Below, piece by piece: positions 1 through 49,442 of a stretch of DNA of 49,442 nt (position 1 is the stretch's first letter; each line of letters starts with the position of its first letter). This DNA comes from a virus: positions 1-49,442 of the IMG/VR virus record IMGVR_UViG_3300005338_000014. One strand, written 5' to 3'. Below the pieces are notes generated by a model, which saw nothing but the letters and a program-made list of their open reading frames with translations, was not told the origin of the DNA and did not search any database. A program made the position numbers and the translations under genes.

Positions 1-344
1 CCTTCGATACGGTCGGCTGCCTCGATGAGAGCGCGGGCACGGGAAAGGCAATTGGCGAGCGCCTGAGATTGGTAGGGATCGCCGTTATTGTCCGTGCAAT
101 CGGCAAGCCCGCCGTGCTTCGTGTTGGCCTCGTCATCCAGCGTCACGATGCGTCGTAGTTCGGCCAACGCCTCGCCCGCATCATCCTCAGGAACTTGGGC
201 GGAGAGGGCTGCGATGGCGGTTTCGAGGACGCGGACGACTTGCTGGTAGTGTTCGGCCTCAGGGTCGCCGCCGACAAGCCTCGGCGAGTCTTTCAGCCAG
301 CCCTCTAGAACGGCCAGAGCTTCGGCGCGCAGTGGATCGCTCAT
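1..344 (-). CDS. hypothetical protein, 3' end off the window
   Basis: The frame is open from an ATG at 344 to the window edge, giving at least 114 residues (begins MSDPLRAEALAVLEGWLKD). It is acidic, mostly helical-looking and has no motif I recognise. Its start overlaps the stop of the next upstream gene by ATGA, as in most of this operon, which supports the start. If the molecule is circular, this frame would run directly into the ligase frame at the other end of the window (see findings). Confidence 0.6.
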   Translation of the reverse strand, partial: MSDPLRAEALAVLEGWLKDSPRLVGGDPEAEHYQQVVRVLETAIAALSAQVPEDDAGEALAELRRIVTLDDEANTKHGGLADCTDNNGDPYQSQALANCLSRARALIEAADRIE

Positions 345-766
345 TTGCCCGACTCCAGCATCTTGAGAGCCTCGGCAGCGGTGCGGAAATTGCCGACCGT
401 TGGCCAGCCTTGACCGGCGCTTTTGCCAAACGCGGGCCAGTGATCCGGCTCATCGGGGTGATGATCGACCCGGCCGAACGGCTCCAATGCCCTCGCGCAT
501 GCCAAAAGGGCGGGGAGGCTGTTGACGGCGGCGACGATCAGGGCAGCGTCTGCGTCAGGTCGTTCGCCTTCGTGCGTTTCGGCGACGCGATGCTTGACGA
601 TGCCGTCTGGCCAGATGCTCAAACAACCGGGTCTAGGGACCTCAGCACTGTAAGCCTCAATGGTGAAGCGGTCTGGCCCATCATCGATAGACCAATCAGC
701 CCTTCCCCACGGCCCTTCCGTCGCCGCAGCCAACAGGGCCTCAAGCTGATCGAGGGCGGAGGTCAT
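341..766 (-). CDS. Ead/Ea22-like phage protein
   Basis: 141 residues. The N-terminal run LEALLAAATEGPWGRADW and the later DAALIVAAVNSLPALLACA match the usual layout of Ead/Ea22-like proteins, common accessory early proteins of temperate phages with no firm biochemical role. It is a distant sibling of the protein at 9695-10003, which shows the same KGPWEA and NARLIAAAPDLYEAL signature. It overlaps both neighbours by ATGA, so it is translationally coupled in the early operon. Confidence 0.7.
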   Translation of the reverse strand: MTSALDQLEALLAAATEGPWGRADWSIDDGPDRFTIEAYSAEVPRPGCLSIWPDGIVKHRVAETHEGERPDADAALIVAAVNSLPALLACARALEPFGRVDHHPDEPDHWPAFGKSAGQGWPTVGNFRTAAEALKMLESGK

Positions 767-933
767 TGTTCGTAATCCAAAACGGCGGTGGCACAGCCCT
801 CACCGTGCTTCTGCCCGCATTCCAGCGCCTCGAAGTGCTCGTCGCAGAATGGACCGCCCTCTTCGTCGCAATACCAATAGCGACCCGGGATCAGCGGCTT
901 CTGGCAGACGACGCAATGCTCTTGATTGCTCAC
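763..933 (-). CDS. small cysteine-rich (zinc-finger-like) protein
   Basis: 56 residues from a GTG at 933. The start is chosen because GGAGAGAAGGG lies just upstream and because upstream residues of the longer frame are arginine-rich shadow. Cysteines occur as CVVC, then CDEE, CDEHFEALECGQ and GC, which could bind one or two zinc ions. A similar CxxC plus CDEH arrangement is frequent in small phage DNA- or RNA-binding proteins, but no specific function can be assigned. Confidence 0.6.
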   Translation of the reverse strand: MSNQEHCVVCQKPLIPGRYWYCDEEGGPFCDEHFEALECGQKHGEGCATAVLDYEQ

Positions 934-1094
934 CCCTTCTCTCCTTCCCCATTGGCGTCGTAAGCGTCGGCCCAGCGGACGACTTCTCGCGCCACGGACC
1001 GGCTGATCCAGCGCCAATCCTCACCGCCTATTTCCGAACCGTCGCGGGCTCTGGCGATCCACCCGCCCTCAGGATCACGCTCGACGCGCTTCAT
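930..1094 (-). CDS. small hypothetical protein
   Basis: 54 residues, ATG at 1094 (MKRVERDPEGGWIARARDG). The stop overlaps the GTG of the zinc-finger-like gene downstream by GTGA, and its start overlaps the stop of the QueD-like gene. Tryptophan-rich and charged (GGEDWRWISRSVAREVVRW). No known family recognised. The coupling at both ends and the balanced residue use make it a credible gene. Confidence 0.55.
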   Translation of the reverse strand: MKRVERDPEGGWIARARDGSEIGGEDWRWISRSVAREVVRWADAYDANGEGEKG

Positions 1095-1444
1095 TGCTCT
1101 GCCCCTTCCCCATTGGCCTGTTCACCGAGGGCGCGGGAGCAAATAAAGCGCGCATAGAACCGCTCCAGCGGTCGCCGCACTTCGACCTCGACGCAATTTG
1201 CCAAGGTGCCGACTGCCCGGGCAATGTCCTCGCCCCAGTTCATATCGTCGGGCAACGTCTTGTGATCCCACTGCTGCACAATAGCCTCCAGCCCGACCTT
1301 GAAGCACCGCGCATCGTTCCGGTTGTCGTTCCTGAACCACGCGATCACTTCGTAGCTGTGGCCGTGGATTTCATCCTGTCCCAGCACGTCGCCCGGCAAG
1401 CGATGCGCCGCGCAGAAGACCGCTCCAACTCCGGTAAGGATCAT
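1091..1444 (-). CDS. QueD-like (6-pyruvoyl-tetrahydropterin synthase superfamily) protein
   Basis: 117 residues, the usual QueD length. Seen directly: FCAAHRLPGD at 10-19 and IHGHSYEVIAWF at 26-37, supplying His14, His27 and His29 as the classic zinc triad, then WDHKTLPDD at 59-67, equivalent to the LDHxxLND motif. QueD makes 6-carboxytetrahydropterin on the way to preQ0, the 7-deazaguanine precursor. The catalytic cysteine normally four residues before HGH is not there (Gln at that place), and the C-terminal catalytic glutamate motif is unclear, so it may be a divergent paralogue with another activity. It lies one gene away from a DpdA-like gene, which fits a 7-deazaguanine DNA-modification setting. 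Confidence 0.65.
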   Translation of the reverse strand: MILTGVGAVFCAAHRLPGDVLGQDEIHGHSYEVIAWFRNDNRNDARCFKVGLEAIVQQWDHKTLPDDMNWGEDIARAVGTLANCVEVEVRRPLERFYARFICSRALGEQANGEGAEQ

Positions 1445-1683
1445 GTCTCAGCCTCGTCATGTTGAGCAGGATACCGGCCAGGACGCCCCAGAGCATCGCG
1501 TAGGTCGGCGGCCAAGGCTGGGTTTTCTTCGGATATGCTAGAGGCATATGCGGCGAGGGCCACTTTAGCATGAGGATCGCCGGCATAATCTAAGACGAAG
1601 TAACGCGCCGCGGCCCTGACGGGGCGCCCGTCGGTTCGCGTCACGCGGAATCTGTCTTCAAAGCCGCCATAGGTTTGTCGCAT
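1441..1683 (-). CDS. hypothetical protein
   Basis: 80 residues (begins MRQTYGGFEDRFRVTRTDG). It has a possible small beta domain followed by a helical stretch (HAKVALAAYASSISEENP). Its stop overlaps the QueD-like start by ATGA; GGAGGG precedes its own ATG. Lying between the QueD-like and DpdA-like genes, it may share their pathway, but no family is recognised. Confidence 0.55.
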   Translation of the reverse strand: MRQTYGGFEDRFRVTRTDGRPVRAAARYFVLDYAGDPHAKVALAAYASSISEENPALAADLRDALGRPGRYPAQHDEAET

Positions 1684-2414
1684 GTCTATTTCCCTCCAGC
1701 CTGTCGGCGTACCAGTTGCGGCCGGTCCAGCGCTCCGGGTCCGGCATGGGGCCGAAGAGAGAGCCTTGCCTGATCGGTTCGTCCATGTAGTCGTAGCGCC
1801 ACCCGTTCTGCGCGAGGCTGGTCGAGTCCGCGCTGTCGATGAAACGGATAGTCGCGGGCGACCGCGACACCTCGCATCATATGGAGCGGCGGAAAACGGT
1901 TGCCGAGGAAGGTTCCAACTTCGTCCATCTTGCGGCGATAGGAGTCACAACCGACCGGCTCTTTTTTCCAGTCGCCGATCCAGCCGAGGCAGACGCGATC
2001 ATATTCTTGGCAGAGCCTGCCGAGCCGACCAATCGGTCCGTCCATGTGCCAGAGCGGCGCGCCCTTGCTTCTCCCGAACGGCCATGTCTTCAGGAGCGCG
2101 TCATTGAGCTGTGACGGCGCGCCCGGCCTGTCGGGGATGACCGCCCATCTGCCGGGGTGCCAGATACGCTGATCGAGCCAAGCGTAAAGAGCGCTATGGT
2201 CTCGCGGCGAGTCGTCCCACTCCTCCCCCCGCTTCAGTGCTTTGAGCCAGAAATGGACCTCGCCATTCTCATACATGATGTGTGGACAGGCGGCTTCGGC
2301 GCGGGCCGCCTGATCGGGCCGTGCGAAACTCACACAAGCGGCGCGGCGTGGCATCACCGCATCGAAGGCGGCGTTCGGCGTCAAGGGGGTGCCGTGATAG
2401 ATCGTCGCCTTCAC
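1658..2414 (-). CDS. DpdA/TGT-like protein, frame broken by one base near the 3' end
   Basis: Begins at GTG 2414 behind GGAGGAGCGGAGG. The first frame reads MKATIYHGTPLTPNAAFD, then AVIPD, LWHMDGPIGRL, RVCLGW and LHMMRGVAVARDYPF (about residue 191), then turns into arginine-rich shadow ending at 1686. Removing one T from the TTT at 1844-1842 continues as IDSADSTSLAQNGWRYDYMDE, giving 251 residues and a stop at 1658. The order YHGTPxTP, VSFARPDQ, AVIPD, WHM, HMxRG and PFxSxDST is that of a phage/prophage family I associate with TIM-barrel tRNA/DNA-guanine transglycosylase (DpdA-like) proteins. The usual LDNGAFSxW segment is here YENGEVHFW, so the presumed active-site Asp is changed. The family link is from memory and needs a profile search. 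Confidence 0.5.
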
Positions 2415-2436
2415 CTCCGCTCCTCCTTCGCATCCA

Positions 2437-2586
2437 TCATTCGAACTCCACCAAAGGTTCCTGAGCGTCGGCCACGCGCCGATCCCAGTCCGGGTCGGGC
2501 TTCGAGGGATCGACTGGTGTGATCCGATGATGGCAGGGTGGGACGCGCGTGGCAGTGCGGCCGTCGCGGTCAGGTCTGTCCTTCAT
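2437..2586 (-). CDS. small hypothetical protein
   Basis: 49 residues from ATG 2586 with GGAGG ten bases upstream; begins MKDRPDRDGRTATRVPP, contains PCHHR and ends DAQEPLVEFE. The start overlaps the stop of the 344-residue gene by ATGA. Proline- and charge-rich, probably little folded. No family recognised. Confidence 0.5.
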   Translation of the reverse strand: MKDRPDRDGRTATRVPPCHHRITPVDPSKPDPDWDRRVADAQEPLVEFE

Positions 2587-3617
2587 GATTGGCCTCCAGA
2601 GCCGAGGGCGCGGATCGCTTTGGCTATGTCCTGACGATGGGAGACGTGATCCATGTCGAAGTTAATCTCGCACGTCTCCGCAACCGCCGCCGCGTCCTCG
2701 ATCCCTTTCCTGTAGGAAGAGGGGTGGGAGGCGAGGATGGCGCGGGCGGCTTTGCGAGCTTCGGCCATGGTAAGTTGAAAGACGATGTAGCCCGGCTCCC
2801 TGGTGTCAGCAGTCTCCCGCTGAATTAGTGCCGCGATCCGCTCGACCTCACCTTCATCTACAGGCTGAGCCGCTGGATCGGGCAGCGCGCCAATGGCTTT
2901 GATGGTCGCCGCCAAGTCCCGGGCCGCCCTTTCGTGAACGGGCCAGCGGGGCTCTACTTCATGGTCGTTCAGCAGCCTGACCAAATGCGAACGGATATTG
3001 GCGAGCAACACTTCATCGGGCGTGGCATCTTTCTGCTGAGCCGCTGGGGGAGCAAAAGGCAGGCCGCAGAGATCGCAATGCGGCTCGATTTCCCCGGCCG
3101 GAACATGGGTGCTTGCATGCAGTCCAGTCTCGCCAAAGCACTGGCAGTGCCTCACCCCTTCCTGCTCGGGCTGAGCCGCTGGACCACGCTGCGCCAGATC
3201 GGGCATGAAGCCGCAGAGTATGCAGGCAGTAACTCCCTTCGGATGCGCCTCGTCGCTCGGGGCGGGCGGCAGAACGTCGAATTGATGCTGGCAGCCTTCG
3301 TTTTCAGACCCCCCCTGCCCAGGCTGAGCCGCTGGCAAATGATCGTCGATCAGTGCCTTAAAGCGGTTCGGCTCTCTGTCGTCGTCAGGACCCCAACCAC
3401 ACGCCGGACAAGGTTCCTGCTCGGGCTGAGCCGGTGATGGGCGGCGGAGGGCTGCGATGATGGCGCGCAGGGCTGCGTTGATCTCGACGCGGCAACCGGT
3501 CAGGCTGAACTTTCCGGCGCTCGCCTTCTCGATCCAGTCTAGGCACTCGCCGCGATCCGCCCACGGCAACATATCCGCCAGCAGTTCTCTCGCTTCACGT
3601 TCGGTAGAGGCGGTCAT
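2583..3617 (-). CDS. modular hypothetical protein with cysteine pairs and AAQPxQ linkers
   Basis: 344 residues. Short segments with Cys pairs (CPACGWG, CILCGF, CQCF, CDLCGLPF) are separated by near-identical linkers of the type PAQPEQE / AAQPGQG / AAQPEQE, followed by a helical C-terminal half (LAATIKAIGALPD, EARKAARAILASH). This suggests several small zinc-binding modules strung on flexible linkers. Accessory proteins of this sort recur in alphaproteobacterial phages, but I know of no established function. Confidence 0.55.
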   Translation of the reverse strand: MTASTEREARELLADMLPWADRGECLDWIEKASAGKFSLTGCRVEINAALRAIIAALRRPSPAQPEQEPCPACGWGPDDDREPNRFKALIDDHLPAAQPGQGGSENEGCQHQFDVLPPAPSDEAHPKGVTACILCGFMPDLAQRGPAAQPEQEGVRHCQCFGETGLHASTHVPAGEIEPHCDLCGLPFAPPAAQQKDATPDEVLLANIRSHLVRLLNDHEVEPRWPVHERAARDLAATIKAIGALPDPAAQPVDEGEVERIAALIQRETADTREPGYIVFQLTMAEARKAARAILASHPSSYRKGIEDAAAVAETCEINFDMDHVSHRQDIAKAIRALGSGGQS

Positions 3618-3784
3618 GGCAGAGTGACCTCGTGCTCTTGCTCGTAGGTCAGTGTCAGCAACGAAAAGTCGCCCGTCAGACTGCCTTTCTCAGCAGCGCT
3701 GGGAAGGTCTAACGCCCTCATCAACGCGAGCTTGATGTCCTCTTCGCCTAGTTCAATCCGAACGCTGATTGTTTTCTGCGCCAT
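3614..3784 (-). CDS. small hypothetical protein
   Basis: 56 residues from ATG 3784 (MAQKTISVRIELGEEDIKLA), ending EQEHEVTLP with its stop overlapping the next ATG. Amphipathic beta then helix pattern, acidic. No known family. Coupling at the 3' end and clean residue composition support it. Confidence 0.55.
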   Translation of the reverse strand: MAQKTISVRIELGEEDIKLALMRALDLPSAAEKGSLTGDFSLLTLTYEQEHEVTLP

Positions 3785-3786
3785 GG

Positions 3787-4863
3787 TTACTTCCCTTCCC
3801 CCTCGTTCGAGATGGCTTGGCGGGCGCGGCGGAACTTCCTCTTGCCAACGCTGGCGACAGCTTCCAGCGCGGACACCGGCTCTCCGGCTATCGCTGCAAT
3901 TTCGGCGTTGCGCTCCAGGTTGATGCCCAGTTCGACCTCAAGCTCGCGTATCCGCGCATCCTTCCGCGCGACTTGGGCTGTGAGATGTTCGATGCGGGCT
4001 TTGGCTTCGTGACTTAGTGTATCGGGCCGCGCGCCAACGGCTGGCCCACTCTCGCGAAGCTCCTCGAAGCCCATATGCGGGTACGGCAACGGATAAAATC
4101 TGTGAAAATATCGGCGCCCCAACCGCTCCACCAAATCGCCCGACACCTGCACCTCAGGCTGGGGCGGGGTGGATGCGAGGGATCGAATGCGCCTCGCCGC
4201 TTCCTGCGCCCCGAACTCGAATTTCTCGTGATTGGAGCGGCTCCATAGGTAGTCTTCGGGTAGCTTCGTCTCTTCCGCCACCTTCGCCGCCCGCTCCAAC
4301 GTCCGCAACTCCACCGCGAGGGCGTCGATCTCGTCATTGACTTCGGGACCGCCGTATTCGCCGTCCCGCCCTGCCGAGCAATTTGCATTTCCTGCAATTT
4401 GCTCTGTGGCAGGGGAGGGGGTGGCGAGGGCAGCAGCGGGAAGCCCCTTGACCGCGTTGTAGAAGGAAACCCAGCGCGCCTGATCCTTCAACCGGCCATC
4501 CGGGTTCGTGCAGGTGCCGTAGCCGGGGAAGCCCTCGATCAGATCGACGACATTGGTCAGCAACTCGCGCGGTAGAGTCGCCAGCTCGTTGCCGTCGCAA
4601 TCGATATCGCCCGCGAACCAATCTGTCCGTTCCACAGCCTCCCCCGCAGGGAGGAGTGAGGCGCGGGTGTTCCATGCCGCCGCCGCAAGCCGCTGGTCCT
4701 TGCCGCGTCCGCGATTGGCGAAAAACTCTCCGATATTCGCCCCACATTTCGAGCACTGCGCGCGCCAATGATCGCGGTGACCCTCAATCAGGTGCGCGGG
4801 AAAGCCACAGAACGGGCAAGGCTTGAGGTTATCTTGGGTCATGGGTTTGGTCGGCTCAGGCAT
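3787..4863 (-). CDS. protein with Lar-like N-terminal zinc ribbon
   Basis: 358 residues from ATG 4863 (MPEPTKPMTQDNLKPCPFCG). Residues 13-60 carry the Lar/restriction-alleviation signature: LKPCPFCGFPA, then CSKCGANIG and AAAAWNTRA. Lar-type proteins of lambdoid phages modulate host type I restriction; the same ribbon occurs in many uncharacterised phage proteins, so anti-restriction is only a possibility. The rest has acidic and helical stretches, a coiled-coil-like segment near residues 300-330 (ARIEHLTAQVARKDARIREL) and a basic C-terminus. Its start lies 8 bases inside the end of the upstream gene. Confidence 0.6.
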   Translation of the reverse strand: MPEPTKPMTQDNLKPCPFCGFPAHLIEGHRDHWRAQCSKCGANIGEFFANRGRGKDQRLAAAAWNTRASLLPAGEAVERTDWFAGDIDCDGNELATLPRELLTNVVDLIEGFPGYGTCTNPDGRLKDQARWVSFYNAVKGLPAAALATPSPATEQIAGNANCSAGRDGEYGGPEVNDEIDALAVELRTLERAAKVAEETKLPEDYLWSRSNHEKFEFGAQEAARRIRSLASTPPQPEVQVSGDLVERLGRRYFHRFYPLPYPHMGFEELRESGPAVGARPDTLSHEAKARIEHLTAQVARKDARIRELEVELGINLERNAEIAAIAGEPVSALEAVASVGKRKFRRARQAISNEGEGK

Positions 4864-5083
4864 CGGACGGCCCCTTTTCCGCTTCGATCGCCCGCCGCAC
4901 CTGATCGGGGCGCAGCACGATCCGGTAGCCGTGGGCGCGCGAGTAGGCGCGGCAGAGATCCGCAAGCTTGCCGTCGATCTCGACGATCCTCGCCGTCGCC
5001 GCCTCGCGCTCGGCGAGCAGCTTCGTCAGCCTGGCCTCGTCGAGGTCGGCCACGGGGCGTGACCTTGGGGCTGGCGCGCTCAT
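4856..5083 (-). CDS. small helical hypothetical protein
   Basis: 75 residues from ATG 5083, which overlaps the upstream stop by ATGA; the longer frame upstream is shadow of the recombination gene. Residues 12-45 look like a coiled coil (LDEARLTKLLAEREAATARI). Its position directly behind the recombination protein suggests a small partner, but no homology is recognised. Confidence 0.55.
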   Translation of the reverse strand: MSAPAPRSRPVADLDEARLTKLLAEREAATARIVEIDGKLADLCRAYSRAHGYRIVLRPDQVRRAIEAEKGPSDA

Positions 5084-6249
5084 TTGGCGCCGCTCCGCAG
5101 CTTTTCGCGTTTGGCGGCGATTGCGGCATCGACCTCGACCTTCAAGCCGTCCGGCAGCGCGTCGTATTCCGCCCCGGTCTCGCGCTCCCACGTTATCAGG
5201 TCGGCGAGCAGCTCCTTGGCCTGCGCTTCCCCGATCAGGCGCCTTGCGATCGCGCGGTGGTGATCCCCGGCTTCGAGCTCGGCGAGCACGGTTTCAGGCT
5301 GGCCGGACGATTGTCGCGCCGGCCGCCGTTCATCCGCCCCGTTATGCGCCTCACCCCTGTCCCCATCGCTGCGGCCCTCCTCGGCGTTCGGGCTTTCGGC
5401 GGTGACCGTATCGGCGCCTCCGCGCTTCGTCTTGTCGACCAGCGCGCGGGCGGCCTGGGTCGCCTCCTCGACGCCGACGCGGGGAAAGGCTTCGTCCGAC
5501 GACGTCTCGTTACGCTTGACCGAGCGGATGGCGACATGGAGGCTCGCGGCGGTGACCGTGGTCATGCCGGCGACCGGGCCGAAGCGGGCTTCGATTCTGG
5601 CGCGGCTGATCCCCAGCTCCTCGCCGATCTCGAGCAGTTCCGCGATCCGCACGTTCAGTGGCTTCTCGCTTTCCCCCTTCTGGAGCGTGGCGAGGCACGT
5701 CGCCTTGGCGATCTCGCGGACATGGACCGGCAGAACGCTGAAGATGCACTCGCGCACGCGGCGCGCGCCCATGTTGGCGTTGTTCTCGTAGATGTCCCGC
5801 ATGTCGACGATCGGCTTGAGCCCCTGCCTGGTGTCGCGCAGGTGCGGGACGATGAACTTCATCTCGGAGCGCGTGTTCGTCTCCAGATCCCAGGCATAGG
5901 CCATCATCTCAGATTCTCTGGCGGTCCGGCCGAGTTCGGCGATGCCGTGCGTGATGTTGCCCCAGCACAGCGCCATCTCGCGGGCGAGGTGGATCGTCTC
6001 GCCGGACACGTTGCCGCCGCCGCGCGAAAACTCGAAAAAGGCGGCCTCGGCCAGTGGCAGCTGCTTGCAGGCCTCGCGAACGCGCCTGATCGCTTCCGCC
6101 TGGTCGCGCGGCCGCTGTTGGGCGACGACCAGCGCGCCCTGCACCTCGGCGATCGCTCGGCTCTGCTCGATCACCGTGGCCTGGCTGGCGGATTCGCCGC
6201 GGGCCTGGTTGTGGATCATTTCCTTGGTGACGGCTGGCTCTCTGGTCAT
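5080..6249 (-). CDS. putative single-strand annealing recombination protein
   Basis: 389 residues. It belongs to a recognisable phage family with VQGALVVAQQRPRDQ near 35-50, FFEFSRGGGNVSGETIHLA, WGNITHGIAEL, YAWDLETNTRSEMKFIV and DMRDIYENNANMGARRVREC. This family lies beside RecE-type nucleases in several phages and I take it as a RecT/Redbeta-like annealing protein, although I cannot confirm the fold here. The C-terminal third (about 260-330) is charged and disordered. Two genes upstream is the RecE-like exonuclease, and a DnaQ-like exonuclease lies between, which together look like a phage homologous-recombination set. Confidence 0.55.
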   Translation of the reverse strand: MTREPAVTKEMIHNQARGESASQATVIEQSRAIAEVQGALVVAQQRPRDQAEAIRRVREACKQLPLAEAAFFEFSRGGGNVSGETIHLAREMALCWGNITHGIAELGRTARESEMMAYAWDLETNTRSEMKFIVPHLRDTRQGLKPIVDMRDIYENNANMGARRVRECIFSVLPVHVREIAKATCLATLQKGESEKPLNVRIAELLEIGEELGISRARIEARFGPVAGMTTVTAASLHVAIRSVKRNETSSDEAFPRVGVEEATQAARALVDKTKRGGADTVTAESPNAEEGRSDGDRGEAHNGADERRPARQSSGQPETVLAELEAGDHHRAIARRLIGEAQAKELLADLITWERETGAEYDALPDGLKVEVDAAIAAKREKLRSGAK

Positions 6250-6888
6250 GCGGCGGCCTTCTCTGGCGGGTTGAGGTGGAAATAGATGCGGTGGCAGGCC
6301 CGGACGTCGACGAGCGCGTCATGGGCGCCTTCAAGGCCCTCGCCGAAGAAGTGGCGGATCGCTTCCTCGAGCCGCGGCCATTTCCAGTCGCGATCGTGTC
6401 GTGGCTCGGCGTGGAGGATGCGGCAGAGGCCGGTCGAGGACTTCATCGTGCAATAGGTCGGCACGTCCGGCGCCCATTTGCGGCCGTAGACCCGGGCCGA
6501 GGCGATCCGGACGATGCGGACGTCGAAGCTTACATTGTGACCGGCGAGCAGCCCTCCGCGGCGCACCATGGCGAAGAAGCGGTCGAGCGCCTCCTTCGGC
6601 GAGCAGCCCTCCGCGGCGCACCATGGCGAAGAAGCGGTCGAGCGCCTCCTTCGGCGAGCAGCCCTCCGCGGCGCAGCGCTCCGGCGTCAGGCCATGGGCC
6701 GCGACCGCTTCTGGCTCGAAGCGGACGCCGGGGCCGGGATCGATGATCGTCGAATATTCCTCGGCGATCGTGCCGTCGTCGCCGCAGAGCAAGGCGGCGA
6801 GCTGGACGAGATGCGGCTGACGCGGATCGTCGCTCGGCTCCTTCCAGAGCGGCAGGCCGGTCGTCTCGGCGTCGAAGAAAAGGATCAT
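6246..6888 (-). pseudogene. DnaQ-like 3'-5' exonuclease, frame broken by a 55-bp tandem duplication
   Basis: From ATG 6888 the protein opens with MILFFDAETTGLPLW, the DEDD motif I (Asp6, Glu8), and continues to RFFAMVRRGGLLA, after which the frame is lost. The other half resumes in another frame as GHNVSFDVRIVRIAS (motif II) and AHDALVDVRACHRIYF (motif III). The break is caused by a 55-bp tandem duplication at 6543-6652; removing one unit restores a 195-residue protein with all motifs. Such enzymes degrade or proofread DNA 3' ends and often assist phage recombination. As written the sequence encodes only an inactive N-terminal piece; an assembly error is the main alternative. Confidence 0.75.
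6543..6674. repeat. 55-bp tandem duplication, 2.4 copies
   Basis: Two identical 55-bp units lie at 6543-6597 and 6598-6652, followed by the first 22 bases of the unit at 6653-6674. The partial copy is presumably the natural sequence: one short direct repeat in the original gene (ggcgagcagccctccgcgg start) bounded the 55-bp spacer, and slippage between those repeats added a unit. Fifty-five is not a multiple of three, so the DnaQ-like frame is destroyed. Confidence 0.9.
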
Positions 6889-6899
6889 CGTTCGCCCCT

Positions 6900-7817
6900 T
6901 CAAAGCTCGTAGGAAAGCCGGCCGCTTTCGACGCGGCGCTGGATTTCCTTCTTTTTCCACGGTGTCAGCATGAGCGGCAGGATCGGCTCGTCGCGGGACG
7001 AGTAGCCCGGCCACTCGCCCGTAGTCAGGCATTGGTCGAAGAGATCGAGCGCCCGACGGTTCAGAAGTCGCGCCTCGTGGATGTCGCCTTCGTCGAGAGC
7101 GTAGATCTCGACGAGGTGCGGCGGCTTCTTCTCGATCACGATATGGACGAACTGCCGCTTCGCCTCGCCGAAAACGAGGTCGAGGATGTCGAGGCAATGC
7201 GCCGCCCATTGGAAATAGCCCCAGCGCGTCGCGGCCTTCTCGTAATCGTCGGGCTGGGCGCTGACGACGCCCTTGACGTCGGGGATGATTTCCATCGTGT
7301 CGGGCAGGATGTCGGGCCTGGTCAGCATCCAGCGCCCTGTCTTCGGATCGCGGGCCGCTATGGTCACCTCGGGCTTGCCGGACATGATGAGCGCGCTGGC
7401 GAGCGGATGCTTGTCGCACGCCTCGGCCATGGCGAGGGCGAGATCGAATTCGGATTGCTGGAGAATGTTCAGGCCGGCGTTACAGGCCGCTTTCCAGCCC
7501 TCCATCTCGTCCGCCCATTTGATGTGATGCTTCGGCGTGAAGCCGTCGGGCACGATGTGATATTCGGCCGGAACCATGCCTTTGTAGAGCAGGACGTCGT
7601 GGAGCAGATGGCCGAGCGCGAAATGCGACTTCGGCGTCGGTTCGACGCGGTCCGGATTGTGAATCGACTTCAGCCAATAATGGGCGCAGCTCTCCTGCTC
7701 GATCGTGACGAGCCCGGAGCCGTGGATCGAATGTTCCGGGCAGAGCTCGCGGCCGTGATAATCGGCGTTGGAGATGTCGGGATAGGCGCCGGGGGCGGTT
7801 ATCAGCGGGGCGGTCAT
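6900..7817 (-). CDS. RecE-like PD-(D/E)XK exonuclease (DUF3799 type)
   Basis: 305 residues. Begins with ITAPGAYPDISNADYHGREL, typical of the exodeoxyribonuclease VIII C-terminal domain family. GHLLHDVLL at 69-77 is the conserved helix; the nuclease core is Glu150, RPDIL at 167-171 and PDVKG at 179-183 (the D and DxK of PD-(D/E)XK), followed by the helix YFQWAAHCLDI. The enzyme would resect 5' ends of double-stranded DNA and hand 3' tails to an annealing protein, here probably the product of 5080-6249. Start overlaps the preceding stop by ATGA. Confidence 0.8.
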   Translation of the reverse strand: MTAPLITAPGAYPDISNADYHGRELCPEHSIHGSGLVTIEQESCAHYWLKSIHNPDRVEPTPKSHFALGHLLHDVLLYKGMVPAEYHIVPDGFTPKHHIKWADEMEGWKAACNAGLNILQQSEFDLALAMAEACDKHPLASALIMSGKPEVTIAARDPKTGRWMLTRPDILPDTMEIIPDVKGVVSAQPDDYEKAATRWGYFQWAAHCLDILDLVFGEAKRQFVHIVIEKKPPHLVEIYALDEGDIHEARLLNRRALDLFDQCLTTGEWPGYSSRDEPILPLMLTPWKKKEIQRRVESGRLSYEL

Positions 7818-8071
7818 GCGGGGACCTTTCGCGGACAGCCTTGCAAATAGTCGATCAGCCCCCAGCCCTTCCGGTCAAGGTCGTCGGCAACGTAGAGGAG
7901 CTGCAGGCCCCAGCCGGGCCCGCCGTCGGGGAACATCGCCGCGCCGATGCGATTCAGCGCCTCGGCTTCGTCTAGGGAGTTCATGTCAAGGAAGGCGGCC
8001 GCGAGTTCCTCGGGCGAAACCTCAACTTCAAGAGTGCGCCGAACGACGCCAGTTCGGACGGTCTCAACCAC
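7814..8071 (-). CDS. hypothetical protein
   Basis: 85 residues from GTG 8071 (VVETVRTGVVRRTLEVEV), chosen because further upstream the frame is only shadow of the preceding gene. It contains LEVEVSPEELAAAFLDMNS and ends WGLIDYLQGCPRKVPA. Overlaps the upstream gene by 8 bases and the exonuclease start by ATGA. No family recognised; it may be a small accessory to the recombination genes. Confidence 0.5.
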   Translation of the reverse strand: MVETVRTGVVRRTLEVEVSPEELAAAFLDMNSLDEAEALNRIGAAMFPDGGPGWGLQLLYVADDLDRKGWGLIDYLQGCPRKVPA

Positions 8072-8423
8072 GGCCCACCCCGCATTGGTCGAGCACCGCA
8101 TTGCCATCGAGAATGCAGATCGGGTCGGCATAGTGGTCCTGGACCCGCTGGGGCAGAATCTCGCCGGGGGTATGGACCCACTGCGGAGCCTTGCGCCGGA
8201 TCGCGTAGATGTGGACCTTCGTCGCGCCGTCTTCGTCGGTCTCACCGATCGCCAGACAGTCCTTGTGGAAGCATCGAACCTGGCCGGCGCGGAGGGCCTC
8301 CTGCAGGTCGGCGGCATCGCCGATGTCCAAGGGATAGGTGCGGCCCTCGACGAGGCGGAAAGCGCGGTAGCTGAACGCGCTGTACCTTTCCGGCCGGGGC
8401 TGGCGAGCGACGAGGCTCGTCAT
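8064..8423 (-). CDS. hypothetical protein
   Basis: 119 residues (MTSLVARQPRPERYSAFSYR). Contains EGRTYPLDIGDAADLQEA and ATKVHIYAIRRKAPQWV, consistent with a small mixed alpha/beta domain. It directly follows the acyl carrier protein gene with an ATGA overlap. No known fold recognised. Whether it works with the carrier protein cannot be told. Confidence 0.55.
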   Translation of the reverse strand: MTSLVARQPRPERYSAFSYRAFRLVEGRTYPLDIGDAADLQEALRAGQVRCFHKDCLAIGETDEDGATKVHIYAIRRKAPQWVHTPGEILPQRVQDHYADPICILDGNAVLDQCGVGRG

Positions 8424-8680
8424 GCCCCGCCAACCTTCCGCCGCACCAGCGCGATCACCTCGCCGACGGTCTCGACCGCATCGACATCGGCATCACCGAA
8501 CTCGATCCCGAAGGCGTTTTCGAGGTTGACCGCGAGCCGGACCAGATCGAGCGAGTCGGCGTCGAGGCCGCCGTCGGCATGCCGTCCGCGCAGACCGGTG
8601 ACGTAGGTGAACGCCTTGGTGCCGAACTGCCCGGCGATCAGGGCTTCGACCTCGGGAGCGAGGGTGTCGCGGTCAGCCAT
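8420..8680 (-). CDS. acpP: acyl carrier protein
   Basis: 86 residues from ATG 8680; this start is preferred over the ATG at 8686 because GGGGA is better spaced. The centre reads GGLDADSLDLVRLAVNLENA, with Ser43 of the DSL motif being the 4'-phosphopantetheine attachment site, followed by FGIEFGDADVDAVETVGEVI, the acidic helix II and helix III pattern of acyl carrier proteins. The host phosphopantetheinyl transferase would have to activate it. No fatty-acid or peptide synthase gene is nearby, so it may redirect host acyl metabolism, serve as an acyl donor, or act as an unmodified partner. Confidence 0.8.
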   Translation of the reverse strand: MADRDTLAPEVEALIAGQFGTKAFTYVTGLRGRHADGGLDADSLDLVRLAVNLENAFGIEFGDADVDAVETVGEVIALVRRKVGGA

Positions 8681-8942
8681 CGTCATGTCCCCGAAGACGA
8701 GAGGCGAGGGCGGAGAAGGTGGAGGGCTCCTCGAACAGCGCGTCGCCGACGCCGCGGTGAAGGCTGTTCCAATCCCTGAAGGCGGGATAATCGTAGAGGC
8801 TGCTGTCGTCGTGGATGAGGCGGACAAAGCGAGTGATCGCGCAGCCGCAGTCGGACTCGTCAAGCGAGCGCGGATCGAACGTGGCCCCCGGCTCCTGCCG
8901 CTCCACCCAATCGAGGAACTGGTCTTTTAGGGACTTCGACAT
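8673..8942 (-). CDS. hypothetical protein
   Basis: 89 residues from ATG 8942 (MSKSLKDQFLDWVERQEPG). Contains ESDCGCAITRFVRLIHDDSS, which could be a small metal or redox site, and ends ASRLRGHDDG. It overlaps the acyl carrier protein by 8 bases and is therefore translationally coupled to it. No family recognised. Confidence 0.55.
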   Translation of the reverse strand: MSKSLKDQFLDWVERQEPGATFDPRSLDESDCGCAITRFVRLIHDDSSLYDYPAFRDWNSLHRGVGDALFEEPSTFSALASRLRGHDDG

Positions 8943-9040
8943 CAAAGCCCCCCGAACAGCGCCGGCAGCGCGAAGATGAACGCGAAGAGGAAGAGGGCCT
9001 CGACGAGTACTGGGCCCTGGCCGGGGAGGCGCCGGGTCAC
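8942..9040 (-). CDS. very small membrane protein
   Basis: 32 residues from GTG 9040: VTRRLPGQGPVLVEALFL followed by FAFIFALPALFGGL. One membrane helix covers about residues 11-30, with a basic N-terminus. It is coupled to the gene upstream by GTGA. Function unknown; small early membrane proteins of phages often affect the host envelope or exclusion, but nothing here proves it. Confidence 0.5.
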   Translation of the reverse strand: MTRRLPGQGPVLVEALFLFAFIFALPALFGGL

Positions 9041-9207
9041 AGCGCGGCCGCCAGGATCAGGGCGAGCGCGATGCCGAGCGGGAGCAGCGAGCGATCGAGA
9101 TCGTCGCGGCGGCGCCAGCGTGCGCTGACGATGCCCGGCAGAGCCGCGAGCCTCCGCCGCTGTTCGGCAAGCAGGCTGTTTGCCTTGAGGGCTTTGGGCT
9201 CCGTCAT
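9037..9207 (-). CDS. small membrane-anchored protein
   Basis: 56 residues from ATG 9207 (MTEPKALKANSLLAEQRRRL). A basic helical N-terminal half is followed by one C-terminal membrane helix (LLPLGIALALILAAAL), so it looks tail-anchored in the inner membrane with the basic part in the cytoplasm. It forms a pair with the 32-residue membrane protein downstream, overlapping by GTGA. Confidence 0.5.
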   Translation of the reverse strand: MTEPKALKANSLLAEQRRRLAALPGIVSARWRRRDDLDRSLLPLGIALALILAAAL

Positions 9208-9698
9208 TTGGGCGATGCCTTCGGCCCGGGCTGGCGCTGCTTCGCAGTGGAACCACCTTCGGCGTCTCCAGCAGAGCCGCCATCCCTATCGCGGGCGGAT
9301 TGAGCGCGGTTCCCGCATTCCTCCGCCTCAAGCATCTCGAAAGTCGGGTCCCTGAAAGACCAGTAGCAGCCGTCTCCGCACGGCCTGCGCTGCCAAGTCT
9401 GGCAGTATCCGCAGCGGCGCAGAGGGCGGGTTTCCGGCAGGCCCCGGTGAGGCACCACGGCCTCTATCCAATCAGCGATGGCCTCAGCCTCTTTCGCCCG
9501 CGCGTTGGCCTTGATGCCACGGTCGCCCGAGGCCATCGAACGCAGCCATTCAACAGGCGACACACCGCCGCCAAGCTCAGGCATGGCAACGCGCGAGGGA
9601 TGCGACTCTGCGAAGACGGCCCCTTGGCCGGCTGAGGCCGAAGGCTCGCAGCCCGGTCCGCTTGCGGACGCGCCCTGATCTTTGCCGGTCCCGCTCAC
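9204..9698 (-). CDS. hypothetical protein with Cys cluster
   Basis: 164 residues from GTG 9698, which overlaps the previous stop (GTGA). The longer frame upstream is arginine-rich shadow. A helical segment KANARAKEAEAIADWIEAVV is followed by CGYCQTWQRRPCGDGCYW, a likely zinc knuckle. N- and C-terminal parts are low complexity. No family assignment. Confidence 0.55.
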   Translation of the reverse strand: MSGTGKDQGASASGPGCEPSASAGQGAVFAESHPSRVAMPELGGGVSPVEWLRSMASGDRGIKANARAKEAEAIADWIEAVVPHRGLPETRPLRRCGYCQTWQRRPCGDGCYWSFRDPTFEMLEAEECGNRAQSARDRDGGSAGDAEGGSTAKQRQPGPKASPK

Positions 9699-10003
9699 TG
9701 TCCTTGAGCCTTGGCAAGGGCGGCGTCGGCTTGAGCGCGAAGCTCTATCCCGAGAGGATTTTTCACGAGCGACGCCGCCCCAATGTTTTGGCGAAGGGCC
9801 GCCAGCGCTTCGTAGAGATCGGGCGCGGCGGCGATCAGGCGGGCGTTGGCTTCGCGCTCTGCGATAGGATGCTCGCCGCCATGGCGCGGCACCCACGCAC
9901 TAGCGATCTGGTGGCCGCCGACCGAGATGTTGCCGCTATCGGCATCAGCCTCCCAAGGCCCCTTCGTCCATCCCCGCTCAGATGTGTTGAGGGGCGTCGT
10001 CAT
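9695..10003 (-). CDS. Ead/Ea22-like phage protein
   Basis: 102 residues. Carries the family signature TKGPWEADADSGNISVGG followed by NARLIAAAPDLYEALAAL. Accessory early protein of unknown biochemical role, common in temperate phages. A second, more distant member is at 341-766, so the operon holds two versions. Overlaps both neighbours by four bases. Confidence 0.7.
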   Translation of the reverse strand: MTTPLNTSERGWTKGPWEADADSGNISVGGHQIASAWVPRHGGEHPIAEREANARLIAAAPDLYEALAALRQNIGAASLVKNPLGIELRAQADAALAKAQGQ

Positions 10004-10281
10004 GCCGCCGACCTCACCGGCCTGCGGGCCCGCTCGATCTCAGCCAGCTTCTCGATCGCTTCGGAGTCGCCGAGGGCGGCGAGCGCGAGCAGCAGATGGA
10101 AGGCCTCGGTCCGGTGCGCCGCAGCTTTCGCCATCAGCGGCAGCGGGCCGCGCGGCAGGTCCTGGTCGCGCTCAATCCGGGTCTCCAGCTCGTCGGCGCG
10201 CGCGACCGCGGCGTTGTGGAGCCGGGCAAGCGTCGCCCGGGCGTCGTCGGCGAGCGGGTGGGTGGAGAGGGGGCGCGTCAT
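10000..10281 (-). CDS. helical hypothetical protein
   Basis: 93 residues (MTRPLSTHPLADDARATLAR). Nearly all helical, Ala/Leu/Arg-rich (EAFHLLLALAALGDSEAI), so it may be a small helical bundle or a partner protein. ATGA overlap with the first gene of the operon. No family recognised. Confidence 0.5.
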   Translation of the reverse strand: MTRPLSTHPLADDARATLARLHNAAVARADELETRIERDQDLPRGPLPLMAKAAAHRTEAFHLLLALAALGDSEAIEKLAEIERARRPVRSAA

Positions 10282-10454
10282 CGGGTCCTGACCGCCTTGC
10301 TCTCGGGGCGGGGAAGGGTGCCGAGCGTGTGGCTCGCCGGCACCTTGAAGACCAGGCCATTGCCGGGCCCGCTGCCGGGCTTCCGGTTTGCGCGCTTGAG
10401 ATGGCGCGCCGCTATCTTCGCCGCGAGCCCGAGCAGGTGTTGATAATGCGACAT
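10278..10454 (-). CDS. first gene of the leftward early operon, small basic protein
   Basis: 58 residues from ATG 10454 (MSHYQHLLGLAAKIAARHLK), strongly basic (ANRKPGSGPGNGLVFKV). The ribosome binding site GGGGAG is five bases upstream and forms the right arm of a CTCCCC-TTCAC-GGGGAG hairpin (10476-10460). It is the first gene after the operator-controlled promoter at 10478-10506. Being basic and first expressed, it might bind nucleic acid, but this is a guess. Confidence 0.55.
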   Translation of the reverse strand: MSHYQHLLGLAAKIAARHLKRANRKPGSGPGNGLVFKVPASHTLGTLPRPESKAVRTR

Positions 10455-10477
10455 TCGATCTCCCCGTGAAGGGGAGG

Positions 10478-10506
10478 TCTATACCGATGCGGTATTTTTA
10501 TGGCAA
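10478..10506 (-). promoter_or_regulatory. leftward early promoter
   Basis: Reading on the minus strand: TTGCCA (10506-10501), a 17-base spacer and TATAGA (10483-10478), a near-consensus sigma70-type promoter with optimal spacing. The palindrome ATACCGATGCGGTAT sits between and partly over the -10, so repressor binding should block polymerase. Transcription would start near 10471, giving a leader of about 17 bases ahead of the gene at 10454. Confidence 0.75.
10481..10495. promoter_or_regulatory. operator 1 (leftward promoter)
   Basis: ATACCGATGCGGTAT, a perfect six-base inverted repeat around ATG. It shares the core ATACC-N5-GGTAT with the sites at 10515 and 11722. It covers the spacer and -10 of the leftward early promoter, the expected place for a CI/Cro-type operator. 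Confidence 0.75.
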
Positions 10507-10514
10507 GCGGAAAA

Positions 10515-10529
10515 ATACCAGAGCGGTAT
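10515..10529. promoter_or_regulatory. operator 2 (upstream of leftward promoter)
   Basis: ATACCAGAGCGGTAT, a five-base inverted repeat around AGAGC, starting 34 bp from operator 1, about three helical turns, so dimers on the two sites could touch. Its last base is the first base of the stop anticodon triplet of the gene at 10529-10999, showing how tightly it is packed. Confidence 0.7.
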
Positions 10530-10999
10530 CAGCCGGGATGAGCGACAGCCGACGGGCATTCGCGCTGGAGCCGGTCGAGGGCCGTTCCAGCAGTGGCCAT
10601 GGAAAAGGTCAGGTCGACGAAATCGCCTTGGTAAGTCGTCAGTCTAACAACCAAACGTTGAGACTGGCGCATCCAGATAATTACATCCTCGGCGTGCTCG
10701 GTTGCCGCCATCGCGTCTCGGTAATGCCATAAGCGGTGCATTGGCGTGCTGTGGTCAAAGCGCAGAATAACCTCGCGCTGATCGAAGTTGCCCAAGAACC
10801 TCGGCCCTTTTACGACCATTAGATAATAGCCGTGACCTCGCACCGATTGACACCCTATCAGGAGTTCGCCGTCCCCCTCCTTCATCGTTAAGGTGACGAG
10901 GCCCGAATCAGTAATCGGGTCGACGCTGCGCTCCAATTCCCAAGTCGGCAACGTAGCGGCTTGCGCGATGAGGAACGCGGTGAGGTGACCAATGGCCAT
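10529..10999 (-). CDS. hypothetical protein expressed with the repressor
   Basis: 156 residues (MAIGHLTAFLIAQAATLPTW). The first 16 residues are hydrophobic and could be a signal peptide or membrane anchor. The rest is beta-rich with LVTLTMKEGDGELLIGCQS, YLMVVKGPRFLG and LVVRLTTYQGDFVDLTFSM, recalling the VasI-like beta-sandwich pattern seen in some secretion-associated and prophage proteins, a weak resemblance. It lies three bases after the repressor gene on the same strand and is probably expressed in lysogens, making it a candidate for superinfection exclusion or lysogenic conversion. Confidence 0.6.
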   Translation of the reverse strand: MAIGHLTAFLIAQAATLPTWELERSVDPITDSGLVTLTMKEGDGELLIGCQSVRGHGYYLMVVKGPRFLGNFDQREVILRFDHSTPMHRLWHYRDAMAATEHAEDVIIWMRQSQRLVVRLTTYQGDFVDLTFSMATAGTALDRLQRECPSAVAHPG

Positions 11000-11002
11000 C
11001 GT

Positions 11003-11659
11003 TCATTCCGGCCGGTGAGATGCCACGACCACCGCCGCGATGCGAGTCTCAACAATCCCTTCCTCTGGCTCGGTCAAGCTGATCGAAGCGTGGGAGGGGT
11101 TAGTCGATCGGGGCACTGCCCAAAGGCGACCGCCCTCGTCTTCCGCTAGCTCCTTGACGGTCGCCTCATATAGGCCCTCGGCGTTCTTCCTCACCACGAC
11201 CACGCGCTTGCCTGGAGCGATCTCTGTGTGGCCGAAGACCGACACACACTCGACGATCGTGCCGTCCGGGTAAAGTTCGTTCATGCTGTCGCCCTCGATC
11301 TTGAGGCCGAACCGCATTGATATGTCAGCGTTGACATCGGGGCGGCCCGTGAACGACGCCCACTCTTCCTCCGGATCCTCAACTGCCACCTTCCAGCGGC
11401 CGGCGGCGATCTTGCCTTTGCAGTAGAGCGTAGGTCCGAGGGGTGTTGGCATAGCAGAATCCTTTGTCAACAGGGCGCCGGGCTCCACCCCCAAAGCATC
11501 GGCGATTTGGAACAGCATCGAGATATTGAGGTTCCGCTTGCCAGATTCCCATCTCTGGACTGTTGGCTGCTCCACCTTAAGTCGCTCGGCCAGCTGTCCT
11601 TGGGTCAGGCCTTGCCGCTGACGAACTGCGGCAATGTTGTTTGCATACCCCATCGGCAT
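11003..11659 (-). CDS. CI/LexA-type repressor (HTH plus S24 peptidase domain)
   Basis: 218 residues from ATG 11659 (MPMGYANNIAAVRQRQGLTQ); residues further upstream would read through the operator and are excluded. An XRE helix-turn-helix spans about 8-62 (LTQGQLAERLKVEQPTVQRW). The S24 domain has a probable Ala-Gly cleavage point in KIAAGRW (about 86-87), nucleophile Ser125 in GDSMNELYPDG and general base Lys169 in ATVKEL. It should bind the ATACC-N5-GGTAT operators and be inactivated by RecA-stimulated self-cleavage after DNA damage. Divergent from the Cro-like gene. Confidence 0.85.
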   Translation of the reverse strand: MPMGYANNIAAVRQRQGLTQGQLAERLKVEQPTVQRWESGKRNLNISMLFQIADALGVEPGALLTKDSAMPTPLGPTLYCKGKIAAGRWKVAVEDPEEEWASFTGRPDVNADISMRFGLKIEGDSMNELYPDGTIVECVSVFGHTEIAPGKRVVVVRKNAEGLYEATVKELAEDEGGRLWAVPRSTNPSHASISLTEPEEGIVETRIAAVVVASHRPE

Positions 11660-11709
11660 ATTGTGGCGGAGCGCGACCGACCACGGAACGGCCACAGCGG
11701 AATAATCGC

Positions 11710-11739
11710 TTGCGTTTGAAAATACCGTAGCGGTATAGA
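11710..11739 (+). promoter_or_regulatory. rightward promoter for the Cro-like gene
   Basis: TTGCGT (11710-11715), an 18-base spacer and TATAGA (11734-11739). The spacer holds the third operator, and the stretch AAAATACCG-N3-CGGTATAGAC is the same as in the leftward promoter, so the two promoters are built alike. Predicted start is about 11746, one or two bases before the ATG at 11748, implying an almost leaderless message. Confidence 0.7.
11722..11736. promoter_or_regulatory. operator 3 (rightward promoter)
   Basis: ATACCGTAGCGGTAT, a six-base inverted repeat around TAG, the same core as operators 1 and 2. It overlaps the rightward -10 and lies 63 bp upstream of the repressor start, so it can control both the Cro-like gene and possibly the repressor itself. 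Confidence 0.75.
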
Positions 11740-11747
11740 CAGCGGCC

Positions 11748-11996
11748 ATGGACGCCTACGCCACCGCGCTGAAGAACTGGCTCGCCGAGCCGGATCGGAC
11801 CCAAGAGGGTCTCGCCGAGAAGGTCGGTGTGACCCAGCCGTCGATGCACCGGTACGCGACCGGCGAACGGTTTCCGGAGCGCGACGTTGCCGAAAGGATC
11901 GATGTCGAGACCGGAGGCGCGGTCGGACTGGCCATCTGGCAGCAAGTCGCGATGGCCCGGCTCGGCATCGGCGATGCGCCGGCCGAGGCGGCATAG
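11748..11996 (+). CDS. Cro-like HTH protein
   Basis: 82 residues (MDAYATALKNWLAEPDRTQE). Helix-turn-helix of the XRE/Cro kind: TQEGLAEKVGVTQPSMHRYA (about 18-37) followed by ERFPERDVAERIDVETGG. It diverges from the repressor, has an operator in its promoter, and has no Shine-Dalgarno sequence, consistent with leaderless translation. Expected role is the antagonist of the repressor that favours lytic development. Confidence 0.75.
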   Translation: MDAYATALKNWLAEPDRTQEGLAEKVGVTQPSMHRYATGERFPERDVAERIDVETGGAVGLAIWQQVAMARLGIGDAPAEAA

Positions 11997-12097
11997 ATGA
12001 CCGTCTCCACATCTTCGCCGCCGGCGCTCCTCCCTGGCCGGCGGCGGGCCCGAAGAGGCGGGGCGGGGGGTTTCTGTCCCGCCTCCGGAGGTCTCGC

Positions 12098-12337
12098 ATG
12101 ATGGAGGTTTTGCCCGCCATCGCCCTGGTGCTCGCCGCCGGCGCGCTCGTCTTCATGGCCGGCTGGTCGGCGCGCGGCCTGTATAACGCCCGGCCAGGCG
12201 ACGAACTGCGGAACTGGGCCCCGGTCCTCGGCACCGCCGATAAAGCAGTGATCGATGAGTCGATCATTCGAGCCTCGTGTCGGCTCTACGTGCCTGAGCC
12301 GCACGGACCTGGTCTGCGACATCGGAGAGCCCGATGA
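12098..12337 (+). CDS. small membrane protein
   Basis: 79 residues from ATG 12098 behind GGAGGT. One N-terminal membrane helix (LPAIALVLAAGALVFMAGW) is followed by a hydrophilic tail (RGLYNARPGDELRNWAP). The last ~25 codons lie opposite the minus-strand gene at 12264-12545, and there the residue use is poor (GPGLRHRRAR), so the natural end may be shorter or changed. Function unknown. The ~100 bases before it carry a GC-rich inverted repeat (GAGGCGGG/CCCGCCTC, about 12054-12085) and no convincing gene. Confidence 0.55.
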   Translation: MMEVLPAIALVLAAGALVFMAGWSARGLYNARPGDELRNWAPVLGTADKAVIDESIIRASCRLYVPEPHGPGLRHRRAR

Positions 12338-12545
12338 TCTTGGCCCAGATATCCCGCATCGCCTCGTGCGCGGCGTTGACGACCTCAGGGCCGCCGAAGC
12401 CGGGCGCGTGGCCGGCCAGCACGTCGGGGAATCGCTCGAGCCATATTCTGGCCCGGTGCCGGGCGTCGGCGCCATCGGTGGTAAGGGCCTCGGTGAGCAG
12501 CATCTCGATTGCCATGAGGCGGCCGCGCAGCTCGGCGTCGTCCAT
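12264..12545 (-). CDS. hypothetical protein on the opposite strand
   Basis: 93 residues (MDDAELRGRLMAIEMLLTEA), AAGGA eight bases upstream of ATG 12545. Helical and acidic with a conserved-looking core RIWLERFPDVLAGHAPGFGG and ends AQARRADTRLE. It is the only leftward gene inside the rightward block and its end overlaps the end of the membrane-protein gene by 74 bp, so the two messages would be antisense to each other. Confidence 0.6.
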   Translation of the reverse strand: MDDAELRGRLMAIEMLLTEALTTDGADARHRARIWLERFPDVLAGHAPGFGGPEVVNAAHEAMRDIWAKIIGLSDVADQVRAAQARRADTRLE

Positions 12546-12669
12546 CGGGGGATTCCTTCGTTCGGTTGGTCACGCTCCGAACGATAGCGCGGCGGGAGGG
12601 ATTTCGTCCCGAGATTTCTTCCGTCGCGCGTCGATCCTCCGTCCATGTGGTGGGGAGGGCCGATAGGCG

Positions 12670-13122
12670 ATGGCCGATGCGCGTGTCCGCCCGCCCGTTG
12701 AGCCGCTGACGGAGCAGGACGCCCGCCATCTCTTGGCGGCCGGTCTCCTTCGCCCGTGTCACGATGCCGGCCCGACCCGCGTCGCGCTGCGCATCGGGTG
12801 CGACGAAAAGACGATCCGCAAGGCTCGCGACAAGGAGACGACGCTCCGGCTCGACTTCGCCTGGAACGCGCTGCTCGCAAGCCCGGGCGCACTCGATGCC
12901 CTCGCCGCTCATTTCGGCTTTCGTCTCGCGCCGCTGGAGGCCGAGCGCTCGCCCGACCTCTCGCTTCCCTGCATCGTGACGCGCTTCCAACTGGAGCTGT
13001 CGATCGCGCTCGAGGACGGCCGGCTGGACGCGAGCGAATTGCTGAAGATGCGGCCGGCGATCGAGGCGCTCGGCGCCGTCGTCGACGACCTGCGCGAGCG
13101 GTTGAAGGTGAGGGTCGCGTGA
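12670..13122 (+). CDS. HTH regulatory protein
   Basis: 150 residues (MADARVRPPVEPLTEQDARH). A probable DNA-binding helix-turn-helix is RVALRIGCDEKTIRKARDKE (about 37-56), followed by TLRLDFAWNALLASPGALDA and LAAHFGFRLAPLEA. The layout recalls phage CII-like or regulatory HTH proteins that open the rightward early operon. The C-terminal half is helical and could oligomerise. Exact role not known. Confidence 0.6.
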   Translation: MADARVRPPVEPLTEQDARHLLAAGLLRPCHDAGPTRVALRIGCDEKTIRKARDKETTLRLDFAWNALLASPGALDALAAHFGFRLAPLEAERSPDLSLPCIVTRFQLELSIALEDGRLDASELLKMRPAIEALGAVVDDLRERLKVRVA

Positions 13123-13172
13123 CGGTCCAAATCGTCATCGGAGACGCGCTGGCCGGAGGCTCACATGCCTAG
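13119..13172 (+). pseudogene. 17-codon remnant of a DNA methylase start
   Basis: GTG 13119 opens MTVQIVIGDALAGGSHA and stops. The first 11 codons match the true methylase start 550 bp downstream, MTVNIIVGDAL, and the GTGA overlap with the previous gene is what one expects of an original gene junction. The HNH gene begins inside this remnant. I read it as the old methylase N-terminus left behind when the HNH gene moved in. Confidence 0.6.
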
Positions 13173-13677
13173 GGGCGTATATGCGCGTAAGCCGAGGACC
13201 GGGGCAATCATCAGGGCGGCCGTGACTTGCCGGGCGTGCGTCTGGGCATGGAAGCCATCCACCGGGATGATGGTCGAGCCGTGTCCACAGTGTGGGAAGA
13301 AGAAGGACGTTCGCCAGCGGCACGGACCGGCCAATCGCTTGGGCGGATTAAGGGCATGGCGCGCTCGGCGTTCAGGCCTCTCCACTGAAAGCAGTCGGCG
13401 GGTCCGCTCGCTGGCCTTGCGCCTCGTCGGAAAGGGAGATGTAAGGTGTGTGCGCTGCGGCTGCGATAGCCCCCAGTTCCTCGAGATCAATCATAAAGAT
13501 GGCGGCGGCACCGCCGAACGCCGCGCACAGCCTGGGCACGCCTTCTATCGAGCAATCACCTCTCTGAGACGATCGACCGACGACCTTGAGCTGCTGTGTC
13601 GGCCTTGCAACGCCGTCCACTCTCTCGAGCTGGTTCATGGCCCGCTTCCGTTTCGTGTCGTGTGGGGGCCGGAATGA
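13165..13677 (+). CDS. HNH-type nuclease (probable homing endonuclease)
   Basis: 170 residues from ATG 13165 (MPRGVYARKPRTGAIIRAAV). Two zinc-binding regions are visible: CRACVW with CPQCGKKK, then CVRCGCDSP. The HNH core is LEINHKDGGG followed by DDLELLCRPCNAVHSLE, with the Asn-His and the final CxxCN typical of HNH endonucleases. It would make a double-strand break at a matching site and promote its own transfer. It lies exactly between the regulator and the methylase gene, whose start it seems to have interrupted and re-created; overlap with the methylase is ATGA. Confidence 0.75.
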   Translation: MPRGVYARKPRTGAIIRAAVTCRACVWAWKPSTGMMVEPCPQCGKKKDVRQRHGPANRLGGLRAWRARRSGLSTESSRRVRSLALRLVGKGDVRCVRCGCDSPQFLEINHKDGGGTAERRAQPGHAFYRAITSLRRSTDDLELLCRPCNAVHSLELVHGPLPFRVVWGPE

Positions 13678-14987
13678 CGGTCAACATCATCGTGGGAGAT
13701 GCTCTCGAAGAACTGCGGAAGCTGCCGAGCGACTCGGTCGATATGTGCCTGACGTCGCCCCCTTACTGGGGGCTGCGCGACTATCAGGTCGAAGGACAGC
13801 TCGGGCTCGAGCCGACCTTGGGCGAGCATCTCGACGCAATGGTCGAAATCTTCGAGGAGGTCCGCCGCATCCTCAAGCCGACCGGCAGCCTCTTTCTCAA
13901 CTATGGGGACTGCTACGCGACCGCGCCGAATGGTCGCTCCGCCGCCGACACCAAGGCCGAGGGCGTCGACGACCGCACCTTCCGCGACAAGCCGTTCAGC
14001 ACTGTCGGGCCGGTGTTCGGAGACCATAAGCGGCGCCCGCCCCAGGGGAAGCATGCATATCGCGAACACGCGAATGGTCGGGTGGCATCGGGCGGTTTCA
14101 TCAAGGCCAAAGACCTGTGCATGATACCGAACCGCCTCGCCATCGCGCTCCAGGATGCCGGCTGGTGGGTCCGCTCCGAGATCATCTGGGGCAAGACCAA
14201 CCCGATGCCGGATAGCTCCGGTGCCCAGCGGCCGTCGACGGCGCATGAGAAAATCTTCTGGCTCGCCAAGTCGGAGGACGCCCCGGTCTGGCGCGCCCGC
14301 GATACCGGCGAGCTTTCGTTCGCGCCCGACCTTTCCGAGCGCTGCCCGCTGATCACGAAGCCCGACCAGCTCGGCGCCCGCTGGATCAGGATCGGGACCT
14401 ATTACGATGCCAATGCGGTAATGCAGGGCCGCACCTCGGACGAGGACGCGAACGGCTTCGGCGAGCCGGGGCCGGGCAAGACGAGGGGCACCCGCAGCGT
14501 CAAGATGCCCGACGGCTGGGACACCGGCGCCGGCGGCCATGGCTCGCATCACCGACAGGGGCGGGAGAAGGGCAAGCAGCTGGCCTGCGCCGAGACGATG
14601 CCGAGCGCCGCTCGCTCGCGGCGCTCGGCAGGCTTCAATGAGCGCTGGGACGAGCAGGAGGCCAACCACGGCCAAGTCGAGGGTCGCTTCCTGCGCAACT
14701 ACGAGCCCGCCGCCCTCCCGGTCTGGGAGATGGGGATCGAGCCGTTCAAGGATGCCCATTTCGCCACGTTCCCGACCGAGCTTGCCTGGCGGGCCATTCT
14801 CGCGGGTTGTCCCGTCGGGGGGACGGTGCTCGACCCCGTCGGCGGCGCCGGCACCACCGGCCTCGTCGCCGACCGGCTCCAGCGCGATGCGATCCTGATC
14901 GAACTCAACCCCGAATATGCCGCGATGGCCCGCCAGCGGATCGACAGGGACCGCGGCGCTCTGCTCGACGCGATGGAGGCGGCATGA
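13674..14987 (+). CDS. DNA methyltransferase (N4-cytosine/N6-adenine, beta class)
   Basis: 437 residues. The catalytic motif IV comes first, TSPPYWGLRDY at 27-37, then NYGDCYA; SAM-binding motif I lies near the C-terminus, LDPVGGAGTTGLVADRL (about 385-401), followed by ELNPEYAAMARQRI, so motif order is that of beta-class amino-methyltransferases. The middle section (about 80-330) contains a variable target recognition region. No cognate restriction enzyme is seen, so it is an orphan enzyme, most likely protecting phage DNA from host restriction. Confidence 0.88.
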   Translation: MTVNIIVGDALEELRKLPSDSVDMCLTSPPYWGLRDYQVEGQLGLEPTLGEHLDAMVEIFEEVRRILKPTGSLFLNYGDCYATAPNGRSAADTKAEGVDDRTFRDKPFSTVGPVFGDHKRRPPQGKHAYREHANGRVASGGFIKAKDLCMIPNRLAIALQDAGWWVRSEIIWGKTNPMPDSSGAQRPSTAHEKIFWLAKSEDAPVWRARDTGELSFAPDLSERCPLITKPDQLGARWIRIGTYYDANAVMQGRTSDEDANGFGEPGPGKTRGTRSVKMPDGWDTGAGGHGSHHRQGREKGKQLACAETMPSAARSRRSAGFNERWDEQEANHGQVEGRFLRNYEPAALPVWEMGIEPFKDAHFATFPTELAWRAILAGCPVGGTVLDPVGGAGTTGLVADRLQRDAILIELNPEYAAMARQRIDRDRGALLDAMEAA

Positions 14988-15320
14988 TCAGCCTCACCCC
15001 CAAGCAGGAAAAGCTGCTGCGCTTTATCGAAAGCCGCCAGCCCGTTTCGCCGAGCATGCGCGAGATGGCGGAGGCGCTCGGCTATAAGGGCTGGGAGCGC
15101 GGGCACGGCCTTTCCAGCATCTCGAGCCTTCTGGATCAGCTCGAGTATCGCGGCCGCATCCGGCGCCTTCGCAATCGTGCCCGCGCAATCGAGGTGCTTC
15201 AGCCGCTGACGCCGGTTGCCCCCCCCAGCCAGGCTGCGCGTGGTCTATGGGCCGGGCCACTTCGAGGATCTCGCCCGGCTGAGACGCGCCGAATATGCGA
15301 GCGGAGGGGCTGAGCGATGA
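14984..15320 (+). CDS. LexA-N-terminal-like winged-helix protein with apparent frameshift at C8
   Basis: MISLTPKQEKLLRFIESRQP and SPSMREMAEALGYKG with LSSISSLLDQLEYRGRIRRL form the LexA-type winged-helix DNA-binding domain without a peptidase domain. After the eight-C run at 15199-15206 the frame becomes poor and stops at 15313. Taking away one C gives RLRVVYGPGHFEDLARLRRA and a stop at 15318-15320, overlapping the next ATG, for a total of 111 residues. The restored end fits the operon style, so I take it as the intended frame. Probably a transcription regulator. Confidence 0.65.
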
Positions 15321-16027
15321 GCAGCATCCAGGAGCAGCGCTATCTGCTGAGCCGCCATGTCGAGGGGTCGAGCCTTTCCGACGCCGCCTTCGAGGCCGGT
15401 ATCTCCGAACTGGAAGCGGCGCTGATCGACAAGGCTGTGGCCCGCGGCGAGCTGGCCCTGCCGGCCCCGTCGACTGGCGGCGATCCGCCGGCGCCGGTGC
15501 TGCCGCTCAAAGCCGCCCGGAAGCATCTTTTCGGAGGAACCGGGCCTCCGCCACCGCCAGCGCCGGGTCGCCTGCTGGCCGCCATCACCCCGCCGCCCGA
15601 GACCGGCGCGCCGATCACCGAAGGAGAGACGACCATGGGACGCAAAGCCGCAGCCGCGAACGACGTCGAGGAAATCCCGCAGCCCGATTTCGAGCGCGCG
15701 ATCAAGATCCTCAAGCACGACCTCAACCCGCTGACCGAGGACAGCGCCAAGATCAGGGGCGATCAGTCGGCGGCGTGGAAGACGATCGAGAGTGATTGCC
15801 ACTGCAACAAGAAAGGGATGAAGTTCGTCCACAGCCTGATGCGGATGGACCCGGAAATCCGCGACGACGTGCTGCGCACCCTCTACGGCGGCATGCGCGC
15901 GGCCGGGATCGGGATCAGCCGCGATCTCGTCGACCGGATGGGCGCGGGCGAGGCGCCGACCATGCCGGTCAGCGACGACAAGGCGACGACCACCGCCGAC
16001 CTGCCCGCTCTCGCCGCCGCCGAATAG
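15317..16027 (+). CDS. hypothetical DNA-metabolism protein with a second internal start
   Basis: 236 residues. N-terminal 45 residues form a small helical, HTH-like domain (LSRHVEGSSLSDAAFEAGIS); a proline-rich linker (PPPPPAPG) leads to a compact C-terminal domain with RAIKILKHDLNPLTEDSAKI, RGDQSAAWKTIESDCHCNKK and RTLYGGMRAAGIGI. An internal ATG at 15635 has GGAGAG seven bases upstream and would yield the 130-residue C-terminal domain alone. The C-terminal domain resembles a phage family of unknown function near RuvC genes. Confidence 0.6.
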   Translation: MSSIQEQRYLLSRHVEGSSLSDAAFEAGISELEAALIDKAVARGELALPAPSTGGDPPAPVLPLKAARKHLFGGTGPPPPPAPGRLLAAITPPPETGAPITEGETTMGRKAAAANDVEEIPQPDFERAIKILKHDLNPLTEDSAKIRGDQSAAWKTIESDCHCNKKGMKFVHSLMRMDPEIRDDVLRTLYGGMRAAGIGISRDLVDRMGAGEAPTMPVSDDKATTTADLPALAAAE

Positions 16028-16030
16028 AAG

Positions 16031-16585
16031 ATGCACTTCGTCGGCCTCGATCTGTCCGTCAGGGCGACGGGCTGGGCCTCCTGGAGTCAAGGCCAGGAGC
16101 GCCCGGTCTCGGGGACGTGGGAGCTGGCCTCGGCCCTGCAATGGTCGGCGCGCGCCTATTGCCGGCTGCAGCGCAACCTCATGGACCTGCACCGGGTCGA
16201 GCCGATCACTTCGATCCTCTATGAAGACTCGCTGCCGGCCGAGCGCCTGCACGGCCAGACCAACCGCGAGACGCTGAAAGCCGCGGTCGGGCTGACCGAG
16301 CATGTCGAGAGCTTCGGCGAGGCGATCGGGGCGAAGACGCGCTACACCAACCAGTCGACCTGGCGCCGGCACGCGCTCGGCAAGATGAAGCGCGGCACCA
16401 GGACGCCCGACCTCAAGCATTATGCGATGCTGCGCTGCAGGGAGCTGGGCTTCGAGCCGCGCAACCACAACGAGGCCGAGGCGCTGCTGATCCTCGACTT
16501 CGACATCCACCTCTCCGGCATCACTCCGCCGTGGCGGATGCAGCATGTGCTGACGGAGCAGATGGCGGGAGGGTCGGGGCGTTGA
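16031..16585 (+). CDS. RuvC-like Holliday junction resolvase
   Basis: 184 residues. RNase H-like fold signature: MHFVGLDLSVRATGWASW with Asp7, ITSILYEDSLPA with Glu65, and a C-terminal HNEAEALLILDFDI with acidic residues at about 148-156. These match RuvC-type resolvases found in alphaproteobacterial phages. It would cut branched DNA during recombination or before packaging, completing the RecE-like/annealing system of the leftward operon. Confidence 0.78.
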   Translation: MHFVGLDLSVRATGWASWSQGQERPVSGTWELASALQWSARAYCRLQRNLMDLHRVEPITSILYEDSLPAERLHGQTNRETLKAAVGLTEHVESFGEAIGAKTRYTNQSTWRRHALGKMKRGTRTPDLKHYAMLRCRELGFEPRNHNEAEALLILDFDIHLSGITPPWRMQHVLTEQMAGGSGR

Positions 16586-17199
16586 AGCGGTTCTGCTCTT
16601 GTGGCCGCGCGCTGCACGCCCAGACCAAGGGGTCGAGCTGCCTTGCCTGCATTCGGATCGCGGCCGCCGTGCGACGAGCGCGGCCGTGCATCGACTGCGG
16701 AGGCCACAAGAACGTCAATGCTGCGGCGCGCTGCCGGTCCTGTTCGGACAAGAACCCGGCGACCCGCCGCCGTCGCAATCTTGCCGTGTCGGCCTCGCGA
16801 CGTGCAAAGCTGCGGACCGATCCGGAGTTCGCAAAGCGCGCGCGCGAACATGGTCGCCAGCTGGGGTTGTCGGGAGCGGCTCGAGCGGCATCGCGCCGGC
16901 CCGATGTCGTGGCGCGCCGCGCGATTGCCAGGTCGCGGGCGGTTATGGGCTGGTGCCCGGCCGAGTATCGACCGCTCTATGACGAGCTGACGAAGTCGCG
17001 GCGGTTGAGAGCGGCAGACGCGCGGCGGGCAGTGGAGCAGCAAATTGCCATCGACCAGGCACGGATGGACCCATTCGAGCGCCAACTAGCGCAGGTGCGC
17101 GCTGGCCGAGCAATCGTCGCCAAGCCGGACTTGAGAGATCGCCGAGAGTTTGCGTTCAGCCTCGCCAGCGGATCTTCACTCGCGGAGGCTGGACTGTGA
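16582..17199 (+). CDS. zinc-ribbon protein of the replication region
   Basis: 205 residues from TTG 16582, which overlaps the RuvC stop (TTGA) behind GGGAGGG. Begins LKRFCSCGRALHAQTKGSSC and shows CSC, CLAC, CIDCGGHK and CRSCSD, i.e. two zinc ribbons, then a basic helical stretch and the motif MGWCPAEYRPLYDELTKSRR. Similar proteins occur beside DUF1376 genes in related phages. Likely DNA-binding; exact role not known. Its stop overlaps the next GTG. Confidence 0.6.
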   Translation: MKRFCSCGRALHAQTKGSSCLACIRIAAAVRRARPCIDCGGHKNVNAAARCRSCSDKNPATRRRRNLAVSASRRAKLRTDPEFAKRAREHGRQLGLSGAARAASRRPDVVARRAIARSRAVMGWCPAEYRPLYDELTKSRRLRAADARRAVEQQIAIDQARMDPFERQLAQVRAGRAIVAKPDLRDRREFAFSLASGSSLAEAGL

Positions 17200-18200
17200 C
17201 GCCGCTTATGAGCGATCTTCCGCCGCCGCTGACCCCGCCCGATTGCGACCTGCGCGATTTCCCGCGGATGATGATCGACGTCACCCGGCTGCGCCAGTCG
17301 GATTTCGACGCGATCATCGACGACACCGCCTGGCGCGCCGGCATGAACCTCTGGTTCTCGGCATGGCACGGCGACCCGGCCGGATCGCTGAGCAGCGACG
17401 ACAGCGCGCTCGCCAAGGCCGCCGGTCTCGGCCGGGACCTGCGCACCTGGAGCAAGGTCCGGACCGACGCGCTGCGCGGCTTCACTCTCTGCTCCGATGG
17501 CCGGCTCTATCACGCCACGGTCTGCGAGTTCGCGCTCGAGGCGTGGCTGGAGAAGCTGGTGCAGCGCCTGTCCAGCGGCGCCGGCAATGCCAAGAGGTGG
17601 GGCGCCGACTTCGATCCCGCCGCCATCGAAGCCGAAATCGACGCGGCAGCGGACATGCTAGCGGCACTCAATCCGCAGTCCCGGGCGATCGCCAAGGCGA
17701 AACGTCGGCACTCCCGACGCAATCCCGACGGCAATCCCGATGGGACGCGCCCGCCTCCCGGCGGGAGTCCCGAACCCCCCATTTTGGATCGCAAGGGAAA
17801 GGGACAGGGAAAGGGAATAGAAGAAGAAGTTCCGTTGGCTAACGCCAACGGCGCGGACGAGACCGCCATCCCACCCCTGATCGACCCGGAAAAAGTCATG
17901 TTCGATCAGGGCATTGCCCTGCTCGGCGAAGGTTCGGTCCCAGAGGGGCGCGCCCGGCCGATCATCGGCAGATGGAAGCGCGACTACGGCGCCGAGGCGG
18001 TGATCGTCGCGCTCGGCAAGGCAAAGCGGGAAGGGGCGATCGATCCCGTCTCGTTCATCGAAGGCTGCTTGAAAAACGGAGGCAAGAATGGGCCAAGAAG
18101 TGGCGGTCGTTCCGCATGGGGTGCCGCGCGAGATCGCAACCGTGTGCTACCTGGGGAAGGACGCGAGCCGTTACTGGAACAGCTCCCGCGCCCTGGCTGA
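17196..18200 (+). CDS. DUF1376 replication protein
   Basis: 334 residues from GTG 17196 (a second start, ATG 17208, gives MSDLPPPLTPPDCDLRDFPR). Residues 10-110 show the DUF1376 pattern: WFSAWHGDPAGSLSSDDSAL and AALGLxRDLRTW-type segment with DGRLYHATV. These are origin-binding, lambda O-like replication initiators in phages. The middle is a basic, disordered linker (KAKRRHSRRNPDG) and a helical C-terminal domain ends with DPVSFIEGCLKNGG. The final 113 bases overlap the next gene, an unusually long overlap. Confidence 0.7.
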   Translation: MTPLMSDLPPPLTPPDCDLRDFPRMMIDVTRLRQSDFDAIIDDTAWRAGMNLWFSAWHGDPAGSLSSDDSALAKAAGLGRDLRTWSKVRTDALRGFTLCSDGRLYHATVCEFALEAWLEKLVQRLSSGAGNAKRWGADFDPAAIEAEIDAAADMLAALNPQSRAIAKAKRRHSRRNPDGNPDGTRPPPGGSPEPPILDRKGKGQGKGIEEEVPLANANGADETAIPPLIDPEKVMFDQGIALLGEGSVPEGRARPIIGRWKRDYGAEAVIVALGKAKREGAIDPVSFIEGCLKNGGKNGPRSGGRSAWGAARDRNRVLPGEGREPLLEQLPRPG

Positions 18201-18837
18201 ACTGAAGCGGGACGGACTCGATGGTGGCGTGGCTGCGGCTGCGGAGCATGTCCGACGAGCCCTTACTGCGGCCGATCCAGACGTCCTGAATGACGGACTT
18301 TCCGATCTAGGCATGATGATGGCGCCGAACCGCGGTGAGGAAGAAGCCTCGGTCTGGCTCGCTGGAATGCGGCGCCTGCTCGGCGACCTGCCCGCAGACA
18401 TCCTGAGCGAGGCGATCGACCAGCACGTTCGGACCTCGAAATTCCTGCCAACGGTAGCCGAGATCAGGGCACTCGCCGATCCCGTCATGGCGGCCCGCCG
18501 CCGGCTGTTCTCGCAGCTCGATGCGATGGCGCGGCTGATCGCGTCGGGAGCCGATATCCGGCCGGCCCCGCCGAAGCTCGAGGCAGCGCCGCGAGAGCCG
18601 GATCGGCCATTGACCGCTGACGAGGCGGAGGAGACCAACCGGATTCTTGAGCGGATCGGCGCCGCGACCCGGTTCAAGCCGGATGGCGGCCGATATACCG
18701 TTGAGGTCGAAACCGGCCGGCGTCGTCGGCCCGGGCCGGCCAGAATGCCGACCGTCGCGGATTATGAAGATCTTGGCCTGTCGCTCGCTGAGGCGGAGGC
18801 AGCGGTCGCGCAGCAGCGGGCCCAGGCCCGAGCCTGA
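18088..18837 (+). CDS. replication-associated hypothetical protein
   Basis: 249 residues; ATG 18088 has GGAGG five bases upstream, which fixes the start in spite of the overlap. A helical domain contains EEEASVWLAGMRRLLGDLPA, then TSKFLPTVAEIRALADPVMA, a pattern frequent in proteins next to DUF1376 initiators and reminiscent of helicase-loader (lambda P-like) partners. The C-terminus is basic then helical (LSLAEAEAAVAQQRAQ). Loader function is inference from position. Confidence 0.5.
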   Translation: MGQEVAVVPHGVPREIATVCYLGKDASRYWNSSRALAELKRDGLDGGVAAAAEHVRRALTAADPDVLNDGLSDLGMMMAPNRGEEEASVWLAGMRRLLGDLPADILSEAIDQHVRTSKFLPTVAEIRALADPVMAARRRLFSQLDAMARLIASGADIRPAPPKLEAAPREPDRPLTADEAEETNRILERIGAATRFKPDGGRYTVEVETGRRRRPGPARMPTVADYEDLGLSLAEAEAAVAQQRAQARA

Positions 18838-19043
18838 TGTCCCGCCCAGCCTCCCCCCTGGCCGCCGTCATCGGCCCCTGCCGCGAGCCCGACCCGGCCG
18901 CGGCGAGGCGGGCGGCGCGCGACGCCTATCACCACCACGGCATCGTGCTCATCAACCCGGACTGGCTGCCCGGGCAGGGCGAGCGGGAGATTCTGACGGG
19001 GTTGGCCGATCAGGTACACGGGCCGAGGGGGACGGCGGCATGA
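18837..19043 (+). CDS. small hypothetical protein
   Basis: 68 residues, TGATG overlap with the preceding gene. Contains ARRAARDAYHHHGIVLINPD, found in small phage proteins of alphaproteobacteria that follow replication genes. A single helix plus short strands can be seen. Function unknown. Confidence 0.55.
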   Translation: MSRPASPLAAVIGPCREPDPAAARRAARDAYHHHGIVLINPDWLPGQGEREILTGLADQVHGPRGTAA

Positions 19044-19708
19044 CTGGCAGCTCAGCGGAGCGAGAGATGCGAGACGCCGTGGCGGCTCGACTGAGGTCGC
19101 TTCTACCGGATGCTCGGATCATCCACGAGTTGGTCGTCGGCAATTGTCGGGCGGACCTCGCAGCGGTCCAGCCGGAGCGGATCACGCTCGTAGAAATCAA
19201 GTCGGCGAAGGACACGCTCGCCCGCCTGGACAGGCAAGTCGCCGAATTCTCCGTCGCGTCGCATCGCCTGATCGTCGTCGCCGCCGAGCGCTGGTTTGAT
19301 CGGAAGCCCTACGACAATGGGCGGCCCCGCTTCGTCCCCTCGGAGGCGCTCAAGCACAGCGGAGCGATATGGCTTTATCCGGAGCCCGAGCCCAACACGA
19401 TTGAGGCATGGTACGGCTGGCGATTTCAGTCATGGGAAGGCACGCGCGCCGAGCCGCACGCGGCCCGCCTGCTGGGCCTGCTGTGGAAATGCGAGCTGCT
19501 GGCCGAGTGCGATCGCCACCGGATCGTGGCCGGCCGCCGCACCAACATGGCGACGCTGATCCGCGACATGGCGTGGCACATGACCGGGGCGGAGATTGCT
19601 CGCGCCGTGTGTCGCCAGTTGCGGTGCAGACATTTCCCGGAAGCTGACGCGCCGGATCAATTCACGGCCGAAGAGGAGCGCGCGCTCGATGAGCAGCAAG
19701 CGGCATAA
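19040..19708 (+). CDS. MmcB-like PD-(D/E)XK DNA repair nuclease
   Basis: 222 residues from ATG 19040. MRDAVAARLRSLLP and then NCRADLAAVQPERITLVEIK, continuing SAKDTLARLDRQVAEFS and LIVVAAERW, match the MmcB/sce7726-type nuclease fold: the Asp of RADL and the Glu and Lys of VEIKS are the PD-(D/E)XK catalytic set. The C-terminal half is helical with LLGLLWKCELLAECDRH. Probably acts on branched or damaged DNA; host MmcB proteins belong to the SOS response. Confidence 0.65.
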   Translation: MTGSSAEREMRDAVAARLRSLLPDARIIHELVVGNCRADLAAVQPERITLVEIKSAKDTLARLDRQVAEFSVASHRLIVVAAERWFDRKPYDNGRPRFVPSEALKHSGAIWLYPEPEPNTIEAWYGWRFQSWEGTRAEPHAARLLGLLWKCELLAECDRHRIVAGRRTNMATLIRDMAWHMTGAEIARAVCRQLRCRHFPEADAPDQFTAEEERALDEQQAA

Positions 19709-20288
19709 TGTAGGTTGGATCATCCTGCGCACGTCGGGCGCGAAGACGCTTAAGCTTGCCGAGTCGCTGCGGGAGGAAGGTTTCGACGTCTGGACGCCGT
19801 CGCGGGTCAGTAGCCAGCGGATCCCCAGAGGAAACGGTCGGCGCAGCGTCGCTATTCCGATCATCCCCACGTTCCTTTTCGCCCGGGTCTGGCATCTGGT
19901 CGATCTGCTCGAGCTGGCCGCGATGCCCGAGCGGCCGCGCCGGGGACCAGGGGGCCGAAAGCCGGCGCATCCGGCATTCAGCGTGTTTCGCGACGGCGGG
20001 AGTGAGATGATCCCCGTTGTCGACGACGCCCAGCTCGATCCCCTGCGCGAGGCCGAGCGCCGAATCGCGAGCCACCGGATGAGGCAATATGAGCCGGGCG
20101 AAATGGTGAAGGTTCCCGACGGGATTTTCGGCGGGTTGGTCGGCGAAGTCGTCCGCAGTTCGCAGTACAAGACGAAGGTGTGCTTCGGGGGCAGGATGTC
20201 GGTCGAAGTTTCCACTTTCATTTTGAAACCGATCGGATGTATAGGGTCGTCCCAAGCCCTAAAGGGCTCGGTCGCCGATGCGGCCTAG
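19689..20288 (+). CDS. NusG-like transcription elongation/antitermination factor
   Basis: 199 residues from ATG 19689. The N-terminal half is NGN-like: VGWIILRTSGAKTLKLAESL, REEGFDVWTPSRV and IPIIPTFLFARVW. The C-terminal part holds a KOW motif, YEPGEMVKVPDGIFGGLVGE followed by KTKVCFGGRMSVEVSTFILK. This is the NusG/RfaH layout; such factors bind RNA polymerase and promote or prevent pausing and termination. It sits immediately before the terminase genes, so a role in late-operon antitermination is likely. An AGCCC-TAAA-GGGCT hairpin (20255-20268) lies in its last codons. Confidence 0.75.
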   Translation: MSSKRHNVGWIILRTSGAKTLKLAESLREEGFDVWTPSRVSSQRIPRGNGRRSVAIPIIPTFLFARVWHLVDLLELAAMPERPRRGPGGRKPAHPAFSVFRDGGSEMIPVVDDAQLDPLREAERRIASHRMRQYEPGEMVKVPDGIFGGLVGEVVRSSQYKTKVCFGGRMSVEVSTFILKPIGCIGSSQALKGSVADAA

Positions 20289-20432
20289 TCGCGCAGGATG
20301 CGACAGCTGGGAGCGAGCGCGGGCAAGGCTCTGATACGCCCTCCCCAACAAGCCGTCAGGCGCGAATGCGCCGCCGGTTGTCCGAAGGATTGGTTCAAGA
20401 TGGCCCGTTCGCGGCCCGACGGGCGCTGAGAT

Positions 20433-21092
20433 ATGTCGCGCCGGCCCGCCGATCCCATCGCGAGGCTCGCCAAGCTCGAGGCGGCGCGCGCCGCGATCGA
20501 CGACACCGAGACGTTCAATGCCCGCGATATGGCGACCATCGCCGGGATGACTTGGCGCAACATGCGCGAGATAGTCGCCGCCGACCAGGACTTTCCGGTC
20601 GCCGTGCGCGGCTCCGAAGGCGTTCCGTTCGTGTTCAACGGCGCCGCGGTGCTCGATTACATGATTGCCAAGGCTCGCTCGGTCCAGGCCGATCGCGAGC
20701 GGCGGACGGACAGGGCGACCTTTCTGGCCGGGCTCGGCGCGCAGGCCGGTCCTTCCCCTTCCGGCAACAGCAAAGGGTCCGGTTCCGCTGCGCGCGAGCT
20801 GATGGAGGATGCGAAAGCGCTCTCGGCCCTGATCGATGTTCAGGCGAAGTTGCGGGCCGAGAAGGTGGCGCAGGGCAAGCTGATCGACCGGGCCGAGACC
20901 GAGGATTTCCTGTGGCGCTGGCTGTCCGGCCTGCAATCCAGCGTCCTCGCGATCGAGGGCCGGATCGACAAGGCCGGCAAGATCGAGCCCGACATCCGCA
21001 CCGCGGTCAAGGACGAGCTCGCCGCCGCGCTGGTCGAGATGCGAACCGAGCTCGAAAAGCGGATCGAGGCGTGGAATGCACGGGCTGGATGA
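20433..21092 (+). CDS. terminase small subunit
   Basis: 219 residues (MSRRPADPIARLAKLEAARA). A Nu1-like N-terminal winged helix is seen at about 25-75 (FNARDMATIAGMTWRNMREI and VRGSEGVPFVFNGAAVLDY), followed by a long coiled-coil region (LSALIDVQAKLRAEKVAQG). It precedes and overlaps the large subunit by 17 bases. It recognises viral DNA and brings it to the large subunit. The 144 bases between the NusG-like gene and this one hold no clear gene. Confidence 0.75.
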   Translation: MSRRPADPIARLAKLEAARAAIDDTETFNARDMATIAGMTWRNMREIVAADQDFPVAVRGSEGVPFVFNGAAVLDYMIAKARSVQADRERRTDRATFLAGLGAQAGPSPSGNSKGSGSAARELMEDAKALSALIDVQAKLRAEKVAQGKLIDRAETEDFLWRWLSGLQSSVLAIEGRIDKAGKIEPDIRTAVKDELAAALVEMRTELEKRIEAWNARAG

Positions 21093-23211
21093 GGTCGAGG
21101 CCGATCTCGAGCGACTGAGCGACGGCGCGTTTCTCGCGAAGATCGACAGGGTGGCGGCGCCGGCGACGGTGCTGCTGACGCCGCCGGAAAAGATTTCGAC
21201 GACGGAATGCGCGGCGCGCTACCGCTACATTCCGGACAAGGAGGGCACCGGGGCCTCGCTCTGGGACCCGAGGCTGACGCCGTACATCAACGGCATCCAG
21301 GACGCGCTCGACGATCCCGAGGTCGGGCTGGTGATCGTGCCGAAACCCGCCCGGGTGGGCGGCACGGTCGCCGGCGAGAACCACTTGTTCAAGCGGATGA
21401 AGTTCGGGCCGCTGACCGACGTGCTCTGGTATCTGCCGAGCGATTCCGAGGTGAACGCCTATGTCCGGCGCCACGTCGCGCCGCTGTTCAGCCTTCATCC
21501 CGAGCTGAAGGCGAGGATCGGTCAGGGCAAGTCGGACGACACGCTGAAGTTCAAGAAGGTCGGCGGCCGCCTCCTAGAATGGCTGCAACTGAACGACCGG
21601 ACGATCACCGGCCGCGATGCTGGCTTCATCGCCGGTGACGAGATCGACGCCGCGAACTCGAAGCTGATGTCGACCTTCGTCGACCAGGTGAAGACTCGCG
21701 GCACCACCGCCGGCGCCAGCTTCAAAGGCTTCCTCTGCAGCCACATGGAGGGCGGCTGGGGTACCGGGATCGCGCGGGCCTGGACGGAGTCGAGCCGGGG
21801 CATCTGGTACATGCCGTGCCCGCATTGCGGCCTGTTCTCAAGCCCGTGCCCGACGGCGCCGAAAGGCATGCACATGGCCCTCCACTACGAGAGGCTGTCC
21901 GGCCTGAGCGACGATGACATGCTGGACCGCGTCGAGGCGACGACCGGCCTGCTCTGCCCGCATTGCTGGAAGAAGGCGGCCGAGACCGACAAGCCGGCGA
22001 TGCTGCTCAAAGGGGTCTGGGTCCACGAAGGCCAGACGATCGCGTCCGACGGGACCATCAGCGGCGAGCCCCGATCGAAGCGCGTCATGGGGTTCTGGAT
22101 CCACGGCACGATGTCGCCTTGGGTCAAGCTCGGCGATCTCGCGAGACGCTATGTCGCCGCGCTCGTTCTCTACGAGCGGACCAGGACGAAGAAGGCGCAG
22201 CAGCGGGTCAAGCAGGTCACGACGAAAGGCCTGGGCGAGGTCTACGAAGGCGCCGGCAGCGGCGGCCGGGCCCTGGACCCGGTCCTGCTCGCCGAGCGCG
22301 CCGGGGAAGGCGAGTTGACGCCGGAAGGCCTCGCGCCCGGCTGGTGCCTGTTCGTCACCGCAGCGGTCGACGTCGGCGGCTCGAAGTTCGACGTGCTCTG
22401 GCGAGGCTGGGACCTCGAAGGCCGCAGCCACGTCATCAAGCGCCGGACGATCCGGCAGCGCATGGTCAGGATCGGCGGCCGGCTCGAGCCCCGCGATATT
22501 CGCCCGGCCGAGCGCCAGGACGATTGGCTGGTGCTTGAGGAGGAGGTGCTTCGGCCCCCGATCCCGATCGAGGGCAATGAGGAATTCGGCCTTCCGGTCG
22601 CCGGCGTCGCGATCGACACCGGCGACGGGCACGTCACCTGGAAGGCGCGCGAGTTCGCCCGCCAGATGGCGCGCAAGGGATATCACTGGGGCCGCGGCCC
22701 GAAGCCGTGGCATCGGGTCCGGCTGATCAAGGGCGCGAAATCGGCTGCGGCGCCGGAGCTTCCGGTGAAGCCGCGCGAGGTCAATGTCGACGAGGAGGGC
22801 CGCAAGGTCTCGCCGTCGGTGCTGGAATACGACCTCGGCGTCCACAAGCTGAAGGAATTGGCGGTCGAGCGGCTCGCCGAAGCCGAGGGCGGGCCGGGAC
22901 AGGTCACCTTCGCCGAGGGCCTGCCGCAGTCCTGCTTCGCCGAGCTTGCCGGCGAGGTGCTGATCGACGGCGCTTGGGAGCGGCGCGGCCCGAACGAGAC
23001 GCTGGACCTGATGGCCTATGACGAGGCGGTCCGCCAGATGCTCCGGCCCGAGCGCGCCGACATCCACTGGGAGCCGGTCGAGCGCCGCCCGGTTTGGGCG
23101 CGGCCGGTCCGGATCGGGGCCGAGGAAGAGATTGAAGCGGGGGCGGGCCAGCCGGCAGCCCCGCGGCAAAGCGCGATCGACCGGCTGGCGGCATTGAACA
23201 GGAGAAGTTGA
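21076..23211 (+). CDS. terminase large subunit (lambda GpA family)
   Basis: 711 residues, normal for the GpA family. Walker A-like PKPARVGGT at 89-97, VLWYLPSDSEVNAYV, Walker B FIAGDEID at 184-191 and a zinc pair CPHC (248-251) with a second CPHC near 300. The nuclease half has VTAAVDVGGSKFDVL and VAGVAIDTGDG, providing the acidic metal site. Drives DNA packaging and cuts the concatemer; GpA-type enzymes usually produce defined cohesive ends. Confidence 0.9.
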   Translation: MHGLDEVEADLERLSDGAFLAKIDRVAAPATVLLTPPEKISTTECAARYRYIPDKEGTGASLWDPRLTPYINGIQDALDDPEVGLVIVPKPARVGGTVAGENHLFKRMKFGPLTDVLWYLPSDSEVNAYVRRHVAPLFSLHPELKARIGQGKSDDTLKFKKVGGRLLEWLQLNDRTITGRDAGFIAGDEIDAANSKLMSTFVDQVKTRGTTAGASFKGFLCSHMEGGWGTGIARAWTESSRGIWYMPCPHCGLFSSPCPTAPKGMHMALHYERLSGLSDDDMLDRVEATTGLLCPHCWKKAAETDKPAMLLKGVWVHEGQTIASDGTISGEPRSKRVMGFWIHGTMSPWVKLGDLARRYVAALVLYERTRTKKAQQRVKQVTTKGLGEVYEGAGSGGRALDPVLLAERAGEGELTPEGLAPGWCLFVTAAVDVGGSKFDVLWRGWDLEGRSHVIKRRTIRQRMVRIGGRLEPRDIRPAERQDDWLVLEEEVLRPPIPIEGNEEFGLPVAGVAIDTGDGHVTWKAREFARQMARKGYHWGRGPKPWHRVRLIKGAKSAAAPELPVKPREVNVDEEGRKVSPSVLEYDLGVHKLKELAVERLAEAEGGPGQVTFAEGLPQSCFAELAGEVLIDGAWERRGPNETLDLMAYDEAVRQMLRPERADIHWEPVERRPVWARPVRIGAEEEIEAGAGQPAAPRQSAIDRLAALNRRS

Positions 23212-23213
23212 AT

Positions 23214-23363
23214 ATGTTCCCTTGGTTCATCGAGCGGTTGGCGTCCAGCTTGGCGCGCGCTCTCGGGCTACAGGTCGTGACTCGGGCGCGCGTCGGCGCG
23301 TTCGGCTTCGATCGCCTCTATGTCCAGCGACCGGGAACGCCCCGCGAGACCCGGCTCGGCTAA
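23214..23363 (+). CDS. small hypothetical protein between terminase and gpW-like gene
   Basis: 49 residues from ATG 23214 with AGGAGAA eight bases upstream (MFPWFIERLASSLARALGLQ). An amphipathic helix followed by a short beta segment (FGFDRLYVQRPG). Small proteins like this often lie between terminase and portal genes of alphaproteobacterial phages; function unknown. Confidence 0.55.
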   Translation: MFPWFIERLASSLARALGLQVVTRARVGAFGFDRLYVQRPGTPRETRLG

Positions 23364-23367
23364 TCCG

Positions 23368-23610
23368 ATGGCGCAGACGATCGAGGAATTGCAGGCGGAC
23401 CGGGCGGCCATTGTCGCCTCGCGCCTTAGGTTCCTCAACGGCGAATCGGTCAAGGAAGTCGGACGCGCCGGGCGCAAGCTTGTCATGAACGCCGTCAGCC
23501 TCAAGGATTTCGACGACGCGATCGCGGCGATCGACCGCGACATCGCCGCGCTCACCGCCGCTGCCGACGGGACGCGCCGGCGGCGCGCCTTCACGCTGAG
23601 CTTCGGATGA
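23368..23610 (+). CDS. gpW-like head-tail joining protein
   Basis: 80 residues from ATG 23368 (MAQTIEELQADRAAIVASRL). Helix, short hairpin and helix (VKEVGRAGRKLVMNAV, LKDFDDAIAAIDRDIAAL) match the compact gpW fold, and position between large terminase and portal is that of lambda W. Stabilises packaged DNA and prepares the head for the tail. Its stop overlaps the portal start. Confidence 0.7.
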   Translation: MAQTIEELQADRAAIVASRLRFLNGESVKEVGRAGRKLVMNAVSLKDFDDAIAAIDRDIAALTAAADGTRRRRAFTLSFG

Positions 23611-25301
23611 GCGATCTCGTCGCCGGCGGCGCGCCGGCTGGTACGGTAACGACGACCATTTCGGCGGTGCCGAGGGTGCGCGGCTCCAGTGCCGTCCCGA
23701 CGCTGGGCGCTTTCCCCTATCACGCGGCGTCCTATGGCTCGAATGAGCTGGCCGGGTGGCATCCGCGCAGCCGCTCGCCGGACGCGGAGGTCCTGCCGAG
23801 CCGGGACAAGGTCGTCGCCCGAGCTCGCGACCTCGACCGCAACAACGGCTGGGCCAACGGTGGAATCACGCGCCGCACCGATGCGGTTATCGGCGCGAAT
23901 ATCCGGCTGCGGGCCAAGCCGGATTGGCGTGCGATGGGAATGTCCGACGAAGACGGCCCGATCTGGGCCGACGACTTCGGGCGTACCGTGGAATCCCTGT
24001 GGCGCTGCTGGGATCGAGACCCGAGGATGCTGTGCGACGTCGAGCGCCACCATCAGTTCGGCGGTCTCGTCCGGCTCGCCTATCAGCATTATGTGATCGA
24101 CGGCGAAGCGGGGGCGCCGATCTACTTCATCCAGGATCGCGGCGGGATCATGTCGACCGCGGTCCTGGTCCTCGATCCGGATCGTCTGAGCAACCCCGAC
24201 GGCAGGTCCGACGGGAAGGGCGCCGACGGTGTCGACATCCGTGGCGGCATCGAGCTCGACAGCTACGGCGCCGCGCGCGCCTACTGGGTGCGCAACGGGC
24301 ACCCGAGCGACGTCGGCGCGAACTGGGACGGTTACAAATGGACGCGGATCCCCCGGGAAGGGCCGACGGGCCGGCCGCTGTTCGCCCACGCCATCAACAA
24401 GCGGCGGGCGCACCAGCATCGTTCGATGGGGCTCCTGACCTCTGTCATGGGCCGGATGAAGATGCTGGACCGCTACGACCAGACCGAGCTTCAGGCCGCG
24501 ATCACCAACGCGATCTTCGGCCTCTATGTCACGAGCCCGTTCGACAGCGACTTCGTGCGCGAGGCGATGGCGCCGGTCGATGACGGCGAGTCGGGTTTCG
24601 ATCTCGGCAACTACCAGTCGATGCGCGTGGCCTTCCACGAGCAGGCCGACATCCGCATGGACGGCGTCCGGCTCGCCCATCTTTTTCCGAACGAGAAGAT
24701 CGAGTCGATCAGCGCCAACCGGCCGGCGACCAACTTCGCCCCGTTCGAAAGCGCGGTTTTGGGCTCGATCGCCTCAGCGCTGGGGATCAGCCGCGAGCAG
24801 CTTTCGCAGGACTGGACCGGGATCAACTATTCGAGCGCGCGCACGCTGCTCAACGAAATCTGGCGGGGCCTGCTCGCCGATCGCCATCTGTTCACCCAGG
24901 CTTTCTGTACCCCGATCTATTCGGCCTGGCTGGAGGAGGCGGTGGCGCGCGACCTGATCGAGGTGCCGGGCGGCAAGATGAATTTCTACCTGTTCCGCTC
25001 CGCGCTGTGCCAAGCCGAGTGGATCGGGCCGGGCCGGGGCTGGGTCGATCCGAAGAAGGAGGCCGAGGCCGCCGAGCTGCGGATGAGGCTGGGGCTCACC
25101 AGCCAGACCGACGAGTGCGCCGAGCAGGGCCGCGATGCCGACGAGGTGCGCTGGCAGCGCAAGCGCGATCAGGAGCAGAATGATCGCTACGGCCTGAGCG
25201 CATCGGAGCAGCCGCAACCCGCGAGCGCCAGCGCCGGCGGCGGCGAGCCCGACGATCCGGATGCGGCCGACGCCGCTGAGATGCGGGGAGAAGACGCATG
25301 A
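23607..25301 (+). CDS. portal protein (lambda gpB-like)
   Basis: 564 residues. The N-terminal part shows the phage_portal_2 pattern ARARDLDRNNGWANGGITRR and VIGANIRLRAKPDWRA, then VMGRMKMLDRYDQTELQAAI and LGISREQLSQDWTGINYSS in the crown/wing region. The acidic C-terminus (QEQNDRYGLSASEQ and beyond) is flexible. Forms the ring through which DNA passes. It overlaps the protease gene by four bases. Confidence 0.9.
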   Translation: MSDLVAGGAPAGTVTTTISAVPRVRGSSAVPTLGAFPYHAASYGSNELAGWHPRSRSPDAEVLPSRDKVVARARDLDRNNGWANGGITRRTDAVIGANIRLRAKPDWRAMGMSDEDGPIWADDFGRTVESLWRCWDRDPRMLCDVERHHQFGGLVRLAYQHYVIDGEAGAPIYFIQDRGGIMSTAVLVLDPDRLSNPDGRSDGKGADGVDIRGGIELDSYGAARAYWVRNGHPSDVGANWDGYKWTRIPREGPTGRPLFAHAINKRRAHQHRSMGLLTSVMGRMKMLDRYDQTELQAAITNAIFGLYVTSPFDSDFVREAMAPVDDGESGFDLGNYQSMRVAFHEQADIRMDGVRLAHLFPNEKIESISANRPATNFAPFESAVLGSIASALGISREQLSQDWTGINYSSARTLLNEIWRGLLADRHLFTQAFCTPIYSAWLEEAVARDLIEVPGGKMNFYLFRSALCQAEWIGPGRGWVDPKKEAEAAELRMRLGLTSQTDECAEQGRDADEVRWQRKRDQEQNDRYGLSASEQPQPASASAGGGEPDDPDAADAAEMRGEDA

Positions 25302-26215
25302 CCGGCCCCAATTTCGCGCACGTCGCGTCGCGCCTGTTCAACGTTCCGCTGATGCTGCGCGAGGAAAAGGCCGAGATGCTGGTCGCGGCGCTGGCGCAGC
25401 GTCTGGGCATCGCGCGGCTGGAGCGGATGGGCGCCGATGCGATGACGGCGACGGAACTGAACGAAGCGGCGGCCTCGGCGACGGAGGGGGATCGGCCCCG
25501 AAGGCGCTATTACGAGCTGCTCGACGGTATCGCCGTGATCCCCGTGGACGGCACTCTGGTCCACAAGCTCGGCACGGTCGACGCCTGGTCCGGGCTGGTC
25601 GGCTACGACGGAATCATGACGAAGGTCCGCCAGGCCCGTGCCGACGCGAAAGAGGGCTTGGTCCGGGGGATCATCATCAATTACCACACGCCGGGCGGCG
25701 AGGTATTCGGCTGCTTCGACGCCGCTGAGGAAATCGCCGCCGGGAATCAGAAGAATTCGGGCGGCGTCCCGGTCTGGTCGATCGTAAACGACGAGGCCTG
25801 CTCGGCCGGCTATGCGCTGGCCTGCGCCGGCGACAAGGTGTTCGGCACCCAGACCAGCATATCCGGCTCGATCGGGGCCTACATCCTCTACGTCGAGATG
25901 ACGAAGCTGCTGGCCGGGGAGGGCATCGAGGTCACGTTCTTTCGCGAATACGACCTGAAGGCGCGCGGCTCCGGCCTCGAGACGATGGACGAGGAGACCG
26001 CCGAGAAGTTTCAGGCGTCGGTCGCGCTCACCGTCGACATGTTCGCGCGCCTCGTCGCGGCCAATCGCCGGACCGTCACGCTGAAGGCGATTGCCGACAT
26101 GCGCTCGCAATGGTTCGACGCGGCGGAGGCGCTCAATCTCGGCCTCCTCGACGGCATCATGCCGGAGATCGAGGTCTTCGCCAAATTCCAGAGGTCACTG
26201 GCCCGCCGGGCCTGA
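25298..26215 (+). CDS. S49-family head maturation protease (lambda gpC-like)
   Basis: 305 residues. GIAVIPVDGTLVHK and GIIINYHTPGGEVFG are the SppA/ClpP-like core; the nucleophile is probably Ser169 in NDEACSAGYALA and the general base Lys221 in YDLKARG; ISGSIGAYILY builds the oxyanion region. It processes scaffold, portal or itself during prohead maturation. A separate scaffold-like gene follows, unlike lambda where Nu3 is nested inside C. Confidence 0.88.
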   Translation: MTGPNFAHVASRLFNVPLMLREEKAEMLVAALAQRLGIARLERMGADAMTATELNEAAASATEGDRPRRRYYELLDGIAVIPVDGTLVHKLGTVDAWSGLVGYDGIMTKVRQARADAKEGLVRGIIINYHTPGGEVFGCFDAAEEIAAGNQKNSGGVPVWSIVNDEACSAGYALACAGDKVFGTQTSISGSIGAYILYVEMTKLLAGEGIEVTFFREYDLKARGSGLETMDEETAEKFQASVALTVDMFARLVAANRRTVTLKAIADMRSQWFDAAEALNLGLLDGIMPEIEVFAKFQRSLARRA

Positions 26216-26239
26216 CCGCTCACGACAAGGAGAAAGACC

Positions 26240-26731
26240 ATGCGTTTCAGCCTCAAGCGGGGCAACGAACTCGCGCGCGCCGCCGCCAACATCGTTCTGG
26301 ACGAAGAGCGCCCTGGTTCGGGCGCTGGCGATCCGCCCGCCGATCCTCCTGCTGATCCGCCCGCCGATCAGGCGCCTTCCGACCCGCCCGCCGACCCCGC
26401 TCCCGAAAGTGCGGCGACCGCAGCCGACATCCGTACCGCCGAGCGCAAGCGCGTGACCGACGTCTTCGCCTCCGACGAGGCCAAGGGCAAGGAGCGGCTC
26501 GCCGCCCGCCTGCTCGCCAATCCGAAGCTCGAGGCGGTCGACATCGTAGCGATGCTGCCCGACCTCGGCGCCGAGGCCAGCGACGGCATGCTCGCCAATC
26601 TCGCGAACCAGCCGAATCCGAAGCTCGGCGCGGGCGCGGAGTCCGGCGGCGAGAACGCGCAGGTCGCCGCGAGGCAGAGCTGGGACCGCACCTTCGAGCG
26701 GCTCGGCTGGGCCGGCGCCGACAAGAAGTGA
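26240..26731 (+). CDS. scaffold-like protein (Nu3 analogue)
   Basis: 163 residues with AGGAG ahead of the ATG. Residues 30-55 carry the tandem motif PPAD/PPADP repeated about five times, a flexible linker. The C-terminal part is helical (RLAARLLANPKLEAVDIVAM) and ends QSWDRTFERLGWAGADKK. Position between protease and decoration protein, low complexity and helical tail fit an assembly scaffold. Direct homology was not established. Confidence 0.6.
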   Translation: MRFSLKRGNELARAAANIVLDEERPGSGAGDPPADPPADPPADQAPSDPPADPAPESAATAADIRTAERKRVTDVFASDEAKGKERLAARLLANPKLEAVDIVAMLPDLGAEASDGMLANLANQPNPKLGAGAESGGENAQVAARQSWDRTFERLGWAGADKK

Positions 26732-26769
26732 AATCGGCCTGAGCGGCCGCAGACTAGGAGACCACGACA

Positions 26770-27447
26770 ATGACCGTCATCACCCAGACCACGCTGCGCG
26801 ACGGCTGCTATCTCGGCGAGGCCGCGGCGCTGAATATGATCAACGAGGAAATCGTCGTGCTTTCGGGCAGCGGCGTCGTCGTCCCCGGGACTATCCTCGG
26901 CCAGGTCACCGAAGGCGGCACCCAGACCGTCGCCGCCGCAGTCGCAGCCGCCGGAAACACCGGCAACGGCACGGTCGGCTCCCTGACCGGGGACGCCGGT
27001 ACGACCGCCGGCACCTGGACCATTCTCTTCATCGAGCCCGGTACCGACGCGGGCCGCTTCGAAGTCCAGCGCCCGGACGGCACCACCGAGGGCACTGGCA
27101 CCGTCGCGGTCGCCTATAACGGCGCTCTCAATTTCACCATCGCCGACGGATCGACCGATTTCGTCGCTGGCGATCGGTTCACCATCGCGGTGAGCCATGC
27201 CAGCTCGACGAAATATGCGCCGCACGACCCGGCCGGCGTCGACGGGCGCGAGACGGCCGCCGCGATCCTCTACAACCGGGTCGATGCGACCAGCGGCGAC
27301 GTGAAGTGCGTCGCCACCGTCCGCGGCCCGGCGACCATCTTCGAGCCCTACGTCACCTACAAGTCCGGCATTTCGGCGGGCAACAAGGCCGCCGCCAAAG
27401 CCGCGCTCAAGGCGAAGGGCATGGCCTTCCTCCCGCAGCACGCCTGA
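26770..27447 (+). CDS. head decoration protein (gpD-like)
   Basis: 225 residues, about twice the length of lambda gpD. The gpD-type core is split: an N-terminal half (YLGEAAALNMINEEIVVLSG) and a C-terminal half (ETAAAILYNRVDATSGDVKC) surround an inserted, Gly/Thr-rich beta domain of about 80 residues (AAGNTGNGTVGSLTGDAGTT to FVAGDRFTIAVS). The insertion is likely exposed on the capsid surface. Stabilises the expanded head at threefold axes. Confidence 0.8.
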   Translation: MTVITQTTLRDGCYLGEAAALNMINEEIVVLSGSGVVVPGTILGQVTEGGTQTVAAAVAAAGNTGNGTVGSLTGDAGTTAGTWTILFIEPGTDAGRFEVQRPDGTTEGTGTVAVAYNGALNFTIADGSTDFVAGDRFTIAVSHASSTKYAPHDPAGVDGRETAAAILYNRVDATSGDVKCVATVRGPATIFEPYVTYKSGISAGNKAAAKAALKAKGMAFLPQHA

Positions 27448-27480
27448 CCGGCCCTGCCCAGCTCACCAGGAGACACTCCG

Positions 27481-28509
27481 ATGATCACCCTCGACATCTT
27501 CAACAACGACGCCTTCAGCGTCACGACCATGCTCCCGCAGGTCAACAAAATGCCATATCTGCCGGGGTTCCTCGGTTCGCTGGGGCTGTTCGATCCGCAA
27601 CCGGTAGCGACCGATACGATCGGCGTCGGCCTGCTGCAGGGCCGCCTCGCGCTGATCCAGACCACCCTGCGCGGCGCGCCGATCGAGGTAGCCGAGCCCG
27701 AGGCGAAGAATGTCCGCCCGTTCATTCTCCCGCGCCTGGCGAAGGGCGACAAGATCAGGGCCAGCGAGCTCGCGGGCGTCATCGCGAGCGCCGGCCAGAG
27801 CGACATCGAGACGGTTCAGACCGTATTGGCGCGCCGCCAGCAGCGGTTGGTCCAGGATGTCGAGTACACCTTCGAGCACATGCGGCTCGGCGCGATCCAG
27901 GGCAAGATTGTGGACGCCGACGGCTCGACCATCCTCACCAATTACTGGACGGAGTGGGGCATCGCCGAACCCTCGGCGATCAATCTGAACCTCGACGCCA
28001 CGTTCGACGAGAACAACCCTGGCGCCATCGCGACCGCGATCCGATCGCAGGTCGCCCGGCCGCTTCTTCGTGCTGCCGGCGCGGGTCCGACCGGTCGGGC
28101 GATCGGTCTGGCCGGAGACGCCTTCTGGGACGGCCTGGTCGGCGCCCCGGAGGTCCGCAAGACCTACATCAACTGGCAGGCGGCGGCGGACCTGCGCAAT
28201 CAGGGACCGTTCGAGACCTTCCGCTACGGCGGCGTCGACTGGATCGACTATCGGGGTTCCGACGACAATTCGACCATCGCGATCCCGACGGACGAGGCCG
28301 TCGTCTTCCCAACGGGCGTGCCGGGCATGTTCCAGCACGTCATGGGGCCGGGCGAGACCTTCGAGACGATCAACCGGATGGGCGAGCGCGTCTATCCGCT
28401 GATCGTGCGCGACAAGGATCGCGATATGTGGGTCCAGCCGGAAATTTATGCCTATCCGCTGATGCTCAACACCCGGCCCGATCTTATCCTCAAGCTCGTC
28501 CGTACCTGA
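27481..28509 (+). CDS. major capsid protein (lambda gpE family)
   Basis: 342 residues, nearly the lambda gpE length. Family pattern: FNNDAFSVTTMLPQVNKMPY at the N-terminus, LIQTTLRGAPIEVAEPEAKN, RQQRLVQDVEYTFEHMRLGA, and the C-terminal GERVYPLIVRDKDRDMWVQP with TRPDLILKLV. HK97-type fold expected, forming the icosahedral shell. Preceded by AGGAG and followed closely by the connector genes. Confidence 0.9.
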   Translation: MITLDIFNNDAFSVTTMLPQVNKMPYLPGFLGSLGLFDPQPVATDTIGVGLLQGRLALIQTTLRGAPIEVAEPEAKNVRPFILPRLAKGDKIRASELAGVIASAGQSDIETVQTVLARRQQRLVQDVEYTFEHMRLGAIQGKIVDADGSTILTNYWTEWGIAEPSAINLNLDATFDENNPGAIATAIRSQVARPLLRAAGAGPTGRAIGLAGDAFWDGLVGAPEVRKTYINWQAAADLRNQGPFETFRYGGVDWIDYRGSDDNSTIAIPTDEAVVFPTGVPGMFQHVMGPGETFETINRMGERVYPLIVRDKDRDMWVQPEIYAYPLMLNTRPDLILKLVRT

Positions 28510-28537
28510 TCCCGGCTCAGCAGAAAGGACTTTCGAC

Positions 28538-28858
28538 ATGGCGGACACATTTAGCGCCAAGGCGCTCCGGGGCTACACGCTCCACACACCGAAGGGATTC
28601 GTCATCTTCAACGAGGGCCAAGAGACCCGGTTCATTCCCGAGGACCAGCGCGACAAGCTGGTCAAGCAGGGCGTCATTGCCGACGACGACGAGACCGCCG
28701 CCCCCAGCGGCGAGTCCGACGGTCTCGACAGCATGACCAAGGCCGAGCTCCACGCCGAGGCGAAGAAGCGCGGCATCACGGTCGAGACCGACGCCAACAA
28801 GGCGGCACTGCTCGCCGCGCTTCGCGCGGGCGGCGCCGAAGCCCCGCCCGCTGACTGA
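28538..28858 (+). CDS. head protein with SAP/HeH-like motif
   Basis: 106 residues. N-terminal beta part (YTLHTPKGFVIFNEGQETRF) is followed by an acidic linker and DSMTKAELHAEAKKRGITVE, a helix-extended-helix (HeH/SAP-like) motif that binds nucleic acid. Position after capsid matches lambda FI, a packaging-stimulating or head-completion protein. Function by context only. Confidence 0.65.
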   Translation: MADTFSAKALRGYTLHTPKGFVIFNEGQETRFIPEDQRDKLVKQGVIADDDETAAPSGESDGLDSMTKAELHAEAKKRGITVETDANKAALLAALRAGGAEAPPAD

Positions 28859-28866
28859 CCCGCCCG

Positions 28867-29199
28867 ATGGCCGCCGCCTTGGAGGATTTCGACGCGTTGC
28901 TCGAGACGACGACTCGAACAGTCTTGGGCGAAACGATCGCCTACAAGCCCTTCGGCGGCGATCCGCTGACGATCAAGGCGCTGGTCGAATATGACGACCA
29001 GGAGCAGCCGCTGGCAGGATCGCGCGTCGTCGCTGGTGATTGCGCCGTCGAGGTCTCGGTCGCCGACATCCCGGTCTGGACCGGCGACGACGAGATCGTC
29101 CTGCCGCGCCGGCCCGGACAGGTTTTCCTGCCCAAGAAGGTCATGCTGGACGATACCGGAACGAGCTGGCTCATCGGCCTCAAGAAGAAGCCGGCCTAA
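28867..29199 (+). CDS. head-tail connector protein
   Basis: 110 residues (MAAALEDFDALLETTTRTVL). Beta-rich, with LGETIAYKPFGGDPLTIKAL and SVADIPVWTGDDEIVLPRRP, typical of small head-tail joining proteins that lie between capsid and tail tube genes (lambda FII position). Stop overlaps the next start (TAATG). Confidence 0.65.
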   Translation: MAAALEDFDALLETTTRTVLGETIAYKPFGGDPLTIKALVEYDDQEQPLAGSRVVAGDCAVEVSVADIPVWTGDDEIVLPRRPGQVFLPKKVMLDDTGTSWLIGLKKKPA

Positions 29200-29663
29200 T
29201 GGCTGGAGAGCCCGCGCTCGACAAGGTGCTGTCGGCGCTGAAGACGAGGCTGGAGGATGCATTGACCGGGGTTCTGGTCGAGGCGGATCGCCCCGATGAC
29301 AGCCCGTTCGGCAATGCCGAAATGCCGGCGCTCAACATCCGCTATCGCGGCACCCGCAAGACCATGATGACAAATTGCGAGGTCTTGAACGAGGCCAGCT
29401 TCGATCTGGACATGATCGTCGCGGTAGAAGCAGCGGCATCGAACGCCGCGCGGCTGCGCGAGATGGAGGCCAGCATTGGCGAAGCGCTGTGGGCCGATCG
29501 AACGCTGGGCGGCCTTCTTCAGGACTATGAACTGCAATCTAGTGCCGGAGACGAGGACGTGCTGGCCGACGATGGGGTCAGGCCACTAGACTTCACGGCC
29601 AGGTACCTGACTCAAATCGGTGACGACCGAACCATTTACGGCGCCGCCGGCGCCATCGCCTGA
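29199..29663 (+). CDS. tail completion/terminator-like protein (gpU position)
   Basis: 154 residues (MAGEPALDKVLSALKTRLED). NAEMPALNIRYRGTRKTMMT and NEASFDLDMIVAVEAAASN show the alternating strand-helix pattern of tail terminator/completion proteins, which form a ring at the top of the tail tube. Assignment rests on order and size. Confidence 0.55.
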   Translation: MAGEPALDKVLSALKTRLEDALTGVLVEADRPDDSPFGNAEMPALNIRYRGTRKTMMTNCEVLNEASFDLDMIVAVEAAASNAARLREMEASIGEALWADRTLGGLLQDYELQSSAGDEDVLADDGVRPLDFTARYLTQIGDDRTIYGAAGAIA

Positions 29664-29695
29664 CACCCCGAACCCACCCCGCAAGGAGACTCGAA

Positions 29696-30097
29696 ATGCC
29701 CGACCCCGCAGCTGCGGCGACCGCCCCCCTGCATCTCCCGCCCGCCTCCGTCGACTTCAACGCGCTCCACGACGCGCTCAAAGGCGGCGCATCGCACGCC
29801 GAAGCGCTCGACGCGGCCGTCATCGCGGAGACCGTCGCGCTGACCGGCGCCGAGGCCGAGGCCCGCGCCGCCGAGTCCGCCGCCGTGGCGCCGAGCCTGC
29901 ACGGCAAGGGCGCCGAGGAGCTCGCCGGCATCGCCACGATCGAGCAGGTGCTCCACGCCCTCGACCGCGACGGCAAGGTCGTCCCCTTCGCCGAGGCCGG
30001 AAGCATCGCCCGCCAGCGCGAAGCGATCGAGGCGAAGCGCGCCGGCACGCCGATCCTGCCGCCGACTCCGGGCGATGCCGCCGCCGACGCCGAATAG
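29696..30097 (+). CDS. hypothetical protein before tail tube gene
   Basis: 133 residues, Ala-rich (27% or so), AAGGAG before the ATG. Contains VDFNALHDALKGGASHAEAL and TIEQVLHALDRDGKVVPFAE; disordered ends. Lies between neck and tube genes. No family recognised. Confidence 0.55.
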   Translation: MPDPAAAATAPLHLPPASVDFNALHDALKGGASHAEALDAAVIAETVALTGAEAEARAAESAAVAPSLHGKGAEELAGIATIEQVLHALDRDGKVVPFAEAGSIARQREAIEAKRAGTPILPPTPGDAAADAE

Positions 30098-30121
30098 ACA
30101 CCGCCCAAGGAGAATCCCGCC

Positions 30122-31330
30122 ATGACCGACCCCACCTCGATTCAGGCGCTCGCGATCAAGGCGCAGAGCACCCCCGGCACCTTCGCCACGCCGTCAAGCT
30201 CGACCGACGTCATCGCTTGCGCCAACCTGACGGCGCGGCCGCAGGCAATCACGGCCGAGAATCCCGAATATCAGGGCTCGATCCACCAGAAGGGCCCGTT
30301 CGTGCTCGGCGCGACCTGGGATGTCGGCTTCGACCTGATGCTGCGTGGCCCCGGCGGCTCGGCCCCGCCCGCCGCCGATGCCTTCATCTTCGGCCGCGTC
30401 CTGCGGTCGCTCCTGTTCACCGAGAACATCATCTCGACGGCGATCCCCGCGGCGCCCGAGGCGCTGGGCGGCACTGGCGCCACGACCTCCATCGCCAACC
30501 TCGGAGCCTCCGCGCTCGGCGCTGGCAATGACGACATCTACATGGGCCTCGCGATCCAGCTGGCCAGCCTCGGCACGATCGGCCAGCCGGCCTCGCTCGC
30601 CATGATCGCCGATTATGTCAGCACGGGCAAGCTCGCCACCATCGCCCAGACCGCGGGCAGCGCCTATACCGGCAACTACCAGATCCCGAAGCAGTCCGCC
30701 TTTACGCTCGCTTCGACCGGCACGCCGCCGAACCTCAGCTTCAGCCGGTGGCGCGGCAACTACCGCTACGATTTCGTCGACTGGACCCCGACCCGCGGCG
30801 TGCTCACCCTTTCCACCACGGGGCGCAGCAGCGGCAACGAATTCTGCCGTCTCAGCGTCTCCGGCACCGCTGATCTTTCCGCCTATGCCGCGGACACCTG
30901 CCCAGTGGCGCCTTCGACCCTCGCCGTGCCGCCGTACAAAGGCGGCAAGCTGCACATCGGGGGCATAGCGCTGGGCGGCTCGTCGGTCAGCGTCGACATC
31001 GGCCCGCGTTCCGCCGCGCCGCCCAATCCGAACAAGACCAGCGGCTCGGACCCGAGCCAGCTCGTCGGCACGAGGCGCAGCGTCACGCTCAACCTCAACC
31101 AGACCGCGCCCAGCGTGATGGACTTCATCGCCATGGCGAACGCCCAGACCACCTACAACATCCAGGCGCTCTACGGCCTCGCCTCTGGCAATTATGTCGG
31201 CGTCGGGCTCTCCGGCGTCCGGTTCAACTTCCCGGATCCGCAGGACGGCAGCGACTTCTTCGCCGACACGATCGAGGGCTATATCGACGATCCGAGCAAA
31301 TCGGTCGCGATCACCTTCCCCTATTATTGA
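30122..31330 (+). CDS. major tail tube protein
   Basis: 402 residues, larger than most tube proteins. Begins PTSIQALAIKAQSTPGTFAT and has NPEYQGSIHQKGPFVLGATW, typical of the long tail-tube family of alphaproteobacterial siphoviruses; the C-terminal half contains repeated beta strands (LVGTRRSVTLNLNQTAPS, SGVRFNFPDPQDG). Followed directly by the frameshifted chaperone genes, the normal place for the tube gene. Confidence 0.75.
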   Translation: MTDPTSIQALAIKAQSTPGTFATPSSSTDVIACANLTARPQAITAENPEYQGSIHQKGPFVLGATWDVGFDLMLRGPGGSAPPAADAFIFGRVLRSLLFTENIISTAIPAAPEALGGTGATTSIANLGASALGAGNDDIYMGLAIQLASLGTIGQPASLAMIADYVSTGKLATIAQTAGSAYTGNYQIPKQSAFTLASTGTPPNLSFSRWRGNYRYDFVDWTPTRGVLTLSTTGRSSGNEFCRLSVSGTADLSAYAADTCPVAPSTLAVPPYKGGKLHIGGIALGGSSVSVDIGPRSAAPPNPNKTSGSDPSQLVGTRRSVTLNLNQTAPSVMDFIAMANAQTTYNIQALYGLASGNYVGVGLSGVRFNFPDPQDGSDFFADTIEGYIDDPSKSVAITFPYY

Positions 31331-31351
31331 TCCACGCGAAGGGGATTTCCA

Positions 31352-32098
31352 ATGGCCGTACCGGCCTCAACCGACGAGCTGGAGCGCTTCACTCCGGTCT
31401 CGCTCAAGAACGTGCCCGTGCCGCCCGTCTTCCTGCTCCGGCCGGCCGACGGGCGGGAGCTGCGCAAGTTCGAATATCGCCTCATGGCGGAGGGGCTTCA
31501 GTACCACAACAGCGAGGCGTTCCGCGCCGAGATGCTGAAGGGGCTGGGGCAGCTCTGGTCGCCGGAGGATTTCGAGGCGAACAAGGCGCGGCTCGAATCC
31601 TATTGGGCGCTGCTCGACCAAGGCGGCGTGCCTGACCAGAGCGATGCCGAGGCGGTCGGCGAGCTGAACGCGCGCCTGCTTCGCGCCTGGCGGCCGCTCA
31701 CCGCCATGGCCGCCGACAACAAGCGGTTCAGCGATGAGTCGGGCCGGATCGCGGCGAGCATGTTCGTGGTCGGCTGGACCGGGCTCGATGTCGCTTATGC
31801 CCGCGAGGACGGCGCCGTGCCGCTGGCCCGGATCGACGAGGTCGAGGAGAGGCTCGCCGCGATGGAAGTCGAGGCCGCGGCGAACAAGGTCGAGGGCATC
31901 GGCAAGCCCGGCACGGCGTGGATGGAGCTTTCCACCGCGGCCTACATGAAGCTGATCCTGACCCGGGACGAGGAAAAAAACTTGTCCTCGCCGCCGCCAT
32001 CGAAGCCCGGCCTGAATGGTTCGACGAAGAGACCGTCGAAGCGAACGGGGGCTGCCAAATCGAAGGTGTCGGCGAGTTCCGAGTCTCCGCCGGCCTGA
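31352..32098 (+). CDS. tail assembly chaperone (gpG-like)
   Basis: 248 residues (MAVPASTDELERFTPVSLKN), mostly helical, with ELRKFEYRLMAEGLQYHNSE. Codon 209 begins the slippery run, after which the zero frame becomes low complexity (SSPPPSKPGLNGSTKRPSK). Together with the frameshifted form it coats the tape measure before tail tube assembly. Most ribosomes should end here, a minority shift to the downstream frame. Confidence 0.8.
   Translation: MAVPASTDELERFTPVSLKNVPVPPVFLLRPADGRELRKFEYRLMAEGLQYHNSEAFRAEMLKGLGQLWSPEDFEANKARLESYWALLDQGGVPDQSDAEAVGELNARLLRAWRPLTAMAADNKRFSDESGRIAASMFVVGWTGLDVAYAREDGAVPLARIDEVEERLAAMEVEAAANKVEGIGKPGTAWMELSTAAYMKLILTRDEEKNLSSPPPSKPGLNGSTKRPSKRTGAAKSKVSASSESPPA
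31975..31981 (+). promoter_or_regulatory. programmed -1 ribosomal frameshift site
   Basis: A AAA AAC in the zero frame, a canonical X XXY YYZ slippery heptamer (31975-31981). Slipping back one base changes reading from EEKN to EEKK and enters the frame that runs from 31980 to 32358. Phages of this type use such a shift to make the G and G-T chaperones in fixed ratio. Confidence 0.85.
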
Positions 32099-32358
32099 TC
32101 TGGCGCGTCGCCAGGGACAGGGCGGGCAACACGCTCCAGAATGAGGATGGCGGCGATCGTCTGATCCCGACCGGCAAGCGGACCTTCGCCGAGCTGGTCG
32201 GGGCGCAGGACCGCAATCTGGTCCGGCTCTACCGGCAATGCGCGACCGGCTTCGGCCTCGAATGGCCCGACGGCCGCGCCCTGCTCGACCAGCCGGTCAA
32301 GCTGACCCGGGCCTTCGGCGTGACCGGCGCCACCCTCGAGAAGTTCAAGAAAGGCTGA
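31980..32358 (+). CDS. gpT-like extension of the tail assembly chaperone (after -1 frameshift)
   Basis: Read after the shift as KLVLAAAIEARPEWFDEETV, about 125 residues, ending ATLEKFKKG. The fused protein (31352-31980 plus 31980-32358) has 335 residues. The T part contains RLIPTGKRTFAELVGAQDRN and LVRLYRQCATGFGLEWPDGR. No good start or ribosome site of its own is visible, which supports the frameshift. Function: brings the tube protein to the chaperone-bound tape measure. Confidence 0.8.
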
Positions 32359-32362
32359 TTGC

Positions 32363-33088
32363 GTGGGAATTCAGGTCATCTTCGGCGCGTCGGGCCAGAT
32401 GCAGGCCTACGAGCGCCATGTCACCCGCATTCTGGAACAGGCCGCGTTAAGGGCCAGCGATCTGGCCGCCCGTGGTGCCCAGCAAGTGCTGCAGGCCTCG
32501 ATGCGGGGGGCCGGGCTCGGAAAGCTCGGCGGTGCGATCGGCTCCGGCTCCGACCGCCGCAAAGGCCGTGGCGTCCACGCCCAAGGCCGGGGCTTTTCGG
32601 CGTCCGGCTGGGTCTACGCGCGCGGCAGATCGGAGCGAACCCAGGGCGCGCTGGAAAGCTATCTCCGCGGCGCCGAGATCACGCCGAAGAAGGGCCCCTT
32701 TCTCTGGATCGCGACTCGCGAATTGCAGCGGATCGTCGGTCGCGGCTCTGAACGCCGGCGGATGACGCCAGCCCTTTACCGCAAGCACGGGCTTGAGCGC
32801 CGGATCGGGCCGCTGATCGAGATTCCGGGCCGGCATGGCGGCGAACGGTTGCTGGTCGTCCGCAATGTCAGCGTCGACCGTTTCGGCCGGACCGGCGGGC
32901 GCCACGGGCCCAGACGGCTCCCGCGCCGGCTGGGCGGCGCGCGAGCGAAGGCCGAGCAGGTGGTTCTGTTCGTCGGCATCCTTCACACCAGCCAAACCGC
33001 CCGGGTAAACCCAGACGACATCTTTCGTGACGCAGCAGCGGCCTTGCCGCGGCTCGTCGGCGAAGAAGTCCGCGCCTTGACCCGTTAG
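32363..33088 (+). CDS. DUF6441-type minor tail protein
   Basis: 241 residues from GTG 32363. The stretch ESYLRGAEITPKKGPFLWIA, RMTPALYRKHGLERRIGPLI and GGERLLVVRNVSV matches a tail protein family (DUF6441 as I recall) found between chaperone and tape measure genes. Basic overall. Structural role at the tail tip is likely. Confidence 0.65.
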   Translation: MGIQVIFGASGQMQAYERHVTRILEQAALRASDLAARGAQQVLQASMRGAGLGKLGGAIGSGSDRRKGRGVHAQGRGFSASGWVYARGRSERTQGALESYLRGAEITPKKGPFLWIATRELQRIVGRGSERRRMTPALYRKHGLERRIGPLIEIPGRHGGERLLVVRNVSVDRFGRTGGRHGPRRLPRRLGGARAKAEQVVLFVGILHTSQTARVNPDDIFRDAAAALPRLVGEEVRALTR

Positions 33089-33103
33089 CCTCAGGAGAGC
33101 GAT

Positions 33104-36100
33104 TTGCCCGGCCAGTTCCCGGAGTTTCCGGCCTTCATCCGCGCGACCTACGACGCGAGCGGGGATGGATTCGCGGAGTTCGTCCGGCGCGGCCGATCGG
33201 CTGGCGAGCAGGTCCGCGACTCGCTACGGACCGCCGAGGCCGAGATCAGGCAATTCGCCAGCCGGGCCATCTCCCAGCCCATTAACCAGAGCGGCGCTTT
33301 CAATCTTGGCACGCAAGAGATGCGGGCGGCGTCGGCCGCCGCCGACGCCCGCGCCGCCGCGCTAAGAAACGCCGCCAACGCCGCCGACGCGCTGGCCGCA
33401 CGCGAGGCGCATCTTTCCGGCGCCCAGCAGGCTGTCATTCAGGCAACCCGCGCCGAAGCAGCAGCAGCCGAAACGGATGCGGCTTCTCAACGGGAGCGGC
33501 TCCTCGTCTATGAGCAGCTTCAGGCCGAAATGAACCGCACGGCTGCCCGTACCGGCGCGATGATCGGCGCCAATCACGCGCTGGCGACATCGCAAGGCGT
33601 ATATACCAACAGCGCCCGCGCCTCCCGCTTCGCCATGGTTCAGGTCGGCCAGCAGCTGCAGGACGTCGCGATCCAGGCCCAGATGGGCACTTCGGCGCTG
33701 ACGATCCTGGTCCAGCAGGGCTCCCAGCTCGGCTTCGCGATGTCGCAGATGACCGGGCGGGCCGCCGCGTTCGGCCGGTTCATCGCGGGGCCGTGGGGCA
33801 CGGCGCTTTTCCTAGGTACAGCCGCGGTCGGGTACTTGACTACCGCGATGAACCGAAGCGCCGAAGCCGCTGATCTCGCGAAGCATGCCACGGACGGACT
33901 CTCGACTGCGCAAAGCGCGCTCGGCAATCTCTTCGATCTCACCACGGGCAAGCTTCGCGACCAGAGCGGCGCGCTGCGCGAACATATCGAGCTGATGCGC
34001 CTTCAGATCCAAGTGACGGCGATCCAGCTGGAGCTGGAGGGTCGCCGACAGCAGCAAGAAGCCGCGCGCCTGTTCCGCGAGGGAATGGAGCCGGTGTCGA
34101 TCGGCGAGACCATCGGGGCGCTGGGTTATCGGGGCCCGGGCGGGCCACGCGGCGCGCTGGGAGTGGTCCAGCGTCAGGCCGAGGAGCAACGCAATCTGCT
34201 CCGCAACATCCAGAGCGCGCAGCAGGCGATGGATGCGGCTACCACGGGAGCTGCGCGCACCCGGGCAGCGGCAGCGCTTCAGGCCGCGCGCGATGCGGCT
34301 ATTGCTGCGGCGCGTCGACCGGGCTTTGGCACCGCCGGGGGGATCAGCCCCGAGGATTTCATTCAAGGCGTGTTGGGCGATGCCCAAGGCCGCGCGAACC
34401 AGCGAATCGCCGAACTGACAAGGCAATCCCTCGAACGAGGCCAGCTTGACCCGGCGCTTCAGAACCGCGGCCGGGATCGACGGGAGCGCCAGGACCACCG
34501 CCCGGAACAGGCCGCAGCCAGCCTCGAACAGATCCAGCGGCTGAACGAGCAATGGGACGAGCAGCCCCGGCTCGTCGATCGCGCCGTCCAGGCCGTGCGC
34601 GAGCTGGATCATATTCTGACCGAGGCGCAGCGACGCAAGCTGCCGCGGTTCGATGAGATGCGCGCCGGCGCCGAGCAGGCCCAGCGCTCGATCCGCGAAG
34701 GCCTGATCCGCCAGATCACCGAGGGTTTCAGCGAGGCGCCGAAGCTGATCCAGCGCGCCGGCCTTGCGATTGAGCAGCTCAACGCCGCGGCCGAGCATTT
34801 CCCGCAAATGGCGCCGCAGATCGAGGCGGCCGGGCAGGCGGTCCAGAACGCTCTGCTCCGGCCCTACCGCGACGTCCTCGAAAATCTGGTGCAGCAGGCC
34901 GACCAGCAGGACCTGATCGCCCAGGGCCGGAGCGCAGAGGCGCAGGCGCTCGGCGTGATCCGCCAGCTTGAGGACCAGCTGGGCGACATCGGCGAGGAGC
35001 GGCGCCGGACGATCATCGCCGGCACGGTCGCGCTCGAGGAGCAGGCTCGGCAATACGAGATCATCCGTGGCCGCCAGCAGGCCTATCTGCGGGTCTCGGA
35101 ATCGGTCCGCAGCTCTCTGGTCGATATCGTCGCCGATCCCAGCGGCACCGGCGGCGCCCTGTCGAGCATCACTCAGGCGTTCAATCGCCTCGGCGCCGAG
35201 ATGACGGTCGAGAATCTGTTCGGCGATATATTCCGGCGCCTCGACGACCGAGTCACCGGCCGCGACCGGGTCCGCGAGGAGAATCTCAACTATGCGTCGG
35301 CGATCTCCAATCTCCGAACCGAGATCGGCACGCTGCGTGACGCCGAGGCCCAGCACCGGCAATCGCTCGACCAAGTCATCGGTTCGCTCGGCCGGTTCGA
35401 GTCGGCGATCGACAGCGCCGCGGCGCACCTGAGCCGGGCGCCCGGTCTCGTGGCTGCGGCCGGACGGGTGCTGCCCGGCCTTCCTGTCGCTGGACCGATC
35501 ACCAACACCTACAGCCAGCATCTGGCGCGCGGCAGCCACGGCCTTGACATCGCCGCCGCGCTCGGCACCCCGATCACGACCCGCGCCTCGGGCCGCGTCC
35601 TCACCGTCGGCTATGACTCCGCGAGCGGCTACAACGTCATCATCGATCATGGCGGCGGCATCGTCAGCTCCTATTCCCACCTGATCCGGCAGTCGCCTCT
35701 GAGGCAGGGCCAGGCGGTCGGCGCCGGGCAGCTGGTCGGCAATGTCGGCGAGACCGGCCATGCCACCGGCCCGCATCTCCACTACCGGGTCAAGGTCAAT
35801 GGCCGGGACGTCGATCCTGCGACGTTCCGGTTTCCGGAGCAGATGGCGCAGGCCGCCGCGCAACTCACGCGCGCCCAAGCCGCCCTCGACCCGGTGCTGC
35901 GGGGCGTGGCCGCTCTCTATCCGCGCCTCGCGCAGTATCTGCCGCAAACCGTGATCCGCCGGGGAACGGCGCGCGACGGCCGGCAGCTCGAATTCTATCC
36001 GCCCTGGGAGAGCGACAACCCCTCGCCCGGCAATTTGACCGTCGAGCTGTTCAACCGCCGTCTGCGCGGACGCAATCTCAGCGACTCGATCGGCCTCGAC

Positions 36101-38083
36101 ATGCTGCACTATCTTGGGAGCAGGACCCCGCAGGGCGCGGCCGTCGATCCGACCTATCGCGCGCTGAAGGATGCGATGATCGAGGCGATCCGTACCGCGA
36201 ATCGTCCCTGGGACCGCGAGGCCTATGGGCAGGAGAGGCGGGCGGGTCTGGCGGGGGCGTCCTACGATGCCTGGCTCGAAAACAACCGAGCCGACGCCTA
36301 TATCCGCGGGCTGGTGTCGCCACGAATGAATCCGGAATGGCAGCGGCCCGGAACCTACACCCCCGAAATGCAGCGCATCGGCCAGCAGATCAGGCAGTAC
36401 CTGCAGACCCCGGCCGACGACCTTGCGACATCGGCCGCAGGCGCGGCGACCGGTCTTCGCGACCTCAATTCGATCATCGCCGGGCTGAGCGACGTCGCGC
36501 CTGGCGCTGCGACCTCCCTTGCCACGGTCACCTCCAATGTTTCGGCGATGCACGAGACGGCCCATTCGCTGGCCGTAAACGACAACGAAATCCCCGGCGC
36601 TACGATCACCGGCCGCCGCGGCAACATCGCCGCCGCGACTGCGGACCTCGACCCGCGCCAGTTCGCCCGGCTGATGGCGACCGAGCTGGCCAAGCGCGTC
36701 TTCGGCGAGGAGTTCGGCGCTCGGATCGGCGGCGCCATGGCCGATGCGCTGGAGGGCGCCGCGGTCGGGAGCCAGTACGGCAACCTGCTCCGCGGCGCCG
36801 GCGTCCGCGTGCCCAACGGCCTGGCCGAAGGGATCGGCGCCCTGGCCAACAACCTGATCCCCGGCTTTGCCCAGGCCGCGGGCCGGGCGATGCCGTTCAT
36901 CGGCGCCGGCATGGCGATCACCTCCGGGCTGAGCCACCTGTTCGGGATCAAGAACCATGCCGGCGGCCTGTTCGGGATCGGCGGCAACATCCTGATCGAC
37001 GCGCTGACTCCGGCCAAGCGCGGCAGCGCGACCTATGGCGGCGGGACCAGGGGCAACAACAAGGCGTTCGTCACCGCGTCGTCGGAGGCGCTCGACTCGG
37101 TGACGGCGACGATCGAGCGCATCGCCGAAGCGTTCGGCGCCTCGGTCAATGTCGCGCTCGGCCATGCGAGCATCGGCATTCGGAACGGCAGCTACCGCTT
37201 CGATCCGACCGGCCAGGGCATCACCAAGACCAAGAAGGGCGCGATCGACTTCGGCGAGGACCGGGAGGCCGCGGTCCGCGCCGCCGTGCTCGACCTCATT
37301 CGAGACGGCGTGATCGAGGGGCTGAGGCAGGGCAGCCAGAACCTGCTGAAGGCGACGAAGGACATCGATTCCGGCCTGCAGAAGGCGCTCGACTTCGAAG
37401 GCGTCTTCACCGACCTGAAGCGCCGGCTCGATCCGGTCGGCGCCGCGCTCGACGAGACGGACAAAAGGTTCAAGCATCTCGAGGCCGTGTTCAAGGAGGC
37501 CGGGGCGAGCGCCGAGGAATATGCCCAGCTGGAGCAACTCTACCAGCTCGAGCGCACCGATGCGGTGAAGCAGGCCGGCGAGGCGATGACCTCGGCGCTG
37601 AAGTCGCTGCTCGACGACCTCACCGTCAACAACGACGCCCGCTCGCTTCGGGAGCGCCTCGCCGAGGCCCATGCCCGCTACGACCCGCTCGCGGCCCGGG
37701 TCGCCGCGGGCGACAAGTCGGTCGATTACGACGCCTTCGCCGCCGCGGCTCGGCTCGTGGAGCAGCTGACCCGCCAGATCGAGGGCTCGACCAATCCCTA
37801 TTTCGAGGTGCTGGACGAGATCACGAGGCTGACCCAGGGCGCGCTATCGGATCAGGAGAATCTGATCTCGATCGCTTCCGCCCGCACCGGCGTGCTCGGC
37901 GGCGGCACTGCAGCGACGGAGCCGACGGTCTCGGCGATCGACCGGCTCGGCGGGCTGCTGGTGGAACAGCTCGGGGGCGAACTAAGCGCCGTCAACGACA
38001 ATCTCGGCTCGCTGATCCGATTAGCTTCCGGCACCGGTGGAGGCAGCGTGTCGAGTTCCTTGCTCGAGCGGCTGAATTACTGA
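33104..38083 (+). CDS. tail tape measure protein with M23 peptidase domain
   Basis: 1659 residues from TTG 33104 behind AGGAGAG. Long Ala/Gln-rich coiled regions (30-180, 330-680) and the tape measure motif VGQQLQDVAIQAQMGTSALT near 185, with hydrophobic segments at 225-250 and around 1260-1290. An M23 peptidase domain covers about 795-910: HGLD (His812, Asp816) and HLHYRVKVNG (His891, His893) bind zinc. It sets tail length and the peptidase should open host peptidoglycan during DNA entry. A tape length of 1659 residues predicts a tail of very roughly 240 nm at 1.5 angstrom per residue. Confidence 0.9.
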   Translation: MPGQFPEFPAFIRATYDASGDGFAEFVRRGRSAGEQVRDSLRTAEAEIRQFASRAISQPINQSGAFNLGTQEMRAASAAADARAAALRNAANAADALAAREAHLSGAQQAVIQATRAEAAAAETDAASQRERLLVYEQLQAEMNRTAARTGAMIGANHALATSQGVYTNSARASRFAMVQVGQQLQDVAIQAQMGTSALTILVQQGSQLGFAMSQMTGRAAAFGRFIAGPWGTALFLGTAAVGYLTTAMNRSAEAADLAKHATDGLSTAQSALGNLFDLTTGKLRDQSGALREHIELMRLQIQVTAIQLELEGRRQQQEAARLFREGMEPVSIGETIGALGYRGPGGPRGALGVVQRQAEEQRNLLRNIQSAQQAMDAATTGAARTRAAAALQAARDAAIAAARRPGFGTAGGISPEDFIQGVLGDAQGRANQRIAELTRQSLERGQLDPALQNRGRDRRERQDHRPEQAAASLEQIQRLNEQWDEQPRLVDRAVQAVRELDHILTEAQRRKLPRFDEMRAGAEQAQRSIREGLIRQITEGFSEAPKLIQRAGLAIEQLNAAAEHFPQMAPQIEAAGQAVQNALLRPYRDVLENLVQQADQQDLIAQGRSAEAQALGVIRQLEDQLGDIGEERRRTIIAGTVALEEQARQYEIIRGRQQAYLRVSESVRSSLVDIVADPSGTGGALSSITQAFNRLGAEMTVENLFGDIFRRLDDRVTGRDRVREENLNYASAISNLRTEIGTLRDAEAQHRQSLDQVIGSLGRFESAIDSAAAHLSRAPGLVAAAGRVLPGLPVAGPITNTYSQHLARGSHGLDIAAALGTPITTRASGRVLTVGYDSASGYNVIIDHGGGIVSSYSHLIRQSPLRQGQAVGAGQLVGNVGETGHATGPHLHYRVKVNGRDVDPATFRFPEQMAQAAAQLTRAQAALDPVLRGVAALYPRLAQYLPQTVIRRGTARDGRQLEFYPPWESDNPSPGNLTVELFNRRLRGRNLSDSIGLDMLHYLGSRTPQGAAVDPTYRALKDAMIEAIRTANRPWDREAYGQERRAGLAGASYDAWLENNRADAYIRGLVSPRMNPEWQRPGTYTPEMQRIGQQIRQYLQTPADDLATSAAGAATGLRDLNSIIAGLSDVAPGAATSLATVTSNVSAMHETAHSLAVNDNEIPGATITGRRGNIAAATADLDPRQFARLMATELAKRVFGEEFGARIGGAMADALEGAAVGSQYGNLLRGAGVRVPNGLAEGIGALANNLIPGFAQAAGRAMPFIGAGMAITSGLSHLFGIKNHAGGLFGIGGNILIDALTPAKRGSATYGGGTRGNNKAFVTASSEALDSVTATIERIAEAFGASVNVALGHASIGIRNGSYRFDPTGQGITKTKKGAIDFGEDREAAVRAAVLDLIRDGVIEGLRQGSQNLLKATKDIDSGLQKALDFEGVFTDLKRRLDPVGAALDETDKRFKHLEAVFKEAGASAEEYAQLEQLYQLERTDAVKQAGEAMTSALKSLLDDLTVNNDARSLRERLAEAHARYDPLAARVAAGDKSVDYDAFAAAARLVEQLTRQIEGSTNPYFEVLDEITRLTQGALSDQENLISIASARTGVLGGGTAATEPTVSAIDRLGGLLVEQLGGELSAVNDNLGSLIRLASGTGGGSVSSSLLERLNY

Positions 38084-40974
38084 TGGCCGTCATCCTGGCC
38101 CAGCTCTCGCCCCGGGACCCGGCGACCGATACGCGGCCCGTCGTCCGGGTCTCGTCGCTGCAGGACCGGCGCGTCACCGCGCTCAATTCCCAGCGCTGGT
38201 TCCCGGCGATCAGCGCGCTCCCGGTCCAGACCATCCGCCTCTTCGACGGCGACTTCTCCAGCGACGTCGAGCCCGGCTCGGCCTCGCTGACCCTGGAGCT
38301 CGACAAGATCCTCGATTCCAACGTGCGCCGCTACCTCTGGGCCGGCGCCGAGGTGATCTTCTACAAGGGCAACGCCGGCGACGCCTGGCCCTGGACCCAA
38401 AGCCTCGTCGGCAAGATGACGGGCTGGGAGGCGAAGGGCAACCAGCTCAAATTGACCGCCAGCGTCGATACGGAGCCGTTTGAGGCCGAGGTCCTGACCC
38501 TCGCTTATGCCGGCACCGGCGGCGCCGAGGGCGATGCAAACCTCAAGGCCAAGGTCAAGCCCTGGCTGTTCGGCCGCGCCCTCAACGTCGAGCCGGTGCT
38601 GATCAACGCCGTCGACAACGTCTACCAGTTCAGCGCCTATGGTCCGATCCAGGCCGTCACTACGCTGTTCGAGCGCGGCAGCGCCTTTCTGCCTTCCGTC
38701 GGCGACTATGCGAGCTATGCCGCTCTGGTCGCGGCGACGATCCCGAACGGCAAATACGGGACCTGCTTGGCCTCAGGGCTGGTGCGGCTCGGCGCCCCGG
38801 CCTATGGCGTCATCACCGGCGACGTCGACGGCCATGTCGAAAGCGGCACCTTCCTTCGCCAGACCGGCGCGATCATCTCCTGCATCGCGACCCGCGCCGC
38901 CGTATCTGCCGGGTTGCTCGACACCGCCTCGCTCGCCGCGCTCGATGCCGCGATCGCCGCGCTCTGCCCCGCCGGCGGCAACATCAACCTCTATCTGACC
39001 GAGCAGACCAGCGTCCTCGGCATCGCCCGCCGGCTGGCCCGGCCCTGCAACGCCCAGGCCGGGGTGTCCTGGATCGGCAAGCTGTTCACGGTGCGGGTCT
39101 CGATCGGGGCGTCGGCGATCACCCTGGACGGGCAGGGCAAAAGGCTGCCGCGCGTCGCCCAGAGCGTCGAGGCCGACGTCAGCCCGCCTTACTGGCGCAT
39201 CGTCATGGGGGGCCAGCGGGTCTGGCGGACCCAAAGCTACGACGAGATCGCGACCAACGCCCCGATCGTCGACCGGGGCGCCTATTCCGCGACCGGGGTC
39301 TATCGCGAAGGCAATTTCGTCCAGGATCAGGGCCTGAACTGGTCCTACGTCAACACCACCGCCGGCAGCGGCAACGCCCCGCCGACGCTGCCGGCCACGT
39401 CCAACGCCTATTGGAAGGCGTGGCTCGGCGCGATCGTCAATCGCCAGATCCTCGACCGGGCCGAGAAGGTCCGCCTGATCGCCGAAGTGGCGGGGCTGGA
39501 GACGCGCTATGCCGGGGTTTCGGCGCGCGCCGCGGCGCTCGGGCTTAGCACGACCGCGGCCGCGACGGCCAAGACGAACTTCACCAATTACCTCAACGCC
39601 CTGTCGCCGGCCTGGAACGACGTCCAGCAGGACACCGCACTGGCGGCCAGCCTCTTCGGCGACTTCGCCTTTCCCACGGGCTGGGGGTTCGACCTCGTAA
39701 GCTTCACGCAAAGCGGCATCTGGTGGACCGCCACGGACAACAGCAGCGCCGCCTACCAGAAGGTGGGTCGATCGGCGACGGCGGGAACGACCGGCAACTA
39801 CACGGCGGGCTTCGAGCTGAAGAAGGATTCGACCGGCGCGGCGACCCGAGCGGCCGGCAGCCTGCTCCAGACCACGCCGGGGACTGTGCCCTACGGCCTC
39901 GTCCAGGTCGACAGCCAACTCGGCACGGTGACCGACACCGATGGCAGCCCGGTCGACGCGCAGTGCGTCGCGATCGACGACGACACGTGGTTCGTGACGG
40001 TGACGCAGGCGATGACGTCCGGCACGACGATCGACTTCGGCATCTATCCCGCAATCGGCACTGGATCGACGCAGAGCGTTGCAGCCACCGGCTCGGCAGG
40101 CATCGCCAACCCGGTGCTGGCGCAGGGCGGGTTCGACGCACTCGGCCGGTCAGCTTTGAACGCGCGCCGGCGGGCCTATATCAACGAGCTCGACCTGCTC
40201 GACAAGGCGATCAGCGAGGCCGCGCCCAATGTCGAGGTGCCGGGCTCGATCCAGATCGATGCCAATTCCGGCAACACGACGACGACGACGCTGCCGCTCG
40301 CGGTGCGCTGCAAATGCTGGATCGGGAGCGTCGACCAGTCGGCCAATGCGGCCTGGTCGATCGCCGTTCCGGCGGGGATCAGCGCCACGATCAACAATAC
40401 CGCCGGCCATGCCGATCGCGGCGTCGTCACGATGACGGCGGCCGACGCGCCGGGCAACATCATCGTCAACTGCACCCCGCCCGGCTATGGCGAGCAGACC
40501 AGGCAGATCCCGGTGACCCGCAATCAGGCCGGGGCGCCGAGCGGCGGCGGGGCGGGCGCCACCTTCGTCTCCGACGGGACCTTCCCGAACGTCACCAGCG
40601 GGACGCTCGCCGACATTTCGGACGTCATGACGATCCGGTCGACCGCGGGCGGGACGTTGATCTACAGCGCCAACATCCGCCATCTCCCGAGCAGCGGCAG
40701 CGCGGCCAACGTGATGGGGATCAAGGCTCGCTACCGGACCACGGCCGGGCCCGGAGCGTGGAACGATTTCGCCGCCGAGGTGACCGGCAGCGCGAACGGC
40801 GTCGACGGCGAGACCGGCCTGCCGACCAAGGGCGTCGTCGCCATTGCCGACACGACCAAGACCGGGCTGACCGCCAGCACCGATTACGACGTCGTGCTGC
40901 AGGGCCGGCGTTCGTCGGGGTCCGACACCCTCGTCATCTCGAACTCGTCGTTCGTGGTGAGGCAGACGGCATGA
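38083..40974 (+). CDS. large tail tip / host-specificity-like protein
   Basis: 963 residues from ATG 38083, overlapping the tape measure stop. Beta-rich start (VRVSSLQDRRVTALNSQRWF). Near residue 400 a carbohydrate-binding-like module is seen: GAYSATGVYREGNFVQDQGL, SYVNTTAGSGNAPP and NAYWKAW, the pattern of CBM5/12 (chitin-binding type 3) domains. A helical linker (500-530) and fibronectin-like C-terminal part (GLTASTDYDVVLQGRRS) follow. Probably the baseplate or receptor-contact protein. Confidence 0.7.
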   Translation: MAVILAQLSPRDPATDTRPVVRVSSLQDRRVTALNSQRWFPAISALPVQTIRLFDGDFSSDVEPGSASLTLELDKILDSNVRRYLWAGAEVIFYKGNAGDAWPWTQSLVGKMTGWEAKGNQLKLTASVDTEPFEAEVLTLAYAGTGGAEGDANLKAKVKPWLFGRALNVEPVLINAVDNVYQFSAYGPIQAVTTLFERGSAFLPSVGDYASYAALVAATIPNGKYGTCLASGLVRLGAPAYGVITGDVDGHVESGTFLRQTGAIISCIATRAAVSAGLLDTASLAALDAAIAALCPAGGNINLYLTEQTSVLGIARRLARPCNAQAGVSWIGKLFTVRVSIGASAITLDGQGKRLPRVAQSVEADVSPPYWRIVMGGQRVWRTQSYDEIATNAPIVDRGAYSATGVYREGNFVQDQGLNWSYVNTTAGSGNAPPTLPATSNAYWKAWLGAIVNRQILDRAEKVRLIAEVAGLETRYAGVSARAAALGLSTTAAATAKTNFTNYLNALSPAWNDVQQDTALAASLFGDFAFPTGWGFDLVSFTQSGIWWTATDNSSAAYQKVGRSATAGTTGNYTAGFELKKDSTGAATRAAGSLLQTTPGTVPYGLVQVDSQLGTVTDTDGSPVDAQCVAIDDDTWFVTVTQAMTSGTTIDFGIYPAIGTGSTQSVAATGSAGIANPVLAQGGFDALGRSALNARRRAYINELDLLDKAISEAAPNVEVPGSIQIDANSGNTTTTTLPLAVRCKCWIGSVDQSANAAWSIAVPAGISATINNTAGHADRGVVTMTAADAPGNIIVNCTPPGYGEQTRQIPVTRNQAGAPSGGGAGATFVSDGTFPNVTSGTLADISDVMTIRSTAGGTLIYSANIRHLPSSGSAANVMGIKARYRTTAGPGAWNDFAAEVTGSANGVDGETGLPTKGVVAIADTTKTGLTASTDYDVVLQGRRSSGSDTLVISNSSFVVRQTA

Positions 40975-41264
40975 CGAAGGATCGGTTCTTCCGGCTGGAA
41001 AGCTCTACGGCGCAGGAATTCGTCATCATCGCCGGCGGCGAGCCGGGGCCCGAGCACGGCATCGACCGGCGCAAGTGGCCCACGATCACCGAACTAAGCC
41101 AGGCGGAATTCGAGGCCCGGAAAGGCGAGCGCAAGCCCGATGCCGCCGCGGCCGAGGAGCGGCGCCGGGCGACGAGGATCCAGTTTCTCACGCTGGGGGA
41201 GATCGAGGACATGATCGACGCCAGGATCGCGGCGTGGGAGGGGGAGACCGGCCATGCCCGATAG
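40971..41264 (+). CDS. hypothetical protein after tail-tip gene
   Basis: 97 residues (MTKDRFFRLESSTAQEFVII). Acidic and charged, with TRIQFLTLGEIEDMIDARIA at the C-terminus. Start overlaps the tail-tip stop (ATGA). Could be a small assembly protein for the tail tip; no family recognised. Confidence 0.55.
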   Translation: MTKDRFFRLESSTAQEFVIIAGGEPGPEHGIDRRKWPTITELSQAEFEARKGERKPDAAAAEERRRATRIQFLTLGEIEDMIDARIAAWEGETGHAR

Positions 41265-41574
41265 CGGCCACCAGCTGAGCGCGTGGCTCTGGACGATCCT
41301 GGCGAGCTTCGCCGGCGCTCTGACCGCCCTGTCGTTCCGGCCGTTCAAGAACATGACCCGCGGCGAAATCATGCTCGCGCTGACCGTCGGCGCGTCGTTC
41401 GCGATCTTCGTCGGGCCGCTGGTGGCGCACTGGCTGTTCGGCGACGGCCCGGTCGACATCCGCATCCTCGGCGGCGTCTTCTATCTGATGGCCTCGGGCT
41501 CCAACATCCTGATCCCGATGGCGGTCAAGAAGCTGGGCTCGCTGCTGGGGCAGAAAACCGGGGAGGGCGAATGA
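41254..41574 (+). CDS. holin-like membrane protein
   Basis: 106 residues with three membrane segments: WLWTILASFAGALTALSF, LALTVGASFAIFVGPLVAHW and ILGGVFYLMASGSNILIPMA, followed by a basic/charged tail (KKLGSLLGQKTGEGE). Overlaps the preceding gene by 11 bases. Opening position in the lysis cassette and topology make it a holin candidate; two more membrane proteins are nearby, so which one is the holin is uncertain. Confidence 0.6.
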   Translation: MPDSGHQLSAWLWTILASFAGALTALSFRPFKNMTRGEIMLALTVGASFAIFVGPLVAHWLFGDGPVDIRILGGVFYLMASGSNILIPMAVKKLGSLLGQKTGEGE

Positions 41575-41873
41575 TGTTCTGGCCCATCCTCAACGTCGCC
41601 TGCGGCTCCATCGTCGCGGCGATTCTCACCTACCGGCTGGCGATCGAGCCGCACACCCTGACGCTGATGGAGCGGGTCGGGATGGGGATGGTTGGCGCCG
41701 GCTGCATCCTGACGATCGGCCCGATCATGTCGGTCGCGCCGACGCCCTATGAGGACTGGAGCGGGACACTTCTGCGGATCGGCTGCGCGATCTTCTTCGT
41801 CGGGCAGCTGCTTCGTCACCGGCATCTGAACGCCGCCGCCAAGCGGCAGGCCCGGCGCCACCTCAGGCGCTGA
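41571..41873 (+). CDS. lysis-cassette membrane protein
   Basis: 100 residues (MMFWPILNVACGSIVAAILT). Three hydrophobic segments: residues 3-21, 38-56 and 68-84 (LLRIGCAIFFVGQLL), then a very basic end (AAAKRQARRHLRR) that should stay in the cytoplasm. ATGA overlap with the holin-like gene. May be a holin, antiholin or accessory membrane factor. Confidence 0.55.
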   Translation: MMFWPILNVACGSIVAAILTYRLAIEPHTLTLMERVGMGMVGAGCILTIGPIMSVAPTPYEDWSGTLLRIGCAIFFVGQLLRHRHLNAAAKRQARRHLRR

Positions 41874-41917
41874 ATCTAACCGAGGAGCACGACCATGCCT
41901 GATGTCGCGAGCGCGCC

Positions 41918-42850
41918 ATGAGCGCCAACAATGCGCTGGTCTTCGAACCCATCCGCCGCTGGCTGGACGCGGACGGCTATACCCCGGCGCGGGTCTCCTT
42001 GCTCGACGTCGCGCTGGCCCGGTTCCGCGCCAAGGCTCCCGGGCCAGACCGCAACAAGCTCGTCTTCGATCAGGTGCGCGACTGGCTCGACGAGCGCGGC
42101 TTCACGGCCGAGCGCATCGCCCAGCTCGACGCGGCGCTCGCGGACTATTCCAAGACGTGGTTCGGCCAGTCTGGCGGGCAAATCGGAGCGGTGATGGCGG
42201 GGCTCGGCGGGGCGGGCCTCGCACCCCTCATTCCTGCCGCCTCGCCGATCCTGTCGTCCGGTTTCGCCGATCAGGCGGCCGAGGACCGCTTTTTCGAGGC
42301 GGTGCGGAAGTCGGGCCTCTTCCCCCGCGGCCTTGACCAGAGCCAGGTCGACGGGATCAAAGCGAAGTGCGCCGCCTACGCCATCGCCCGCTGGCCGCTC
42401 GCCTATGCCGCCTATGGCATGGAGACCTCGCACCACGAGACCGGCGCGAAGATGCAGCCGGTCCCCGAGGGAGGCCGCGGGCGCGGTCATTCCTACGGCC
42501 GGCCCGGCAAGCATCACGGCCAGATCGCCTATGGCCGCGGCGACGTGCAACTGACCTGGGACTACAATTACGAGAAGGCCGACGCCGACCTCAGGCTCGG
42601 CGGCGCGCTGATCGCCAATTACGAGCTTGCGCTGCGGCCCGACATCTCGGCCCGGATCATGGTCAGCGGCATGTCCAAGGGCTGGTTCACCGGCAAGCGG
42701 CTCGGCTCCTATCTGCCGCCGTCCGGGCCGGCCACTTACGCTCAGTTCAGGGAGTCGCGCCGGATCATCAACGGAACCGATAGGGCGGACCTGCTCGCCG
42801 GTAACGCGATGAAGTGGCAGGCGTGCTTCCAAGCCGGCGGGTGGCGGTAA
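41918..42850 (+). CDS. endolysin, lysozyme-like (GH19-type) with duplicated N-terminal module
   Basis: 310 residues. Two copies of a ~40-residue module: VFEPIRRWLDADGYTPARVS at 8-27 and VFDQVRDWLDERGFTAERIA at about 48-67, both followed by LDxALA. The catalytic domain includes YGMETSHHETGAKMQPVPEG and YGRGDVQLTWDYNYEKAD, the glutamate-containing HETG and tyrosine/tryptophan-rich substrate region of chitinase-like phage lysozymes, and ends RIINGTDRADLLAGN. Cuts the peptidoglycan glycan strand. No signal peptide is seen, so a holin is needed for release. Confidence 0.75.
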   Translation: MSANNALVFEPIRRWLDADGYTPARVSLLDVALARFRAKAPGPDRNKLVFDQVRDWLDERGFTAERIAQLDAALADYSKTWFGQSGGQIGAVMAGLGGAGLAPLIPAASPILSSGFADQAAEDRFFEAVRKSGLFPRGLDQSQVDGIKAKCAAYAIARWPLAYAAYGMETSHHETGAKMQPVPEGGRGRGHSYGRPGKHHGQIAYGRGDVQLTWDYNYEKADADLRLGGALIANYELALRPDISARIMVSGMSKGWFTGKRLGSYLPPSGPATYAQFRESRRIINGTDRADLLAGNAMKWQACFQAGGWR

Positions 42851-43311
42851 TGGCCGAGTTTCCGGAGCGCGTCGGCTTCTTCGGCTGGCTCGATCGCGTC
42901 GGTGAGCGCCGCATCGCGCGCGCCAAGCTGAGGCTTGAGCGCCCGCCCAACCTCCGCCTGCTCGCCAACGTCATCGGCTGCTCGCTCGTCTCCGGGTTTC
43001 TCGGCGCTCTGGCCGCGCTATTCGTCATTCCCATACCGCCCGAGAACAAGGAGCTGATCATCTACATGCTCGGCCAGCTCTCGGGCTTCGCGGGCGGGAT
43101 CGTCGCCTATCACTACACCTCCAAGGCTGGCGAGGCGGAGCTGGACGCCACGCGGACCCAGAACACGGGCAAGCTCGCCGACGCGGTCACCGCCGCTCTC
43201 GCCGCCACTCCCGGCAACGGACCCGCGCCGGCGGCGACCGCCGCGGCCGAGCGCGTTGCCGGCGCGGCTGAGGCCGAAGCCAGCGCCATCGAACAGGAAG
43301 CAGGAGACTGA
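42850..43311 (+). CDS. two-helix membrane protein of the lysis cassette
   Basis: 153 residues from ATG 42850, overlapping the endolysin stop. Two membrane helices, ANVIGCSLVSGFLGALAALF and LIIYMLGQLSGFAGGIVAYH, with a long soluble, Ala-rich C-terminal part (about 85-153). The second segment with IPPENKELIIYMLGQLSG is typical of a common holin-like phage family. Holin or spanin-like function is inference. Confidence 0.6.
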   Translation: MAEFPERVGFFGWLDRVGERRIARAKLRLERPPNLRLLANVIGCSLVSGFLGALAALFVIPIPPENKELIIYMLGQLSGFAGGIVAYHYTSKAGEAELDATRTQNTGKLADAVTAALAATPGNGPAPAATAAAERVAGAAEAEASAIEQEAGD

Positions 43312-43312
43312 G

Positions 43313-43516
43313 ATGCCCAAGCGAACCGGAGACTTCGAGATCGCGGCCCTTCGCAGCGACTTCATTCCCGTCATCACCCCCGTCACGAAGGAGCTGATCG
43401 AGGCGATCGCCGGCTCAGCCTTCGACGTGATCGACGAGGAGGGCGAGGACGAGCGCAGCATCCGCATCCGGCTCTTCTCGTCGCGGCGGGCCTATAACAA
43501 GGTGGAGGCGGTGTGA
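43313..43516 (+). CDS. small hypothetical protein
   Basis: 67 residues from ATG 43313, AGGAG nine bases upstream (MPKRTGDFEIAALRSDFIPV). Predicted helix-rich and acidic (FDVIDEEGEDERSIRIRLFS). Lies in the lysis region; no family recognised. Confidence 0.5.
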   Translation: MPKRTGDFEIAALRSDFIPVITPVTKELIEAIAGSAFDVIDEEGEDERSIRIRLFSSRRAYNKVEAV

Positions 43517-43941
43517 TGTTGACCCTTCTCGCAATCCTCCTCGCCCAGCCCGTGAGCTGGACGCCGTTCAACGATCACCTGGTGTCGAACGCTCAGGCGC
43601 TCGATGTCTGCGCGGAACGCGATGACGTCGATGGCTGCATGGCAGACGCCCATAGGTCGATCATCTGCTCCGGCTATCTTGCCGCCAGGCGCCCCGACGT
43701 TGACCAGCGTCTGGAAGCAACCTGCATCCGCATCGTCTGCCGCTCGGAATATGCCGATGACGAGGTTGGGCAGATTCGCGCGCGGTATTGCCGCCCGGCC
43801 AACCGCGCCGCCCTTTGCCGAGCCGAACGCATCGCCGCTCGAGAAGGCCTGATCGGCGCCGCGCCGACGAACGAGGAGGCGCTGGCCGGGATCGGAGAGG
43901 ACAATCCAACGCCCATGTGTCGCAAGGAGACCAGACGATGA
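43516..43941 (+). CDS. exported cysteine-rich protein
   Basis: 141 residues from ATG 43516 (a GTG at 43513 is also possible). A short hydrophobic signal-like start, MLTLLAILLAQPVSWTPFND, precedes a domain with seven cysteines (VCAERDDVDGCMAD, SIICSGYL, CIRIVCRSE, YCRPANRAALCRAER). The even spacing suggests disulfide bonds in the periplasm. Between the endolysin and the lipoprotein it may be an accessory lysis or envelope factor. Confidence 0.55.
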   Translation: MLTLLAILLAQPVSWTPFNDHLVSNAQALDVCAERDDVDGCMADAHRSIICSGYLAARRPDVDQRLEATCIRIVCRSEYADDEVGQIRARYCRPANRAALCRAERIAAREGLIGAAPTNEEALAGIGEDNPTPMCRKETRR

Positions 43942-44357
43942 AGAAGATGATCCTGCTCGCGCCTATCGTGGCGCTCGGCCTGTCCGGCTGCGCAACGGTG
44001 CAGCGGACCCAGACCGCCGTCACCCGCGCCGTCGACATGCTGGAGGGCGTGACGGCCACGGTCGACACCGTCCTCAACCGGCCCGGCCCGCTCGCCAACA
44101 CGCAGGTCGACGAGAACCTGATCCGCAGCGCCTACACCCGCTTCGACCAGGGCCTCGACCTGATCCGCGCTCTGCAACCGCGGCGCAACTCGCCGGTCGC
44201 TCTGCGCGTCCGCCAGGGCGTCGGCATCGTCCTGCGAACCCTTCACGCCGCCTACGAGGCGCAGAAGATCGGCAACGCGCCGACCGTGCGGCAGGCGCTG
44301 GGCCAAGCCCGAACCGCGCTCGCCGACCTCACCAACGCCGTCCAGAGGAGCAACTGA
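43938..44357 (+). CDS. lipoprotein of the lysis region
   Basis: 139 residues from ATG 43938, overlapping the previous stop. Signal peptide MKKMILLAPIVALGLSGCAT with lipobox LSGC (Cys18). The mature part is helical (TAVTRAVDMLEGVTATVDTV, ALRVRQGVGIVLRTLHAAY). It is longer than ordinary o-spanins (Rz1) yet could do the same outer-membrane work; otherwise it is a phage-made lipoprotein of unknown role. Confidence 0.65.
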   Translation: MKKMILLAPIVALGLSGCATVQRTQTAVTRAVDMLEGVTATVDTVLNRPGPLANTQVDENLIRSAYTRFDQGLDLIRALQPRRNSPVALRVRQGVGIVLRTLHAAYEAQKIGNAPTVRQALGQARTALADLTNAVQRSN

Positions 44358-44358
44358 C

Positions 44359-44625
44359 ATGGCCGGTTTCGACATCAAGGCTCTCGCCAACACCCTGATC
44401 GACATCGGGCAGACCGCGGCTCCGCTGCTTCTTCCCGCTGTCGCCGCCGGACCTCTGGGGGCGATCGCTAACAAGGCCATAGACGGCCTGCAGAACACGC
44501 TGCTCCATCCCGATGTGGCGAGCGATCCCGACATCGCGGCGCGCGCGACGGAAACGCTGGACCAGCTCGTCGCCCGCGTTGAGGGCAAGGCGCGCGATGT
44601 GATGAACGAGCTGGGCGATGGTTAG
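44359..44625 (+). CDS. hypothetical protein
   Basis: 88 residues (MAGFDIKALANTLIDIGQTA). A hydrophobic helix covers about 20-36 (APLLLPAVAAGPLGAIANK), followed by an acidic helical part. One base after the lipoprotein stop. May associate with membrane. No family recognised. Confidence 0.5.
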   Translation: MAGFDIKALANTLIDIGQTAAPLLLPAVAAGPLGAIANKAIDGLQNTLLHPDVASDPDIAARATETLDQLVARVEGKARDVMNELGDG

Positions 44626-44655
44626 ACCTGCTTCTCGCGTCGTCGCGGCTGAGCC

Positions 44656-45108
44656 ATGACCGCCACCCCGGCCCGGATCGGGCTGATCACCCAGCAGTTC
44701 CGGACCGTCGAGGCCAAGGACCCGGCCGTGCAGGCTCGCTACGGCAAGGATGCGCGCGACACCGGCGCGGAACCGGTCGAGACCTTCTTCGACGACATGG
44801 CCGACGTGCAGGCCGTCTGCGACGAACGGCTCAAGCTGCTGAAGCGCGACTATCGCCGGTTCCGGCAGACCACCAACAACCTGGTCGATTTCACCGGCGC
44901 GCTCGACTTCAGCCAGAAGACGCCGGCGGCGACCGTGATCGACACCGACCGCGGCGCCAACCTCAAAAGCGCGATCGTCGAGATCAGCCTCGATTCCGGA
45001 GGCAACAAGACCACCATCGTCACCTGGGGCTCGGCCGAGAGCGCCGACGCCCTCACCATCGCCGGCGACACCGTAACCGCCGCCGCGGCCATCCCGGAGA
45101 TGATCTGA
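44656..45108 (+). CDS. virion-associated hypothetical protein
   Basis: 150 residues (MTATPARIGLITQQFRTVEA). Mixed fold, with DERLKLLKRDYRRFRQTTNN and VDFTGALDFSQKTPAATVID. First of four genes (to 46745) that look like distal tail or fibre components and are closely packed. Assignment by context. Confidence 0.5.
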   Translation: MTATPARIGLITQQFRTVEAKDPAVQARYGKDARDTGAEPVETFFDDMADVQAVCDERLKLLKRDYRRFRQTTNNLVDFTGALDFSQKTPAATVIDTDRGANLKSAIVEISLDSGGNKTTIVTWGSAESADALTIAGDTVTAAAAIPEMI

Positions 45109-45109
45109 A

Positions 45110-45658
45110 ATGTCCGAACTCAGCACCGCCACCGCGGCGACTTCCGTCGCCTCCACCGACCGCCTGCCCGCCCTCGTCGGCGGCAACTTCCGCGCCGTCC
45201 CGTTCAGCCTCACGGTCTATTATGGCAGCGACACCTTTTACCACATGAACGGGTCGGGCCGGATCGACGGCAATCTCAACCTGTACGGAGGGACGAGAGC
45301 GATCGACTTCTCGGCGACGGCGGGCGGCAGCGTCGATTTCAAGATCGAATCCGTCTCAGGCTCCAGCATCGGCCAATTGTACGCCGACACGTTCAACTTT
45401 CAGCGGGCGTCGGGATCGACGACCCACTTCATCATGGGCCTCACCGGCAACACGTCGATCCGGCCGCTCACCTGCAGTAGCTGGGTCAAGCCGGCCTCCT
45501 TTACCGTCTCGACCCTGCCCAGCGCGGCGACGGCCGGTGCCGGTGCTCGCGCCTACGTCACCGACTCCAATTCGACCACGTTCAACGCGACCGTCGCCGG
45601 CGGCGGTGCCAACAAGATCGGCGTCATCTCCGACGGGGCGAACTGGAAGATCGGCTGA
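45110..45658 (+). CDS. tail fibre-like structural protein
   Basis: 182 residues. Beta-rich, Gly/Ser/Thr-rich (YHMNGSGRIDGNLNLYGGTR). The C-terminal segment PASFTVSTLPSAATAGAGAR, AYVTDSNSTTFNATVAGGGA ending ISDGANWKIG is a module found at the ends of many phage tail fibre and virion surface proteins. Overlaps the next gene (TGATGG). Confidence 0.6.
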   Translation: MSELSTATAATSVASTDRLPALVGGNFRAVPFSLTVYYGSDTFYHMNGSGRIDGNLNLYGGTRAIDFSATAGGSVDFKIESVSGSSIGQLYADTFNFQRASGSTTHFIMGLTGNTSIRPLTCSSWVKPASFTVSTLPSAATAGAGARAYVTDSNSTTFNATVAGGGANKIGVISDGANWKIG

Positions 45659-46461
45659 TGGCGATCGCGCTCCCCTTCTGCGTCGTCCCGACTCCGCTCG
45701 GCACGGTGACCACCGGCAACGAGCTCGCCGAGAAGCCCGCCGCCCATCTCGGCGAGTTCAAGGCGAGCGGGCTGGCCTGGGGCTCGAGCGGCAATTCCAA
45801 CCTCTGGGTGCGCGGCAATTTCGGCTCGGCCAAGCCGATCAACTTCGTCTCGGTCATGGCGGCCAATGCCCAGAGCGGGACGTCGATCCGGGTCAGGCTC
45901 GGCGACACCCAGGCCGAGGTCGACGGCACCGCGGACTATGACAGCGGCCTGCTGCCGTTCATCTCGCCGCCGATCACGCGCGACGACGGCCTCTATCACA
46001 GCCACCTTGAGCTGCCTTCTCTCCAGACCGAGCAATGGTGGCGCATCGACATCGGCTCGCACAGCGGCGACTTCGAAGCCTCGATGCTGATCATGGGCCA
46101 GAAGCTGACCCCGGCGAACTTCTACGAGCCGGGCTGGGAGCGCGGCGTCGAGGATCTCGGCGATCTCGAAATCTCGCCCTACGGCGTCGCCTCGGAGCAG
46201 CCCGGGCTCATCTTCCGCACCCTTTCGATGCGGTTCGGCTGGATGAGCGAGGCCGATTACGAGACGATGTTCCGGCCGCTGATCGAGGCGCTGGGCAAGC
46301 GCGGCGTCGCCTACTGGTGCTTCGATCCGGCCTCGTCGACCTACCGCCAGGCCAAGTCCTATCTCGGCTGGCTGCGCAACGCGCTCGTCGCGACCCACAG
46401 CCGCAACACCCCTTCGGGCGTCCGCTACCAGCAGCAGTTCGACCTGTTGAGCATGTTCTGA
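45658..46461 (+). CDS. distal tail / fibre-associated protein
   Basis: 267 residues. Jelly-roll-like pattern (SGLAWGSSGNSNLWVRGNF, INFVSVMAANAQSGTSIRVR) then FYEPGWERGVEDLGDLEISP and YGVASEQPGLIFRTLSMRFG, seen in a family of structural proteins that follow tail genes in alphaproteobacterial phages. Ends YQQQFDLLSMF. Function by context. Confidence 0.6.
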   Translation: MAIALPFCVVPTPLGTVTTGNELAEKPAAHLGEFKASGLAWGSSGNSNLWVRGNFGSAKPINFVSVMAANAQSGTSIRVRLGDTQAEVDGTADYDSGLLPFISPPITRDDGLYHSHLELPSLQTEQWWRIDIGSHSGDFEASMLIMGQKLTPANFYEPGWERGVEDLGDLEISPYGVASEQPGLIFRTLSMRFGWMSEADYETMFRPLIEALGKRGVAYWCFDPASSTYRQAKSYLGWLRNALVATHSRNTPSGVRYQQQFDLLSMF

Positions 46462-46745
46462 TGGCCCGGTTCGCGATCGGCCATGTACTCGAATGGGTGG
46501 AGTGGCAGGACAGCCAGACGACCTTCACCGGCTGGACCCTGACCGAGGACATCGACCCGGACCTGCCCCGCGCCGGCTCGATCGTGAGCGTCGGCTTCCT
46601 CATCCGCGAGAATGACGAGGCGATCCTGATCGCGCCGCACTTCGGGGGAATCAACGCTCAGCAAGTCTGCGGCGCGATGACGATCCCGAAGCTGGCGATC
46701 ACGAAAAGGCGGGTCTTGCGGGAGGCGTCAAAGCAGCCGGCCTAG
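46461..46745 (+). CDS. small structural-region protein
   Basis: 94 residues from ATG 46461 (MARFAIGHVLEWVEWQDSQT). Two or three beta strands and a basic C-terminal helix (IPKLAITKRRVLREASKQPA). Coupled to the previous gene by one-base overlap. Last gene of the rightward structural block before the tRNA. Confidence 0.5.
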   Translation: MARFAIGHVLEWVEWQDSQTTFTGWTLTEDIDPDLPRAGSIVSVGFLIRENDEAILIAPHFGGINAQQVCGAMTIPKLAITKRRVLREASKQPA

Positions 46746-46762
46746 CCCGCTTCGTCTTCCGC

Positions 46763-46791
46763 TTCCGCTTTTATGGGCAACAGGCTATATG
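46763..46791 (+). promoter_or_regulatory. possible promoter for the tRNA
   Basis: TTCCGC (46763-46768), 17-base spacer and TATATG (46786-46791); the -35 is weak. The predicted start is within two bases of the tRNA 5' end at about 46800, which gives the suggestion some weight. Confidence 0.35.
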
Positions 46792-46799
46792 CTAGGGCC

Positions 46800-46907
46800 G
46801 GGATGCTGTGCCGGAGTGGCTGAACGGTGATGTGCGCGGAAAGCTACAGCCTATAGGGGCGCACCCCTGGCTGGCGGATCGAAGGTTCGAATCCTTCCAG
46901 CGTCCCA
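46800..46907 (+). tRNA. class II tRNA (Ser-like) with atypical anticodon arm and long variable arm
   Basis: Clear parts: acceptor strands GGGATGCTG and CAGCGTCCC can pair over nine bases; TG then CCGGAGTGGCTGAACGG is the D arm of serine-type tRNAs; GAAGG-TTCGAAT-CCTTC is a perfect T arm. The likely anticodon arm is TGTGC-GCGGAAA-GC(T)ACA with one bulged T, giving GGA (Ser) but with C instead of the invariant T33. The variable arm is a stacked hairpin (GCC...AGGGG-CGCA-CCCCT-GGC). About 106 bases in total, longer than normal. An alternative GTGCGC/GCGCAC pairing would disrupt the anticodon arm. May be a functional odd tRNA or a degenerate one. Confidence 0.65.
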
Positions 46908-46944
46908 CCTTCCTCCGCCATGATCGTCCCGCTATGGGATCGCG

Positions 46945-47649
46945 ATGCACGTCTTCATCGCCATTCCCTCGGACGGCCAGGTTCATGCCTGGTTCGCGCA
47001 GTCGCTCGCCGCGATGATCGCCCGGGCCATGGCCGAGGGTGTTCCCTCCGGCGCGAAGCGAATCCAGCCCCGCCTCACCCCCCGCTTCGAGATCGGCAAG
47101 CTGCCGATGGTGCGCAACCGGCTGCTCGCGCTGGCGATCGAGTCCGGCGCCGATTACACGCTCTGGCTTGACAGCGACCACATCTTCCCGGACTGGGCGC
47201 TGCTGCGCCTCCTGCTCGCCGACCGCGATGTCGTCGGCATCAACCAGCCCTCACGCTCGCGGCCGCACTTCCCGACGGCCCGCGGCGTCGATCTCAGGCG
47301 GCTCTACGGGGCCGAGGAGGACGCCAAGGCCGGGCTCGTCGAGCAGGTCTCGCAGATCGGCTTTCCGCTCGTCCTGATGCGGATGAGCATCATAGAGCGC
47401 CTCGAGCGCCAAGCCGCCGCCGAGGGCCGCGAAGGCATCTTCCCGATGTTCGACTTCACCATGACCGCCGATCCCGACGTCTCGATCGGCGAGGACACCT
47501 TCTTCTGCAAGCGCTGCGCCGAGGCCGGGATCGACATCTACCTCGACCACCAGCTTTCCTGGGCGACGTGGCACATCGCAGAGCTGCCAGTCGGGATGCG
47601 GGAGGCGCTGGGGGATCGTGCCGCGGCGGAGGCGGCGGGGAAGGTCTGA
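46945..47649 (+). CDS. glycosyltransferase-like protein (GT-A fold)
   Basis: 234 residues (MHVFIAIPSDGQVHAWFAQS). RNRLLALAIESGADYTLWLD followed by SDHIFP: the DSD at 76-78 is the metal/nucleotide-sugar motif of GT-A enzymes. FDFTMTADPDVSIGEDTFFC with GEDTFFCKRC resembles the second acidic region. C-terminus DHQLSWATWHI. It could glycosylate phage DNA, capsid/tail, or host surface; its place after the tail genes and separate from the DNA-modification genes leaves that open. Confidence 0.65.
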   Translation: MHVFIAIPSDGQVHAWFAQSLAAMIARAMAEGVPSGAKRIQPRLTPRFEIGKLPMVRNRLLALAIESGADYTLWLDSDHIFPDWALLRLLLADRDVVGINQPSRSRPHFPTARGVDLRRLYGAEEDAKAGLVEQVSQIGFPLVLMRMSIIERLERQAAAEGREGIFPMFDFTMTADPDVSIGEDTFFCKRCAEAGIDIYLDHQLSWATWHIAELPVGMREALGDRAAAEAAGKV

Positions 47650-47714
47650 GCGCGCTGGCTTTCCATCGAATAGGGAAATGGCTTGCGCTTTGAGTATGCA
47701 AGTATATTCCCGAA

Positions 47715-47735
47715 ATTGACCACCCGGGTCAATTC
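47715..47735. terminator. inverted repeat between converging genes
   Basis: AATTGACC-ACCCG-GGTCAATT, an eight-base perfect stem with a five-base loop between the glycosyltransferase gene and the leftward genes. Symmetric AT-rich ends allow it to work as a bidirectional terminator, though the T-run is short; an operator is an alternative. The surrounding 47650-47810 holds no gene, two copies of CTTTCCATCGAA and the hairpin at 47749. Confidence 0.5.
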
Positions 47736-47748
47736 GAAGCCCTCATTC

Positions 47749-47762
47749 CCCCGAATGGGGGT
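47749..47762. terminator. second hairpin between converging genes
   Basis: CCCCC-GAAT-GGGGG, a five-base GC stem with a tetraloop, 14 bases after the previous inverted repeat. No T-run follows on the plus strand. In tandem with the repeat at 47715 it could help stop transcription from both sides. Confidence 0.4.
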
Positions 47763-47810
47763 GGCCGGGCCTTTCCATCGAAGGGGGGTATGGTCAGCGA
47801 GTCCGACGCT

Positions 47811-48215
47811 TCATGGCACCACCCGTGTTACGCGCCACCCCAGCTCGCGCGCGAAGGCCTTGGCGGCGGTGGTCCAGCCCCAAGCCTCCATGGCTTCCGC
47901 CTTCATCGGGTCATCCTCGGGCGACCACGGTGGCTGAGGCACGAGAGGCAGAAGATCGTAGGACGAAGCCTCGACGGTGACGAGCACGCCTATCACCCGC
48001 GCCTCCCTGATCTCCCCCTCGCCCTGCCGCGTCGAGCAACCGACCGATTCCGCGATCCAATTGCCGGCCGGCGTCTCCCACAGCCGAAGCTCCGTCCAGC
48101 GGTCCTTGCCGCCGTCCTTCCGCTGCGTCGTGTACTCGCCGATCAGCTTTCCATCGAAGTGGAGATCGGGGCCGTGCGAGCAGGCGAGGCGGATGGGGTT
48201 GAAGGCGGAGGTCAA
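47811..48215 (-). CDS. hypothetical protein
   Basis: 134 residues from TTG 48215, whose TTGA overlaps the preceding stop. Beta-rich start (GPDLHFDGKLIGEYTTQRKD, WTELRLWETPAGNWIAESVG), then EARVIGVLVTVEASSY and an acidic/helical end (PWSPEDDPMKAEAMEAWGW). Last gene of the leftward group. No family recognised. Confidence 0.55.
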   Translation of the reverse strand: MTSAFNPIRLACSHGPDLHFDGKLIGEYTTQRKDGGKDRWTELRLWETPAGNWIAESVGCSTRQGEGEIREARVIGVLVTVEASSYDLLPLVPQPPWSPEDDPMKAEAMEAWGWTTAAKAFARELGWRVTRVVP

Positions 48216-48376
48216 CGCTCGCCGTCCATCAGGTCGTGGATGGGGCCCAGCGGGCGCTCCGGATCATCCGCGAACCCTGCCTGGTATCGGCTTCCTCGTT
48301 GACGCAATGCCGTACCTATCGCGGCGTTCACGCCCTTGATCTCGTCAAGCAGCGTCCGGGCCTTTTTCTTCCCCAT
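48212..48376 (-). CDS. small basic hypothetical protein
   Basis: 54 residues from ATG 48376, strongly preceded by GGAAAGGAAGGGAAG; an upstream TTG at 48415 is possible but less likely. Begins MGKKKARTLLDEIKGVNAAI, ends GPIHDLMDGER. Likely a small DNA- or RNA-interacting protein by charge only. Confidence 0.5.
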   Translation of the reverse strand: MGKKKARTLLDEIKGVNAAIGTALRQRGSRYQAGFADDPERPLGPIHDLMDGER

Positions 48377-48398
48377 CTTCCCTTCCTTTCCCTGCCGC

Positions 48399-48662
48399 TC
48401 AGCGGCTTTCGTCAAGTTGCGGCCAACGCTCGATCACTTCAAGATCGTCGGCGCACAATTCGTTCTCGTCGCCAATGCTGCACCACCCTTCGCCTCGGCT
48501 GCCGTCTTCTTGCCGCCAGCCCCGAGCCTCGCCGATGCATTCGAGCTTGACCATGTCCGGCAGCATCCCGTCGCAAGCGTTGGTCGCCAGAACGCGGTGT
48601 CGGTCGGTTCCGTCGCGGCTTACGATGTCACCGACCCGAATATCTGCTGAGCCTCCGCTCAT
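48399..48662 (-). CDS. hypothetical protein with small beta domain
   Basis: 87 residues (MSGGSADIRVGDIVSRDGTD). VGDIVSRDGTDRHRVLA looks like a small SH3/KOW-like barrel, then GWCSIGDENELCADDLEVIE with two cysteines. ATGA overlap with the ligase stop. Frequent as an accessory domain in phage small proteins; no function known. Confidence 0.55.
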   Translation of the reverse strand: MSGGSADIRVGDIVSRDGTDRHRVLATNACDGMLPDMVKLECIGEARGWRQEDGSRGEGWCSIGDENELCADDLEVIERWPQLDESR

Positions 48663-49442
48663 TCCATGCCATCCTTATCCGGCCGCAGCCTCACAAACCG
48701 GGCCTGCCTCAGCGCGCCGGCCTCGGTCACCTCCATAGCAGCGACCTCAGCGATTGTCCCGACCAGGCCGGCACGATCGCGCCACAACGCCATCCGCTCG
48801 GCGTCGGAGAAGCCGGCCGTGACCCGGACCCGGCGGCCGCGATAATCGAGCAACAGCGCGCCCAGCAGCCATTCGCGGCCCGTCTGCGGCACGGCGCCGA
48901 CGATCGCCAGATCCAGCGTGATCGCCCTCTTGATCCGCTGCCACGCGGTCCCCGGTTTCCGCTGGCAGGTGGCCGCGGCCTGCTTCGTCACAATCCCTTC
49001 GGCGCCGGCGGCGATGAACTCGCGCGCCATCCCCTCGATTTCCATCGGATCGGGGCTGTGGAGATAGGCCCAGGGCATCGGGCGGACCGCGGCGTCGGCA
49101 ATGCCCTCCAGCATCGCATCCAGCCTGGTCTTGCGGGTCTCGAGCGCGTAGCAGCATTCCTCGCCGCGCCAGACGGTCATCGGCATGGCGTCGAAGAGAT
49201 GGACCGTGCCGGCGTCGCCGTTGCCGCCCCGGGCCTGAAAATGGGCCAGCGTGGCGGCGAACGAGCCTTCGACGACCCACTCCCCATCGAAGAACATCGG
49301 CACGCAAGCCTCCCGCTCCAGCCAGCGCAGCCGCGCCGCGATATGACCGGCTCCGTGGATCGGCGTTCCCTCGCGCGTGACGAGCTCGCCGGCGATCCAG
49401 AGCGCCCGGATGCCGTCCAGCTTGGGCTCGACGACCTGGGCG
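48659..49442 (-). CDS. ATP-dependent DNA ligase, 5' end off the window
   Basis: At least 261 residues; the frame is open to the window edge. Motif I is VEPKLDGIRALW (Lys of KLDGIR takes the AMP), motif III FFDGEWV, motif IV EGIVTKQ and motif V WQRIKRAI, followed by an OB-fold domain with GALLLDYRGRRVRVTAGFSD. This is the short ATP-dependent ligase type of phages; it seals nicks in replication and recombination. Only the very start of the gene appears to be missing, since motif I normally lies close to the N-terminus in minimal ligases. Confidence 0.85.
   Translation of the reverse strand, partial: AQVVEPKLDGIRALWIAGELVTREGTPIHGAGHIAARLRWLEREACVPMFFDGEWVVEGSFAATLAHFQARGGNGDAGTVHLFDAMPMTVWRGEECCYALETRKTRLDAMLEGIADAAVRPMPWAYLHSPDPMEIEGMAREFIAAGAEGIVTKQAAATCQRKPGTAWQRIKRAITLDLAIVGAVPQTGREWLLGALLLDYRGRRVRVTAGFSDAERMALWRDRAGLVGTIAEVAAMEVTEAGALRQARFVRLRPDKDGME

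Follow-up and report, generated by a model that had tools for sequence, protein, structure and literature searches.

Does a phage gene whose conserved motifs lie in two different reading frames still encode a guanine transglycosylase, and does that enzyme serve a DNA-modification cassette? The question is raised by an IMG/VR virus record that was analysed in its entirety (49,442 bases, here called the window; 67% GC), and that encodes a lambda-type terminase, a portal protein, a head protease and a major head protein. No tRNA genes were found across the 49,442 bases. On the minus strand, from 2414 to 1091, a dpdA gene, a gene for an 80-aa phrog_9572 protein and a QueD-like gene follow one another, overlapping or nearly touching (Table 1): the zero-frame TAG of dpdA ends 2 nt ahead of the ATG of the phrog_9572 gene, and the stop of the latter overlaps the start of the QueD-like gene as ATGA, so that the three genes appear to be translationally coupled. 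A preliminary description of this DNA placed a QueD-like gene one gene away from a DpdA-like gene, which is accurate, the intervening gene being the ORF at 1441-1683; the "251-residue protein" that it assigned to the DpdA-like gene is not an open reading frame, and arose from silently joining a zero-frame ORF to a +1-frame ORF. About 1.4 kb upstream of dpdA, an ORF at 3787-4965 matches a Lar-type restriction-alleviation zinc ribbon (Pfam PF14354, 3.4e-12) and, judged by this match, is a possible second anti-restriction gene.

Table 1. Features of the dpdA locus in the window (positions in the 49,442-base record).
Feature	Position	Strand	Remarks
dpdA, zero-frame part	1842..2414	(-)	GTG start 2414, through UUU codon 1844-1842; residues 1-191; phrog_887 match at residues 5-154
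+1 slip site CCG UUU CAU (predicted)	1839..1847	(-)	P-site UUU -> UUC; column identical to CCN UUU C of seven other distinct genes
dpdA, +1-frame part (I-DSADSTSLAQN ... LWRL stop)	1658..1840	(-)	aligns with C-terminus of intact relatives
dpdA, zero-frame tail (product of non-shifting ribosomes)	1686..1841	(-)	TAG 1688-1686
phrog_9572 protein, 80 aa	1441..1683	(-)	PHROG match 1.2e-18
QueD-like (PTPS-superfamily) protein, 117 aa	1091..1444	(-)	Pfam PTPS; without catalytic Cys

Homology and fold of the DpdA-like protein

The joined two-frame protein matches phrog_887 (queuine tRNA-ribosyltransferase) at 9.7e-22, compared with 6.6e-17 for the zero-frame ORF alone, and tblastn searches relate it to gp032 of Salmonella phage 7-11 (35% identity, 4e-17) and to DpdA of Pantoea phage MED16 (31% identity, 6e-8). 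The motifs YHGTP, HMMRG and DSADST are present in the window gene. A single-sequence model of the window protein was unusable (pLDDT 31.8), and an alignment-based model of an intact relative (L013; pLDDT 86.7) was used instead, in which eight alternating strand/helix units form a TIM barrel. The structural likeness to DpdA and TGT that the preliminary description had anticipated was found on one side: the viral structures matched by the L013 model at E<=0.001 include numerous queuine transferases of phages, along with proteins from Vibrio phage nt-1 and Cellulophaga phage phiST, whereas the PDB yielded no significant fold match for the model, with no solved TGT among the 50 matches listed. A PDB profile search gave no meaningful sequence match. 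By homology, the window protein is a phage DpdA/TGT homologue, and the link to this family that the preliminary description had drawn is upheld by the matches to PHROG 887, 7-11 gp032 and MED16 DpdA and by the barrel model. Across the family, D45 of the DNG motif is near-invariant and D192 is invariant, the nucleophilic Asp being assigned from TGT motifs; the window protein has E at the D45 position and retains the Asp of the second motif, but only in the +1 frame.

Fold and motifs are common to tRNA-guanine transglycosylase, and the database name is that of a queuine tRNA-ribosyltransferase, which would suit an enzyme that acts on tRNA and boosts host queuosine rather than one that acts on DNA. 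This is quite unlikely, because the closest studied relatives accompany dADG in phage DNA, at ~0.02% of G in phage 7-11 (PMC6884629) and ~0.13% of G in MED16 (PMC8306585), and because modification of the DNA of phage CAjan requires DpdA (PMC6884629).

A +1 break shared by many dpdA genes of sphingomonad phages

The dpdA gene of the window spans two frames. The zero frame begins with GTG 2414, ends with TAG 1686 (ORF 1686-2414, 242 aa) and contains YHGTP and HMMRG; DSADST is found solely in the +1 frame (ORF 1658-1870), which ends at 1658. The change of frame is forced within TAT CCG TTT CAT CGA, with the junction at CCG TTT CAT (1847-1839), and the predicted junction peptide of the shifted protein is ...DYPFIDSADSTSLAQNGWR.

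An initial protein-only scan detected no relatives of this gene, which were found by alignment scans. After removal of duplicates, viral scans and a bacterial-genome scan together gave a clade of 63 distinct dpdA genes: 24 intact, 29 broken at one place (site 1), eight broken at the place seen in the window (site 2), and one each at two further places. All 39 breaks are +1, and 37 of them fall at two codon columns; the broken members belong to phages and prophages of sphingomonad bacteria. Site 1 reads AUG UUU CGA in 29 of 29 genes and lies immediately ahead of the DNG motif, whereas site 2 lies immediately ahead of SADST and reads CCG UUU CGU (three genes), CCG UUU CGC (two), CCC UUU CGU, CCG UUU CAC or, in the window, CCG UUU CAU. 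CCC UUU CUA, the third place, occurs in Rhizorhapis suberifaciens (also present as an IMG copy); CCC UUU UGU, the fourth, occurs in L152. The relative nearest to the window by its QueD-like protein (L005; 74%) is broken at a different place, ATG TTT CGA before DNG. Because of where sites 1 and 2 lie, translation without a shift always omits one or both of the conserved Asp motifs: the unshifted product of site 2 lacks the conserved Asp of the last strand, and that of site 1 lacks nearly everything. In a tree of the clade the site types are clustered, with 11 label changes needed, six of them between intact and broken; because support is modest and the branch of the window is long, the number of gains and moves of the break is uncertain.

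An exact-pattern scan for site 1 returned 27 records, of which 24 were dpdA, including one new gene (L236). One further candidate (L260) fits the site-2 pattern and was set aside, as the gene appears to be in frame and to belong to a different subfamily. More than 80 dpdA loci beyond the clade have an unbroken gene, the exception being L209 (8001-8640), a Rhizobiales MAG with a lone +1 break at a non-UUU site that is either an assembly error or another type of shift. In L166, dpdA is interrupted near site 2 by an insertion of ~350 nt (402-753), which falls between YP and FVSVDST; an intron was considered and found no Rfam match, and the insertion may be a mobile element.

Selection on the shifted frame

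A one-base insertion that turns TTC into TTTC is a simple event, and the lone break of L209 shows that dpdA can be interrupted elsewhere; all of the breaks might thus be independent frameshift mutations or assembly errors, amounting to decay of the gene in many phages. The uniform sense of the breaks and their concentration at two columns argue against this, as does the intactness of the loci outside the clade, L209 excepted. Site-1 genes are 52-84% identical in protein after clustering, yet the nine bases of the site are invariant. The slip Phe codon of the +1 frame is UUC in 29 of 29 genes; two other conserved Phe positions are UUU in 10 of 29 and 8 of 28. For site-1 genes, the set on which the calculation was made, unsaturated pairs have a dN/dS of 0.05-0.35 downstream of the site; the values are 0.05-0.10 in two clusters of closely related genes with the site-1 break in common, which indicates that the shifted frame has been under selection ever since the break. 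Purifying selection acts upstream of site 1 as well as downstream. The motif recurs in dozens of independent contigs, and isolate genomes of Sphingobium and Rhizorhapis carry the break, for which reasons sequencing or assembly error was rejected as the cause. Breaks that are shared and selected in effect refute independent mutation or error, to which we assign hardly any probability.

The two parts of the gene might instead be translated separately, internal initiation giving two polypeptides that form a split enzyme with no frameshifting. Some members do have a possible +1-frame start upstream of the junction, among them the window, where GTG 1870 would permit a separate C-terminal ORF. However, 19 of the 29 site-1 genes have no ATG, GTG or TTG in the +1 frame between the last stop and the junction or DNG motif, so that a separately initiated C-terminal protein could not include DNG; a split enzyme also gives no reason for an invariant slip sequence, and is very unlikely.

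The window copy is the least typical of the set: its A-site codon is CAU and not CGN, the junction contains an additional codon (I-D-S-A-D), D45 is replaced by E, and the branch is long. No further exact match to its own junction sequence was found elsewhere. Whatever the state of its relatives, it could be a decaying pseudogene with an indel: D45E affects a near-invariant position, UUU CAU replaces UUU CGN, and the branch is long; moreover, in L150, which is also broken at site 2, the Asp of SADST is replaced by G. We consider decay of the window copy unlikely, because its +1 reading is open and aligned to its end, all of the remaining motifs are retained, and the break falls at a UUU C column common to seven other distinct genes. 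The extra codon alone is not a sign of decay, since L174, which shifts at site 1, has a similar IDSAD junction. The dpdA gene of L150 (substitution at 4850-4873) may itself be inactive.

Proposed slippage at UUU_C

UUU is read by tRNA-Phe with the anticodon GAA, which pairs better with UUC. In the proposed mechanism, slow filling of the A site would give the P-site tRNA-Phe time to leave UUU and re-pair with UUC, one base further along. Usage of CGA and CGU in the genes of the examined records is ~1% each, and that of CGC is ~4%. Full-length DpdA of the window would be made only if ribosomes shifted +1 at CCG UUU CAU; the unshifted product would lack the final strand of the barrel, in which the conserved Asp lies, and would stop 2 nt ahead of the next start codon. 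The rate of frameshifting would thereby set the amount of active enzyme, and the simplest role, presumably, would be to limit the dose of DpdA. A functional zero-frame product was rejected as a general feature, as it differs in length between genes and, in L161, ends two codons past site 1.

In the other genes of the examined records UUU CGA is not avoided (20 seen versus 12 expected), so the tetramer alone is not strongly shifty. At site 1 no conserved downstream RNA structure was found (mean z ~ -0.2 to -0.35), and a close upstream Shine-Dalgarno-like stretch showed no consistent pairing. The lack of a detected stimulator, together with the lack of avoidance, suggests that the shift rate may be low or may depend on an unseen factor. 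Control by queuosine, through a Q-containing tRNA reading the GAY +1 codon of site 1, was retained as no more than speculation, since it does not fit the GUC, GCC, ACC and AUC codons of site 2.

The QueD-like protein and other neighbours of dpdA

Residues 9-69 of the QueD-like protein match Pfam PTPS at 7.6e-7, above the family cut-off, and a profile of four relatives retrieves PTPS/QueD structures in the PDB. Three putative zinc-binding His (H14, H27 and H29 in the window protein) are invariant across 42 QueD-like relatives, as are E78 and R110, and E113 is present in 40 of the 42; the QueD-superfamily protein with zinc histidines of the preliminary description is therefore real. The catalytic Cys before HGH is missing from the window protein, and a Cys near or shortly before HGH is found in 1 of 36 motif-bearing relatives. 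The score against the QueD equivalog TIGR03367 is 25.9 bits, below the cut-off of 89.25. Because of the missing Cys and the low score we use the label QueD-like, and by its sequence the protein encoded at 1091-1444 is a QueD-like member of the PTPS superfamily, not a demonstrated QueD. The deviations at catalytic positions to which the preliminary description had drawn attention, E for D45 in DpdA and the missing Cys here, thus exist, but they are not the main novelty of the locus; that is the conserved +1 break, which it overlooked.

A QueD-like gene accompanies dpdA in 21 of the 63 distinct clade members, within the stretch fetched, and is next to dpdA also in Caulobacter phage DMCA. Two contigs (L006 and L007) carry a cassette of QueE, a Cys-less QueD-like protein, phrog_9572, DpdA and QueC; that of L006 is compact (5381-7915) and is repeated in L007, and no FolE is among the genes identified there. 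In some other relatives dpdA is adjoined instead by a gene of the DUF165/VUT family, to which the preQ0 transporter YhhQ belongs. The QueD-like, QueE/QueC and DUF165/VUT neighbours indicate that the partners of dpdA are 7-deazaguanine supply genes. The phrog_9572 gene adjoins dpdA in DMCA, Pam5, L006, L039, L102 and L173, and is thus a recurrent neighbour of dpdA in unrelated phages; the PHROGs label of "sulfatase-modifying factor enzyme" is probably a misnomer for this 80-aa protein. DpdL, reportedly a phage 7-carboxy-7-deazaguanine decarboxylase described in a 2023 study, is a candidate identity for the Cys-less QueD-like protein, offered as a lead; by contrast with such a decarboxylase route, which would not require QueC, the cassette of L006 carries QueC too.

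Precursor supply and the proposed cassette

FolE and QueC are absent from the whole 49,442-base record and QueE has no phmmer match in it, in agreement with the gaps already listed in the preliminary description. QueC is present in all five of the clade-carrying bacterial genomes that were checked, which, given the absence of FolE and QueC from the record, makes the supply of preQ0 by the host plausible, as that description had also supposed. The cassette may make a new base derivative, as was suggested there too, the results speaking neither for this nor against it.

Taken together, we estimate a probability of roughly 80% that the locus is a 7-deazaguanine DNA-modification cassette dependent on host preQ0, with DpdA produced by programmed +1 frameshifting at UUU_C (mostly UUU_CGN), a reading drawn from comparative sequence analysis. 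A tailed phage with lambda-type packaging, probably infecting a sphingomonad, would carry dpdA, the phrog_9572 gene and the QueD-like gene as a short modification cassette; DpdA, a TIM-barrel guanine transglycosylase, would remove guanine from phage DNA and insert preQ0, or a derivative of it such as ADG, in its place; and preQ0 or the derivative would be supplied mainly by the queuosine pathway of the host. In this reading we infer the ribosome as the shifting agent, the rate of the shift, DNA as the substrate and the base that is made. Whether sphingomonad phages have repeatedly put a relocating +1 UUU_C slip site in dpdA, mostly before a conserved Asp motif, as a dose limiter or sensor, making this the first programmed frameshift to control a DNA-modification enzyme, is in our judgement an evenly balanced proposition.

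DpdA, QueD-like proteins and shifting at UUU_CGN each have known counterparts; a literature search covering titles and the beginnings of abstracts brought up no phage DNA-modification gene with a +1 programmed frameshift that is conserved and relocates. Most known cases of programmed frameshifting in phages concern capsid and tail proteins. The enzyme that it appears to control here modifies DNA as an escape from restriction, and the sites are of the UUU_CGN type, which was first reported from viruses of eukaryotes. Because gene callers split the broken genes, annotation of this dpdA clade is probably incomplete. Two questions can now be put to the test: the strength of a bare UUU_CGA or UUU_CGU as a +1 site in bacteria, and the reason for which a phage would restrict or time its transglycosylase when the dADG of related phages is sparse (0.02-0.13% of G).

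Comparison with known systems

The dpdA studied here resembles the 7-11 gp032 and MED16 genes of the "DpdA only" group in homology across the barrel, in its DNGAFS and (S)xDST motifs, in its compactness and in the lack of FolE, QueE and QueC. It differs in that those genes are annotated as single ORFs, whereas that of the window needs a +1 shift, and in that it sits with QueD-like and phrog_9572 genes, unlike theirs.

Frameshifts (+1 or -1) in phage structural genes include those of the capsid and tail genes of Listeria phage PSA and of T7 gene 10. In PSA, the shift occurs on a proline codon ahead of a stop or a pseudoknot (PMC5009743). A programmed frameshift in a tailed phage, as proposed for dpdA, is thus the common feature, but these genes encode structural proteins and give two useful products.

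A precedent from alphaproteobacteria is FseA (msi172-msi171) of Mesorhizobium ICEs, the product of a low-frequency +1 programmed frameshift (PMC10359603). There, as proposed for dpdA, a +1 shift joins two ORFs and the fused protein is active, but the protein is an unrelated transcription activator of conjugative elements and not a phage enzyme. In two Sphingobium genomes, G004 and G005, the FseA homologues are broken, as read here, at UCC UUU CGC and UCU UUU CGC, and a homologue in G008 breaks at CGA UUU CCC. The sphingomonad FseA/RovC-type genes L246, L247 and L248 have +1 junctions at UCU UUU CGC, UCC UUU CGC and CGA UUU CCC.

With respect to the slip site, dpdA is to be compared with PA-X of influenza A virus, which is made by a +1 shift at UCC_UUU_CGU at ~1%; according to the prediction of its authors, UUU_C sites with an A-site CGN form a class, and the 2012 paper raised the question of a wider use of UUU_CGN (PMC3498833). 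PA-X moves, and dpdA would move, UUU_C to UUC in the P site, and both favour CGN in the A site; PA-X has no known 3' stimulator, and none was found for dpdA. PA-X, however, belongs to a eukaryotic RNA virus, and its shifted product is minor beside a functional main product, whereas in dpdA the shifted product would be the sole full enzyme, the E-site codon is AUG or CCN, and the slip site occupies differing positions in the gene.

Follow-up and report, generated by a model that had tools for sequence, protein, structure and literature searches.

The early region of the IMG/VR virus record IMGVR_UViG_3300005338_000014 raises the question of how the start of a DNA methylase gene came to be present twice, once in front of an HNH endonuclease gene and once behind it. 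The record was analysed over its whole length of 49,442 bases, which is called the window here. The locus consists of four overlapping early genes, all read in one direction on the + strand. The regulator-like gene P0003 (12670..13122, 150 aa; phrog_16695, E 3.5e-9, a family of unknown function) is followed by a 17-codon open reading frame, the stub (VTVQIVIGDALAGGSHA, GTG to TAG, 13119..13172), the stop of the former and the GTG of the latter overlapping as GTGA. The endonuclease gene P0001 (13165..13677, 170 aa) has its ATG inside the stub, whose own stop lies inside P0001, and a GGAGG within the stub (13155..13159) is likely the ribosome-binding site of the endonuclease gene. The TGA of P0001 in turn overlaps, as ATGA, the ATG of P0002 (13674..14987, 437 aa, MTVNIIVGDALEELRKLPSD), an orphan N6/N4 DNA methyltransferase (PF01555, E 1.1e-36; phrog_67, E 5.2e-59).

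P0001 was recognised through its match to the HNH endonuclease profile of PHROGs (phrog_2255, E 1.2e-8); no HNH match was obtained in Pfam or NCBIfam, and no sequence match in the PDB. Relatives sought in viral contigs, phages and genome contigs amounted to none, and no donor was found. The single-sequence structure prediction of P0001 was poor (mean pLDDT 46) and was not used. Two features of the methylase body were also observed. At 14832-14856 it reads DPVGGAGTT where the aligned relatives mostly have DPFGGAGTT, position 389 being nearly invariant F, and the variant may weaken what we take to be the cofactor site. The gene also contains, in frame at 14599-14630, a strong inverted repeat (GCCGAGCGCCGC..GCGGCGCTCGGC), in a stretch absent from the relative L003 described below.

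Between the first 11 codons of the stub (13119..13151) and those of the methylase (13674..13706), which share a reading frame and lie 555 nt apart, 24 of 33 bases agree, as do 8 of 11 residues; the nine base differences fall 4/0/5 at codon positions 1/2/3. A diverged second methylase start behind the endonuclease gene, and a stub whose GTGA coupling to the regulator persists, had been proposed in the first-pass annotation; both descriptions hold, the overlap being present at 13119. The likeness was set against chance with a weight matrix of methylase starts, which took in the window's own methylase start without the stub and was run over 226 loci in six frames, covering 2,463,422 11-mers; the loci are not all independent, since the same contig is in some cases represented by overlapping copies. 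With 30.2 the stub was the top match other than a methylase start, and higher unassigned scores came only from the real methylase starts of L120 and L111. Below the stub stood another methylase in L188 (20.2), L024 (19.4) and noise from 17.4 downwards, this last figure being the best match unrelated to any methylase start. A chance leader peptide is ruled out by these scores (30.2 against 17.4). A group I intron or an intein was also ruled out: no Rfam intron family matched at E 1 or better, and the reading frame of the stub is closed immediately by TAG and later by more stops, leaving no in-frame protein insert. On the matrix score and on its match to L003, codons 1-11 of the stub are a remnant of a methylase start. 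The footprint of a nuclease gene at the methylase start is real, and it recurs in other loci.

Only one relative, L003, was found in which the regulator stands directly before the methylase, without HNH gene and without stub. Its regulator is 58.5% identical to that of the window and its methylase 76% identical over the best segment, and three further downstream genes are common to both. Since L003 has the same gene order without the HNH gene and the stub, the HNH gene is the extra piece, and P0003 is the former upstream neighbour of the methylase. Presence in the window and absence at the same junction of L003 is also the pattern of a free-standing phage homing endonuclease. The earlier proposal that the HNH gene had landed at the methylase 5' end is borne out by this direct junction; the finding named as contrary to it, an HNH-free relative with the same stub or with unrelated sequence in its place, was not seen, L003 having neither. 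The junction had been predicted to read GTGA, which L003 does not bear out: it reads TAGgcGTG, with two bases between stop and start (4-nt overlaps occur at 102 of the 190 scored junctions in the methylase set). The statement that the methylase is essential finds no support here. Relatives of the regulator were also sought in 397 genomes of one bacterial family, of which 11 matched, and at none of the 13 loci was the methylase present within about 1.5 kb. The L003 methylase itself bears an N-terminal extension, MAGEGNR (2698-2718), and its 5' end is unlike that of L004; the two features could have been left by an earlier invasion since lost, or could be normal variation.

L003 also bears on which of the two starts in the window is the older. 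Over codons 3-11 the stub matches L003 at 23 of 27 bases and the working start at 19 of 27, against a gene-wide median of 85%. Codons 1-24 of the window methylase (13674..13745) are 67% identical to L003 in nucleotides, a value as low being reached in 11 of 361 24-codon windows, and the identity climbs from codon 25, at the conserved motif CLTSPPYWGL (13746..13775), a candidate right-hand recombination point. In addition, GC3 dips at codons 8-13 of the working start, and none of 408 later 6-codon windows is as low. Because the identity to L003 favours the stub and the working start has the GC3 dip, these data suggest that the stub is the old start and the working start the newcomer, with codons 1-24 as a candidate for a replaced 5' segment delivered together with the nuclease. 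The starts of 98 distinct relatives show this preference only weakly: 57 are closer to the stub, 32 to the window's own start, and 9 are ties (mean match 15.9 and 15.3 of 27, respectively). A 5' drop in identity was also found between L003 and L004 (0.58 against a median of 0.74), neither of which has an upstream nuclease; as this drop occurs without a nuclease, a variable N-terminus alone proves nothing. The 24-codon drop was rejected as a general marker of invasion, being seen between nuclease-free alleles too.

The clearest case is L095, a Brucella prophage, in which a nuclease open reading frame, preceded by a small gene and followed by the methylase, begins exactly at the methylase ATG. 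PHROGs names its family HNH endonuclease, in the PDB it comes closest to I-MsoI (E 0.014) and I-CvuI (E 0.49), and it contains the string LAGVIDSDG, which we take to be a LAGLIDADG motif. No relatives of this LAGLIDADG-like nuclease were found in viral contigs, and 297 genomes of one bacterial family yielded its own genome and one weak match (E 8.8e-4). L095 was compared with eight nuclease-free alleles (L094, L249, which is a 100% copy of L094, L250, L251, L252, L254, L255 and L262), L254 only over the methylase and the sequence immediately preceding it; L253 and L256, which have a different methylase body, were left out. The blastn alignments of L095 all stop at the methylase ATG/ATGA: those with L250 and L262 cover 1286 nt (94-95% identical), and those with L094, L249, L251, L252 and L255 cover 2994-3016 nt (84-94%). 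Codons 1-30 of the L095 methylase are 47-49% identical to the eight empty alleles (51% and 47% in gapped 15-codon blocks against L094), whereas from codon 31 onwards the identity is 83-90%, and 87-90% over codons 31-130. Over the same codons 1-30, six of these empty alleles share a mean identity of 95% with one another. The right boundary of the replacement lies near a conserved CVVxSPPYWG motif, and at the left L095 keeps only the start codon of the old methylase start, with no stub.

These alignments show that the nuclease inserted at the methylase start in L095 is accompanied by replacement of the adjoining 5' end of the methylase. The first-pass annotation had left it that the start was either duplicated or replaced by a diverged copy; replacement is clear in L095, and in the window it is suggestive only. 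The reading preferred here, to which we give a probability of about two in three, is that an HNH element invaded the methylase 5' end in the window as a homing-type element, made up of a nuclease and a replacement 5' end of its target.

A second stub was found at L024, where the same place is occupied by a nuclease of the HNH_3 + AP2 type (PF13392, E 6.5e-16; phrog_99, E 1.1e-63) that is unrelated to the HNH of the window. The preceding gene overlaps this nuclease as GTGA, and the stop of the nuclease overlaps the methylase as ATGA. The nuclease opens with MTVRIINAD and its methylase with MTVRIIQAD, differently coded; the nine differences fall 3/0/6 at codon positions 1/2/3. Compared with the starts of the closest relatives (L167, L025 and L028), the opening of the nuclease matches at 19 of 21 bases and the working start at 13-14 of 21. 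Since the nuclease family may itself possess some of the NAD-EARHLL stretch, 6 to 9 codons are counted as derived from the methylase. The closest named-phage relative of the L024 HNH is found in Sinorhizobium phage AP-16-3 (L231, 2474-3080), where it starts at a GTGA overlap. In that phage the HNH and the next gene both have an ANDN stretch near their starts, which may be the common ANDN motif or another case of a shared start.

The composition of L024 gives some weight to a different origin of the two copies. Its stub is GC3-rich, its methylase has a GC3 near 0.55 with which the working start agrees, and no 24-codon drop in identity was present in the methylase against L026 and L028. Because the working start fits the low GC3 of L024's own genes and the drop is missing, the stub could be the foreign copy in L024. 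Applied generally, this would mean an HNH gene that came with part of a foreign phage's methylase start already attached and settled at the coupled junction before an intact native methylase. In the window, however, it is the stub that stands at native identity to L003 and the working start that does not, and the replaced piece of L095 is clearly a methylase 5' end in a locus without any stub. A foreign stub is thus considered unlikely, and a replaced methylase 5' end is retained as the preferred reading.

The codon positions at which the paired starts differ are relevant to a further possibility, namely that the insertion merely duplicated the methylase start, in the manner of a target-site duplication, and that the copies then drifted apart. 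The copies do form direct repeats flanking the HNH gene. Against this, 9 of 33 bases differ in the window without one change at codon position 2, the L024 pair repeats the pattern, and a stub released from its function should gain position-2 changes too, an argument that is partly circular as the stubs were recognised by peptide similarity. L095, moreover, shows replacement and no duplication. Local duplication is accordingly judged very improbable. Among real methylase starts about 26% of the differences fall at codon position 2, compared with none in the window and L024 pairs; this hints at synonymous recoding of the replacement start, with the bias that the stubs were found by their peptide similarity.

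Nucleases may also stand next to the methylase without leaving a stub. The family scan of upstream open reading frames covered 138 of 158 distinct frames, and by other means nucleases were recognised beside the methylase in the window, L024, L095, L121 and L219. In L121 an HNH gene (3076-3501), which follows a NinB-like gene, immediately precedes the methylase and overlaps it as TGATG, without a methylase stub; this counts against the preferred reading. In L219 an HNH-like frame is located about 80 nt upstream of the methylase, and no stub was found there. Another possible explanation dispenses with homing and invokes the usual mosaicism of phage genomes, the HNH gene being a passenger and recombination with another phage having happened to end inside the methylase start. 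HNH genes are indeed abundant in phages (the L024 type alone in 2510 of 50,697 phage records), relatives of the regulator have varied neighbours, and the methylase N-terminus varies where there are no nucleases as well. Chance would nevertheless hardly place nucleases of three unrelated kinds at the start of one gene type, each with a methylase read from an altered start, and mosaicism alone is regarded as distinctly unlikely.

The preferred reading, a nuclease travelling with a replacement 5' end, would proceed as follows. The nuclease would cut the uninterrupted methylase near its start, and repair would then copy both the nuclease gene and the diverged methylase 5' end of the donor into the recipient. 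From the identity profiles, the right join would be made by homology in the methylase body around the conserved SPPYWGL motif, and the left join at about codon 11 of the old start in the window, codons 6-9 in L024 and codon 1 in L095. The old start of the recipient would stay behind as the 17-codon stub coupled to the regulator, or as just the start codon in L095. The methylase would now be made from the incoming, differently coded start, the incoming copy being suggestive in the window and shown in L095. The altered start should render the allele resistant to the nuclease, and flanking copies that are not identical should resist loss of the nuclease by recombination between repeats. As regulator, stub, HNH gene and methylase all overlap, translation could pass along the operon and the insertion would be tolerated.

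Similar arrangements have been described outside phages. The WHO elements of Torulaspora and Lachancea yeasts consist of a nuclease and a resistant, diverged 3' end of FBA1, the old end being left as a fragment; homing takes place without splicing, replaces the target end and yields a chimeric target gene (PMC7282813). As in WHO, an old fragment of the target gene lies on the far side of the nuclease in the phage loci (the stub in the window and in L024, just an ATG in L095). A target end beside the nuclease that is foreign compared with empty alleles is clear in L095, while the signs of one are suggestive in the window and ambiguous in L024. The differences are that the methylase 5' end is concerned here and the FBA1 3' end in WHO, that the nucleases are HNH or LAGLIDADG-like here and intein/zinc-finger-derived in WHO, and that the genes overlap in a phage operon whereas the WHO nuclease is transcribed separately; cleavage, a prediction for the phage loci, has been shown for WHO (PMC7282813). 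The window element would work like the WHO type but is not claimed as a member of it, since it differs in which gene end is replaced, in its kind of nuclease and in the organisation of the operon. In the account of mitochondrial mobile ORFs of Glomus and Allomyces, an endonuclease ORF likewise lies between the native gene end and a diverged, largely synonymous C-terminal duplicate, the native copy of atp6 being 91% like its relative and the inserted copy 64% (PMC3630166). Those elements are mitochondrial, carry LAGLIDADG nucleases and occupy the 3' (C-terminal) end, whereas the present ones occupy the 5' end in phages (PMC3630166). By analogy, the phage layout can be described as the 5' mirror image of WHO and of the fungal mitochondrial mobile ORFs.

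Phage nucleases offer partial parallels. The free-standing homing endonucleases of T4-like phages ('intronless homing') are HNH or GIY-YIG enzymes that spread by break repair with co-conversion, and they resemble the present genes as stand-alone phage nuclease genes overlapping or coupled to their neighbours (UAAUGA) (PMC2988022). According to that account they either split genes or occupy the space between them, with cleavage sites hundreds or thousands of bp distant; a leftover target start together with a replacement start was not noted there (PMC2988022). In the ShiLan element, too, an HNH nuclease parasitises a phage DNA methylase without splicing, hidden within the gene and read through in frame, whereas here the methylase restarts downstream (PMC11855218). 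Among the titles and abstract openings of the open-access literature searched, which mostly excludes subscription papers, no report of the present layout in phages was recognised.

The loci suggest a route by which a selfish nuclease may enter an overlapping phage operon and leave its target alive without splicing, namely by supplying a new start for the interrupted gene. More tentatively, and with rather less than even confidence, phages may be proposed to carry non-splicing homing elements that are mirror images of WHO, each with a nuclease and a recoded, cleavage-resistant 5' end of its target, and that a coupled leader peptide is what remains of the old start. Nucleases of the HNH and LAGLIDADG-like types, unrelated to each other, would then have converged on the start of one orphan methylase, acting as a natural home-and-rescue drive by which its N-terminus is replaced again and again. 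The footprint is readable, as a short open reading frame repeating the start of the next-but-one gene points to the target of the nuclease and to the empty allele. If cleavage is allele-specific, these elements would be a prokaryotic-virus counterpart of the WHO class, so far a yeast class, and of engineered home-and-rescue drives.
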